Origin: a virus
Length of the DNA stretch: 36,428 nt
Virus record (IMG/VR): IMGVR_UViG_3300017527_000099
Location: 1-36,428 of that record
Strand: one strand, 5' to 3'
Shown here one piece after another: positions 1 through 36,428 of this stretch. How positions within the stretch are numbered: position 1 is the first letter of the stretch; every line of letters begins with the position of its first letter. The notes below the pieces were generated by a model. The model had not been told where the DNA came from. It was given only the letters and a program-made list of their open reading frames with translations, and did no database searches. The position numbers and the translations under genes were made by a program.

Positions 1-99
1 GTTGTATCTCTGTCTAACTTTGTTTCAAACGTTGTATCTGCATAAACCGTAACATCTGACATATAAAACTCAAAACCTTTATCTTTTAGTCGTTGCATA
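1..99. repeat. Direct terminal repeat, left copy
   Basis: These 99 bases are identical to 36330-36428. A gene reads through the joined ends without interruption, so the repeat marks a circular or circularly permuted molecule. An odd length of exactly 99 is typical of the overlap an assembler leaves on a circular contig, so it need not be a physical terminal repeat in the virion. Confidence 0.95.
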
Positions 100-539
100 A
101 ACTCTGTGTCATCATAACCGTAGTTGCCACAAAAACGCTCATCATAACCACCAACATCCCGTAAATCACTTACATTTGCAAGGTAGATATTTTTATGCGG
201 ATTTATCCACTTTCCTTTATGTTTTCTTTTGAATCTAACAATCTCTTTTTCTTCCGGAATGAAGTTGTATAATCTAGGTAAGTCTTTAACATTAAAATAA
301 TGATCAATATCCATTCTTAACACTAATCCGTTAATCTTACTAAACCCTAAATTGTTTGCTTTAGGTTGATTCCATTTAACGTCCTTTTCTATTCTGTAAA
401 CAGTTGCCCATTCGCATTTTAAAGGTACTTTAGAACCGTCATCTATAATAACTATGTCAATATCTGCTTTATCAAATCCAAGACGTTCAAGGTTCTTTAT
501 CGCCTCTGGCTGATTGTAGTATAAATATAAAATGGTCAT
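1..539 (-). CDS. GT2-family glycosyltransferase, 5' part (gene crosses the contig join)
   Basis: Family 2 GT-A glycosyltransferase, expected to move a sugar from a nucleotide-sugar donor to a protein, glycan or modified base. The N-terminus MTILYLYYNQ leads to the nucleotide-binding hallmark IIDDGS. The metal-binding DxD appears as MDIDH, and the acceptor-side motif as GGYDERFCGNYGYDDTEF, like the GG(F/Y)DE...ED motif of galactosyltransferase-type GT2 enzymes. Closing the circle (position 1 joins 36329) continues the frame to a TAA at 36290, giving about 192 residues, so the break is a contig artefact. The ATG at 539 lies only a few bases after a promoter-like element, which suggests a short or absent leader. 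It is the first gene of the modification island downstream of the capsid terminator. The acceptor is unknown. Confidence 0.85.
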   Translation of the reverse strand, partial: MTILYLYYNQPEAIKNLERLGFDKADIDIVIIDDGSKVPLKCEWATVYRIEKDVKWNQPKANNLGFSKINGLVLRMDIDHYFNVKDLPRLYNFIPEEKEIVRFKRKHKGKWINPHKNIYLANVSDLRDVGGYDERFCGNYGYDDTEFMQRLKDKGFEFYMSDVTVYADTTFETKLDRDT

Positions 540-544
540 AAAAA

Positions 545-575
545 GTAAAGATACAAAAAAAGAGGGATTAATCAA
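545..575 (-). promoter_or_regulatory. Probable promoter of the glycosyltransferase island
   Basis: Read on the minus strand, TTG (575-573) is followed after 19 bases by TATCTTTA (553-546). This is close to the Bacteroidota pattern TTG-N19-TAnnTTTG. It overlaps the terminator that closes the capsid operon, so termination and re-initiation share about 40 bp. The glycosyltransferase ATG is 6 bases downstream of the -7 box. Confidence 0.5.
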
Positions 576-588
576 AACCCCTCTCTTT
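555..588 (-). terminator. Intrinsic terminator after the major capsid gene
   Basis: The minus-strand RNA forms a stem AGAGAGGG / CCCTCTTT around a loop of about 11-12 nt and runs into seven U. It lies about 55 bases after the capsid stop codon. This is the best terminator of the head operon. Confidence 0.75.
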
Positions 589-612
589 CACAATGAAAAC
601 AAACAACCAAAT

Positions 613-628
613 TTACAACCGATTGTAA
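613..628. promoter_or_regulatory. Perfect 6-bp inverted repeat after the capsid gene
   Basis: TTACAA-CCGA-TTGTAA is a perfect palindrome with a 4-base spacer. It sits between the capsid stop codon and the terminator. It could be an operator or a small RNA hairpin protecting the 3' end. Function is not shown by the sequence. Confidence 0.35.
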
Positions 629-641
629 GTTTTATAAACTA

Positions 642-1817
642 TTAGGTGGCTGTGAAATCACCATAAATAATTGCTCCAGGTCTGTGAATTGCAATACCAA
701 TTTGAGCTTCTATTCTAGCCGTGATATTGTTTTTTCTCCAGTTGTCCTCGTCATGTTCAGAGAATCCTAAACTGATTCCTTCTGTAACCACGCGGTTTAC
801 CTCTGAAAAATTACCCACAAAGTACTTATTGGCTGCTAACCAATTAACCCATACTACTGGTGCTCCTAATATTCTAACTACACCATCTGGTGATACAGTT
901 GTACCTAAAGGCAATCCATATCCAGCTCCAGTTGACTTCTCAAATTGTAAGATGTCAAAATAGTCTGACGGTGTCACACAAATTACATCTGGTGCATAAT
1001 TCGCTGCGGCTAAAGTTGCCACTTCTCCATATAACATTCCTGCTTTAGAACTAGAAGTGATAGCTTCTGTACTAGCGGTTGCTGCACTTACTAAAGCTGC
1101 TGCAAAAAGAGTGTCCTCTGCGTTTACATACTTACGTCTTAACTCTCCAGGTAAGAAACTTTCCAAGAAAGGAAGATTATTTTTCATCTTCTTCGAGTAC
1201 ACTGAAAATCCGGCTAGATAATCTGTAGCCACATCCGTATTCACAAAGTCAGAATCTACTTGCGCTTTATCGTTTCCTTCAGTCTGGACGGCAATCGTGC
1301 CCTCACCCTCTGTTAAACTTGTAGGATAAGTGTAGGTGCCCACGCCGATATTTATATCAGCTCCAATTAAATCAATAACGTGAGTTAATCGTCCTGGCAT
1401 ACCTATAACGTTTCTGCTATATTCTCTTTCTTCGTCACCTGTTAAGTTTGCAGTTGTCATATTACCAACCGCCTTAACTTCGTGATATTTTAATTTACCA
1501 TCAAGTTTAGTAATTTCATCACCTTTTTCTTTGATAAATTCACCTAATTTCGCTTCAAATCCTTTAGCACTTTGATTCTGTACTGATTTGTTTTGCATCC
1601 TTACGTCTAACTTATCTAAATGATCTTGAACTGCTTTTAGTCCTTCGTTTATTTCTTTTTGAGCGTTTTCCATATCTTCTTTTGTAGAGAAGTTATCATA
1701 CGCTTTTTCTTGCTCATCTTTAAATGCATCCATAGCAGTCTTTACTTCTTCTGCCGTTTTACCCTCTAAAGACGTTTTTAAAGCATCTAGTGCTTCATTA
1801 AATTTCTTTTCGTCCAT
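642..1817 (-). CDS. Major capsid protein, HK97 fold
   Basis: Structural subunit of the icosahedral head, 391 residues. Residues 1 to about 105 are charged and helical, rich in K, E and D, and match the delta (scaffolding) domain that HK97-type capsid precursors lose on maturation. The rest has the spacing of an HK97-fold subunit: an N-arm around residue 120, an ARNVIGMP-like segment (SRNVIGMPGRLTHVIDLI), and a C-terminal region with PVVWV and a final GAIIYGDF strand. It follows the prohead protease by 3 bases, the usual order, and ends just before a terminator. The cleavage site is probably near residues 105-120. Identification rests on fold pattern and gene order. Confidence 0.9.
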   Translation of the reverse strand: MDEKKFNEALDALKTSLEGKTAEEVKTAMDAFKDEQEKAYDNFSTKEDMENAQKEINEGLKAVQDHLDKLDVRMQNKSVQNQSAKGFEAKLGEFIKEKGDEITKLDGKLKYHEVKAVGNMTTANLTGDEEREYSRNVIGMPGRLTHVIDLIGADINIGVGTYTYPTSLTEGEGTIAVQTEGNDKAQVDSDFVNTDVATDYLAGFSVYSKKMKNNLPFLESFLPGELRRKYVNAEDTLFAAALVSAATASTEAITSSSKAGMLYGEVATLAAANYAPDVICVTPSDYFDILQFEKSTGAGYGLPLGTTVSPDGVVRILGAPVVWVNWLAANKYFVGNFSEVNRVVTEGISLGFSEHDEDNWRKNNITARIEAQIGIAIHRPGAIIYGDFTAT

Positions 1818-1820
1818 CTT

Positions 1821-2516
1821 TTAAAAATTGTTTTTAATAAAATTATTTATAATGTCGGCAGAGTTGTCTTTTTGAGTAGGTAAAACTGGCTCATGTTCAA
1901 CTTGTGACTTTGTTCCTAGTATGTAAGCATGAGATTGTAGTTCTTTTAAAGCGAACTCTAGCAATACAAAACTCTCGTCTGTTAATGTACCATCCCTCAA
2001 TGCTTTTGTTATTTTCTTTATCTTATCGTTTGAATCGGCTAATGTAAGGTTCTTAAAGCCGGTAAAAGGAGTTTCAGGGTTCGCGCCTAAAGTGACATTC
2101 GATCCCTCATATAACTTGATTTCTTTTATTGTTCTAATACCTGTCTTTTGGTCTTTATCTGCTTTGATAGTATTAAAACCAATAGAATGTTCGTTTATTA
2201 CTCCAGCTTCATATAACTTTAAAAGGTCTGTTGAATAAGTAGTTTCTAGCAAAGGTTCACTCTCAAAGTATAAACCCTTTTCATCTTCTTGTAAGACTGC
2301 AAACTTACCATGCGGTTGTTTCCAATCGTGTTGGTTTAAGAATCTTATTTGGTCTTTACGTTCTGATAACGTTTTACTAAACGCTCCTTTTTCAATTATA
2401 TCATTGTCAAAATCTTTATTTCCAAAGGCTGATAAATACCCTGTTACTATTCTTTTCTTTACATCAACATCTTTTAGTGAATCTCCGTAACTTTTAAATC
2501 TTAATATATCGTTCAT
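1821..2516 (-). CDS. HK97-family prohead protease (S78)
   Basis: Serine protease that trims the capsid delta domain during prohead maturation, 231 residues. The core has GYLSAFGNKDFDNDII, a typical S78 start in which G26 begins the fold. The probable catalytic His is H63 in NQHDW and the probable catalytic Ser is S111 in NEHSIGF. Both are in the usual spacing. The C-terminal 70 residues are variable and charged, as in the family. It starts 162 bases after the MuF-like gene, behind its own promoter-like motif, and is followed at once by its substrate, the capsid protein. Confidence 0.9.
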   Translation of the reverse strand: MNDILRFKSYGDSLKDVDVKKRIVTGYLSAFGNKDFDNDIIEKGAFSKTLSERKDQIRFLNQHDWKQPHGKFAVLQEDEKGLYFESEPLLETTYSTDLLKLYEAGVINEHSIGFNTIKADKDQKTGIRTIKEIKLYEGSNVTLGANPETPFTGFKNLTLADSNDKIKKITKALRDGTLTDESFVLLEFALKELQSHAYILGTKSQVEHEPVLPTQKDNSADIINNFIKNNF

Positions 2517-2536
2517 AGCTTGTATCTATATAATTC

Positions 2537-2565
2537 GTAAAGTTAATAAATTTATTTTATATCAA
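2537..2565 (-). promoter_or_regulatory. Promoter upstream of protease and capsid genes
   Basis: On the minus strand TTG (2565-2563) is followed after 17 bases by TAACTTTA (2545-2538), within the repeated motif ATTTATTAACTTTAC. It matches the Bacteroidota -33/-7 pattern, and the same 15-mer recurs at other structural gene boundaries. Confidence 0.55.
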
Positions 2566-2619
2566 TTCTTTTGTTAATTCGATTAAGTTGTTTATCTTTG
2601 ATTATCTGAAAAAACGTGA

Positions 2620-2677
2620 GTTATGCGTTGCCGTATAACGAAACATTAAACTCGCCTCGTCAATCGGCGGGTTTTTT
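2620..2677. promoter_or_regulatory. Two hairpins in the leader between MuF-like and protease genes
   Basis: Hairpin A pairs 2649-2656 with 2666-2673 (8 bp with one G-U). On the plus strand it runs into six T, so it resembles a terminator facing against the operon. Hairpin B (2620-2639) has arms GTTAT / ATAAC plus CG pairs and, on the minus strand, a GCAA tetraloop of the GNRA class, followed a few bases later by six T. GAGTT of hairpin A can also pair with AACTC next to hairpin B, so alternative folds are possible. It may be an attenuator, an RNA-processing site or a block to antisense transcription. Confidence 0.45.
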
Positions 2678-2678
2678 G

Positions 2679-3509
2679 TTATGTCCTAATCAAATTACCA
2701 TCCTTGTCTCTTGCTGCTATAATAGAAACTGAACAACGGCAATTAATAATATTCCCTGCTGAACCTCTAAACTTATCACCTGGATAACTTAATTCTTCAT
2801 ATCCTTTCATTGGTATTAAACCTCTCATAGGCACTTTAAAGTTTTCTTTTAATCCAACTTGTTTAAGGTGCATATCGAAATGGTCAAACTTTGCTTTAGG
2901 GAAACGTCTAGTTCTTGCGTCACTTGCTGAAATCCATATCTTATTAGTTACAAACCCTGTTATTTCTCCAGCGTGTAAAGCTGCCTTATTCGCTGCTGAC
3001 GTTGCTTCTGTTCTAGCTATTCTTCTTGCTTGGTATCTGTAAAACCCTCTTTGGTTTACTGTACGTTGTAGATTTCTAGCGATTTCTTCAATCCCTAAAC
3101 CCTCTTGAAATCCATTTGATATAATTCTTACTATTGTTCTTTTAAATGTATTAGCAATCGTTTTAATGTTATCTGCACCATGTTCACGCAACCAATCTAA
3201 TATAACTGATATGTAAGAACTATTAAAGTTGTTTAATTCAAAGAACTTTGTTGTTTTGTTAAACTCTGCTCCTATTCGTTTACCATGTACTAAACCTATA
3301 TTTGTGTAAATAAGATATAATGATTCTTCTAATAACTTCGTGTCTATTGCTTCATCTATAAGTTGATCATAATTAAAGTAATTTAACTTATCAAAGTCAA
3401 TAGCTTTACCCCACGTTTTAAATGTTTGGTCTAATGGTTTTAAGGCTCTCTTTTCATATTGCTTATGCCACCTTAACCATCTACGCCGATATTTATTTAG
3501 CTTTGCCAT
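2679..3509 (-). CDS. Phage Mu F-like head morphogenesis protein
   Basis: Minor head protein of the MuF/SPP1 gp7 family, about 276 residues. It normally sits inside the head near the portal and takes part in assembly or DNA ejection. Visible signature: ARRIARTEATSAANKAA at about 161-177, the conserved helix of the family, then DHFDMH at 209-214 and the C-terminal Cys motif NIINCRC at 253-259. The N-terminus is strongly basic (KYRRRWLRWHKQYEKR). It lies between portal and protease, the expected place. No ADP-ribosyltransferase or nuclease toxin domain is fused to it. Confidence 0.88.
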   Translation of the reverse strand: MAKLNKYRRRWLRWHKQYEKRALKPLDQTFKTWGKAIDFDKLNYFNYDQLIDEAIDTKLLEESLYLIYTNIGLVHGKRIGAEFNKTTKFFELNNFNSSYISVILDWLREHGADNIKTIANTFKRTIVRIISNGFQEGLGIEEIARNLQRTVNQRGFYRYQARRIARTEATSAANKAALHAGEITGFVTNKIWISASDARTRRFPKAKFDHFDMHLKQVGLKENFKVPMRGLIPMKGYEELSYPGDKFRGSAGNIINCRCSVSIIAARDKDGNLIRT

Positions 3510-3627
3510 TCTTTAAATACGTGCAATTATCCTCTAGGTGGTCGATGTATCTATCTAAATCCTCAACATAACCTAGTAAACCCTCATAACTACCTGAATT
3601 ATAATCTTCAATTTGTGGTCTTTCCAA
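3493..3627 (-). CDS. Small acidic protein between portal and MuF-like gene
   Basis: A 44-residue frame starting at TTG 3627, inside the end of the portal gene, and overlapping the start of the MuF-like gene by 17 bases. It fills the whole gap between them. The product (ERPQIEDYN, then GLLGYVEDLDRYIDHLEDN) is acidic and looks like an amphipathic helix. No function is recognised. The start codon is non-ATG, but the frame is open and nested between two genes as is usual in this genome. Confidence 0.5.
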   Translation of the reverse strand: MERPQIEDYNSGSYEGLLGYVEDLDRYIDHLEDNCTYLKNGKAK

Positions 3628-4990
3628 TGTCAAAATCGTTATTTAATGCTTCTTCTAAACTTATAATGTCACTTGTTACAGTGTACGCTTCCATTGCATC
3701 ATTCTCAACCTCTAGGTATTGTATAGCGTTTCTATACTCGTTTCTGTTTATTACACCTCTGTCTAATGCGTTATTTAACCATTCAGTCATTTCTTTAATA
3801 TCTGACTGCATTTCAGGTAACTCCATTACATCAAAGATAATCTCACTATTCTCGTACCCTTTGAATTTTGGAACGAAATATATGTTTAACGCCTGTTCTA
3901 ATAGCTTTATATCTGGCTGGATATTATCAACTACTCTCTGTTTTCTTATTTGTTGAATAGTACCACCGAAATCTGAATTACCATCGTTAATCTCCCAATT
4001 AAGACAAGCAGCTATTTGTTTCTCATCGAACTTAAAGTAATCAAACGGTTTTAACTCATCACTTGTAAGCGACATTCTAGTAAAAGCTAACTCATGACTA
4101 AAACCACCAATCTTACCTAATGCTTCAGTAGATGCATTCATTTCAAGTAATCTCTCTTTTATAGCCTTTGCTTGTGTATCGGTTAATGATTGATTTTTAG
4201 CGTGAAGAAAGCCAAATGCTCCACCACTTAACATCGTTTTAATGTTTAGGTCTAAACCTAGATTACTAGATTGTATATTCTTTAATGCTGCTCTTAACGG
4301 TGACATTCCATAAAGATGCTCTCCATTCTCGCTATAATTTGGATTAGAATATTTAATGTGAATAACGTCAGGTTCTTCAAATTCTATAAACTGCCTTCCA
4401 TATGTAAGTAAGTAACCTTTTACCGGACTTTCATCCATTAACATATTGGTGTTGTCCTTTACAACTATCTGTATTAAATGAGAGGGTAGAATATAAACGT
4501 GTAAAGGTGTTCCTTTGTTCATCCCATCCTCTGGTGATAATGTATATAAATAAACGTTACCTGTGCATTTTAACATTGTCTTATACAACGAAAGAAACTC
4601 TGTCCATGTTTGATTAGGATTAGGACGTTCTAAAGGAAACTCTCTATCTTCTTTTGAGTAGGCTTTAGATTGCAGTTTAACATACTTTAAGAGTTGTGTC
4701 ATTGACATATCTCCTTTAGTCGATTGCATTAATTGTGTTAACTTTCTATTGGCTTGTTCGTCTTCTATGTCTTTAATGTAAAAAGGTACGTTAGCAGTCT
4801 TTGTAGCCATTTGATTTACCATCGAATAGACTAAAGGGTTAACGTTATATCCGCTTTCTATGTAGGTTCTTCCATTAGGATCGTAAGGAGTATAATTTCC
4901 GCCAAATAAGAACGCTTCGTTGAATTTATTGAAACGATGTGTAGGATCAACAAAATTAGCAATCTGACGGCGTAGATTTGATAATATCAT
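3608..4990 (-). CDS. Portal protein, HK97 family
   Basis: Dodecameric ring at the capsid vertex through which DNA is packaged, 460 residues. It begins with an N-terminal segment giving YIESGYNVNPLVYSMVNQMA, which matches the early helix of HK97-type portals. LHVYILPSHLIQI and EEPDVIHIKYSNPNY follow, with the family pattern of strand, loop, then I(V/H)H(I/L)K. Further signatures are GMSPLRAALKNIQ and the crown region with LNWEIND. It follows the large terminase by 38 bases, behind a copy of the repeated promoter-like motif. Confidence 0.9.
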   Translation of the reverse strand: MILSNLRRQIANFVDPTHRFNKFNEAFLFGGNYTPYDPNGRTYIESGYNVNPLVYSMVNQMATKTANVPFYIKDIEDEQANRKLTQLMQSTKGDMSMTQLLKYVKLQSKAYSKEDREFPLERPNPNQTWTEFLSLYKTMLKCTGNVYLYTLSPEDGMNKGTPLHVYILPSHLIQIVVKDNTNMLMDESPVKGYLLTYGRQFIEFEEPDVIHIKYSNPNYSENGEHLYGMSPLRAALKNIQSSNLGLDLNIKTMLSGGAFGFLHAKNQSLTDTQAKAIKERLLEMNASTEALGKIGGFSHELAFTRMSLTSDELKPFDYFKFDEKQIAACLNWEINDGNSDFGGTIQQIRKQRVVDNIQPDIKLLEQALNIYFVPKFKGYENSEIIFDVMELPEMQSDIKEMTEWLNNALDRGVINRNEYRNAIQYLEVENDAMEAYTVTSDIISLEEALNNDFDIGKTTN

Positions 4991-5008
4991 AGTCTTGCCA
5001 TATTTTAT

Positions 5009-5023
5009 GTAAAAGTAATAAAT
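5009..5023 (-). promoter_or_regulatory. Copy of the late promoter-like motif before portal
   Basis: The minus strand reads ATTTATTACTTTTAC, a one-step variant of the repeated ATTTATTAACTTTAC. TACTTTTA fits TAnnTTTG except for the last base. It lies between the terminase stop (5029) and the portal ATG (4990). Confidence 0.45.
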
Positions 5024-5028
5024 TTATA

Positions 5029-6186
5029 TTAAAATGTAAATACATCATGTTTACCGCTTAATGATTCCATTTCATGATACCTAATACCATCAATTAAATG
5101 ATTAAAAGTATCAATAGGTTTATTAAGTGTCTTTCCTTGTTTGTCTTTATCCCATGAGTAATTGCGTAACTCTTTTATTAAGTTAGTACTCTCTTTAGTA
5201 ACCAAATAATCCTGCCTTTGCATTGTATCAATACCATAGACTATTGAATCTCTGCCTTTTGATGCTCCTACAATGTTAATACCTTTACGTCTTATCTCTT
5301 CTATTGATTTAGGCTCTGCACTATCAGCATAAACTATAACATCGTTAGGTAACACGTTGCTTATATCATCATTAACCATTCCTGTTCTGTAACATATCTC
5401 ATTTAAGATACGTTTATCATTGTACTTGTAAACTTCACAAATAGCAGTTGGATCGTTAGTATATCCAAAGTCTAAACCTATTCCTATCAGTTTAGCTTCT
5501 TCAGGTATCTTATCTATTATGTTATAATTACTGAATATAACACCCTCTAGGAAACCTATTTGACCAAGTCCGTAAACGTTCCACCAGTTTTCCCAGTATT
5601 TGCTTGTCTTTGCTTTCTCTCTTGCTTTCTCAATCTCTCTTACTATACTTTGATCTAAAGCCTCATTATCTTTGTATGTTAAGATAATAAAATCAGTATC
5701 AGGATCAGGCTTTAATTCTGTATGAGCGTAGAACTCAAATGTAGGATTATAATCTACCCATACCTCTTTAGATGTTCTTATTGCTAATTGATTGTAAGCA
5801 TCAAAAGGAATGTTGTTAGTTTCATTGATATAAAGAATATCACGTCTAGCACCTCTTAATCTATCTGGTTGATCAGCACTAAAGAACTCCATATAAGAGC
5901 CGTTATGTAGCGTGTATTGAAGTAAAGACTTATTCCATTTGTTAGAATCCCATCTACCCGTAGAGATTAAACCGTTTATAAAGTCTTTGATTGCACCACG
6001 TCTTAAATGTGGTATTGATTCACTAACTACACTTATAACTGTATTAGGGTTGTTTACTGCCTTTGAGTAGAGTATTGGTAGTATGTTGTATGTCTTACCT
6101 GCTGAAGTGCCACCCTGAACAACCTTAACACGTTTCTTTAGTTTGGCTAATTTCTGTAATGCCGTTGTATCTACAAACTTATTCAA
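5029..6186 (-). CDS. terL: Terminase large subunit
   Basis: ATP-driven motor and nuclease that packages DNA into the prohead, 385 residues. Walker A is GGTSAGKT (25-32) and Walker B is DILYINE (116-122), with E122 as probable catalytic base. The C-terminal RNase H-type nuclease carries GLDFGYTNDPTA (D239), VIVYADSAEPKSIEEI (D288) and DTFNHLIDGIRY (D359, D366). The ATG overlaps the small subunit by 8 bases. Both catalytic halves look intact. Whether packaging is cos or pac cannot be told from the protein. Confidence 0.95.
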   Translation of the reverse strand: MNKFVDTTALQKLAKLKKRVKVVQGGTSAGKTYNILPILYSKAVNNPNTVISVVSESIPHLRRGAIKDFINGLISTGRWDSNKWNKSLLQYTLHNGSYMEFFSADQPDRLRGARRDILYINETNNIPFDAYNQLAIRTSKEVWVDYNPTFEFYAHTELKPDPDTDFIILTYKDNEALDQSIVREIEKAREKAKTSKYWENWWNVYGLGQIGFLEGVIFSNYNIIDKIPEEAKLIGIGLDFGYTNDPTAICEVYKYNDKRILNEICYRTGMVNDDISNVLPNDVIVYADSAEPKSIEEIRRKGINIVGASKGRDSIVYGIDTMQRQDYLVTKESTNLIKELRNYSWDKDKQGKTLNKPIDTFNHLIDGIRYHEMESLSGKHDVFTF

Positions 6187-6427
6187 CTTGTATAATAGGA
6201 GTTTCTTCTATCTGTGTAACCTCTAGCTTTTCTTTAGGTCTGCCATACATATATTCAAACCACATCTTTACAGCCCAATTATTGCCATCGTCTAAACCAT
6301 CTTCTAATGCTTTATAGGCTTTAGCAGCTAAAGGAGTAAGTTTCTCTATTAGCTTTTGTTCATCGGCTTTACCTGGTCTTCCAGCTCCTGATCTTACACC
6401 ACCGTTATTTTTTCTACCGTCTGCCAT
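6179..6427 (-). CDS. terS: Terminase small subunit
   Basis: DNA-recognition partner of the large terminase, 82 residues from the ATG at 6427. The frame is open to a TTG at 6451, but the ATG gives the usual start MADGRKNNGGVRSGAGRPGK, the basic RxGAGRP N-terminus frequent in small terminases of Bacteroidota phages. The helical centre (LAAKAYKALEDGLDDGNNWAVKMWFEYMYGRP) ending in YGRPKEKLE matches the terminase-small pattern. It is short for the family, so the HTH may be reduced. It heads the packaging operon behind its own promoter. Confidence 0.8.
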   Translation of the reverse strand: MADGRKNNGGVRSGAGRPGKADEQKLIEKLTPLAAKAYKALEDGLDDGNNWAVKMWFEYMYGRPKEKLEVTQIEETPIIQVE

Positions 6428-6457
6428 AATTGATAAAGATTGTTTATTCAATCAATA

Positions 6458-6470
6458 CAAAGTTAATAAA
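6458..6470 (-). promoter_or_regulatory. Promoter of the terminase operon
   Basis: TAACTTTG (6465-6458, minus strand) is an exact match to the Bacteroidota -7 consensus TAnnTTTG and sits in the repeated TTTATTAACTTTG context. No well-spaced TTG is seen upstream, so a phage-specific activator may be needed. A start about 7 bases on would give a leader of about 25 nt before the terminase ATG. Confidence 0.6.
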
Positions 6471-6473
6471 AAA

Positions 6474-6692
6474 CTACAAACACTTTAAAAGCAATCTAAT
6501 TAACTTCTTTATTTGCTTTCTGTTTAGTTGAATATATCCATCGGGACTTGATTCTAATGTTAATTGTACTGTGTGATCATCACCACCATAAAAACTAGTT
6601 ACGTGTAAACTACAATCACTATAACACTTATCATCGTTATATCTATTTATTAATTCGTGTCTACCTTTTATTTTACCTAATTCTGTACTCAT
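6474..6692 (-). CDS. Small hypothetical protein before the terminase operon
   Basis: 72 residues from the ATG at 6692. The longer frame to 6716 would start inside the terminator hairpin and is less likely. The product has two Cys (KCYSDCSLH) and a likely small beta fold (VTSFYGGDDHTVQLTLESSPDGYIQLN) followed by a basic helix (RKQIKKLIRLLLK). I do not recognise it. It lies between the early terminator and the terminase promoter, so it is expressed by read-through or by a promoter I cannot see. Confidence 0.65.
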   Translation of the reverse strand: MSTELGKIKGRHELINRYNDDKCYSDCSLHVTSFYGGDDHTVQLTLESSPDGYIQLNRKQIKKLIRLLLKCL

Positions 6693-6843
6693 AATATTTA
6701 TTTTTAAAAAAGTCAAGAACCATAAAACTTGACTTAACTAACCCAACTAAAACAATGAAAACGTGTATGGTTTTTATAAGAGAGATTATCAGAATCCTTT
6801 CAACCGTTAATATTCGTTTTACTCTCTCTTTGCTATTAATCAT
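6673..6843 (-). CDS. Possible small membrane protein at the end of the early block
   Basis: A 56-residue frame whose ATG overlaps the stop of the preceding gene as TAATG, a coupling arrangement seen elsewhere here. The product has a basic N-terminus and a long hydrophobic stretch (ILIISLIKTIHVFIVLVGLV). Against it, the frame runs through the terminator hairpin and 20 bases into the next gene. It may be chance. Confidence 0.3.
   Translation of the reverse strand: MINSKERVKRILTVERILIISLIKTIHVFIVLVGLVKSSFMVLDFFKNKYYEYRIR
6705..6735 (-). terminator. Intrinsic terminator of the early block
   Basis: The minus-strand RNA forms a perfect 8-bp stem AAGUCAAG / CUUGACUU with a 10-nt loop, and the 3' arm runs into six U. 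It separates the early genes from the packaging genes. Confidence 0.8.
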
Positions 6844-7163
6844 TAAATTACTATTAGAGGTCTATAAGATACTACTTCAGAAATCCTATTATTTTCATCG
6901 TATTGTGATACTCCTAGATATGAAATTCGTTTTTTATGTATTAGCGTGTTTATTGTTTCAGATGCATAAAAAATATCATCTGCTATTATATTTATTTCAA
7001 ATCCTGTTAGCACCCCTGATTCATATTCCTCAAACGGTGTATTAATTAAGTGATAAGTGAATATCTCATCATCACAAACCTGAAATAATACCTCTCTATC
7101 TAATTCATCTTTTAAGAATCCTTTTAATTCTTCTAATGTTACATCTAGTATTTTGCTTTCCAT
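6843..7163 (-). CDS. Hypothetical acidic protein
   Basis: 106 residues, start MESKILDVTLEELKGFLKDEL. The predicted order is a helix, then mixed strands (REVLFQVCDDEIFTYHLI, GFEINIIADDIFYA). No motif is recognised. It is the last well-supported gene of the early block, in the zone of small proteins that often carry host-takeover or anti-defence functions in phages; that role is only suggested by position. Confidence 0.7.
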   Translation of the reverse strand: MESKILDVTLEELKGFLKDELDREVLFQVCDDEIFTYHLINTPFEEYESGVLTGFEINIIADDIFYASETINTLIHKKRISYLGVSQYDENNRISEVVSYRPLIVI

Positions 7164-7181
7164 TGTTATATTATTTAATTG

Positions 7182-7430
7182 TTACAATTTCTCTATTTCT
7201 TGTTTAACTCCTTCCCAATATTTTCTATTATTTTTAGGTGTTGTATTTAACTCCCAATATAATACAGTTAATTCTAAAATCTCATCTACACATATTAAAG
7301 AACATTGTTTGGCGTGTGGTCTATCAACATATCCACATACACAAACATCACAAGTACTTTCATTACCACAACTACAAGGTAAATCTATATTTTCAAACTT
7401 ATCTACTAACTCTTTTGCTTTTTGTTTCAT
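7182..7430 (-). CDS. Small Cys-rich protein, paralogue of the 7654-7866 product
   Basis: 82 residues. It shares MKxKAKELVxxF at the N-terminus, KQCxLIC in the middle and a terminal KQEIEKL with the product at 7654-7866, so the two are duplicates. It differs by a Cys-rich insertion, CSCGNESTCDVCVCGYVD, with six Cys in 15 residues, a plausible zinc or metal site. Its ATG overlaps the stop of the preceding gene. Proteins of this KAKELVxxF...KQC type occur in Bacteroidota phages without known function. Confidence 0.7.
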   Translation of the reverse strand: MKQKAKELVDKFENIDLPCSCGNESTCDVCVCGYVDRPHAKQCSLICVDEILELTVLYWELNTTPKNNRKYWEGVKQEIEKL

Positions 7431-7657
7431 TGTTTTAATAGTTTTTGTTTAAGCCATCTTGCGCCATCACGATATATTTCTGACGGTATTACACCTCGTT
7501 TTTCATAACTTTTTTGCACAATTATCTTATCAGTAATTGCCTCAACCTTTGCTTTGTGGTAGGCTTCTGCAAATGCTATTTTTTCATTCTCTAATTTTGT
7601 TAAATGAGGCATTTTTAATAAACCGTTTTCTGTTCTATAATATTCTTCTGCTTTCAT
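7427..7657 (-). CDS. Hypothetical helical protein
   Basis: 76 residues, largely helical and charged (KIAFAEAYHKAKVEAITDKIIVQKS), ending GARWLKQKLLKQ. It overlaps both neighbours by 4 bases, so translation is probably coupled. It resembles short phage proteins with an AEAYHKAKVE-type helix; function unknown. Confidence 0.65.
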   Translation of the reverse strand: MKAEEYYRTENGLLKMPHLTKLENEKIAFAEAYHKAKVEAITDKIIVQKSYEKRGVIPSEIYRDGARWLKQKLLKQ

Positions 7658-7866
7658 AACTTCTCTATTTCTTGTTTTTCCCTTGATAAATCCTTTAGTA
7701 TAAAGATATAATTATCATTGTCTAATTGATGGGATATACTATGAATTAATTCTTTCTTTTCTTTATTACATATTAAAGCACATTGTTTCATTTCTTCTAA
7801 ATCTGAAAAATAAACATCTGTTTCATTTAAAAATCTCTCTACTAACTCTTTTGCTTTGTCTTTCAT
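7654..7866 (-). CDS. Small hypothetical protein, paralogue of the 7182-7430 product
   Basis: 70 residues from the ATG at 7866; the open frame extends to 7902 but the internal ATG aligns with the start of its paralogue. Both share KAKELVxxF, KQCxLIC and KQEIEKL. This copy lacks the Cys-rich insertion. Its stop overlaps the next ATG. Function unknown. Confidence 0.65.
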   Translation of the reverse strand: MKDKAKELVERFLNETDVYFSDLEEMKQCALICNKEKKELIHSISHQLDNDNYIFILKDLSREKQEIEKL

Positions 7867-7879
7867 TGTTCTAATTGTT

Positions 7880-8071
7880 TTAACGCCATAAATTAGCGAC
7901 ATTATTTTTTTGTTGTTTTTTAGAATGTTTAGAAACTTTATTTCTATGCTTCATACTTTTTAAACATTCTCGTCTATCTTGATAAATTTTACAACCACTT
8001 ATTTTATTATGTCTATCATAGTGTTCGCATTTATCTCCTATACCACATCTTTTACTTATCTCTGCTTTCAT
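7880..8071 (-). CDS. Small Cys-rich basic protein
   Basis: 63 residues. The N-terminal half has CGIGDKCEHYDRHNKISGC and a fourth Cys in RRECLK, spaced as a possible zinc knuckle. The C-terminal half is very basic (MKHRNKVSKHSKKQQKNN), which suggests nucleic-acid contact. No family recognised. The ATG overlaps the stop of the gene before it. Confidence 0.6.
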   Translation of the reverse strand: MKAEISKRCGIGDKCEHYDRHNKISGCKIYQDRRECLKSMKHRNKVSKHSKKQQKNNVANLWR

Positions 8072-8235
8072 ATCTCTTTAATTTTATAAATGTATTCGTA
8101 TTTTGCTTTCCATCCATCGGGATAGGTTATTTCGTAATCTTCTTGTATATCTCTAATTAACTTAACTCGACGTTTTAGATCAGCTTCTGTTGTAAAGAGT
8201 AGTACCTGGTTATCTGTTTTTAGTTTGTATTTCAA
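8068..8235 (-). CDS. Small hypothetical protein with TTG start
   Basis: A 55-residue frame filling the gap between the ABC-GNAT gene and the Cys-rich gene. It starts at TTG 8235, two bases into the stop region of the upstream gene, and ends in an ATGA overlap with the next. Product: KYKLKTDNQVLLFTTEADL, then YEITYPDGWKAKYEY. The tight overlaps on both sides support it. Function unknown. Confidence 0.55.
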   Translation of the reverse strand: MKYKLKTDNQVLLFTTEADLKRRVKLIRDIQEDYEITYPDGWKAKYEYIYKIKEI

Positions 8236-9371
8236 AATATTGATATTTGATTTTGTGCTACTTCTTTATAAGCATCAGCATTAAACATAATTACATCGCT
8301 GCTATCTAAACTTTTAATACCTGTATATTTATAACTATAACTTGGACGAAACATAATTTTTCTTCCACTATTATCTTGTCCCGGTGTTTTTAAATGTCCA
8401 GCAGTTTGTGACCAATTACTATCTCTATCAAGTGCAATTCCTAAAGCTGGATTCATAGTTCTAATAAACATTTGATGTTTTTCTTTCCAATATAAAGCAC
8501 TAATATAATTAACTATTTCTTTTCCTAATCCTAATCCTTGAAAATCAGGTAAAACGACAATTCTGCTTATGCGTCTTGTTTTCGTATCGCCTACGCCTGG
8601 AAATGGCAATATTCCTACAAAAGCTATTGGTTTATCACTCCATAAAAAAACATAACATTGAGCTGCTTTGTTTAAATCTTCTGTTAAATAATGATGTTGT
8701 TTGAATATATTCCAAGTTTCATATCTACATCGAAATATCTGTAATTGAATTTTTGGTCTTTGCCTTCGACTTGACGCTCTTTCAAGACGCCCTTTTAATG
8801 GTGAATAAATCCAATCTGGCAATAACCATTCCATAATATCAAAATGACAAGACGCAAGTATTATTTTTTTATTTGTTCTTCTTATGTATTTTTGTAATGC
8901 GTTACTCATCGCTTTCGCTACATCTCTATCAACTACACTTGTAAACTCATCAATCAATATAACATCATTTTCAGACGCTTTGCCAACTTTATAAGCTAAA
9001 GATGCTCTATATTGTTCACCATTACTTAAAAGTGCGTAAGGTCGCAACCAAGTGGGTACAGACGCTAATCCCATAGCAGATAATAAAAACGTGGCTTCTT
9101 TAGGCTCTAACCAATCAAAATTACTTATTAATGGTTTTTCTAAATCAAATACATCTTTAGTTAAGTTGCCAAATTCTTTTAATAAAGTTGTTTTACCAGT
9201 TCCAGAGCCACCGTAAATAACACCAATATTCCAATCAAATGTTTTACATTCGCTAAAGTTGATTGGTATTTTAACAGAAGTTTCTTCTTTGTTTTGAATA
9301 TCAAATGCTTCATACACATATTCAGTATATTTATCATTAATTATTTTATTTTTTCGCTCTATGTATTTCAT
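8232..9371 (-). CDS. ABC-type ATPase fused to a GNAT acyltransferase domain
   Basis: 379 residues. The N-terminal half is a complete single ABC ATPase: Walker A GGSGTGKTT (54-62), signature-like LSNGEQ (115-120), Walker B VILIDEFTSVVD (137-148) and switch His in ASCH (H166). The C-terminal half is a GNAT fold with acyl-CoA loop VVLPDFQGLGLGKEIV (Q278-G283) and a later RTMNPALGIALDRDSNW. There is no membrane domain, so this is not a transporter. The GNAT fold also includes the Mu Mom DNA-modification enzyme; a nucleic-acid-modifying role here, near a cytosine methyltransferase, is my inference. A protein target is equally possible. It overlaps the HNH gene by 26 bases. Confidence 0.8.
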   Translation of the reverse strand: MKYIERKNKIINDKYTEYVYEAFDIQNKEETSVKIPINFSECKTFDWNIGVIYGGSGTGKTTLLKEFGNLTKDVFDLEKPLISNFDWLEPKEATFLLSAMGLASVPTWLRPYALLSNGEQYRASLAYKVGKASENDVILIDEFTSVVDRDVAKAMSNALQKYIRRTNKKIILASCHFDIMEWLLPDWIYSPLKGRLERASSRRQRPKIQLQIFRCRYETWNIFKQHHYLTEDLNKAAQCYVFLWSDKPIAFVGILPFPGVGDTKTRRISRIVVLPDFQGLGLGKEIVNYISALYWKEKHQMFIRTMNPALGIALDRDSNWSQTAGHLKTPGQDNSGRKIMFRPSYSYKYTGIKSLDSSDVIMFNADAYKEVAQNQISIF

Positions 9372-9726
9372 CGTTTAGTTCTTGTAGTAGTAATTCCTTT
9401 TCAAATTTAAACAATTTACTCGTGGTATTAGCTTTTATTCTTAATAAATTCATAAACTCTTCACCTTTTTTATAGTATAACCATTCTGTAAATTCTACTG
9501 GAGTTTTATGAGCTGAAAACTTACTACTGAAAACATGATGAGCCACACATAAACAAACTCCATTTTTAACGTGCCACCTTGTACTCTTTTTGGATCGACT
9601 GTAAATATGATGACTGTTTAGTGTTGTTGTCTTACCACAATATTCGCATTTCATTCCTGCTCGTATCTTTACAAGTTTGCTCCAGGCTTCATCTAATTTG
9701 CCTTCTATACCTTTTCTACGCTTCAT
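9346..9726 (-). CDS. HNH endonuclease
   Basis: 126 residues. Zinc and HNH residues are visible: CEYCGK (C27, C30), the SHHIYSRSKK His pair (H39, H40), then CLCVAHH (C58, C60, H63, H64). The second half is a helical region that may bind DNA. The gene lies in the recombination and DNA-modification block, not beside the terminase, so it is more likely a recombination or homing-type nuclease (NinG-like in position) than a packaging HNH. Specificity cannot be told. Confidence 0.8.
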   Translation of the reverse strand: MKRRKGIEGKLDEAWSKLVKIRAGMKCEYCGKTTTLNSHHIYSRSKKSTRWHVKNGVCLCVAHHVFSSKFSAHKTPVEFTEWLYYKKGEEFMNLLRIKANTTSKLFKFEKELLLQELNDEIHRAKK

Positions 9727-9925
9727 CTATGTATTTTTTTATTGGTTTATTAAGCCATTCAACAATATTTAAAAACATTGATACTTTCATATCTTTTGAT
9801 TTATAAAGATTGCAAACAGTAAAACGTGAAACTCCCAAATAATCTGCTAAATTCTGCTGCGTGTATTTAGTCCTATTCATTGTTTTTAATACGTCTGTAT
9901 GTAAAAGATTTGTTTTTAGTTTCAT
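9716..9925 (-). CDS. Small HTH DNA-binding protein, XRE-like
   Basis: 69 residues. A helix-turn-helix is visible in TQQNLADYLGVSRFTVCNLY (about 22-41): QNLADYLGVS is the first helix and turn, RFTVCNLYKS the recognition helix. No other domain. Probably a transcription regulator of the phage. It overlaps both the HNH gene and the methyltransferase gene, so it is co-transcribed with early genes and not in a separate immunity region. Confidence 0.75.
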   Translation of the reverse strand: MKLKTNLLHTDVLKTMNRTKYTQQNLADYLGVSRFTVCNLYKSKDMKVSMFLNIVEWLNKPIKKYIDEA

Positions 9926-10572
9926 GCTAATAATATTTCTTTACAAAGTTCATAAGGTATTTTAGAACGTTCATAATTATTCTTTAATCCTTGTGTGCCT
10001 GTCTTTGATCCTCTTGGTGCTGGTTCATGATGACAATTAGGATTTCCATTATAGCATTCTGGTCTTGGTTGCCATCCATCTGGATTAAATATAGAATAAA
10101 TATTATTACTCCATATATCCGTAGGTTTCGCTCTTGTATCACCATATTGACAATACCATACAGTTGTTTTTGGTATTCCTAACATAAAAGGCATCTTTCT
10201 TAAATAACCTCTAGGATTCTCTATATACCATTTAAAGTTAGGATTGATTTTTAATATATCTTTATAAAGTTTTAATACATTTAATACAACCCTATCACTC
10301 TTTTCTGCAAAATTAGTCTTTGGTTTTCCGTTATCTCTATGAGTTGAAATAGCTGCTATTGAGTAAGTAGTACACATTGGAGAACCCCACCCAAAATCAG
10401 GAATAAAAGGAATATCATCTACTGTTAAGAACTCAATATCTTTAACTAAATCAATTTTATCAAAAGGTTTTACATCAACTGAAAAAACCTCATACCCTAA
10501 TTCATCACATACTTTTCCTATTGATCTACTACCCGCAAATAATTCTAATACTTTCTTTTTATTTTTTTCCAT
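9922..10572 (-). CDS. Cytosine-C5 methyltransferase-like protein
   Basis: 216 residues from the ATG at 10572 (MEKNKKKVLELFAGS); the frame is open to 10608 but that extension covers another small gene. The AdoMet site is LELFAGSRSIGKV (motif I), with SVDVKPF as the acidic strand. GSPMCTTYSIAA takes the place of the PCQ catalytic loop (motif IV) with Cys in the right position, and ENPRGYL fits the ENV motif VI. It is shorter than bacterial C5 methyltransferases and has no clear target domain, as in several phage relatives. It probably modifies phage DNA cytosines, either methylating for protection or taking part in another C5 modification. Confidence 0.75.
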   Translation of the reverse strand: MEKNKKKVLELFAGSRSIGKVCDELGYEVFSVDVKPFDKIDLVKDIEFLTVDDIPFIPDFGWGSPMCTTYSIAAISTHRDNGKPKTNFAEKSDRVVLNVLKLYKDILKINPNFKWYIENPRGYLRKMPFMLGIPKTTVWYCQYGDTRAKPTDIWSNNIYSIFNPDGWQPRPECYNGNPNCHHEPAPRGSKTGTQGLKNNYERSKIPYELCKEILLA

Positions 10573-10664
10573 TGCCAAATAAATTTTGTAACACCACATC
10601 CCATACAACTATACCTAAAATATCTTTTCCCTACTAATACGTAATCATGTTTACATTCTTTCAC
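10545..10664 (-). CDS. Tiny zinc-ribbon-like protein, GTG start
   Basis: 39 residues (KECKHDYVLVGKRYFRYSC, then MGCGVTKFIW). The pattern CxH...CxxCG suggests one zinc site. The GTG start overlaps the stop of the preceding gene by four bases, and the end overlaps the methyltransferase start by 28 bases. It is the only frame filling the gap between those genes. Function unknown. Confidence 0.55.
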   Translation of the reverse strand: MKECKHDYVLVGKRYFRYSCMGCGVTKFIWQWKKIKRKY

Positions 10665-11257
10665 AATAAATCTTTTAAGTGTTTTCCTTTTACCTCTAAT
10701 CGTTCAAAATATTTTCTTAATAAATAACGCATTGCTAGTTGTTCAGGTTCTGATGCTTTTTGCTCTACTGCATTGTTGTAAGCACTCCACTTAACTTTAT
10801 GACTGTCATTTATGAGTTCTCTTTGTTCAAGAAATAGATAAACCCATGATGACCGTCTATCTACTTTGCGATTGCTTAAAAAGTAATCATAATGATTAAT
10901 AGCATCCAGCTCATCTTGTCTTATTTTATCGTACAATTTAGCCTCTGGTTTACTTCTTTTTTCTGATTTATACGATTGGTATATCTGACCTACTAAAGCA
11001 CGATCTAAATATCCTGAAACAGGTTTAACTGACAGTTGACCATCAACATACATTTCAAACATTTTCTTTATGTCTAAAAATCCTAACGACCAGCAATGTT
11101 TTTTAATACCTTTAAGAGCTTCGTTTAGTTGTATCTCTTTTTCTGCTTTGATTGAGAGCAGAACAGATAACCAGGCTTTTACTTGTGTTTCCAATAAAGT
11201 ATCTATTTCAGGAATAGCTTTTATTGGAGTATTTTCATGTTTAATTACTAATTCCAT
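10661..11257 (-). CDS. Hypothetical early protein
   Basis: 198 residues, mostly helical and charged. Features: KHCWSLGFLDIKKMFEMYVDGQLSVKP near the middle, a QIYQSYKSEKR basic stretch and a C-terminal basic helix (LLRKYFERLEVKGKHLKDLL). It lies directly after the DUF6291-like gene, overlapping by 17 bases, and before the methyltransferase. In many phages the genes in this place support replication. I do not recognise the family. Confidence 0.7.
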   Translation of the reverse strand: MELVIKHENTPIKAIPEIDTLLETQVKAWLSVLLSIKAEKEIQLNEALKGIKKHCWSLGFLDIKKMFEMYVDGQLSVKPVSGYLDRALVGQIYQSYKSEKRSKPEAKLYDKIRQDELDAINHYDYFLSNRKVDRRSSWVYLFLEQRELINDSHKVKWSAYNNAVEQKASEPEQLAMRYLLRKYFERLEVKGKHLKDLL

Positions 11258-11864
11258 AATCTTTTTTCATTTTATCTATTAACAATCCACTTTCTTTTTT
11301 AGCCGAACTTTTTTCTTTTTCAAACCGTTTTTGATTTTTAAGCCAAGTTGCTAATCTTCTTGAAATATCAAAAGGCTGGTTTTTTGCATATTCAAAACGC
11401 ATCTTTTTTCCTTTTTCGTTGTGTTCTGTCCAGTAATCGTAAAATTCATTTCTTAACCCAACTTCATATTTTTCATAGAAAGGTGATAAGGATTTCATAA
11501 AATCCGCCTTTCTTTTATTTATATCATTAACTATTACTTTATCTTTATCTTTATCTTTATCTTTATCGGCTTTTTTGGGTTTGCCAGAAAAGGCTTGGGT
11601 TATTTGGGTTTTAGGTCTGCCACCTTTTAAACCGTTAACACGTTGTTTTTCAATGAATTGATTATATTTAACTAAATCCCTTTTTAACGTTCTTTTAATA
11701 GGTTCAAACACTATTTTAGTTAATCTATCAGGTGCTTCTGGATTAAGATCATTGATATATTCTAAATAATGCTTAAATAATATACCTGCTTCTTCATTAG
11801 TCAATTCTTTAACTGTATGAATTATATCGCAATAAAGTAAAACTGATTTCTTATTTTCTGCCAT
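11241..11864 (-). CDS. DUF6291-like protein, possible replication protein
   Basis: 207 residues. The N-terminal half (SVLLYCDIIHTVKELTNEEAGILFKHYLEYIND, then VFEPIKRTLKRDLVKYN and GLKGGRPK) matches the phage DUF6291 pattern often found beside helicase loaders. A low-complexity linker (KADKDKDKDKDKV) is encoded by six-base TTTATC repeats on the plus strand. The C-terminal part (FYDYWTEHNEKGKKMRFEYAKNQPFDISRRLATW) is a short helical domain seen at the ends of such proteins. It follows a terminator or attenuator. Role in replication is inferred from family context. Confidence 0.75.
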   Translation of the reverse strand: MAENKKSVLLYCDIIHTVKELTNEEAGILFKHYLEYINDLNPEAPDRLTKIVFEPIKRTLKRDLVKYNQFIEKQRVNGLKGGRPKTQITQAFSGKPKKADKDKDKDKDKVIVNDINKRKADFMKSLSPFYEKYEVGLRNEFYDYWTEHNEKGKKMRFEYAKNQPFDISRRLATWLKNQKRFEKEKSSAKKESGLLIDKMKKDYGISN

Positions 11865-11871
11865 AATTCTA

Positions 11872-11920
11872 TAAAAAAACCCTAAAGGTTCATCTCCGCA
11901 CAGAATCCCCTTTAAGGTTT
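11872..11920 (-). terminator. Intrinsic terminator or attenuator inside the early block
   Basis: The minus-strand RNA forms a 12-bp stem AAACCUUAAAGG / CCUUUAGGGUUU with one G-U pair, a 20-nt loop and seven U. It sits 10 bases before the DUF6291-like start, so it must be read through or be regulated for the downstream early genes to be expressed. Confidence 0.75.
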
Positions 11921-11929
11921 AAACTAAAT

Positions 11930-11989
11930 TTATAAGTATCTAATGAGTGCGGTCATAACAATCGCTAATATAGTAAAAATATCTAACAT
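11930..11989 (-). CDS. Possible 19-residue membrane or leader peptide
   Basis: MLDIFTILAIVMTALIRYL is one hydrophobic helix. Its ATG overlaps the end of the DnaA-like gene and its stop lies just before the attenuator hairpin. This is the position of a leader peptide, although it has no codon run pointing to a specific amino acid. It may be chance. Confidence 0.3.
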   Translation of the reverse strand: MLDIFTILAIVMTALIRYL

Positions 11990-12588
11990 ACAACCTCTAT
12001 ATCTCTAATGTTTTTGTAGTTTCTTCTTCTGCTTTCAATCAGCTTTAGATAAGGTTTGAATCTGGTTTGCAGAAACTCCTCTCTAAATACATAAGGCAGT
12101 GTTAATAACTCACTAATAAACTTATCTTTTATTGCATTTCTAGTACGTTCTAACTCTATTTGATGCTCTTTTTTAAGCTCGTATATCTCTCTGTTTTTAG
12201 TGTATTCAATGCGTTCTATTCCATTCATTTCTGCTAGATTATTTAATTCATCGTTCCTAAATTCTATCTCTTTTAAGCATTTCATATGTAGTTTTTTAAA
12301 TACAGGATCTACATCTAATAAGTCTTTAACTCGTTTACATGAGTTTATAACCGTTGCGTGAGTTTGACCTAGCATATCAGCTATTTCAACAAGAGAGTAA
12401 GGTTTAAAAGATACATCATCATCAAAATAAACTTCATTTTTACCATAATTAAAAGCTAGATAAGTCCATAGTTGTCTTAACTCTTTTAACTCTCTTTTTC
12501 GAGTGTAATAGCCTGTTTCTGGATTAATCTTTAAAAAGTCTTTTCCGGAATATAACTCTACTACGTTTCTTATTTGTTCTGCTGTCAT
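11983..12588 (-). CDS. DnaA domain IV-like DNA-binding protein
   Basis: 201 residues. Residues 65-86 (SLVEIADMLGQTHATVINSCKR) match the DnaA C-terminal HTH: the basic loop and DHTTVxHA-type signature appear as QTHATVINS. There is no AAA+ ATPase domain, so it can bind DNA like DnaA but cannot form the initiator filament alone. The C-terminal half is a long charged helix region. It probably binds DnaA-box-like sites in the phage origin or controls host replication; that is inference. It overlaps the upstream gene by 4 bases. Confidence 0.75.
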   Translation of the reverse strand: MTAEQIRNVVELYSGKDFLKINPETGYYTRKRELKELRQLWTYLAFNYGKNEVYFDDDVSFKPYSLVEIADMLGQTHATVINSCKRVKDLLDVDPVFKKLHMKCLKEIEFRNDELNNLAEMNGIERIEYTKNREIYELKKEHQIELERTRNAIKDKFISELLTLPYVFREEFLQTRFKPYLKLIESRRRNYKNIRDIEVVC

Positions 12589-13082
12589 GATTTCATTAAT
12601 TCGTTATAATTAAAATGATTTCCTAAACATTCAATAATGTTAGTTTGCTCTATATCTACACCCATATACATTTTATTGTAAATATGTATTCTTTTATGAG
12701 TTGTTATTTTATTTAAAACAAAATCTTTACCTTTATCTGTTATTTTCCATTCACCTAAACTTTTAGTTTTACCATTGCTTTTTTGATCGTTCTGTTTAAT
12801 AAATCCCCAGTATTTAAGTAAAGTCCAATCATGGTTATTTTTAAAACTATTAACTCGTAAAAAATCTTTTACATTTATCCATCTATCACTAATTAAACTT
12901 TCTTTGTATAGTCTAATTAATATAACCGCCATCCCACTATTTAATTTTCTTTTATATAATTTAACAAACTGACCGCAGCACTTACAAGAAGTGCCTTTAT
13001 CCCAATTATCTCTTAATTCTTGTTTAGCTTGTTGTAATGTATCAGAAAATAATTCTGTTTGTTCTAATCCTGTTGTTTCCAT
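12585..13082 (-). CDS. Phage protein with zinc motif and winged-helix-like region
   Basis: 165 residues. CKCCGQFVKLYKRKLN has a CxCC cluster near the N-terminus, typical of a zinc-binding N-terminal motif before a basic stretch. The middle (LIRLYKESLISDRWINVKDFL, then NHDWTLLKYWGFIKQ and GEWKITDKGKDFVLN) looks like a winged helix, with the last part as the wing and final helix. Similar unnamed proteins sit near ssDNA-annealing genes in Bacteroidota phages. DNA binding is inferred. Confidence 0.75.
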   Translation of the reverse strand: METTGLEQTELFSDTLQQAKQELRDNWDKGTSCKCCGQFVKLYKRKLNSGMAVILIRLYKESLISDRWINVKDFLRVNSFKNNHDWTLLKYWGFIKQNDQKSNGKTKSLGEWKITDKGKDFVLNKITTHKRIHIYNKMYMGVDIEQTNIIECLGNHFNYNELMKS

Positions 13083-13387
13083 AAACTTATCTGTGTTCTA
13101 ATATCCTTTTGTAGTTCTGAATAATGCCTTAATATCTTTCTTATTTCGTCCAGCTCCGGTACTTTAAATTCTGCTTCTTTGATCTTGGCAGATTGACTGT
13201 TACCTTTTGATTGAAATACTACACTTTGAAAATCATGGTAATAGTCTTTGCGTAATTGCACTAAATAAGACAAATTACAGCCTAAATCCCGCAGTATCTC
13301 GCTTAACTCGTATGTTTCTATCAACTGGACGTTTTGATAGCGTAAAACAACGTTATTTAAGTTGTTTAATACTTCTTCTAGTTTCAT
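13064..13387 (-). CDS. Hypothetical helical protein near the ERF gene
   Basis: 107 residues and largely helical (LEEVLNNLNNVVLRYQN, then LSEILRDLGCNLSYLVQLRKDYYHDFQSVVF and ELDEIRKILRHYSELQKDIRTQISLWK). It has the look of a coiled-coil accessory protein. It is located between small zinc proteins and the winged-helix-like gene, overlapping the latter by 19 bases. A recombination or replication accessory role is only suggested by place. Confidence 0.7.
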   Translation of the reverse strand: MKLEEVLNNLNNVVLRYQNVQLIETYELSEILRDLGCNLSYLVQLRKDYYHDFQSVVFQSKGNSQSAKIKEAEFKVPELDEIRKILRHYSELQKDIRTQISLWKQQD

Positions 13388-13496
13388 ATTCTATTTCTTT
13401 AAAATCTGCGTGTTCTCTACATAGTGAGCAAAGATCTGTTTCAAATAGTGGTGGCATCCCACAACAATTACTTAATTTTTCTTTTTGAAACCTCAT
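13353..13496 (-). CDS. Small zinc-finger-like protein
   Basis: 47 residues: MRFQKEKLSNCCGMPPL, then TDLCSLCREHADF. The pattern CC...CxxC is a likely zinc knuckle, common in tiny phage proteins. The ATG lies inside the end of the preceding small gene, and the end overlaps the next gene by 35 bases in another frame. It is the only good frame filling the gap. Confidence 0.6.
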   Translation of the reverse strand: MRFQKEKLSNCCGMPPLFETDLCSLCREHADFKEIEYETRRSIKQLK

Positions 13497-13608
13497 CTTT
13501 TTTAAATGATTTCATGCAGTAACCAAATTCTTTCTGACAATGATTAAATGTCATTTGCTCGACTACATCGTTATCTTCTATTTCAAGTATTATTTGTATT
13601 GTTCTCAT
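13468..13608 (-). CDS. Small hypothetical protein
   Basis: 46 residues (MRTIQIILEIEDNDVVEQ, then HCQKEFGYCMKSFKKDE). Its ATG overlaps the ERF stop as ATGA and it runs into the zinc-finger-like gene. The first half suggests a beta strand and helix. No family recognised. Confidence 0.55.
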   Translation of the reverse strand: MRTIQIILEIEDNDVVEQMTFNHCQKEFGYCMKSFKKDEVSKRKIK

Positions 13609-14171
13609 TTCACATCTTCTAATAATAATTCTTCAGCAGCTTTAGAAATCTTAAATCTATTTCTTAAATACCACATATCTTTACCCTCTTTTAGAGTTGC
13701 TACTGCACGTTTCCAATCTCTAGTTAATTCTGTATTACTTTTATCTGTAAACTTATTTAACCATACTTTTTCGACGTCCTGGACTGTTTGCTTTTGAACT
13801 GTTTTATTAGCATCATCATCTTCAGCTTGTAATCCTAAAAGACTTGCTAATGTATAACGTCTGTAATAAGTGATTTCAGAACCTCGTTTTTGTGGATCGG
13901 TTTGATTTGTTAATTCTAAACCGCTCTCAATATGGTATAAAGAATCTACATCTTTTAAATCAATATCATCAATACTTGTTATTCTTGAATAAACTATATT
14001 TTCTTCAATCGGTTGTAATAAAAGTAAATTATGCTTTGCTAATATCGGTTCAACGTGTTCTAATAGTTGATTAATATCAAAATACTTTGATTTGTAAAAA
14101 GGGTTCGTACTATCTTTAGAGATTTTGCCAATCTCTTGTTTTGCCTCAAATAATTTTTTGTAAATACTCAT
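13605..14171 (-). CDS. ERF-family single-strand annealing protein
   Basis: 188 residues. The ERF superfamily signature is clear: NPFYKSKYFDINQLLEHVEPIL near residues 23-44, and the diagnostic KRGSEITYYRRYTLASLLGL followed by AEDDDAN around residues 95-122. ERF proteins anneal complementary single strands and drive phage recombination and circularisation of permuted genomes. The C-terminus is a variable charged region. The DEDD exonuclease at 15852-16736 is far away and on another transcript, so a classic exonuclease-annealase pair is not seen here. Confidence 0.88.
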   Translation of the reverse strand: MSIYKKLFEAKQEIGKISKDSTNPFYKSKYFDINQLLEHVEPILAKHNLLLLQPIEENIVYSRITSIDDIDLKDVDSLYHIESGLELTNQTDPQKRGSEITYYRRYTLASLLGLQAEDDDANKTVQKQTVQDVEKVWLNKFTDKSNTELTRDWKRAVATLKEGKDMWYLRNRFKISKAAEELLLEDVK

Positions 14172-14182
14172 TTTTATTTATT

Positions 14183-14374
14183 TTAAATTAATGACATATA
14201 AGCCATTTCGTTAAGTTCACTATAATAATCTTCACCCATCTGATCTAACTCATCTTCTGTTAGTGGTGTTCCATCATCCCATTCTGCATAAGTAAAAAAT
14301 GCATCGCTGAAGTCCGGATAATCTTTAGTATCCACTCCGTCTAATTGTACGGTATTCCAATCAATTTTTTTCAT
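14183..14374 (-). CDS. Small acidic phage protein
   Basis: 63 residues from the ATG at 14374; the open frame goes to 14410, but that part overlaps another gene and the internal ATG gives the compact product MKKIDWNTVQLDGVDTKD. The protein is strongly acidic (SDAFFTYAEWDDGTPLTEDELDQMGEDYYSELNEM). The pattern VDTKDYPDF(S/C)DAFF...DGTPLTxDEL recurs in many phages, with no known function. Acidity and early location would suit a DNA mimic or inhibitor, but this is speculation. Confidence 0.75.
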   Translation of the reverse strand: MKKIDWNTVQLDGVDTKDYPDFSDAFFTYAEWDDGTPLTEDELDQMGEDYYSELNEMAYMSLI

Positions 14375-14474
14375 CTTGTTTATTTTGGTAATCTCTAGCC
14401 TCGATAGCACATAAAATGTATGTTACTAATGAGAATCCAAAGAGTATTGTTAGTATTAAAATTGTCTGTATCAT
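14361..14474 (-). CDS. Small single-pass membrane protein
   Basis: 37 residues with one clear hydrophobic helix near the N-terminus (ILILTILFGFSLVTYILCAI) and a charged tail (EARDYQNKQDEKN). The ATG overlaps the stop of the gene before by 4 bases, and the end overlaps the next start. Role unknown. Confidence 0.5.
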   Translation of the reverse strand: MIQTILILTILFGFSLVTYILCAIEARDYQNKQDEKN

Positions 14475-14695
14475 TTGTATATTGATTTAAACATATTACT
14501 AATTCCGTTAGCTATCATTTCACCCTGTGCCATCTGACGCTTAAATTCAGCCTCTCGATCTATACTCTTTTTTTGTCTAACTTCCTGATAAATAACTTCT
14601 GTATTGTAAAGTTCAGAATCTACCTCAATCCTGGTTTTACCTTTTACTTTCTTTTCACTTGTGGTAAGTGTACCTTTGTTAAATTGTCGTTTCAT
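14471..14695 (-). CDS. Hypothetical basic early protein
   Basis: 74 residues, basic N-terminal half (MKRQFNKGTLTTSEKKVKGK) and a helix with REAEFKRQMAQGEMIANGI. The ATG overlaps the previous stop and its stop overlaps the following ATG. No motif recognised. Confidence 0.65.
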   Translation of the reverse strand: MKRQFNKGTLTTSEKKVKGKTRIEVDSELYNTEVIYQEVRQKKSIDREAEFKRQMAQGEMIANGISNMFKSIYK

Positions 14696-14853
14696 GCTTT
14701 ATGTATTCCTGTTATTTTTCTAAATTTATATCGTCTGTGAAAAGCTGTAAACCACAAGCCAAATTCACCTTCATTTTTAAACTCTTTTTCAATCTGACCT
14801 ACTCCACCTCTTTCTTCACCAAAGTATTGTCGATAAATTATTAATCGTTTCAT
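14692..14853 (-). CDS. Small basic hypothetical protein
   Basis: 53 residues (MKRLIIYRQYFGEERGG, then GLWFTAFHRRYKFRK). Overlaps of four bases at both ends support translation in the chain. The sequence is rich in aromatic and basic residues. No family known to me. Confidence 0.55.
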   Translation of the reverse strand: MKRLIIYRQYFGEERGGVGQIEKEFKNEGEFGLWFTAFHRRYKFRKITGIHKA

Positions 14854-14957
14854 AACCATTCTTTAAAACCGTATCGGATTATCATATAAGTAATAAGTAC
14901 AGAATAAACCAATAAGGAAATTAATAATACTTTTAATTGTCTGTTAGTGAATTTCAT
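14850..14957 (-). CDS. Tiny single-pass membrane protein
   Basis: 35 residues with a hydrophobic centre (LKVLLISLLVYSVLITYMII). Its ATG lies within the end of the first early gene, and its stop overlaps the next ATG. Function unknown. Confidence 0.5.
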   Translation of the reverse strand: MKFTNRQLKVLLISLLVYSVLITYMIIRYGFKEWL

Positions 14958-15093
14958 TAATTTGTTGTTCAAGGATTGATAGTTTAAATTCTGTGAAATC
15001 TGATATTCTACCAGAACCTACTTCTCGATTATAAACATTATTCCATCGTTCTAACTCAATGTTTAATTCTTCTAAATGTGTAAAAGGTTTCAT
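14944..15093 (-). CDS. First early-operon gene, small hypothetical protein
   Basis: 49 residues (MKPFTHLEELNIELERWNN, then SDFTEFKLSILEQQINEIH), helical. It is the first frame after the leftward early promoter at 15115-15146, with a leader of about 15 nt. No motif recognised. Confidence 0.55.
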   Translation of the reverse strand: MKPFTHLEELNIELERWNNVYNREVGSGRISDFTEFKLSILEQQINEIH

Positions 15094-15114
15094 AATATTA
15101 GTTTTAATTATACC

Positions 15115-15146
15115 GCAAGATAGTAAATAAAAATGTTAACAACAAA
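15115..15146 (-). promoter_or_regulatory. Leftward early promoter
   Basis: TTTG (15146-15143) is followed after 20 bases by TATCTTGC (15122-15115), near the Bacteroidota TTTG-N19/20-TAnnTTTG pattern with one mismatch shift. The spacer region holds a TGTTAACA palindrome (15134-15141), a possible operator. It lies in the 111-bp gap between divergent genes and heads the chain of early genes. Confidence 0.5.
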
Positions 15147-15180
15147 GAAAAGTTTATTTTTTTATTAAATTATTTTTAGT

Positions 15181-15188
15181 TACTTTTG
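15181..15188 (+). promoter_or_regulatory. Rightward promoter -7 box of the XRE gene
   Basis: TACTTTTG matches TAnnTTTG exactly and lies 16 bases before the ATG at 15205. No good TTG is seen at -33. It is divergent from the early promoter, so the HTH product could bind the shared region. Confidence 0.5.
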
Positions 15189-15204
15189 TATAAAATATAA
15201 AATT

Positions 15205-15411
15205 ATGAATTTAGTATCAATAGGAGAGTACATAAAACTAACCAGGAAAAAAGCAGTTCTAACTATTAAAGAGTTGTCTTTGATTTCTGGAGTATCAGAA
15301 CCAACGATTCACAAAATAGAGAAGGGTAAAAGCGTGAATTTAGATAAATTAGCAAATGTTTGTGATGCTCTACATAAAAGAGTTGATGTGAGAGTTTGGA
15401 ATAAAAGATAA
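15205..15411 (+). CDS. Small XRE-family HTH regulator
   Basis: 68 residues, nearly all one XRE HTH domain: IGEYIKLTRKKAVLTIKELS, then LISGVSEPTIHKIEKGKSVNL with the canonical turn and recognition helix. It ends VRVWNKR. It has no peptidase or dimerisation domain, unlike CI/LexA repressors, so it may act as a Cro-like or autoregulatory protein. It is one of only two plus-strand genes and stands at the divergent control region, facing away from the early operon. Its stop codon TAA is part of the first palindrome (15409-15458), so gene and palindrome may form one unit. Confidence 0.85.
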   Translation: MNLVSIGEYIKLTRKKAVLTIKELSLISGVSEPTIHKIEKGKSVNLDKLANVCDALHKRVDVRVWNKR

Positions 15412-15458
15412 CGGTTTGGCTATGCGCCTGTACTTTGTATGGCGTATAGGTTGTGTTA
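15409..15458 (+). repeat. attC-like palindrome 1, after the XRE gene
   Basis: Outer TAAC (15409-15412) pairs with GTTA (15455-15458). Inner CTATGCGCC (15420-15428) pairs with GGCGTATAG (15441-15449), nine pairs with one G-T, around a 12-base loop. The outer and inner stems are separated by unpaired bases. This layout, with short TAAC/GTTA end boxes directly behind an ORF, resembles integron attC sites, though the boxes do not fully match RYYYAAC / GTTRRRY. It shares GGCTATG and ATAG with the second palindrome. Confidence 0.6.
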
Positions 15459-15488
15459 GCATTAGTACGGATTATTAAAAACAGAATT

Positions 15489-15776
15489 ATGAAATACAAT
15501 TTACCAATAGATTACACAAAACTGCATTGGACTGAACGCAGACAAGTTAGAGAACAATATATTGAAGAACAAGAGCATAAATGTTATTACTGTGGATGCA
15601 GTTTAAAAGAAGTTGCACCAAAACACATAATGGATAAAAATATAAACTGGAAATTATTTCCTGAAAACTTTTTAAAGTACCCAATACACTTGCAACACAA
15701 CCACGATACAGGAATGACAGAAGGTGCGGTGCATAACTATTGTAATGCAGTTATGTGGCAATATGAAGGACGATAG
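15489..15776 (+). CDS. Endonuclease VII-like HNH nuclease
   Basis: 95 residues from the ATG at 15489; a GTG at 15453 is in frame but lies in the palindrome. Zinc ligands begin with CYYCGC (C32, C35). The core LQHNHDTGMTEGAVHNYCN carries the Endo VII pattern DHDHxTGxxRGxLCxxCN with N in one Asp place and one ligand changed (VHNYC for LCxxC). Such enzymes cut branched DNA or act as homing nucleases. The gene is the second of two plus-strand genes, enclosed by two related palindromes and by an inverted repeat (15451-15467 and 15777-15793, 16 of 17 bases matching), which suggests it moves as a unit. Confidence 0.8.
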   Translation: MKYNLPIDYTKLHWTERRQVREQYIEEQEHKCYYCGCSLKEVAPKHIMDKNINWKLFPENFLKYPIHLQHNHDTGMTEGAVHNYCNAVMWQYEGR

Positions 15777-15785
15777 TATTAATGC

Positions 15786-15830
15786 TAACACAAAGCTATG
15801 TTTCGTTTTAATGAAATATAGCAACTGTTA
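15786..15830 (+). repeat. attC-like palindrome 2, after the HNH gene
   Basis: Outer TAACA (15786-15790) pairs with TGTTA (15826-15830). Inner GCTATGTTTC (15795-15804) pairs with GAAATATAGC (15813-15822), ten pairs with one G-T, and an 8-base loop. The layout and the GCTATG/ATAG inner arms match palindrome 1. No T-run follows on either strand, so it is a poor terminator candidate. Confidence 0.6.
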
Positions 15831-15851
15831 TAAATCGTATGACAATATGAT

Positions 15852-16736
15852 TTAACTTATAAAATTCTTATACGCTGAATTACTAATATTGTAGTTTTGA
15901 CCACATGAGTTACATTCCATTACTCTTGAAATAGTACCTTTTTCAGTAACATCGTTTTTAAGTAGTATCAAATCTTCAGAGTTTCCACAAATAGGACAAC
16001 TATATTTTTCATTTCCTTTATGTACTCCAGCGTGAGTATTTGGTTTTACATAAGGTTGTAATGCATAGTAAACGTCTTTTAATACAATTATATCCATATC
16101 ACAATATTTAACCATATCTTTCAATGCTTGTTTATCTCCATCTAAACATTTAACCCACATATCAAATCCCTCATGCTCTAATTTTGCACCTACGCCTAGA
16201 AATTTAGCAATGTAATCTAATCTATTAGAATTAAAAGAAAAGCCACCACGTGCTTTTTTAAGCGTGTCTAATGTTCTGTATTTAGGAAACATTGGTATTC
16301 TGTGATAGATGCACCTGGTACGTATTTTTTTAATATCAAATCTATCTCCATTATGTGCAATGATCTCATCTGCTGTATTTGCTAATTTAATAAAGTCTAT
16401 TAGCATTTTTTTATCGCATTGGTTCTTATCCCATGTTAAGTTATGTACTTTATCAGATCCGTTCCAGGAATAGCTTATACAAATAATCTTCCAATCCTGT
16501 ATTATATTATCGTAAGGCAAGTTAATCTTCCAACCTACACGCCAACTGTAAACGATCATTGGTGAGGTTTCTATATCAAAAAACAACCGTTTTATAGGTT
16601 GCTCCATTGATAAATTAAAATACTTTTCTATTTGTTTTTTTGATAACCGGTAGCGTTGCCCTTTATTTGGTACTAGACCAATTTTACGAGCAGTATAATC
16701 GTTCATTCGATAACGATTACTTTTGTTTTTTCTCAT
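15852..16736 (-). CDS. DEDD-family 3'-5' exonuclease with C-terminal zinc ribbon
   Basis: 294 residues. ExoI motif FDIETSP (D54, E56), ExoII HNGDRFDIKK (D131 or D134), ExoIII YCDMDIIVLKDVY (D213/D215) fit the RNase H-like DnaQ/DNA polymerase B-type exonuclease superfamily. No polymerase domain follows. The C-terminus has a zinc ribbon, CPICG (247-251) and CNSCG (275-279), probably for nucleic-acid binding. The basic N-terminus includes KNKSNRYRMNDYTARKIG. It is the last gene of the late transcript, far from the early DNA genes, convergent with the HNH cassette. It could trim ends or process DNA at packaging; target not shown. Confidence 0.82.
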   Translation of the reverse strand: MRKNKSNRYRMNDYTARKIGLVPNKGQRYRLSKKQIEKYFNLSMEQPIKRLFFDIETSPMIVYSWRVGWKINLPYDNIIQDWKIICISYSWNGSDKVHNLTWDKNQCDKKMLIDFIKLANTADEIIAHNGDRFDIKKIRTRCIYHRIPMFPKYRTLDTLKKARGGFSFNSNRLDYIAKFLGVGAKLEHEGFDMWVKCLDGDKQALKDMVKYCDMDIIVLKDVYYALQPYVKPNTHAGVHKGNEKYSCPICGNSEDLILLKNDVTEKGTISRVMECNSCGQNYNISNSAYKNFIS

Positions 16737-16742
16737 GTAGAA

Positions 16743-17105
16743 TTATTTGATTAGTAGAATTGCAGCCACGCCAATCCCTGCAACCAGGTAAGGCTTTAGT
16801 TTTTGACGTTTTAACTGCTTTAGAAGTAAGTTACGCTGTTCGTATAGATTCTTTTTATCTTTATTTAGAAGTAATATTTGTTTGTCTTTAATTGATAATT
16901 CTGCTTCTTGTATTGTTCGTATCTCATTACATTTACCTAAAAGCTGATTAGTAACATTCAGCTCTTTAACTACTAAAGGATATTCTAACAACGTTAAAAC
17001 AATCTCTTTTTTAGTTTCTAACTGGACGTTTATACGTTCTGATTGTCCTGTCGATTTGACGCTCATTAAGAGAGTAAACACTATCAGGAAGATTATCTTG
17101 TGCAT
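16743..17105 (-). CDS. Exported coiled-coil protein with C-terminal membrane anchor
   Basis: 120 residues. N-terminal signal-like segment MHKIIFLIVFTLLMSVKSTG, then a long coiled coil (NQLLGKCNEIRTIQEAELSIKDKQILLLNKDKKNLYEQRNLL) and a C-terminal hydrophobic segment (PYLVAGIGVAAILLIK). It starts inside the upstream gene, overlapping by 95 bases in a different frame, an arrangement reminiscent of Rz/Rz1 spanins. It lacks a lipobox Cys, so a classic outer-membrane spanin is not supported. Lysis role is inferred from topology and place. Confidence 0.7.
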   Translation of the reverse strand: MHKIIFLIVFTLLMSVKSTGQSERINVQLETKKEIVLTLLEYPLVVKELNVTNQLLGKCNEIRTIQEAELSIKDKQILLLNKDKKNLYEQRNLLLKQLKRQKLKPYLVAGIGVAAILLIK

Positions 17106-17346
17106 CTTGTATAGGTTTTAGATATTTGTATATGGTCTTATACTCTATTATAGTCTTATTTTTGATTTTAAGTATGCTATCTGACGTTTTAAGTAGTTTT
17201 AAGTATTCACCCTTTGACAACTTTAGTTCGTTGTTTAAAACGTCTAATTTAGCGTTTAGCGTTTTGTTGGTACTGCATTGATTTGCTAAAATTAAAGTTA
17301 GCAGAACCGTTAAAATATAAGGAAGTACTTTAAGAAGTGTTTTCAT
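17011..17346 (-). CDS. Spanin-like inner-membrane protein
   Basis: 111 residues. One N-terminal membrane segment (LLKVLPYILTVLLTLILA) is followed by a periplasmic coiled-coil region (KLDVLNNELKLSKGEYLKLLKTSDSILKIKNKTI). This topology is that of an i-spanin. The ATG overlaps the upstream stop as TAATG. A Cys follows the membrane segment (LANQC) but does not fit the lipobox well. With the overlapping gene downstream it may form a two-part envelope-disruption unit; this is inference. Confidence 0.7.
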   Translation of the reverse strand: MKTLLKVLPYILTVLLTLILANQCSTNKTLNAKLDVLNNELKLSKGEYLKLLKTSDSILKIKNKTIIEYKTIYKYLKPIQDAQDNLPDSVYSLNERQIDRTIRTYKRPVRN

Positions 17347-17543
17347 TAAATACCTGTTTCGGCTCTAAAGTTAATGATTATTTTTTCAAATTCCTTGAAT
17401 TGTATTGATTTTGTTTGACAAAACATCTGTAATCCCTCTAAATCCTGCAAAAAATACTTATCATCTAATTCAAAAAGATAGTTTTCAAAATCGCTAGGAC
17501 TTTCAAATAATATTAATTCCCCTTCGTGTATCTCTACTTCCAT
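17346..17543 (-). CDS. Small acidic hypothetical protein
   Basis: 65 residues, acidic (MEVEIHEGELILFESPSDFENYLFELDDKYF), no membrane segment. It overlaps the cupin gene by 10 bases and the spanin-like gene by one. No family recognised. Confidence 0.65.
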   Translation of the reverse strand: MEVEIHEGELILFESPSDFENYLFELDDKYFLQDLEGLQMFCQTKSIQFKEFEKIIINFRAETGI

Positions 17544-18016
17544 TTAATTAATTTTGTGATTACAAAGGTGTCTTCCATTGCTCTAGGCGTGTGTATTTGA
17601 TTTACAGGAAAAAATATATCCTCATTTGCCTCTGCTCTGCTTCCTGTAATAGGACAAAAAATACAACCACTCACAATATTTAAAATCTCTGCTATGTCTG
17701 AATGAAAATGTTCCCCTATCGTACCACCTTTCTTAAAATGGCTTTCAAATACTATTTCTTCTTCTGACTTCTCAACTACTCTACTACGTATCTTATCGTT
17801 GAAATCAATCCACTCATAGATTGGGAACTTATCCAACTCACTAAAAGGTATATCTCTTGCCTCTGCATCTCCATTGTTAAAGTCTGCTATTGTTTTCTTA
17901 ATGCTATGATCTAAAACAAGAAACTCTGAAAGCATCCGTTTACTTTCATTCTTTAGCTCTAAAGTTCTTTCTTTATATTTATCTTCTTTTCCAATATGTT
18001 TCTTACGCCAGAACAT
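17534..18016 (-). CDS. Cupin-domain protein
   Basis: 160 residues. Cupin motif 1 is complete: GTIGEHFHSDIAEILNIVSG with metal ligands H103, H105 and E110, and the closing G117. Motif 2 is FPVNQIHTPRA with H142. A charged helical N-terminus of about 80 residues precedes it (KEDKYKERTLELKNESKRM). Single cupin domains may be metal-dependent enzymes or simply ligand binders. Its place amid lysis and membrane genes is unusual. The ATG overlaps the previous stop (TAATG). Substrate unknown. Confidence 0.75.
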   Translation of the reverse strand: MFWRKKHIGKEDKYKERTLELKNESKRMLSEFLVLDHSIKKTIADFNNGDAEARDIPFSELDKFPIYEWIDFNDKIRSRVVEKSEEEIVFESHFKKGGTIGEHFHSDIAEILNIVSGCIFCPITGSRAEANEDIFFPVNQIHTPRAMEDTFVITKLIKWK

Positions 18017-18291
18017 TACTTATGACCTCTTACTATTTCCTTAATCTCATTAGCTAAATTCGTGTACAGTTTATACACTTCAAACATATCTTTATTATTT
18101 TCCTTTAGATCGGCAAGATGTTGATTTATAATGCGCTCTATCTTATCTTCTTTGTCTTTCATTCTCTTTCGTGTATCACGAATCTCCCACATCATTACAC
18201 CTATTATAGTTAATAATAGACCAACAACAGGTACTTTTTCTATCGTTAAGATTCGTTCAAAGAACCCTACATCTTGAATTAACTCAATCAT
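18016..18291 (-). CDS. Membrane-anchored coiled-coil protein, holin-like
   Basis: 91 residues. One membrane helix (VPVVGLLLTIIGVMMWEI) is followed by a long basic and acidic coiled coil (RDTRKRMKDKEDKIERIINQHLADLKENNKDMFEVYKLY). The layout recalls XhlA-type lysis accessory or holin proteins. The neighbours are two other membrane proteins and an M15 peptidase, so a lysis role is likely. Confidence 0.6.
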   Translation of the reverse strand: MIELIQDVGFFERILTIEKVPVVGLLLTIIGVMMWEIRDTRKRMKDKEDKIERIINQHLADLKENNKDMFEVYKLYTNLANEIKEIVRGHK

Positions 18292-18293
18292 AA

Positions 18294-18479
18294 TTAGAAG
18301 TTAGAAATCGCATCTGACATCTGTCTGCCATGCAAGAACAGATACAATACGAAAGTGATTAGAAAAATAGCATTTGATATGTCTTTGTTAAATGAAACCT
18401 CAATAGCCCACCCTATTAATATTAAAGCAGGAATTATAAAAGGTTTCGCTAATCTCCATAGTCTTAAAAATGTTTTCAT
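18294..18479 (-). CDS. Two-helix membrane protein, candidate holin
   Basis: 61 residues with two hydrophobic helices (FIIPALILIGWAIEVSF and NAIFLITFVLYLFLHG), basic N-terminus (MKTFLRLWRLAKP). Size and topology fit small class II-type holins, but holins share little sequence so certainty is limited. The ATG overlaps the stop of the exported-protein gene upstream. Confidence 0.55.
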   Translation of the reverse strand: MKTFLRLWRLAKPFIIPALILIGWAIEVSFNKDISNAIFLITFVLYLFLHGRQMSDAISNF

Positions 18480-18736
18480 AATACTTGTAATTTTTTACGT
18501 TTATATAAGGTTTGCTTGTTGTAAACTGTATCTTTTCCCTTTAGTACAATGTAATGCAAATATAAGCGATTATACCTTAACGGTTTGTCTGCGTAAAGAG
18601 AATCCATCTTTTGATTCAACTCTTTCTCGCAATTCTTTTTTAATCTAACTAAAGGTTTTTTGTCGATGTCCTCTAATAATATTATAGGATCTTGTGAAAA
18701 ACAAACAACGGTAAATAATAAAAATAATAGTTTCAT
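18476..18736 (-). CDS. Small exported protein
   Basis: 86 residues. Signal peptide MKLLFLLFTVVCFSQ, with cleavage likely after SQ, a style common in Bacteroidota. The mature part is basic (KKPLVRLKKNCEKELNQKM, then YKRKKLQVL). Secretion to the periplasm during late infection suggests a lysis or envelope function. No family recognised. Confidence 0.65.
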   Translation of the reverse strand: MKLLFLLFTVVCFSQDPIILLEDIDKKPLVRLKKNCEKELNQKMDSLYADKPLRYNRLYLHYIVLKGKDTVYNKQTLYKRKKLQVL

Positions 18737-19320
18737 AATATCTTGGTTATGTATTTTATCTTAAAACGAAAAGTGTATCTCTCGTTAGTTGTACCTATAT
18801 GCAACTCAACAAAGAAACGCCAAAAGAATCTTTTAGCATAACTGTAACGCCAATACAAAGTGTTATCTGTGTAATACGTTACCCACATCTTACCAAAGAT
18901 ACTGTATTTTTTACTCAAATAAGCACCTTTATTATCTTTGTACTCACCAAATAAATTAACATATTTCAATACTGCCATTTGGTAAATATCTTGCTCAACA
19001 CCGTTTTTAGATAAGTAACCTTTTGATGTTCTGCGTTCTCTTAAACCTATTTTAGGTTTTAACGATGCTTGTAGATTCCAAGCAGGATTACGTAAAGCAC
19101 ACCATTTGTAAGAAGTCCAGAAGTTACGTTTTTTATCACCTAACCACCAATCAACGCCGTACAAACCATCCTCGTCATCGTGATAAAGCCAAAGTATCTT
19201 ATCTCTAAAAACAGGTATATCTCTTGTTAAATAAGCAATAGGAAACATAAATTTAGCAGTAACCCAACCTAATAGATTTACTAACATTACTAAAAACCAT
19301 CTTAAAACGCTCCAAATCAT
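18733..19320 (-). CDS. Phage membrane-associated protein, DUF7338-like
   Basis: 195 residues from the ATG at 19320, which overlaps the peptidase stop as ATGA; a GTG at 19341 would overlap more. The N-terminus is a membrane helix (VLRWFLVMLVNLLGWVTAKFMFPIAYL). Then follow DEDGLYGVDWWLGD and WCALRNPAWN, aromatic-rich segments seen in a phage family found in many siphophages. Its role is not known. Family name is given from memory of the pattern and is less certain than the gene itself. Confidence 0.7.
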   Translation of the reverse strand: MIWSVLRWFLVMLVNLLGWVTAKFMFPIAYLTRDIPVFRDKILWLYHDDEDGLYGVDWWLGDKKRNFWTSYKWCALRNPAWNLQASLKPKIGLRERRTSKGYLSKNGVEQDIYQMAVLKYVNLFGEYKDNKGAYLSKKYSIFGKMWVTYYTDNTLYWRYSYAKRFFWRFFVELHIGTTNERYTFRFKIKYITKIL

Positions 19321-19742
19321 ATAAATCGTATAAATTTCCACTTACTATCAGAACCACTTTCATACAGTTCTCTTTGTCCTGTTTTGGTTCTTTTGTAATC
19401 ACAATGAATGAATGAATTATAAACTGCTATTCTTGTATAGTCTGTTTGCTTAATTATTAAATCTAAAAAGTCATTTTTAAATAGTGCGAAATATTGACAC
19501 GTCCAATCAACCGCACCCTTACCTTTGAAAACGTGTTGACTTTTTCCGCTTCTGCCATGTGAACGCTCCCAACTTACAGAACGATAACCGCTTTTTTGAC
19601 TTGCCCATATAGCCTTACTAAATATATCTCTTACCCTTTGCATTGGTAATATATGCCATTTAAGAATCTTATCAGCAACAGTTTCCGGAATAGACTTGCC
19701 ACTAATATTAAAATCAGATATGTTAAAGTTGAGAGTAACCAT
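19317..19742 (-). CDS. M15-type peptidase, probable endolysin
   Basis: 141 residues. It fits D-Ala-D-Ala carboxypeptidase-like M15 enzymes: substrate-side SGYRS (51-55), zinc ligands H70 and D79 in SQHVFKGKGAVDW, third ligand H113 in NSFIHCDYK. These enzymes cut peptides in peptidoglycan. Here it is followed by membrane proteins, so it is probably the lysis enzyme. It carries no signal peptide, so a holin would be needed to release it. A tail-associated role is possible, since it follows the adsorption genes. Confidence 0.82.
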   Translation of the reverse strand: MVTLNFNISDFNISGKSIPETVADKILKWHILPMQRVRDIFSKAIWASQKSGYRSVSWERSHGRSGKSQHVFKGKGAVDWTCQYFALFKNDFLDLIIKQTDYTRIAVYNSFIHCDYKRTKTGQRELYESGSDSKWKFIRFI

Positions 19743-19746
19743 CGTT

Positions 19747-19845
19747 TTATTCTATTTCTATTTTAACGTGAATAGGAAAATTATCATCTAATGGATTATC
19801 TATATCCTCAATTTCTATACTTATATGAATTGGGAAATCATTCAT
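19747..19845 (-). CDS. Tiny protein made of a duplicated FPIH..IEIE unit
   Basis: 32 residues: NDFPIHISIEIED and DNFPIHVKIEIE are two near copies, each predicted as one beta strand, joined by a short acidic linker. The ATG overlaps the stop region of the lyase gene and the frame ends just before the peptidase. The internal repetition supports coding. Function unknown. Confidence 0.45.
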   Translation of the reverse strand: MNDFPIHISIEIEDIDNPLDDNFPIHVKIEIE

Positions 19846-22408
19846 CGACTTGATTTAAAAATTCCTCTAACCACGTGTAATCGTTTGGACCTATATCGTT
19901 GTGACTATCTCCAGGACTCATATTAGCGTCAAACCAAACTTCAGGTATATGTGAACTTTTTTCTTCTTTATAATATCCTGCTGGTCTTTTATTAATTGCC
20001 GTTGTACTTACACTTGCCCAAAATGTACTCCAGTGGTCTGTTGTATGAAAATTATGTCCACCACTTGAAGCAGTATAACTAACTCCTGTTCCTGCCACTA
20101 TCCCATCTACATAAACAGTATCTAAAGCATCATGTCCTACTGTTACGCTACCATCAGCATTTAGTGAGGCATTTGCACCACAATCGTCATCTAAAGCAGC
20201 TATTAAAACATCAGCTTCTATTATTGAAGGTGTATTAACTAAATCGGAATGAGGTGTAGCTTTCTTTAAATCAGTAAATGCAGTTGGGCTTATCGGTTGG
20301 TAAATTCCTTTTTTACCGTTTTCTTCTGTCCAATCAAGGTAACTACTCCAGCCATCACCTCTATCTTGAAATAAACATAACTGATTAGTATAAGGCTGAA
20401 CCTCATCAATATTTCCAGCATAATCCCAAGGATCATCTGTTTTAGATAATAAAATTGTACCCTCTTTATCAAGTATATTACCAGTTGTGTAAATTTCTTG
20501 GGCTGATTCCGCTACTAATTGCATACCAACATTAGCAATACCATCCGCAACAGAACTTAACGCTCCCATAGTATAGTAGTTACTAATATGATTTATTTTA
20601 TTAGTTCCCTCAACTACTGATAATCTATTTTTCCAATTAAATACAACATTATTAATTATATCCTGTCTGTCATCAGAATTTGCGTTTGGGTGTCTGTGAG
20701 GTACGTTATAATGCATATTTCTTAAATAAGACATTCTGTAATTTATAGAAGTGTTATTACTATCCCCAAAAATAGAGCCTGTTTTACCTTCTGCTATTAA
20801 ACAATTCTGAATAGTTATATCTTCCGAAGTACCTCTAAATGTAACAATCTCATCTCCACCCCAAGAAAAAGAGCAATGGTCTAATATAACATTACTGCAA
20901 TTTAAAAAGTCTAAAGCATCATCTCCACCCCAACTACTATCGGGTAAATTATGTCTGAATTTTACATATCTTATAATTATATTACTTCCTGATGTTTGGA
21001 TTAATGGACTTACAATAGTAATACCACCTTCAGGAGCGGTTTGACCTGCTATTGTTACATCAGAAGGAATACTGATTGTTCCATTTGAAAGTAATATTTC
21101 AATAGTACCTGAAACATCAAAAACAATAATTCTTGCACCTGTGTAATCTTCTATCGCCTCTCTAAATGAACCTGTTCCACCATCTACCAAAGTATCAACA
21201 TGAATAACTTGCCCACCTCTGCCACCTGTGGCATTAGAGCCACCACCATTTGCTGTTGGAAATGCTTTAACATCACTAACCTCGTAAGGGATGCAAGTCA
21301 CCACGCAAGTATCTGTAAAACTGCCGTCTGTTGTAGTAAAAGTTATCGTTGCCGTTCCGCTATCTGCCAATCCAGAACATAAACCATTAGAATCAACGGT
21401 TACATTTGCCTCTGTATCACTAGACCATGTACCGCTTTTATCAGAGGCATCTGACGGTGAAACTACTTTTGTAAGTTGTAATGTTCTAGTGTTTTCTAAA
21501 TCACTCGTAGCTGGTGAAACTGAAACACTTGTTACCGAAACACCTGCTGGAGTTTCAGCCTCAACTAGAATTTCATTTGATTGTGGAAAAACAGGTGGTA
21601 CTGCATTTATATATCGACATTCTAATTTAAAAGTGTGATCCTCTTCAACATCTAAACCTGATATGGTTCTGGTGAAACCACTATATGAATCTCTGTCATT
21701 CTGATCGACATCATCTATAAATGTATCATACCCACCAATAGGAGTTAAAGCGTATGTCGGCAAAGAGAAATTTAAAACATAATTAGCACCATTAAGAACC
21801 GCTGAATCTAATACAGGTGCTAATTGTGTAAGTACTGAAACCTCGCAAGTATCTGTGTAAGAACCATCATTTGTTGTATAAGTGATCGTTACTCCACCGT
21901 AAGCTACACTTGTAACTAATCCGTTAGAATCGACGGTTGCTATATCTGTATCATCAGAACTCCAAACACCTGTCTGATCGACTGCATTTGAAGGTATTAT
22001 ATCTTTTGTTAGTTGAGTTGTTTCTCCTAAAGTTAAATCATAAGTAGAAGGTGTAACTGTAACACCTGTTACTGGTATAGGTGGATTTTCAACCGTTACA
22101 TCACAAGAATCATTAAACCCTCTATCATTCGCTGTAAAAGTTATTGTAACTAAACCATCTAAAATACCTGTTACTAATCCATTTTGGTCAACGGTTGCTT
22201 TATCAGTATCACTACTAGACCAAACGCCTGTCTGGTTTGTAGCGTTGTCTGGTATAATTGTTGCAGTTAATTGTGTTGTGCTTCCTTCATCTACACTTAC
22301 CGTTGCTGGAGTTACTACAACTTCTGTTATCGGTATAGTTGGATCGTTTCCTTCTTCAATGGTTGTTTCACCTGTTGATCTGATTGTTATGTTTATATAT
22401 TTTCCCAT
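19838..22408 (-). CDS. Big_2-domain protein with pectate-lyase (PL1-like) beta helix, probable depolymerase
   Basis: 856 residues. From the N-terminus: three Big_2 Ig-like domains, at about 30-110, 112-190 and 290-370 (VTPATVSVDEGSTTQLT, VTPSTYDLTLGETTQLT, VSPATSDLENTRTLQLT, each ending near TFTANDRG / TYTTNDGS / TFTTTDGS). A fibronectin-like segment lies between the second and third. From about 380 to the end is a right-handed beta helix: GGRGGQVIHVDTL, TGSFREAIED, IVFDVSGTIE, VTIAGQTAPEGGI, IIRYVKFRHN and NVILDHCSFSWGGDE. The last is the active-site-region motif of Bacteroidota PL1 lyases. It probably binds and degrades host capsule or exopolysaccharide. Substrate cannot be set from sequence. 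Confidence 0.87.
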   Translation of the reverse strand: MGKYINITIRSTGETTIEEGNDPTIPITEVVVTPATVSVDEGSTTQLTATIIPDNATNQTGVWSSSDTDKATVDQNGLVTGILDGLVTITFTANDRGFNDSCDVTVENPPIPVTGVTVTPSTYDLTLGETTQLTKDIIPSNAVDQTGVWSSDDTDIATVDSNGLVTSVAYGGVTITYTTNDGSYTDTCEVSVLTQLAPVLDSAVLNGANYVLNFSLPTYALTPIGGYDTFIDDVDQNDRDSYSGFTRTISGLDVEEDHTFKLECRYINAVPPVFPQSNEILVEAETPAGVSVTSVSVSPATSDLENTRTLQLTKVVSPSDASDKSGTWSSDTEANVTVDSNGLCSGLADSGTATITFTTTDGSFTDTCVVTCIPYEVSDVKAFPTANGGGSNATGGRGGQVIHVDTLVDGGTGSFREAIEDYTGARIIVFDVSGTIEILLSNGTISIPSDVTIAGQTAPEGGITIVSPLIQTSGSNIIIRYVKFRHNLPDSSWGGDDALDFLNCSNVILDHCSFSWGGDEIVTFRGTSEDITIQNCLIAEGKTGSIFGDSNNTSINYRMSYLRNMHYNVPHRHPNANSDDRQDIINNVVFNWKNRLSVVEGTNKINHISNYYTMGALSSVADGIANVGMQLVAESAQEIYTTGNILDKEGTILLSKTDDPWDYAGNIDEVQPYTNQLCLFQDRGDGWSSYLDWTEENGKKGIYQPISPTAFTDLKKATPHSDLVNTPSIIEADVLIAALDDDCGANASLNADGSVTVGHDALDTVYVDGIVAGTGVSYTASSGGHNFHTTDHWSTFWASVSTTAINKRPAGYYKEEKSSHIPEVWFDANMSPGDSHNDIGPNDYTWLEEFLNQVDE

Positions 22409-22411
22409 TTT

Positions 22412-23491
22412 CTAATTATCTACTACATAAGCATCCATTGCTCCGATTGCTTTAGTTCCGTTTGAGTTTGATGTAACTTGTATCTTTATTATTCCTGCTC
22501 CCGAAAAACTTTTAGGTAATTCGTATGTATGCTTCCATGGATTATTAGCCTCTACAAGTAAAAAATTTTCTTTGTTTGTCCATGCGGTATTATCAACAAC
22601 ATTTGTCGCTGGGTCTGGCATCCATAATATTTCACCGTCTGCTCTCTGTGATGAACCTGTACCTTTTACAATTTCAGCTAAAAACTGTTTGACTTGTAAT
22701 GATTGTGTGCTTGGTATTCCGTAAATCATCATTTGGGTTTGATTTTGACCTGTAAGAATAGCTGCTGTTATTGTGCTATCTGTGTCTGCTGTTGCTGTTA
22801 TATCATCTTCATTAACACCACTTGAACCCCAAGTAACAGCTTTCATTCTATGGATTATTACATAATTATTGGCAGTAGCAACATTTGACGTACCATTCAT
22901 TGTAATAGTTTCGTTTACTTCTGCTGTATCCCAATCCGTTAAACCGTAAACTTTAATAGTTCTCGCTCCCGTTCCTGCACTTGTGTCGTTAGTACTCGTT
23001 GATGTTATTTGATGTGTTCTAGCTTGTGTCGGTGGTGACCATATATCAGTAGAAAGTGAGCCGTTTGCACCATCCCAAATATCTGTTTTAACCCCACTAT
23101 CACAATCTATAGCTTCACCGAATTTATTAACTTTTGAATAACCCGAAACAGAACCCTCTGCAACGGCTAAATCGAAAGGTTTTTGTGTTGTACTCATATT
23201 ATTTATTATTATCCAATTTGTTCCATCTGATACTATCGAAATACTATCATTCTGATTTAAAGTTACATTTAACTCACCATCTATCGTTTCACTTAAAGCT
23301 CCCTCTATTGTTAAAGTTCCCGTTCCGGTACTTTTAAAAGTGTATTGAACAGGATAAACATCAGCTGCTGATTCTAATGTATAAGTGCGATCCGTTGCCG
23401 ATGTGTATAATAAAGCTCCATCGTGTTTTGAAACTTTATAATTCGCATCAGGTGGCTCTTTAAATACTAATACATTAGTTGTATTTCCCAT
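22412..23491 (-). CDS. Virion structural protein, DIWDG type, with extra N-terminal domain
   Basis: 359 residues. Residues 1 to about 100 form one beta-rich domain (TNVLVFKEPPDANYKVS, then FKSTGTGTLTIEG and DGTNWIIIN). From about 105 the sequence FDLAVAEGSVSGYSKVNKFG, then DIWDGANG and RTIKVYGLTDWD, resembles a structural protein that often stands alone in aquatic phages and probably decorates the tail or fibre. The TAA overlap of upstream gene and ATG (TAATG) supports the long start, so I call it a fusion. It lies within the adsorption gene set. Confidence 0.75.
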   Translation of the reverse strand: MGNTTNVLVFKEPPDANYKVSKHDGALLYTSATDRTYTLESAADVYPVQYTFKSTGTGTLTIEGALSETIDGELNVTLNQNDSISIVSDGTNWIIINNMSTTQKPFDLAVAEGSVSGYSKVNKFGEAIDCDSGVKTDIWDGANGSLSTDIWSPPTQARTHQITSTSTNDTSAGTGARTIKVYGLTDWDTAEVNETITMNGTSNVATANNYVIIHRMKAVTWGSSGVNEDDITATADTDSTITAAILTGQNQTQMMIYGIPSTQSLQVKQFLAEIVKGTGSSQRADGEILWMPDPATNVVDNTAWTNKENFLLVEANNPWKHTYELPKSFSGAGIIKIQVTSNSNGTKAIGAMDAYVVDN

Positions 23492-23754
23492 TAGCCTACT
23501 ACTGCTGAAAGTGCTGTTGCTATTGTCGCTTCTGTTGTATAGGAACTTCCATCTAACTCAAAATCTGCATAAGTTATACCAACTTCATTTTCATTCCACG
23601 CAAGAGTGGAATTTGGTTCTGCGTTGTTTTTTAACCATACTTTTGCACCGTCAAATCTAAACGATACCCATGATGCGTTCCAATAGTGGTCTGCCACCGT
23701 TCCTACTTTATTAACCCATAAAACGTTGTCTGTTATTACACAATCTACTGCCAT
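23491..23754 (-). CDS. Small hypothetical structural protein
   Basis: 87 residues, beta-rich, with many aromatics (HYWNASWVSFRFDGAKVWLKNN) and a short helical C-terminus. It could be an accessory of tail fibre assembly. No recognised family. Confidence 0.65.
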   Translation of the reverse strand: MAVDCVITDNVLWVNKVGTVADHYWNASWVSFRFDGAKVWLKNNAEPNSTLAWNENEVGITYADFELDGSSYTTEATIATALSAVVG

Positions 23755-23771
23755 TTTTATTTATTTTTATA

Positions 23772-24077
23772 TTAATATTTATTTTCAAAGATACTAATAG
23801 TTGTACTAACAACTAAAGCACTTCCTGTTCCATAAGCTATATCTGCCCAACTAAAACCTGTTTTTGGCTTATCTAAAAACTCTTTTCCTACACTTAACAA
23901 TCCTACTACACCAACACTAAAAGCTATGCTTTCCACTTTATTTAACTCTAAATGTTCTCTTGCTATTGCAAAAGTAGCACCACCTACTAAACCACCACCT
24001 AAAGCGTGTAGTTGCTTGTCTTGTTCAATTAATTGAGCGTTAAGTAACAAAGGAAATAAAAGAATTAATAGTTTCAT
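23772..24077 (-). CDS. Exported small-membrane protein, YfiM/DUF2279-like
   Basis: 101 residues. Signal peptide MKLLILLFPLLLNAQ, then DKQLHALGGGLVGG, whose D-K-x-x-H-x-x-G-G pattern resembles YfiM-type proteins of Bacteroidota. The middle has two hydrophobic segments (SIAFSVGVVGLLSVGKEFL and ALVVSTTISIF). It may sit in the envelope. Possible function at adsorption, superinfection exclusion or lysis; not shown. Its ATG overlaps the stop of the CBM-like gene. Confidence 0.7.
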   Translation of the reverse strand: MKLLILLFPLLLNAQLIEQDKQLHALGGGLVGGATFAIAREHLELNKVESIAFSVGVVGLLSVGKEFLDKPKTGFSWADIAYGTGSALVVSTTISIFENKY

Positions 24078-24475
24078 AATACCTCTTTTATACTTACGTT
24101 ATCAATAACCATATTAGTTGCGTTGGAGTAAAACTCAAAATGAGCGGAAGTTCCTGTTGCTACTAAAACCTCACTTTGAGAACCTACAGTATCATGTGCA
24201 TCACCTGTACCAAAAGCACCATAGCTATTCATTTTTATCCAATTTGCATCAACGGAAACTATATCGAAAGTTAGTAAATAAGATTTGCCTATCTCAAAAG
24301 TGCCACTAATTTGTTGTGTTAATTTACCACCTGCCGATGCATGAGTAGCAACACCACCGCTTATTGTCCAATCTGTTCCTTTTGTCCAATCTGAATCTGT
24401 ATCAAATCCACCATTTGTAACTAACTCATCCCCGTAAGGACTTTTTTCACCACTCATTAATAATATTTTTTTCAT
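24074..24475 (-). CDS. Carbohydrate-binding-module-like protein
   Basis: 133 residues with the beta-jelly-roll pattern GDELVTNGGFDTDSDWTKG, then WTISGGVATHA, KSYLLTFDIVSV, and final NMVIDNVSIKEV. This is the usual layout of CBM-type modules attached to phage tail and secreted enzymes. Here it stands alone next to the tailspike. It probably binds host surface glycans. Confidence 0.8.
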   Translation of the reverse strand: MKKILLMSGEKSPYGDELVTNGGFDTDSDWTKGTDWTISGGVATHASAGGKLTQQISGTFEIGKSYLLTFDIVSVDANWIKMNSYGAFGTGDAHDTVGSQSEVLVATGTSAHFEFYSNATNMVIDNVSIKEVL

Positions 24476-24476
24476 C

Positions 24477-26528
24477 TTAATTACCTGTTAAAGTTCTCAT
24501 TTCAAACCAATCTGTATTTAATACATTTGCACTTCCTGTTGTTAGTCGTTTCCAACCTCTTATAATATATGCAGGACTTCCTGTTTCACTTGGATTACTA
24601 TTTATCACCTCATCACCTAAAACCCACGAACCGCTGGAAGGCATTGTTGCACTCGCTGTTACCATTGTTTTTAGATTACTATTAGTTTCACCACCTAAAT
24701 ACAAACCGCCATTAGATATAAGTTCATTACCTACTACTCCATAGGCTTGTCTAGGTTCATCACTATCATCTGTTTTTAAATGTCCTCTAGCATAACCTTT
24801 ATAAACACCTGCCTCGTATAATGTAACAGTTCCTGTACCATTTTTAATAGGGTAAATAGTAAAACGCCATCTATCCTGACTTCCACTTCCTGTTGCTTTT
24901 GCTCCTATCATAGCTAAAACCCATACATTAGCAGGTAGATAAATATCTTTTTGCCAAAGTGTTCTTGTAGCCGAGCCTGTCCATTGTCGCATTTCTAATT
25001 TTGAAGTAATAGCGGTTGTTGAATGCATCCAAACTCTACCTGTATATTGATTATTTCTTAAAATATTACCTAAAGCATAATTAGGTGTTTCAAACATTAT
25101 ATCACCATTTGATGACGTACTTGTTATATCTGAACCGCCACCGTTAGGACTATAATTACCATCTGGATCGGTTAACCCTGTATTAGCTGCAATCGTGCAA
25201 TCTGTTGCTGTCCATTGACTAAAATCATTAGAATAGCCTATTAAGTTAGTTCCACCTACTCCACCTAAATTCGTGCTTTCGTTTACACTTGGCATATCCC
25301 TGCGAATACCACCTAAATTATAATCTATTACATCAACATATCCTAAACCTGCAACATGACTACCACCATGTAAATTTCCTGTGTTTTGTGAGTTTGTACT
25401 ATGATAATCTGTAAACACGTTGGCTCGACAATCGCTATCTACCTCAACAGTTCCTGTACCTGCTATATATTTTAAATCAAAACCATTTTCTGAACTACCT
25501 ATGCTATTTGTGTTTGCTGTTAATTCAATATGCAAACCGCTATTTGTTTCTATAACTCCATCAAAATAATTATTAACCGCTGCTTCATATTTTAAACCTG
25601 CAGCACAATGAATCTCCATCTGTTTAAATTGGTTCATTAAAACTCTTGATGCTCCTGTAGTTAATTCGTCACTAGCCTCAATAGCTAGTCCTAGCCGATT
25701 GATCCTAATATTTTTAAATGTATTGTAGTTTGTTCCATCATTAATACCATCCGCAACTGATAATAATTTAATTCCAGTATTGTTAGAATCGTTACCACTG
25801 CCATTACCTGCTATTTCCATATCCTGAAAATCAGCAAATTTAGTTCTGGTAAAACTAAAAGCACAAGCATCTGTTGTGTCCTGTCTTACAATCCAATTAC
25901 CACCATGTATTTTAGGATAATTACATAACTGAAAATCAAACCCCTCACCATCAATATCAAAAAGTATAGTAGCTCCATGAGCCATTATATTAATACCGTT
26001 TAAAGATGTAAATACATAACTCGATGATATTAAAAATACATAGCCACTTGGAAATAAAACTGTTTTCTGTGCTTTTAAAGCTGCATTGTTTCCATCATCA
26101 TCTGCACCACTTGAAAACTCATCTAAAGCTAAAGCAATATCAGCTGTATCATCCGTTACACCATCGCCTATTGCTCCATAATCTAAAACATTAATATAAC
26201 GGTTTAATCCTGTTGTATCAATAGGTATTTCAATTAAATTAAATACAGTTTGCGTATCTGTAACCGCTATAAATGACAGTGTGCTTGTTAAATCAACTAC
26301 TAAAACACCGTTGTTTGTATATGTTCCAGAATCTTCGCAAATGTAGATACCATCTTCTGTTACTACTGCATCGGCTGCTGCTACACTACCAATAAAACCA
26401 CTTACTAAAGCCTTTTGAAAATTAGCCTTTGTTATTTTATAAGAGTTAGAACCTTGTGCAACGTGAATATAAGCCGTTTCAAGTGCTGTTGTTATTGCAT
26501 TTTTCTGTGATAATTTTTTTCTTGACAT
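24477..26528 (-). CDS. Tailspike with pectate-lyase-superfamily beta helix
   Basis: 683 residues. The N-terminal part (about 1-105) probably attaches to the tail. Residues 111-128 have YINVLDYGAIGDGVTDDT, the diagnostic start of the pectate lyase 3 (GDGxTDDT) superfamily of phage depolymerases. A beta helix follows with repeated N and G rungs to about residue 420. The C-terminus has a jelly-roll-like module (TNLIGYSNDFSQWTATDCTI, then GRVWMHSTT). It is likely the main receptor-binding depolymerase. Catalytic residues are not visible with certainty. Confidence 0.85.
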   Translation of the reverse strand: MSRKKLSQKNAITTALETAYIHVAQGSNSYKITKANFQKALVSGFIGSVAAADAVVTEDGIYICEDSGTYTNNGVLVVDLTSTLSFIAVTDTQTVFNLIEIPIDTTGLNRYINVLDYGAIGDGVTDDTADIALALDEFSSGADDDGNNAALKAQKTVLFPSGYVFLISSSYVFTSLNGINIMAHGATILFDIDGEGFDFQLCNYPKIHGGNWIVRQDTTDACAFSFTRTKFADFQDMEIAGNGSGNDSNNTGIKLLSVADGINDGTNYNTFKNIRINRLGLAIEASDELTTGASRVLMNQFKQMEIHCAAGLKYEAAVNNYFDGVIETNSGLHIELTANTNSIGSSENGFDLKYIAGTGTVEVDSDCRANVFTDYHSTNSQNTGNLHGGSHVAGLGYVDVIDYNLGGIRRDMPSVNESTNLGGVGGTNLIGYSNDFSQWTATDCTIAANTGLTDPDGNYSPNGGGSDITSTSSNGDIMFETPNYALGNILRNNQYTGRVWMHSTTAITSKLEMRQWTGSATRTLWQKDIYLPANVWVLAMIGAKATGSGSQDRWRFTIYPIKNGTGTVTLYEAGVYKGYARGHLKTDDSDEPRQAYGVVGNELISNGGLYLGGETNSNLKTMVTASATMPSSGSWVLGDEVINSNPSETGSPAYIIRGWKRLTTGSANVLNTDWFEMRTLTGN

Positions 26529-26531
26529 CTT

Positions 26532-27008
26532 TTAATCTTCAAATATATATGTATCTCCTTCTTCATACTGATACGTTGTATCTGCAATATCTACTATTGT
26601 AGGTTCGCCGTAACCCTCTATCGTTCCATCAAACGTTAAATAATCGCCTTGTGGTGCATTTTCTGATAAATTTACAATATAACCTTCTCCGGTTTGTTCA
26701 AACACCCCATCTACTTTTATCTTCCAGTCAATCCTGGTTCTTGCTCTTTTTAAAACCCTTAAAGTGTCTAAACTATACCTCGTCGGTGTTGTTTCATCCG
26801 TAATAATCTGCACTCCCGTAAAGTTAATATTAAAACTTTGATTTTGTGGTCGTGACGTTTTCCACCCCTCATTGTCGGAAGTTGTAGTTTCGAGCATATC
26901 GACAGTTTCTGAAAAACCGTTGTCCTGTAAACACGCAATAGGACAATCGACGCCACCAACTACTAGATAAAGTATCTGTTCTTCTCCTTTATAAAACGTT
27001 TCTGCCAT
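26532..27008 (-). CDS. Tail tube-like protein, paralogue of the major tail protein
   Basis: 158 residues. It aligns with the product at 31511-31951 over its length: G(E/Q)(E/D)(Q/E)ILYL near the N-terminus, C(L)(I/Q) then SETVD, the middle INFTGV, a RTRIDWKI strand, then GYIVNLSENAP and TFDGTIEGYG. It probably has the tail tube fold. In this position, after the large tail protein and before the tailspike, it may form a tail-tip ring or adaptor. It follows its own copy of the repeated promoter-like motif. Confidence 0.75.
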   Translation of the reverse strand: MAETFYKGEEQILYLVVGGVDCPIACLQDNGFSETVDMLETTTSDNEGWKTSRPQNQSFNINFTGVQIITDETTPTRYSLDTLRVLKRARTRIDWKIKVDGVFEQTGEGYIVNLSENAPQGDYLTFDGTIEGYGEPTIVDIADTTYQYEEGDTYIFED

Positions 27009-27011
27009 GTT

Positions 27012-27026
27012 GTAAAGTTAATAAAT
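27012..27026 (-). promoter_or_regulatory. Copy of the late promoter-like motif before second tube-like gene
   Basis: The minus strand reads ATTTATTAACTTTAC, which matches the copies at 2537 and 34348 exactly. It is 3 bases before the ATG at 27008, so a transcript from here would need to start at or in the gene; a role in translation or as a regulatory site is also possible. Confidence 0.45.
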
Positions 27027-27027
27027 A

Positions 27028-28932
27028 TTATTCTATTGCTGGTCTTACTATGTTTTCACTCTCTAAAGCGAATGTCAAACTTAAATCATCATAAATATCA
27101 TCATCAAAAACACGTTCAAATTCAGCTTCTATTCTATCTGTTTTTAAGTCGTGTGTATAACTTAAACATTGAAAATTACCATCTATGTTATTAATTGTTA
27201 AAACTCCCAAATAAGGCAAATACCCCAAAATACCACCTCTGAATATCATAGAATTACCACCGCTTATCTGCATCCTATCTCTTGCTAACCAATTAAGCAA
27301 AGGAAACATTTTAGTATCATCTATTACTCCTGAAATAGCTTTAGCCCATTGTACTGTATTATTTGCTGCTGAATCCTCAATAGCTCCTATGTAAGAATCA
27401 CCATCATTATCACAGACAAAAACCTTGCTTTCAACATCAACAACTGCTGAAACCTCATCTGTTTTAGTTGCTGTCCAACTCTCACCCTTAACACCTAATT
27501 GAACACCTGCTATACTTATGTTTTTAATTACTGTATAACTTCCATAGTCTGTATCATCATAATAAGGTCTGTAAAATATTAAAGTTATAGTTCCATCTTC
27601 AGGCAGTCCGTTTGCTGAAATATCAGTTGTAAAATTCATTTCTCTTGTTCTTCTTCCAACTGACCAATTATACTTATATAGTTGAATATTAGCAACTGAA
27701 ATAGTCCATTCACCTGTATCATTTAAATAATAAGGAGTTCCTGAATCACCAATAAAAGTTACTCTTATTTTCTGCCCGTAAACACAAGCAAGACCACCAA
27801 CATCTAAATTTACAAAAGCCTCTATTTTTATTTTTAAAGTAGCATCTAAATCTAAATCATTATCATAAGTTGTATGATCGTATTCTATTGTTTTATCTGT
27901 TGTACTGCTGTTTTGTGGCAACATTTGACCTTCATAGTAACCACTTGCCCATCCTGGTATAGCATCTTTTAATACAAAATCCCAATCAGTAGCATGATCG
28001 TAAACAGTCCAGCCATCAATATCACCTACACCATCATTAAAGTACATTTTAGGATTCTCTAACACTGAATTAACAATGCCATATTCGTAATAGGCTTTAA
28101 AACCACCTAAAGCTGCGTTGTAGTTCTTTTGTTGATTTGCTCCTGCATGACAAGGATTATACCCATCAATATCACTTCCTAACGTTGTACGTGGATCTAC
28201 TGCACCGTAACTAATAAAAACACCATCAGAATCATACTCACTAAAAGATATACTTGTAGCATCTGTATAGTAGTCGATTATGCGTACTATATGCCATTTA
28301 TTTTCCTGTTGTGTAATAAAGCACCCATACTTCTTTAAAAGGCTTTCCAGGACTTCTTTAACTGTGAATACAGAACCCTTTTTATCATCCTTTACATATC
28401 TGTCAGTGTTTACATAAGTGTCAAACAACGCTTGTTGTGTTATTACAGGATCGGTATCATCTACTGAAAAATACATATTCAGGTCATAGATTCGATAATT
28501 CATTGTCGCTCCTGTCAACTCTATACATCTTTGTAAGATGTCAAGTTCTGACATTGAACCTTGATAAATATCACCATCAGGATTAAGAAATTTAATATTC
28601 TCTAATAATCCTAAACCATCAACTGCCTGAATATTGATAAGCCAAAAATCTGTAACAAAACTCTCTACTATTCCATCTGGTTTTATCCAACCATTCCAAA
28701 AATCTATTCCATCTTTTGTAACTAAAACAGGAAGTTGTTTATCTCCGACAGTTGAATATAAAGGTTCTTGATAAGTAGAATCTGTGTCTGCTTCTAATTG
28801 CATATTAAGAGAAGAACCTCTTAACATATCCATAGTCTTTACTCTAGGTCGTGTAATTTTAGCAGTTCCTTGAATAGTAAAGATGACACTTGAATAATTA
28901 GGATCATATATTTCTATTTCATATACTGCCAT
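27028..28932 (-). CDS. Large tail protein after tape measure (baseplate/distal tail)
   Basis: 634 residues. N-terminal beta part (YEIEIYDPNYSSVIFTIQG, then VLVTKDGIDFWNGWIKPDG), centre with LLKKYGCFITQQENKWHIVRI, jelly-roll-like segments (DLDATLKIKIEAFVN) and C-terminal tail-hub-like part (YTHDLKTDRIEAEFERVFDDD). The place directly after the tape measure is that of distal tail and tail-associated hub genes. I see no protease or lysozyme domain. Role follows from order. Confidence 0.75.
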   Translation of the reverse strand: MAVYEIEIYDPNYSSVIFTIQGTAKITRPRVKTMDMLRGSSLNMQLEADTDSTYQEPLYSTVGDKQLPVLVTKDGIDFWNGWIKPDGIVESFVTDFWLINIQAVDGLGLLENIKFLNPDGDIYQGSMSELDILQRCIELTGATMNYRIYDLNMYFSVDDTDPVITQQALFDTYVNTDRYVKDDKKGSVFTVKEVLESLLKKYGCFITQQENKWHIVRIIDYYTDATSISFSEYDSDGVFISYGAVDPRTTLGSDIDGYNPCHAGANQQKNYNAALGGFKAYYEYGIVNSVLENPKMYFNDGVGDIDGWTVYDHATDWDFVLKDAIPGWASGYYEGQMLPQNSSTTDKTIEYDHTTYDNDLDLDATLKIKIEAFVNLDVGGLACVYGQKIRVTFIGDSGTPYYLNDTGEWTISVANIQLYKYNWSVGRRTREMNFTTDISANGLPEDGTITLIFYRPYYDDTDYGSYTVIKNISIAGVQLGVKGESWTATKTDEVSAVVDVESKVFVCDNDGDSYIGAIEDSAANNTVQWAKAISGVIDDTKMFPLLNWLARDRMQISGGNSMIFRGGILGYLPYLGVLTINNIDGNFQCLSYTHDLKTDRIEAEFERVFDDDIYDDLSLTFALESENIVRPAIE

Positions 28933-30857
28933 TAGTCCGATGTAATTAATCCAGCATAATCTCCTGTTCTACCATTGTTATTAGTGTAGTTATTCAGAAC
29001 TCCGTAGAGCTTATCTCCAGCGATTTCAAAAATCACTTTTCCTTCACCACTAAAACTACTTGAACCGTAAGAAGTGCCATAGTTATTACCTGAATATCCA
29101 CCACTTGAACCGCTTGAACTACTACCACCAAACCCTGCACTTGCTAAAGCACCAATAGCTGCACCTGCTGCTGCAAGTAATATACCTGTCTTAATTGCTG
29201 CTGCACCTGCTACGATTGCCACAGGTCCACCCGCTGCGATTGCTATGTCTAGTTTTCCTTTTGCAACGGCTAACTTACCGTATAAAATCATCTGCGCTCC
29301 CATCTTGCTTATGAAAGAACCAAAAGATTTTAATAAAGACTGTCCTATTGCACCAATAATATTACCACCTTCAGCTAAAGCCGTTCCTATTGCACCAGAT
29401 AGATCTTGTAAAGCAGGCAACCAAGAATCGCTTAATATCTCTTTCATTTTTACTTGGTGATCTCTAAATAACGCTTCTTCATTTGTTAATCCTCTTGCGG
29501 ATGCAGCGACAGCTTGATTTATCTGTTGTTCAGAAAGTTTATAATAACCTTCCATTCTTACTAAATGATCACGATAATTTTGCTCTCTATTAGTATATAT
29601 TCCTACTGTATCAGAATTTAACCCACCAGCTTCAACTCCAAAACCACTTAAAAAATCATCTTTAGGTTTACCGCCTTTATCTACAAACTCGAAAAATACA
29701 GGTATTTTTATAGGTGCTTTATTAATTAATTCCTGTGCTTTTCTATTTAGACTATCTAAAAGATTAAATTGTAAACCAAGTTCTTCAGTTAATTTTTTAT
29801 CTAGTTCTAGTTTATTATTAGATAGTTTTAGTTTCTGTTTCTGTAATTCTAATAAGGCATCTTCTAGCTTCTTTTGTTTCTCTAATTCTTTTGCGGTTGC
29901 AGGATCAACTTCTGTGTTAATACCTACTAAATTTGCACCTGCTTTAAAGTTCCTTTCCCACCATTCCCTATACTCGTCTAGCTTAACATCTTTCTTAAAT
30001 TTATTGAAATTAGAAAGCCACCAATCTTTATATTGCCCCCATGCATTAGCTGAAGTTCCAGCAACCAACCCCCATGTAGAAACTATTTCGTTTGCTTCCT
30101 TTTGAATCTTTAATAACTCTTGTCTTTCTGTTATAAGTACACTAATTGAATCTATTTGAGCATTTAATATTTTTCTACGTTCATTTAATATATCTGTTGT
30201 AGATTTGCCTTGAAGTTTTAAACTTTTCTCTAATTCTTTGTTATATCCTAATTCTATCCCAAACGACTTATTTAAGTCCTCTAACTTCTTTTCTAGTTTT
30301 TTAGCTTTAGATGTTGCACCACCCATTGAAGAACCAAAAGCAACTAAAGCAGAAGTAACCACTGAAACTGCTAATAATATACCCGCCGGACCTACTAACG
30401 CACCTAACAAAGCACTACGCATAGAAACTCCTGCTGCTTTAGCGTTCTGTCGCAAGTAACCCATTTGAGCCGTTAATTGCTGAATGTTGTTTGCTACACC
30501 TCTAATTCCATAGGGTGCATCCTGAATAACTTGTGAAAAAGATGTTAAAGCTGGAGTAGTACCTCGAACCATACCACCCATTTGTTTAATACCTTTACCA
30601 CCTTGAACTGCTCCAGTACCTAAACTCTGTAACTCTCTTCTGTATCTACGTACATTTGCACCCGCTTTGTCAAGTCTAGCGGTGTTTTTAGCTATTGCGT
30701 TGTAATACTGGTCAGAAGATAAAGCACCCGCCTTAAATGTAGCTTCTAGTGCCTTATTAGATAGTTTAAACTTATCAAGTTGTCTTTGTGCTTTCGCTAA
30801 ACCTCTTTCTAGTCCTTTTACTTCAGCACCTATTTGTATTTGAACTTGGTCAGCCAT
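28932..30857 (-). CDS. Tail tape measure protein
   Basis: 641 residues. N-terminus is coiled-coil (GLERGLAKAQRQLDKFKLSN) and the pattern SFSQVIQDAPYGIRGVANNIQQLTAQ is typical of Bacteroidota phage tape measures. There are hydrophobic segments at about 150-175 (VGPAGILLAVSVVTSALVA) and in the Ala/Gly-rich region near 530-580, and a Gly/Ser stretch (GGSSSSGSSGGYSGNN). By the usual relation of length to tail, this would be a tail of about 90-100 nm. It overlaps the chaperone frame by 8 bases. Confidence 0.9.
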   Translation of the reverse strand: MADQVQIQIGAEVKGLERGLAKAQRQLDKFKLSNKALEATFKAGALSSDQYYNAIAKNTARLDKAGANVRRYRRELQSLGTGAVQGGKGIKQMGGMVRGTTPALTSFSQVIQDAPYGIRGVANNIQQLTAQMGYLRQNAKAAGVSMRSALLGALVGPAGILLAVSVVTSALVAFGSSMGGATSKAKKLEKKLEDLNKSFGIELGYNKELEKSLKLQGKSTTDILNERRKILNAQIDSISVLITERQELLKIQKEANEIVSTWGLVAGTSANAWGQYKDWWLSNFNKFKKDVKLDEYREWWERNFKAGANLVGINTEVDPATAKELEKQKKLEDALLELQKQKLKLSNNKLELDKKLTEELGLQFNLLDSLNRKAQELINKAPIKIPVFFEFVDKGGKPKDDFLSGFGVEAGGLNSDTVGIYTNREQNYRDHLVRMEGYYKLSEQQINQAVAASARGLTNEEALFRDHQVKMKEILSDSWLPALQDLSGAIGTALAEGGNIIGAIGQSLLKSFGSFISKMGAQMILYGKLAVAKGKLDIAIAAGGPVAIVAGAAAIKTGILLAAAGAAIGALASAGFGGSSSSGSSGGYSGNNYGTSYGSSSFSGEGKVIFEIAGDKLYGVLNNYTNNNGRTGDYAGLITSD

Positions 30858-31113
30858 TCTTTTCTCTTTTGTATTTTTCTTGTGCTTTACGCAATGCCTC
30901 TAAATGTCTATCTGTTACAACTGGTTCTTTTTTATCTATCGCCCAATACCTATCTTTGCTTATTGGTCGTTGTCCTTTTTTACCGTAAAAGTTAGATACA
31001 TAAATTTGATAACAAACTTCTCTTGTCAAATATAGTTTCTCTTTTTGTTGTCTATGATATGAAAAAGACCGTAGTCTAAACTCATACCAGGACATACGTT
31101 TAAAATAATCCAA
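30850..31113 (-). CDS. Tail assembly chaperone, frameshift extension (T part)
   Basis: Open in the -1 frame relative to the 31164-31508 gene. Without the frameshift it could start at TTG 31113, but the frame is open upstream all the way to the A-run, giving KIDWAKDVVSFGLGELGLSLDYFKRMSWYEFRLR across the join. The GLGELGLSxxxFxxMSWYEF pattern is typical of the T part of G/GT tail chaperones. The remaining part is basic (SYHRQQKEKLYL, then QEKYKREKNG). The gene is followed at once by the tape measure, its client. Confidence 0.8.
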   Translation of the reverse strand: MDYFKRMSWYEFRLRSFSYHRQQKEKLYLTREVCYQIYVSNFYGKKGQRPISKDRYWAIDKKEPVVTDRHLEALRKAQEKYKREKNG

Positions 31114-31163
31114 CGATAACCCTAACTCGCCTAAACCAAAAGAAACAACGTCTTTAGCCCAAT

Positions 31164-31508
31164 CTATTTTTTTTTTGAACTATCTTCGTCTGTTTCTTCT
31201 TCTAATGGATGATCACCCAAAATGAAAACACTAAAAGCATCTGACCACTTTTTAACGTTCTCGTTTGCATCGGATAAACCACCCTCATTAGAAAGCCATT
31301 TAGTAAACTCTTTTAGAGTAAAATCTAACTCTTTTTCATAAGCCACTTGACAAGATATATACATAGCTAATGGATAATATTTAAAAGGATTATTCACAAG
31401 CAACTGTAACAACTCATTATAAGGCTTATCAGCTTCAGATATAAAGTTACCCATAAACTCTAAATCTATGTTAAAATTTAGGTCTTTATTGTTTATTTTC
31501 AGTTTCAT
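31164..31508 (-). CDS. Tail assembly chaperone (G part)
   Basis: 114 residues. It lies between the major tail protein and the tape measure, in the place of lambda gpG. The product is LKINNKDLNFNIDLEFMGNFI, then NPFKYYPLAMYISCQVAYE, ending acidic (EEETDEDSSKKK). The C-terminus lies on a run of ten A on the minus strand just before TAG, so a part of ribosomes probably slips back by one base and makes a G-T fusion of about 219 residues (31508 to 30850). Confidence 0.82.
   Translation of the reverse strand: MKLKINNKDLNFNIDLEFMGNFISEADKPYNELLQLLVNNPFKYYPLAMYISCQVAYEKELDFTLKEFTKWLSNEGGLSDANENVKKWSDAFSVFILGDHPLEEETDEDSSKKK
31167..31176 (-). promoter_or_regulatory. Probable -1 ribosomal frameshift site
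   Basis: The minus strand has ten A in a row followed by TAG, the stop of the G frame. It contains A-AAA-AAA slippery heptamers. A slip of -1 after the last AAA codon reads ATA-GAT-TGG and enters the open T frame. This matches the conserved G/GT frameshift of siphophage tail genes. No obvious pseudoknot was seen by eye. Confidence 0.8.
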
Positions 31509-31510
31509 TT

Positions 31511-31951
31511 TTAGGTTGCGTTTGGATCTACTGCCGTAATTGAGCCACTTCCTATTAAAGTGCCACTAAACGTTATTTTTTCCTTATTCGCTGCTGTTTT
31601 CTCTAAATTACCAAAGAATCCTGTTCCATACTCGACATCTGAACCACTTGCATAAGTAGTTGTAATTCGCCATGTAAAAGTTCCTAATGCTCTTAACTTG
31701 GTTCTTAATTCTGCCCAACTAAAAGTATCACTTGCAGTTTCAGCATAAAGTCCTTCAAAGGATATTTCATAAGAATAATCACCTGGAGTTTTTACTAATG
31801 CGTTTCCAGAATCGCATTTTGTCAATGGTGCTGCCACTTCATCCACGTTCTCGTTTAAAGAATGTGAAATAAGACAAACCACCGGATCATAAGAGTTGCT
31901 GTCATCCCAGACATACAATATCTCATCTTGCCCATCAATGTATGTAGCCAT
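31511..31951 (-). CDS. Major tail protein (tail tube)
   Basis: 146 residues. Beta-rich with GQDEILYVWDDSNSY near the N-terminus, FSWAELRTKLRALGTFTWRI in the middle and the C-terminal strand KITFSGTLIGSGSITAVDPN. The pattern and order (head-tail connectors, tube, chaperones, tape measure) are as expected for siphophages. A paralogue is at 26532-27008. Its separate promoter-like motif would suit the high dose needed. Confidence 0.85.
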   Translation of the reverse strand: MATYIDGQDEILYVWDDSNSYDPVVCLISHSLNENVDEVAAPLTKCDSGNALVKTPGDYSYEISFEGLYAETASDTFSWAELRTKLRALGTFTWRITTTYASGSDVEYGTGFFGNLEKTAANKEKITFSGTLIGSGSITAVDPNAT

Positions 31952-31980
31952 AAGTATAAATATTTAAAAAATTAATATAT

Positions 31981-31995
31981 GTAAAAGTAATCATT
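31981..31995 (-). promoter_or_regulatory. Copy of the late promoter-like motif before the tail tube gene
   Basis: The minus strand reads AATGATTACTTTTAC, the most diverged copy of the repeated motif; TACTTTTA is the -7-like part. It lies at the end of the upstream gene, about 30 bases before the tail tube ATG. Confidence 0.4.
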
Positions 31996-32419
31996 TTATT
32001 TTTAACTCTAAACGCATCAATTTACGGTAAACTACTTCGTCATCCGTTACCTCGTTAAACTCATTTAGAAAGTTCTGTTTTTGCTCTATTACGGTTAATC
32101 CACCTGTTAATACTAAATCATTTGTTAAGTTTCTAACCGAATCCATTATATCATCTGCTAGCTGTTTGCTTCCTGGATTACCTGGTCGTTTATACCTCGT
32201 CACAACATCTAAAAGAATAGATGAATCCCATAAATCCTCACACTTATTAAAATCCTCAACTAAATTGGTTTGTGTACTCATTAGAATATAATGGTCTGGA
32301 TCTGTAACACCGGAAACTCTATAAGTAAAACAGTTAATGGTTTCATCTGAAACTGTAATGCCATTTAAAACAGCTTGTATTGCCTTTCTAACGTATTTAT
32401 CTGGTAATGTCTTTTGCAT
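31991..32419 (-). CDS. Tail completion/terminator protein
   Basis: 142 residues, start MQKTLPDKYVRKAIQAVLNG. Strands include FTYRVSGVTDPDHYILMSTQ and SSILLDVVTRYKRPGN, then EQKQNFLNEFNEVTDDEVVYRKLMRLELKI. The fold order and place between the HK97 gp10-like gene and the tube protein fit the tail terminator ring (DUF3168-like). It overlaps the preceding gene by 23 bases. Confidence 0.72.
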   Translation of the reverse strand: MQKTLPDKYVRKAIQAVLNGITVSDETINCFTYRVSGVTDPDHYILMSTQTNLVEDFNKCEDLWDSSILLDVVTRYKRPGNPGSKQLADDIMDSVRNLTNDLVLTGGLTVIEQKQNFLNEFNEVTDDEVVYRKLMRLELKIK

Positions 32420-32789
32420 GATGTTTTATTCCTTTTTTTAGTTCTTTAACGTATTTAGGTGCTACAATTTTTAAAGCAGGATACATATAAGGTCTGGGGC
32501 CACCGTTCGGGCCTGTACCTATTGGCTTACCATATTCTACATAAGCAGCGTAATTTGTGCCAGTTGAAATAACTCTTGTAAGACCATCTGAACCTGGTAG
32601 GTCAAAATCATGAATAGAATCGTGTAATCTACTTGTGTCTTTAGGCACTATTACTTTTGCTTCAACTTCGATTTGTTCTGACGCTATTCTAGTTTGTGAT
32701 TTAATTTCTTGCACTCCCTTTTCGCCAAAGTCCTTTAACTTATTAATAAGCTTATCTACTCCCTTTATTTGCATATTTAATTTAGCCAT
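32397..32789 (-). CDS. HK97 gp10-like tail component
   Basis: 130 residues. The family pattern is visible: IKGVDKLINKLKDFGEKGVQE at the N-terminus, SEQIEVEAKVIVPKDTSRLHDSI in the middle, then YAAYVEYGKPIGTGPNGG and PYMYPALKIVAPKYVKEL. These are the hallmarks of gp10-type proteins linking head completion and tail. Overlaps of 8 and 23 bases with neighbours. Confidence 0.87.
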   Translation of the reverse strand: MAKLNMQIKGVDKLINKLKDFGEKGVQEIKSQTRIASEQIEVEAKVIVPKDTSRLHDSIHDFDLPGSDGLTRVISTGTNYAAYVEYGKPIGTGPNGGPRPYMYPALKIVAPKYVKELKKGIKHHAKDITR

Positions 32790-33105
32790 TCTTTACTGCT
32801 ATAAATTGAATAAATCTATTATCGAAATTAGTATTCGTTGGAAAACTCTTAATTGTATATTCTTCTGATTTGTACTTTATGAAATGCTTTTTAGCGTTAA
32901 AGTCAAATACATCTGGTTTACGTACTGTAACCATGATATTTAAAGACTTATTGTCTAAGCCTAGTTCAGTTATATCTCTACCTTTTAAAGTTCTTAAATC
33001 AGCCCACATATCGTATAACTTTTCGCTTGTTATATTACCATCGCCATATTCATCAACAACTGCGGTTATTAACCAAACTTCTATTTGTTTTCTTAACTCT
33101 CTCAC
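32782..33105 (-). CDS. Head-tail adaptor protein (SPP1 gp16-like)
   Basis: 107 residues. Small beta-barrel pattern: MRELRKQIEVWLITAVVDEYG, DMWADLRTLKGRDITELG, then VTVRKPDVFDFNAKKHF and FIQFIAVK. This is the head-tail joining (stopper) protein type. It lies between connector and gp10-like genes. Confidence 0.82.
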   Translation of the reverse strand: MRELRKQIEVWLITAVVDEYGDGNITSEKLYDMWADLRTLKGRDITELGLDNKSLNIMVTVRKPDVFDFNAKKHFIKYKSEEYTIKSFPTNTNFDNRFIQFIAVKNG

Positions 33106-33578
33106 AATATAAATCGTTTATTGCTAAATAATATCTCTCTTGACATTTCAGATAAATCCTTTGCTATTGTTTTGCCTGTTTCATGAGAGTAATACAATAA
33201 GTCAATTATCTCTAATGCTACATCAATTAAATCAGGTGGTACATCAGCAGGATCTAAATAACCTACCGTAAGCGTTAAATCTGTTGTTTCTGAACCGTAA
33301 TTATAGATATTATAAGTTGTCTTTTCTATTGTATCATCGTCATCGTAATCCGTTGGTACATCAACTGAATCAATAGGATAATCATACACATAAACACACC
33401 CATCAACCATTAAATAGGTTTGTGAACGTTGATATACTAAAATATTAGTTTGTCGTTCTACGTAGCTTAAAGCAGTCTTAATCATGCGTGTAATAGCATC
33501 ATTATCCGCTGTTAATGTTTCATCTACTCTTAAATGCGTTTTAGCCGTTGCTAAAGGTATTACATCAATATATGCCAT
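33102..33578 (-). CDS. Head-tail connector (HK97 gp6-like)
   Basis: 158 residues. N-terminal helices IPLATAKTHLRVDETLTADN and ITRMIKTALSYVERQTNILV are the signature of gp6-like DNA packaging/connector proteins. Beta segments and a C-terminal helix follow. It forms the ring under the portal. It overlaps the adaptor gene by 4 bases. Confidence 0.88.
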   Translation of the reverse strand: MAYIDVIPLATAKTHLRVDETLTADNDAITRMIKTALSYVERQTNILVYQRSQTYLMVDGCVYVYDYPIDSVDVPTDYDDDDTIEKTTYNIYNYGSETTDLTLTVGYLDPADVPPDLIDVALEIIDLLYYSHETGKTIAKDLSEMSREILFSNKRFIL

Positions 33579-33579
33579 T

Positions 33580-33759
33580 TTATAAATCTTTTAATTCGCC
33601 AAATAAGGCAGTTTCTTTATCTATTCTAATATCATAAACAACTGAATACCCTTTGTATGTTCTTTTTTTGAATCCTATTGAATTATTAGGGTTCATTACA
33701 AAAACTAATGGCTTATCAATTTTAGGGTGTTCTGAAATCATTTTGTTTAATAGTTCCAT
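33580..33759 (-). CDS. Small hypothetical protein in the connector operon
   Basis: 59 residues (MELLNKMISEHPKIDKPLVF, then GFKKRTYKGYSVVYDIRID), likely alpha then beta. The frame lies exactly between its neighbours, with the ATG overlapping nothing and the stop directly before the connector gene. It is too short to assign. Confidence 0.6.
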   Translation of the reverse strand: MELLNKMISEHPKIDKPLVFVMNPNNSIGFKKRTYKGYSVVYDIRIDKETALFGELKDL

Positions 33760-33918
33760 TTAATTAGTTTTTTGCCATTTATTATTTACTTTTTCAATAT
33801 CTACCATTTTACCATCTTGCATATAACAATAAGTTTTAGTAGAATCTATTTCGCCATTTTTATCTAACTCTGAAAACCTTTCTAACCAATCAGATAATAC
33901 TCTTTCCGATGTTCTCAT
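33760..33918 (-). CDS. Small hypothetical protein in the connector operon
   Basis: 52 residues (MRTSERVLSDWLERFSELDK, then DSTKTYCYMQDGKMVDIEK). The ATG overlaps the stop of the upstream gene by 4 bases. The stop is directly followed by the next ATG. Function unknown. Confidence 0.6.
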   Translation of the reverse strand: MRTSERVLSDWLERFSELDKNGEIDSTKTYCYMQDGKMVDIEKVNNKWQKTN

Positions 33919-34097
33919 TGCTCTTTTTTACCTCTTTTTGGTTTAACTTCTTTTTTCTCTGTTCTTACTCTCTTAACCAGCCCTAAAGTTATTAAATAAT
34001 CTTCTCTGCTTTTCGTTAAACCTCTTATTATCTCACCTACCTTTTTAGTACTCTGATCGGTGGTTAAATGTTGAAACTCCTTAATTACTTTAATCAT
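33915..34097 (-). CDS. Small basic head-region protein
   Basis: 60 residues, basic (MIKVIKEFQHLTTDQSTKKV, then KEVKPKRGKKEQ). The C-terminus is a Lys/Arg-rich tail that may bind DNA. It overlaps both neighbours by 4 bases. No family assigned. Confidence 0.65.
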   Translation of the reverse strand: MIKVIKEFQHLTTDQSTKKVGEIIRGLTKSREDYLITLGLVKRVRTEKKEVKPKRGKKEQ

Positions 34098-34333
34098 TTC
34101 TTTCTAGTTTTACGTTCTGAACGTCTTTGTTTTAGTCTGTTATCGTAATTCTCTTGTAACGTTTTTTCTTTTTTGACTACCTTTTTAACCACTTTTTTAA
34201 CAGGTGGTTTAATTTCTTGTGCAATACCTCTACCCACTACTACATTTGAATGTTTGACGTCTGCAAAGTAAATAGAACCCGTTGCTTTAAACTCGCCATC
34301 ATAATAATGGTTCTTTAATGCTTTTAATTTCAT
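34094..34333 (-). CDS. Small Lys-rich head-region protein
   Basis: 79 residues. N-terminus MKLKALKNHYYDGEFKATGS is a small beta fold met in short phage proteins before connector genes. Then comes a repeated KKVVKKVVKK stretch and a very basic end (NRLKQRRSERKTRKK). It may bind packaged DNA or act as a head accessory. It is first in the connector operon behind a motif copy. Confidence 0.7.
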   Translation of the reverse strand: MKLKALKNHYYDGEFKATGSIYFADVKHSNVVVGRGIAQEIKPPVKKVVKKVVKKEKTLQENYDNRLKQRRSERKTRKK

Positions 34334-34347
34334 GACTATAAATTTTA

Positions 34348-34362
34348 GTAAAGTTAATAAAT
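34348..34362 (-). promoter_or_regulatory. Copy of the late promoter-like motif before the connector operon
   Basis: The minus strand reads ATTTATTAACTTTAC, identical to the copies at 2537 and 27012. It fills the 30-base gap between the island's last stop codon and the connector-operon ATG at 34333. Confidence 0.5.
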
Positions 34363-34363
34363 T

Positions 34364-34921
34364 TTATTTTAAATGAGATTGCTCGTATCTTGGCTCTTTT
34401 CCCCATTCTCTGTATAAGTGAAACATGTAAATTCCTTTTGCTATTCCTATCTTACCACCAATCTTTTCAACATAACGACTTAATACGTTATCCAAGTATG
34501 AACCTTTATAAGCTATTCCACCTTCAGGAAACCGTCCTACATCTTCCCATGTCTGTTTACTGAATAACATCATAACTCCAGCTATTAATGGATTAGGTGA
34601 TTCTTCTACTAAAGAACCGTACTTATCGTATCTCTCGTGTGCTATTTTAACGTGATTCTTAATATTGAAATCCTCTGAACAAATCCCGTTATGACATTGA
34701 TATAAAACGCCTTGTCTGTTTGTCATACAACTTACTAAATCAAATTCGTTTGCTTCTGCAATATCTTCACATTGTTTAAAAAAGGCTCTATGATGTAAAG
34801 GGAAGGTGTCGATGTCACGAACACAAATCCAATCTTCATCCGAAAGAAACTCTATTAATTCATTTAATGCTCTTCCTAAATCTTTATCTGCTCTACCTGG
34901 AGTTATGTGATGAACTGTCAA
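34364..34921 (-). CDS. GT2-like glycosyltransferase
   Basis: 185 residues. The DxD metal motif appears in DEDWICVRDIDTFPLH. The acceptor half has GVMMLFSKQTWEDVGRFPEG, the usual GT2 pattern of (G)xxxxxR/KxxxxxVGGF. The N-terminal nucleotide-binding part is short, starting MTVHHITPGRADKDLGRALN, which may be adapted to an unusual donor, and the enzyme is smaller than typical GT2. It is the last gene of the modification island, overlapping the methyltransferase by 4 bases. Confidence 0.78.
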   Translation of the reverse strand: MTVHHITPGRADKDLGRALNELIEFLSDEDWICVRDIDTFPLHHRAFFKQCEDIAEANEFDLVSCMTNRQGVLYQCHNGICSEDFNIKNHVKIAHERYDKYGSLVEESPNPLIAGVMMLFSKQTWEDVGRFPEGGIAYKGSYLDNVLSRYVEKIGGKIGIAKGIYMFHLYREWGKEPRYEQSHLK

Positions 34922-35565
34922 AATATTGTTAGTTGTGATTGGTGTTGCTTTAGTCTTTTCATTGCTGCATCGTAATATTCCTTATCAAGCTCACAAGCTG
35001 TTAAATCATATTTAAGGTTGTGACAAGCTATCGCAATACTACCACTTCCTAAATGAGTATCAAGTATTAAATCCCCCTCTTTGGCATAGTTCATTAAAAG
35101 CCACTCGTATAGTTTAATGGGTTTTTGAGTTGGGTGTATTTTTATTTCTTTATTTTTCATATCTTCTTGAATAAAACCAAACCAAGTGTATTTATGTATT
35201 TTTAATGCTGTTTTAAAACTTGTCCAAGCTAATTCACCATCAGCAAAAAAACTCTCTTTATTATTTTTATCCCAAATAATAATTGATGGCGTTGAATTTA
35301 AATATTCTAAAAAATAATTACCACCCCAAATGATTTGATTTTTACTAACTCTCATTAATTCGTTAAAGTATTCAACATTTGGTGTTGCATTATCCCAATC
35401 TTTTTTGGTAAATTCAGTTGCTTTAGCGTGTTTATTACTTATCCCAACCTTTCCTGTTTTAGCGGCATCTATTCCATAAGGCGGATCGACTATTGCTAAA
35501 TCAAAGTAATTATCTTCATATCTCGCCATTAGTTTCATATTATCTTCATTAGTTATTGTTATCAT
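34918..35565 (-). CDS. Amino-methyltransferase of DNA (N6-adenine or N4-cytosine)
   Basis: 215 residues. Catalytic motif IV DPPYGID (27-33) precedes the AdoMet motif DTHLGSGSIAIAC (168-180), the beta-class order. It also has IIWGGNYF, SIIIWDKNN, and the HPTQKPIKLYEWL motif, typical of the N6/N4 MTase family. DPPY favours N6-adenine. It has no restriction partner and no target-recognition domain to define the site. It probably protects phage DNA from host restriction. It is enclosed by glycosyltransferases. Confidence 0.88.
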   Translation of the reverse strand: MITITNEDNMKLMARYEDNYFDLAIVDPPYGIDAAKTGKVGISNKHAKATEFTKKDWDNATPNVEYFNELMRVSKNQIIWGGNYFLEYLNSTPSIIIWDKNNKESFFADGELAWTSFKTALKIHKYTWFGFIQEDMKNKEIKIHPTQKPIKLYEWLLMNYAKEGDLILDTHLGSGSIAIACHNLKYDLTACELDKEYYDAAMKRLKQHQSQLTIF

Positions 35566-36185
35566 AGATAATAATTTTGTTTATGTCCTTTCATAATTAT
35601 TGCGTATTGTCCTTTTTCATGTCCTGAAGTGATATTTTCAGGTAGTATTCCTGTTTTCCAACAAGCATAAGGTAAACTGACTTGATCTCTAGGTGCAAAT
35701 TTACACGTTTCCTCATACCAAACATCGTGCAATCGGTTTATCTTTTCATCATTCCTTCTTACATGAAAACCATTTAAAAATAGATATTTACCTGCATAAC
35801 CTTGACTTCGATAGTAGTTTATTTGTTTGTCTATTATTTCTCTAGGAAATCTACCGTTTTTAATGATTTGTGCTGCTTCCTGGAATATATCCGTTCTTGC
35901 GATATGTGTAAACCATACTGGTTCGTTAGGTGGTTCTTTAAGTAGTTTCTGATTGCCATCTATGTAACATACTAAATCGTATTCAGGTATAAACTTATGA
36001 GGTAATATTTTTACTTCTCGACTTAACAAAAGAGGGTTATCACTTTGAAAATATCTAATATCCCAACCTTTAGAATCTTCTCTATATTCATCTGTAAACA
36101 TTATAGAATCCCAACCCTCGAATTTAGGTGCTATTGGTAGTTCATCATAATCACCTGTTATTACGCTAAATATTGCTTTTTTCAT
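35562..36185 (-). CDS. DUF616/TOD1-like glycosyltransferase
   Basis: 207 residues. It resembles the TOD1/MUCI70 (DUF616) GT family: AIFSVITGDYDEL at the N-terminus, WDSIMFTDE, YIDGNQKLLKEP with a D-x-N/D metal motif, and the end RDQVSLPYACWKTG. Bacterial members are often in polysaccharide gene clusters. In this phage it stands with two other glycosyltransferases between capsid and connector genes. Acceptor unknown. It overlaps the methyltransferase by 4 bases. Confidence 0.75.
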   Translation of the reverse strand: MKKAIFSVITGDYDELPIAPKFEGWDSIMFTDEYREDSKGWDIRYFQSDNPLLLSREVKILPHKFIPEYDLVCYIDGNQKLLKEPPNEPVWFTHIARTDIFQEAAQIIKNGRFPREIIDKQINYYRSQGYAGKYLFLNGFHVRRNDEKINRLHDVWYEETCKFAPRDQVSLPYACWKTGILPENITSGHEKGQYAIIMKGHKQNYYL

Positions 36186-36309
36186 TGAACTGCTTACATT
36201 CTTGTTTTACTATTTTTACTAAATAATCAATATAAGTTTCTAAATCATTCTCGTATTTACCATTTATAAAGTCTTTAGAGTAATAATCTTTAGGGTTTGG
36301 TCTTTTCAT
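36166..36309 (-). CDS. Small hypothetical protein between glycosyltransferases
   Basis: 47 residues (MKRPNPKDYYSKDFINGKYE, then DYLVKIVKQECKQF). The ATG overlaps the end of the GT2 gene by 20 bases and its end overlaps the next glycosyltransferase by 20 bases. Two overlaps and no competing frame support it. Function unknown. Confidence 0.55.
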   Translation of the reverse strand: MKRPNPKDYYSKDFINGKYENDLETYIDYLVKIVKQECKQFNEKSNI

Positions 36310-36428
36310 AATATTTCTGTTTATTGATTGTTGTATCTCTGTCTAACTTTGTTTCAAACGTTGTATCTGCATAAACCGTAACATCTGACATATAAAACTC
36401 AAAACCTTTATCTTTTAGTCGTTGCATA
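36290..36428 (-). CDS. GT2-family glycosyltransferase, 3' part (same gene as 1-539)
   Basis: The bases 36330-36428 duplicate 1-99. The minus strand continues through the join into DRDTTINKQKYYEKTKP and a TAA at 36290-36292. So this is the end of the glycosyltransferase that starts at 539, not a second gene or pseudogene. Confidence 0.85.
   Translation of the reverse strand, partial: MQRLKDKGFEFYMSDVTVYADTTFETKLDRDTTINKQKYYEKTKP
36330..36428. repeat. Direct terminal repeat, right copy
   Basis: Identical to 1-99. It should be counted once when the circle is closed. Confidence 0.95.

Follow-up and report, generated by a model that had tools for sequence, protein, structure and literature searches.

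The closest described relatives of the locus reported here are clusters of attC sites without an integrase (CALINs) that have been published for virulent phages, above all those of Polaribacter phage P12002L (NC_028924; PMC9892861). That survey reported 17 CALINs among 10,705 genomes, and one of two tested P12002L attC sites was recombined by IntI1 into attI1 in E. coli (PMC9892861). Sedentary chromosomal integrons, such as those of Vibrio and Xanthomonas, share with the Bacteroidota arrays described below their tandem cassettes, R boxes, a G|TT cut, and an array anchored at a tyrosine recombinase. The insertion specific to IntI is thought to be necessary for reading folded attC sites. T4-type PeSL cassettes likewise have stem-loops between small exchangeable phage genes; to our knowledge, complementarity of cassette ends, an attI site, and a recombinase are not part of the PeSL model. 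Among Bacteroidetes proper, IntegronFinder 2.0 reported one complete integron, in Salinibacter ruber (PMC9024848).

Here, we describe a block of this kind in a virus record of 36,428 bases, analysed over its whole length and called the window below. The record has phage terminase, portal, and ERF genes, and the minus strand carries nearly all of its genes; a plus-strand block at positions 15205-15830 runs from an XRE gene through a hairpin (P1) and an EndoVII-like HNH gene to a second hairpin (P2). Sequence comparison makes it highly probable that the two hairpins serve as attC-like sites for recombination in an integron-like system of Bacteroidota and that the HNH gene they enclose is a mobile cassette. 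Since attC clusters are already known in phages, the P12002L sites are akin to these, and S. ruber has the only complete integron that IntegronFinder 2.0 reported for Bacteroidetes proper, we file the block as a small CALIN-like remnant; what appears to be new is an enzyme without the IntI insertion and the inverted cassettes in phages. The sections of the phage CALIN study drawn on here do not describe a Bacteroidota family, the start and end rule, the inverted phage polarity, or a non-IntI recombinase (PMC9892861). We found no description of Bacteroidota cassette arrays with a non-IntI recombinase in the openly licensed PMC literature, a scope that leaves out bioRxiv, and an earlier description outside that literature is possible.

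Two related hairpins in a plus-strand block

The XRE/HTH_3 gene (15205-15411, plus strand, 68 aa; Pfam HTH_3, E 1.8e-7) ends in a TAA stop codon that is overlapped by P1, of which it forms bases 1-3. P1 (15409-15458, plus strand) has the layout TAAC-GGTTTGG-CTATGCGCC-loop-GGCGTATAG-GTTGT-GTTA, with the outer boxes at 15409-15412 and 15455-15458 and a conserved G.T pair in the stem. The HNH gene (ATG at 15489, stop at 15776, plus strand) encodes a 95-aa EndoVII-like endonuclease (phrog_14729; Pfam Endonuclease_7, E 9.5e-6), and P2 (15786-15830, plus strand) begins 9 nt past its stop, with the layout TAAC-ACAAAG-CTATGTTTC-loop-GAAATATAG-CAACT-GTTA and outer boxes at 15786-15789 and 15827-15830. 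A DnaQ/RNaseH-like exonuclease gene (15852-16736, minus strand) adjoins the block and is convergent with it. P1 and P2 have in common the outer TAAC/GTTA boxes, unpaired spacers, and a stem of the form CTATG.../...TATAG, and they are two copies of one hairpin type. The spacers of P2 deviate from the family consensus, and P1 is a near-consensus site.

The initial annotation had seen two related palindromes of one design behind the XRE and HNH genes and had proposed a covariance-model search, which bears the observation out. A model (R1, from alignment A3) built from 19 hairpins, all from genomes other than the window, scores exactly these two sites when run over the whole window: P1 at 56.7 bits (E 4.7e-15) and P2 at 25.8 bits (E 1.8e-5). 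No third site was detected in the window with this model, the next best score being 13.1 bits (E 0.16). The 19-site alignment has 25 cells altered on both sides of the stem, a count reached in 0 of 500 shuffles, and one G.U pair is retained in 16 of its 19 rows. At this conserved position, a left G faces a right T instead of the pairing C in 44 of the 48 sites from chromosomes and 97 of the 116 from phages, an asymmetry that would be unnecessary in a plain terminator and that a site read with polarity could need. Folding energies of P1 and P2 are just modestly below those of shuffled sequences (z about -1.2 to -2), which is too weak to serve as proof, so we do not take them as the evidence for the hairpins.

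The architecture is of attC type, an imperfect palindrome with two box pairs, an unpaired spacer, and a variable terminal part. Against the attC box consensus RYYYAAC/GTTRRRY, the hairpin family is invariant, and matching, in AAC/GTT only, in keeping with the partial fit noted in the initial annotation; GTTAGCA of P1 and GTTATAA of P2 agree partly with the R box consensus. A CALIN is defined by at least two attC sites within 4 kb and no integrase nearby, and P1 and P2 lie 377 bp apart in a record with no PF00589 match. The P12002L sites belong to the same broad hairpin family, and the TCGTTTTAATG loop of P2 is also found in them; like the block in the window, they are attC-type sites without an accompanying integrase, here in a lytic Bacteroidota phage (PMC9892861). 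P12002L has more family hairpins at 32223-32281, 38035-38090, and 38879-38936 (minus strand), near methyltransferase and Mom-like genes.

Hairpins of this family are widespread. The left 16-mer of P1, TAACGGTTTGGCTATG, occurs in at least 119 viral-contig stretches; most of these matches extend into the hairpin design with differing variable middles and neighbouring genes, and a minority are chance matches. A stricter pattern for the whole site has 46 matches in genome contigs, of which almost all carry the label Bacteroidota or Balneolota, and a related hairpin pattern occurs in 9 of 296 Bacteroidota genomes, compared with 0 for the reversed control. The genes between such hairpins are of all kinds, with many methyltransferases and unknowns. 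The expectation that the palindromes would be found behind unrelated open reading frames elsewhere is thus borne out in many Bacteroidota phages and chromosomes.

Complementary cassette starts and ends

A relation that escaped the initial annotation joins the two hairpins: the right edge of P1, GTTAGCATTA (15455-15464, plus strand), and the left edge of P2, TAATGCTAAC (15780-15789, plus strand), form an exact 10-nt inverted repeat. The two flanks of P1 do not match each other, and neither do those of P2. The rule suggested by this pair is that a cassette begins with GTT-R and finishes with rc(R)-AAC. We tested it on hairpins picked without regard to their flanks, taking R5 as the five bases past the closing GTT. 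A copy of rc(R5)+AAC lies within 1.5 kb downstream of 75 of 105 viral hairpins and upstream of 5 of 101; permuted flanks gave a mean of 8.3 and a maximum of 15 among 300 permutations. Chromosomal hairpins have a downstream partner in 20 of 41 cases and an upstream one in 2 of 43 (1.9 expected from permutation). The downstream partner is mostly the left box of another hairpin, frequently one with a different inner sequence. Pairing of the outer flanks within a single hairpin was rejected as a candidate, own-flank pairs being seen in 6 of 116 phage and 1 of 48 chromosomal sites.

Judged from these sequences, the complementarity is of the kind that integron cassettes should show, since the circular form brings their two ends together. 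If a cassette passes through a circle in which its start joins its end, a complete hairpin site would form there only when a GTT-R start meets an rc(R)-AAC end. In the window, the matching boxes and the lack of PF00589 agree with the earlier proposal of an integron-type cassette in a phage without an integrase, and for the HNH gene we retain it. The proposed two-cassette array does not hold: no hairpin lies upstream of the XRE gene, and GTTATC, the sequence that would partner the left box of P1, is absent from 14900-15409. XRE was therefore rejected as a second cassette; it is better regarded, from its sequence context, as a resident neighbour whose cassette status is not demonstrable.

Exchange in related phages and the probable mobile unit

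The HNH gene is also a cassette in one related phage sequence, L189 (91% identical over the part present), where a different hairpin precedes it and the array is longer; further relatives of the gene (L183-L188 and L190-L195) are plain genes without hairpins. Homology between the window and L189 begins at G|TTAGCATTAG. This is one example of a sharp exchange point, another being that between L082 and L092, at which a shared cassette is preceded by unrelated DNA and homology starts from G|TT. In related phages, the point of exchange is thus placed at G|TT (AA|C when read from the opposite strand) within an ambiguity of 7 nt. We found no close relative of the window phage with an empty site; its relatives carry other genes beside the exonuclease gene.

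Cultured Flavobacterium phages of the Muminvirus group are near-identical outside an array that lies close to the same exonuclease gene as the block in the window. A 506-bp unit is present in mumin6-1 and absent from mumin6-3, tooticki6-1, and mymlan6-2; a 476-bp unit is present in hattifnatt9-1 and absent from sniff9-1; and filifjonk9-1 has an additional unit of about 412 bp at the constant end of the array. The flanks of these units are 99.6-99.9% identical, the junctions of all three fall at TAAC, inside a common TAACGTT core where one exists, and the box rule is obeyed exactly in 3 of 3. What is gained or lost in each case is a hairpin together with its downstream gene, and pairs of long cassettes that are at least 98% identical likewise have the upstream hairpin in common and not the downstream one. 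The classic unit of a gene plus its downstream hairpin, the "ORF plus attC" of the initial annotation, is contradicted by these near-identical pairs, and a phage gene appears to travel with the hairpin that precedes it. By analogy, the mobile unit of the window would be P1 plus the HNH gene (15412-15788, plus strand, cut at AA|C), with P1 as the hairpin belonging to that gene; the classic alternative, HNH plus P2, would span 15456-15827 (plus strand, cut at G|TT). More diverged pairs, the window and L189 among them, conflict with a hairpin-upstream unit, having the gene in common and not the upstream hairpin, and for this reason hairpins may also be swapped.

The exchanged units of the cultured phages sit among DNA methyltransferase genes, and one methyltransferase is reported to go with plating efficiency on a second host in Flavobacterium phages (PMC7077304); together, these two points raise the possibility that the system sets phage host range. 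In Baltic Flavobacterium phages (L169, L170, and L362-L367), the array genes differ, and many are DNA methyltransferases.

Recombinases beside the arrays

No PF00589 recombinase was found in the window, in the Muminvirus-group phages searched, or in P12002L, and neither the window nor any of 47 virus records with arrays has canonical IntI. These 47 hairpin-bearing records, many of them fragments, include only two (G079 and G082) with a tyrosine recombinase of any kind, and each time its gene directly follows the array. These two viral arrays (L357 and L358), each with its own IntI-like recombinase of 267-270 aa at the array end, are apparently self-sufficient integron-like elements of phages.

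Among 44 genomes with a chromosomal hairpin, canonical IntI is found in two, both Balneolaceae, and most of the 44 encode an enzyme whose match to the IntI profile is split into two blocks, with the part between them missing. Canonical IntI was rejected as the enzyme of the arrays, with 0 of 397 Flavobacteriaceae positive at E 1e-60, in a search that had no positive among its own controls and took the two Balneolaceae genomes as its positive control. Box I and box II are spaced 100 aa apart in true IntI, compared with 53-65 aa in the IntI-like enzymes and 66 aa in most XerC/D. In a tree of 46 enzymes, the array-adjacent ones group with IntI (100/99), apart from Bacteroidota XerC/XerD, and the phage enzymes group with L352, which itself adjoins an array. 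The likeness to Xer/XerA-type recombinases lies in the solved structures closest by sequence, which are archaeal XerC-like/XerA and Vibrio IntI4. Taken together, the alignments and tree suggest a recombinase that is related to IntI and lacks the IntI-specific insertion. The initial annotation had offered a different Bacteroidota mobile-palindrome family as an alternative to integrons, and this is partly right: the recombinase does lack the insertion, but it is a relative of IntI.

The strict hairpin pattern gave one weak match within 1-2 kb of IntI-like genes; arrays near these genes were found with wider windows and a pattern-free detector. Over 503 kb surrounding IntI-like genes, this detector found 44 chained cassettes; over 424 kb surrounding the XerC/D genes that these genomes also encode, it found 0. 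The presence of the hairpin had been the criterion for choosing these genomes, so a second test used an even sample of genomes across the phylum, in which 6 of 20 enzyme regions (17 cassettes) were positive compared with 1 of 19 control regions (2 cassettes); the genome of the single positive control also has an array beside its IntI-like enzyme. All six replicate arrays (6/6) have a uniform polarity relative to the recombinase gene. No chained array was found with this detector in 14 of the 20 IntI-like regions, and the family may therefore have other roles as well. The enzyme occurs in 44 of 118 sampled Bacteroidota genomes.

Chromosomal chained arrays beside IntI-like recombinases, a combination that many marine bacteria have, are seen in Tenacibaculum and others (L286, L287, L289, L290, L291, L312, L351, and L372-L389), where the recombinases are about 280-390 aa long and the longer ones have an extra N-terminal domain. 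One Balneolaceae genome (G021, locus L282) has chained cassettes in its canonical IntI region. It also encodes the IntI-like enzyme, and a GCTATG-type hairpin lies at a distance of 4 kb from that gene.

Array ends and gene polarity

A terminal box was identified in nine arrays. Each of these terminates 42-118 nt from the recombinase gene, where the place of a hairpin is taken by an AAC box with AT-rich sequence after it (roughly AAC-N5-DATA); we call this terminus attI-like. The constant end of the Muminvirus arrays, AACTACAATATTACATG, resembles it. The window has no clear attI-like end after P2 and one weak candidate, AACTTATAAAATTCTTATACGC (15854-15875, plus strand), which follows a 27-nt geneless unit and has a 2-base gap in the box match. 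Unlike sedentary integrons, the Bacteroidota arrays have a recombinase that lacks the IntI insertion and is mostly convergent with the anchored array end.

We scored polarity with the hairpin oriented AACG...TGTT. Chromosomal cassette genes lie on the strand opposite to the hairpin and point away from the recombinase or attI-like end (38:2 and 17:0), the classic direction also seen in sedentary chromosomal integrons, and four chained cassettes near canonical Balneolaceae IntI point the same way. Phage cassette genes point towards the attI-like end (117:4), so the classic trait of genes directed away from attI is found in the chromosomal arrays and not in the phages; the window block is of the phage type. 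Phages and chromosomes do not differ in the side of the hairpins on which the attI-like end lies; they thus share a type of site and differ in the direction of the cassette gene. The open reading frame begins within the preceding hairpin in 53 of 117 phage cassettes, which, together with the gene direction, suggests that read-through from phage promoters, and not a promoter at attI, probably drives the transcription of phage cassettes. Such an internal start, seen in many phage cassettes (L006, L054, L083, and L104), makes the right arm of the hairpin part of the encoded protein, as in ...KALHIAxV...

Mechanism and alternative explanations

In the mechanism that we favour, a recombinase would fold one DNA strand at the hairpin, and the folded strand would then recombine with another hairpin or with an attI-like end. 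The window phage has no recombinase, which implies that its sites either would depend on an enzyme supplied in trans by the host or a co-infecting phage or are now fixed. Fixation is the core of a narrower form of this explanation, whose probability overlaps with that of the broader one: the cassette would be genuine but dead, immobile without a compatible recombinase. We regard this as a real possibility that falls somewhat short of even, given that the window has a single cassette, no recombinase, a diverged P2 (25.8 bits), and no clear attI-like end; against it, the 10-nt match of start and end boxes is intact, P1 is near-consensus, and cultured relatives that likewise have no recombinase have recently gained and lost units.

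An explanation without site-specific recombination would be that the hairpins are mobile regulatory stem-loops of the T4 PeSL kind, acting as terminators or processing sites, while the genes are shuffled by homologous or single-strand-annealing recombination. The hairpins are indeed intergenic, the window phage encodes an ERF annealing protein, and most array-bearing phages have no tyrosine recombinase, but the junctions fall on a core of 4-7 nt instead of being spread over the hairpin, start and end complementarity is a property of the gene unit and not of the hairpin, and arrays terminate at an attI-like box beside a recombinase, which together make this account improbable. Still less credible, to the point of being hardly tenable, is homing by the HNH nuclease, which would move its own gene with the hairpins as its targets or as marks of resistance: EndoVII-like HNH genes are widespread in phages, but the hairpins are absent at most HNH relatives, and the hairpins and box rule surround all kinds of genes, so that nuclease-free cassettes contradict it.

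Arrays that follow the cassette rule beside insertion-less enzymes would show another way to build an integron, one that may resemble the ancestral transition from Xer enzymes. Such arrays would be missed by standard integron detection because it demands the IntI domain. On balance, we lean towards the view that Bacteroidota harbour a widespread and overlooked class of integrons with IntI-related recombinases that lack the insertion, and that their phages hold a parallel, gene-reversed pool of cassettes, a reservoir from which early genes, those for anti-restriction among them, can be exchanged.

Other genes in the window

On the minus strand, the window encodes a second HNH protein, NinG/Rap-like, at 9346-9726 (phrog_5034), and a 379-aa open reading frame at 8232-9371 with an ATP-binding-like N-terminal part and a C-terminal part resembling GNAT acetyltransferases.
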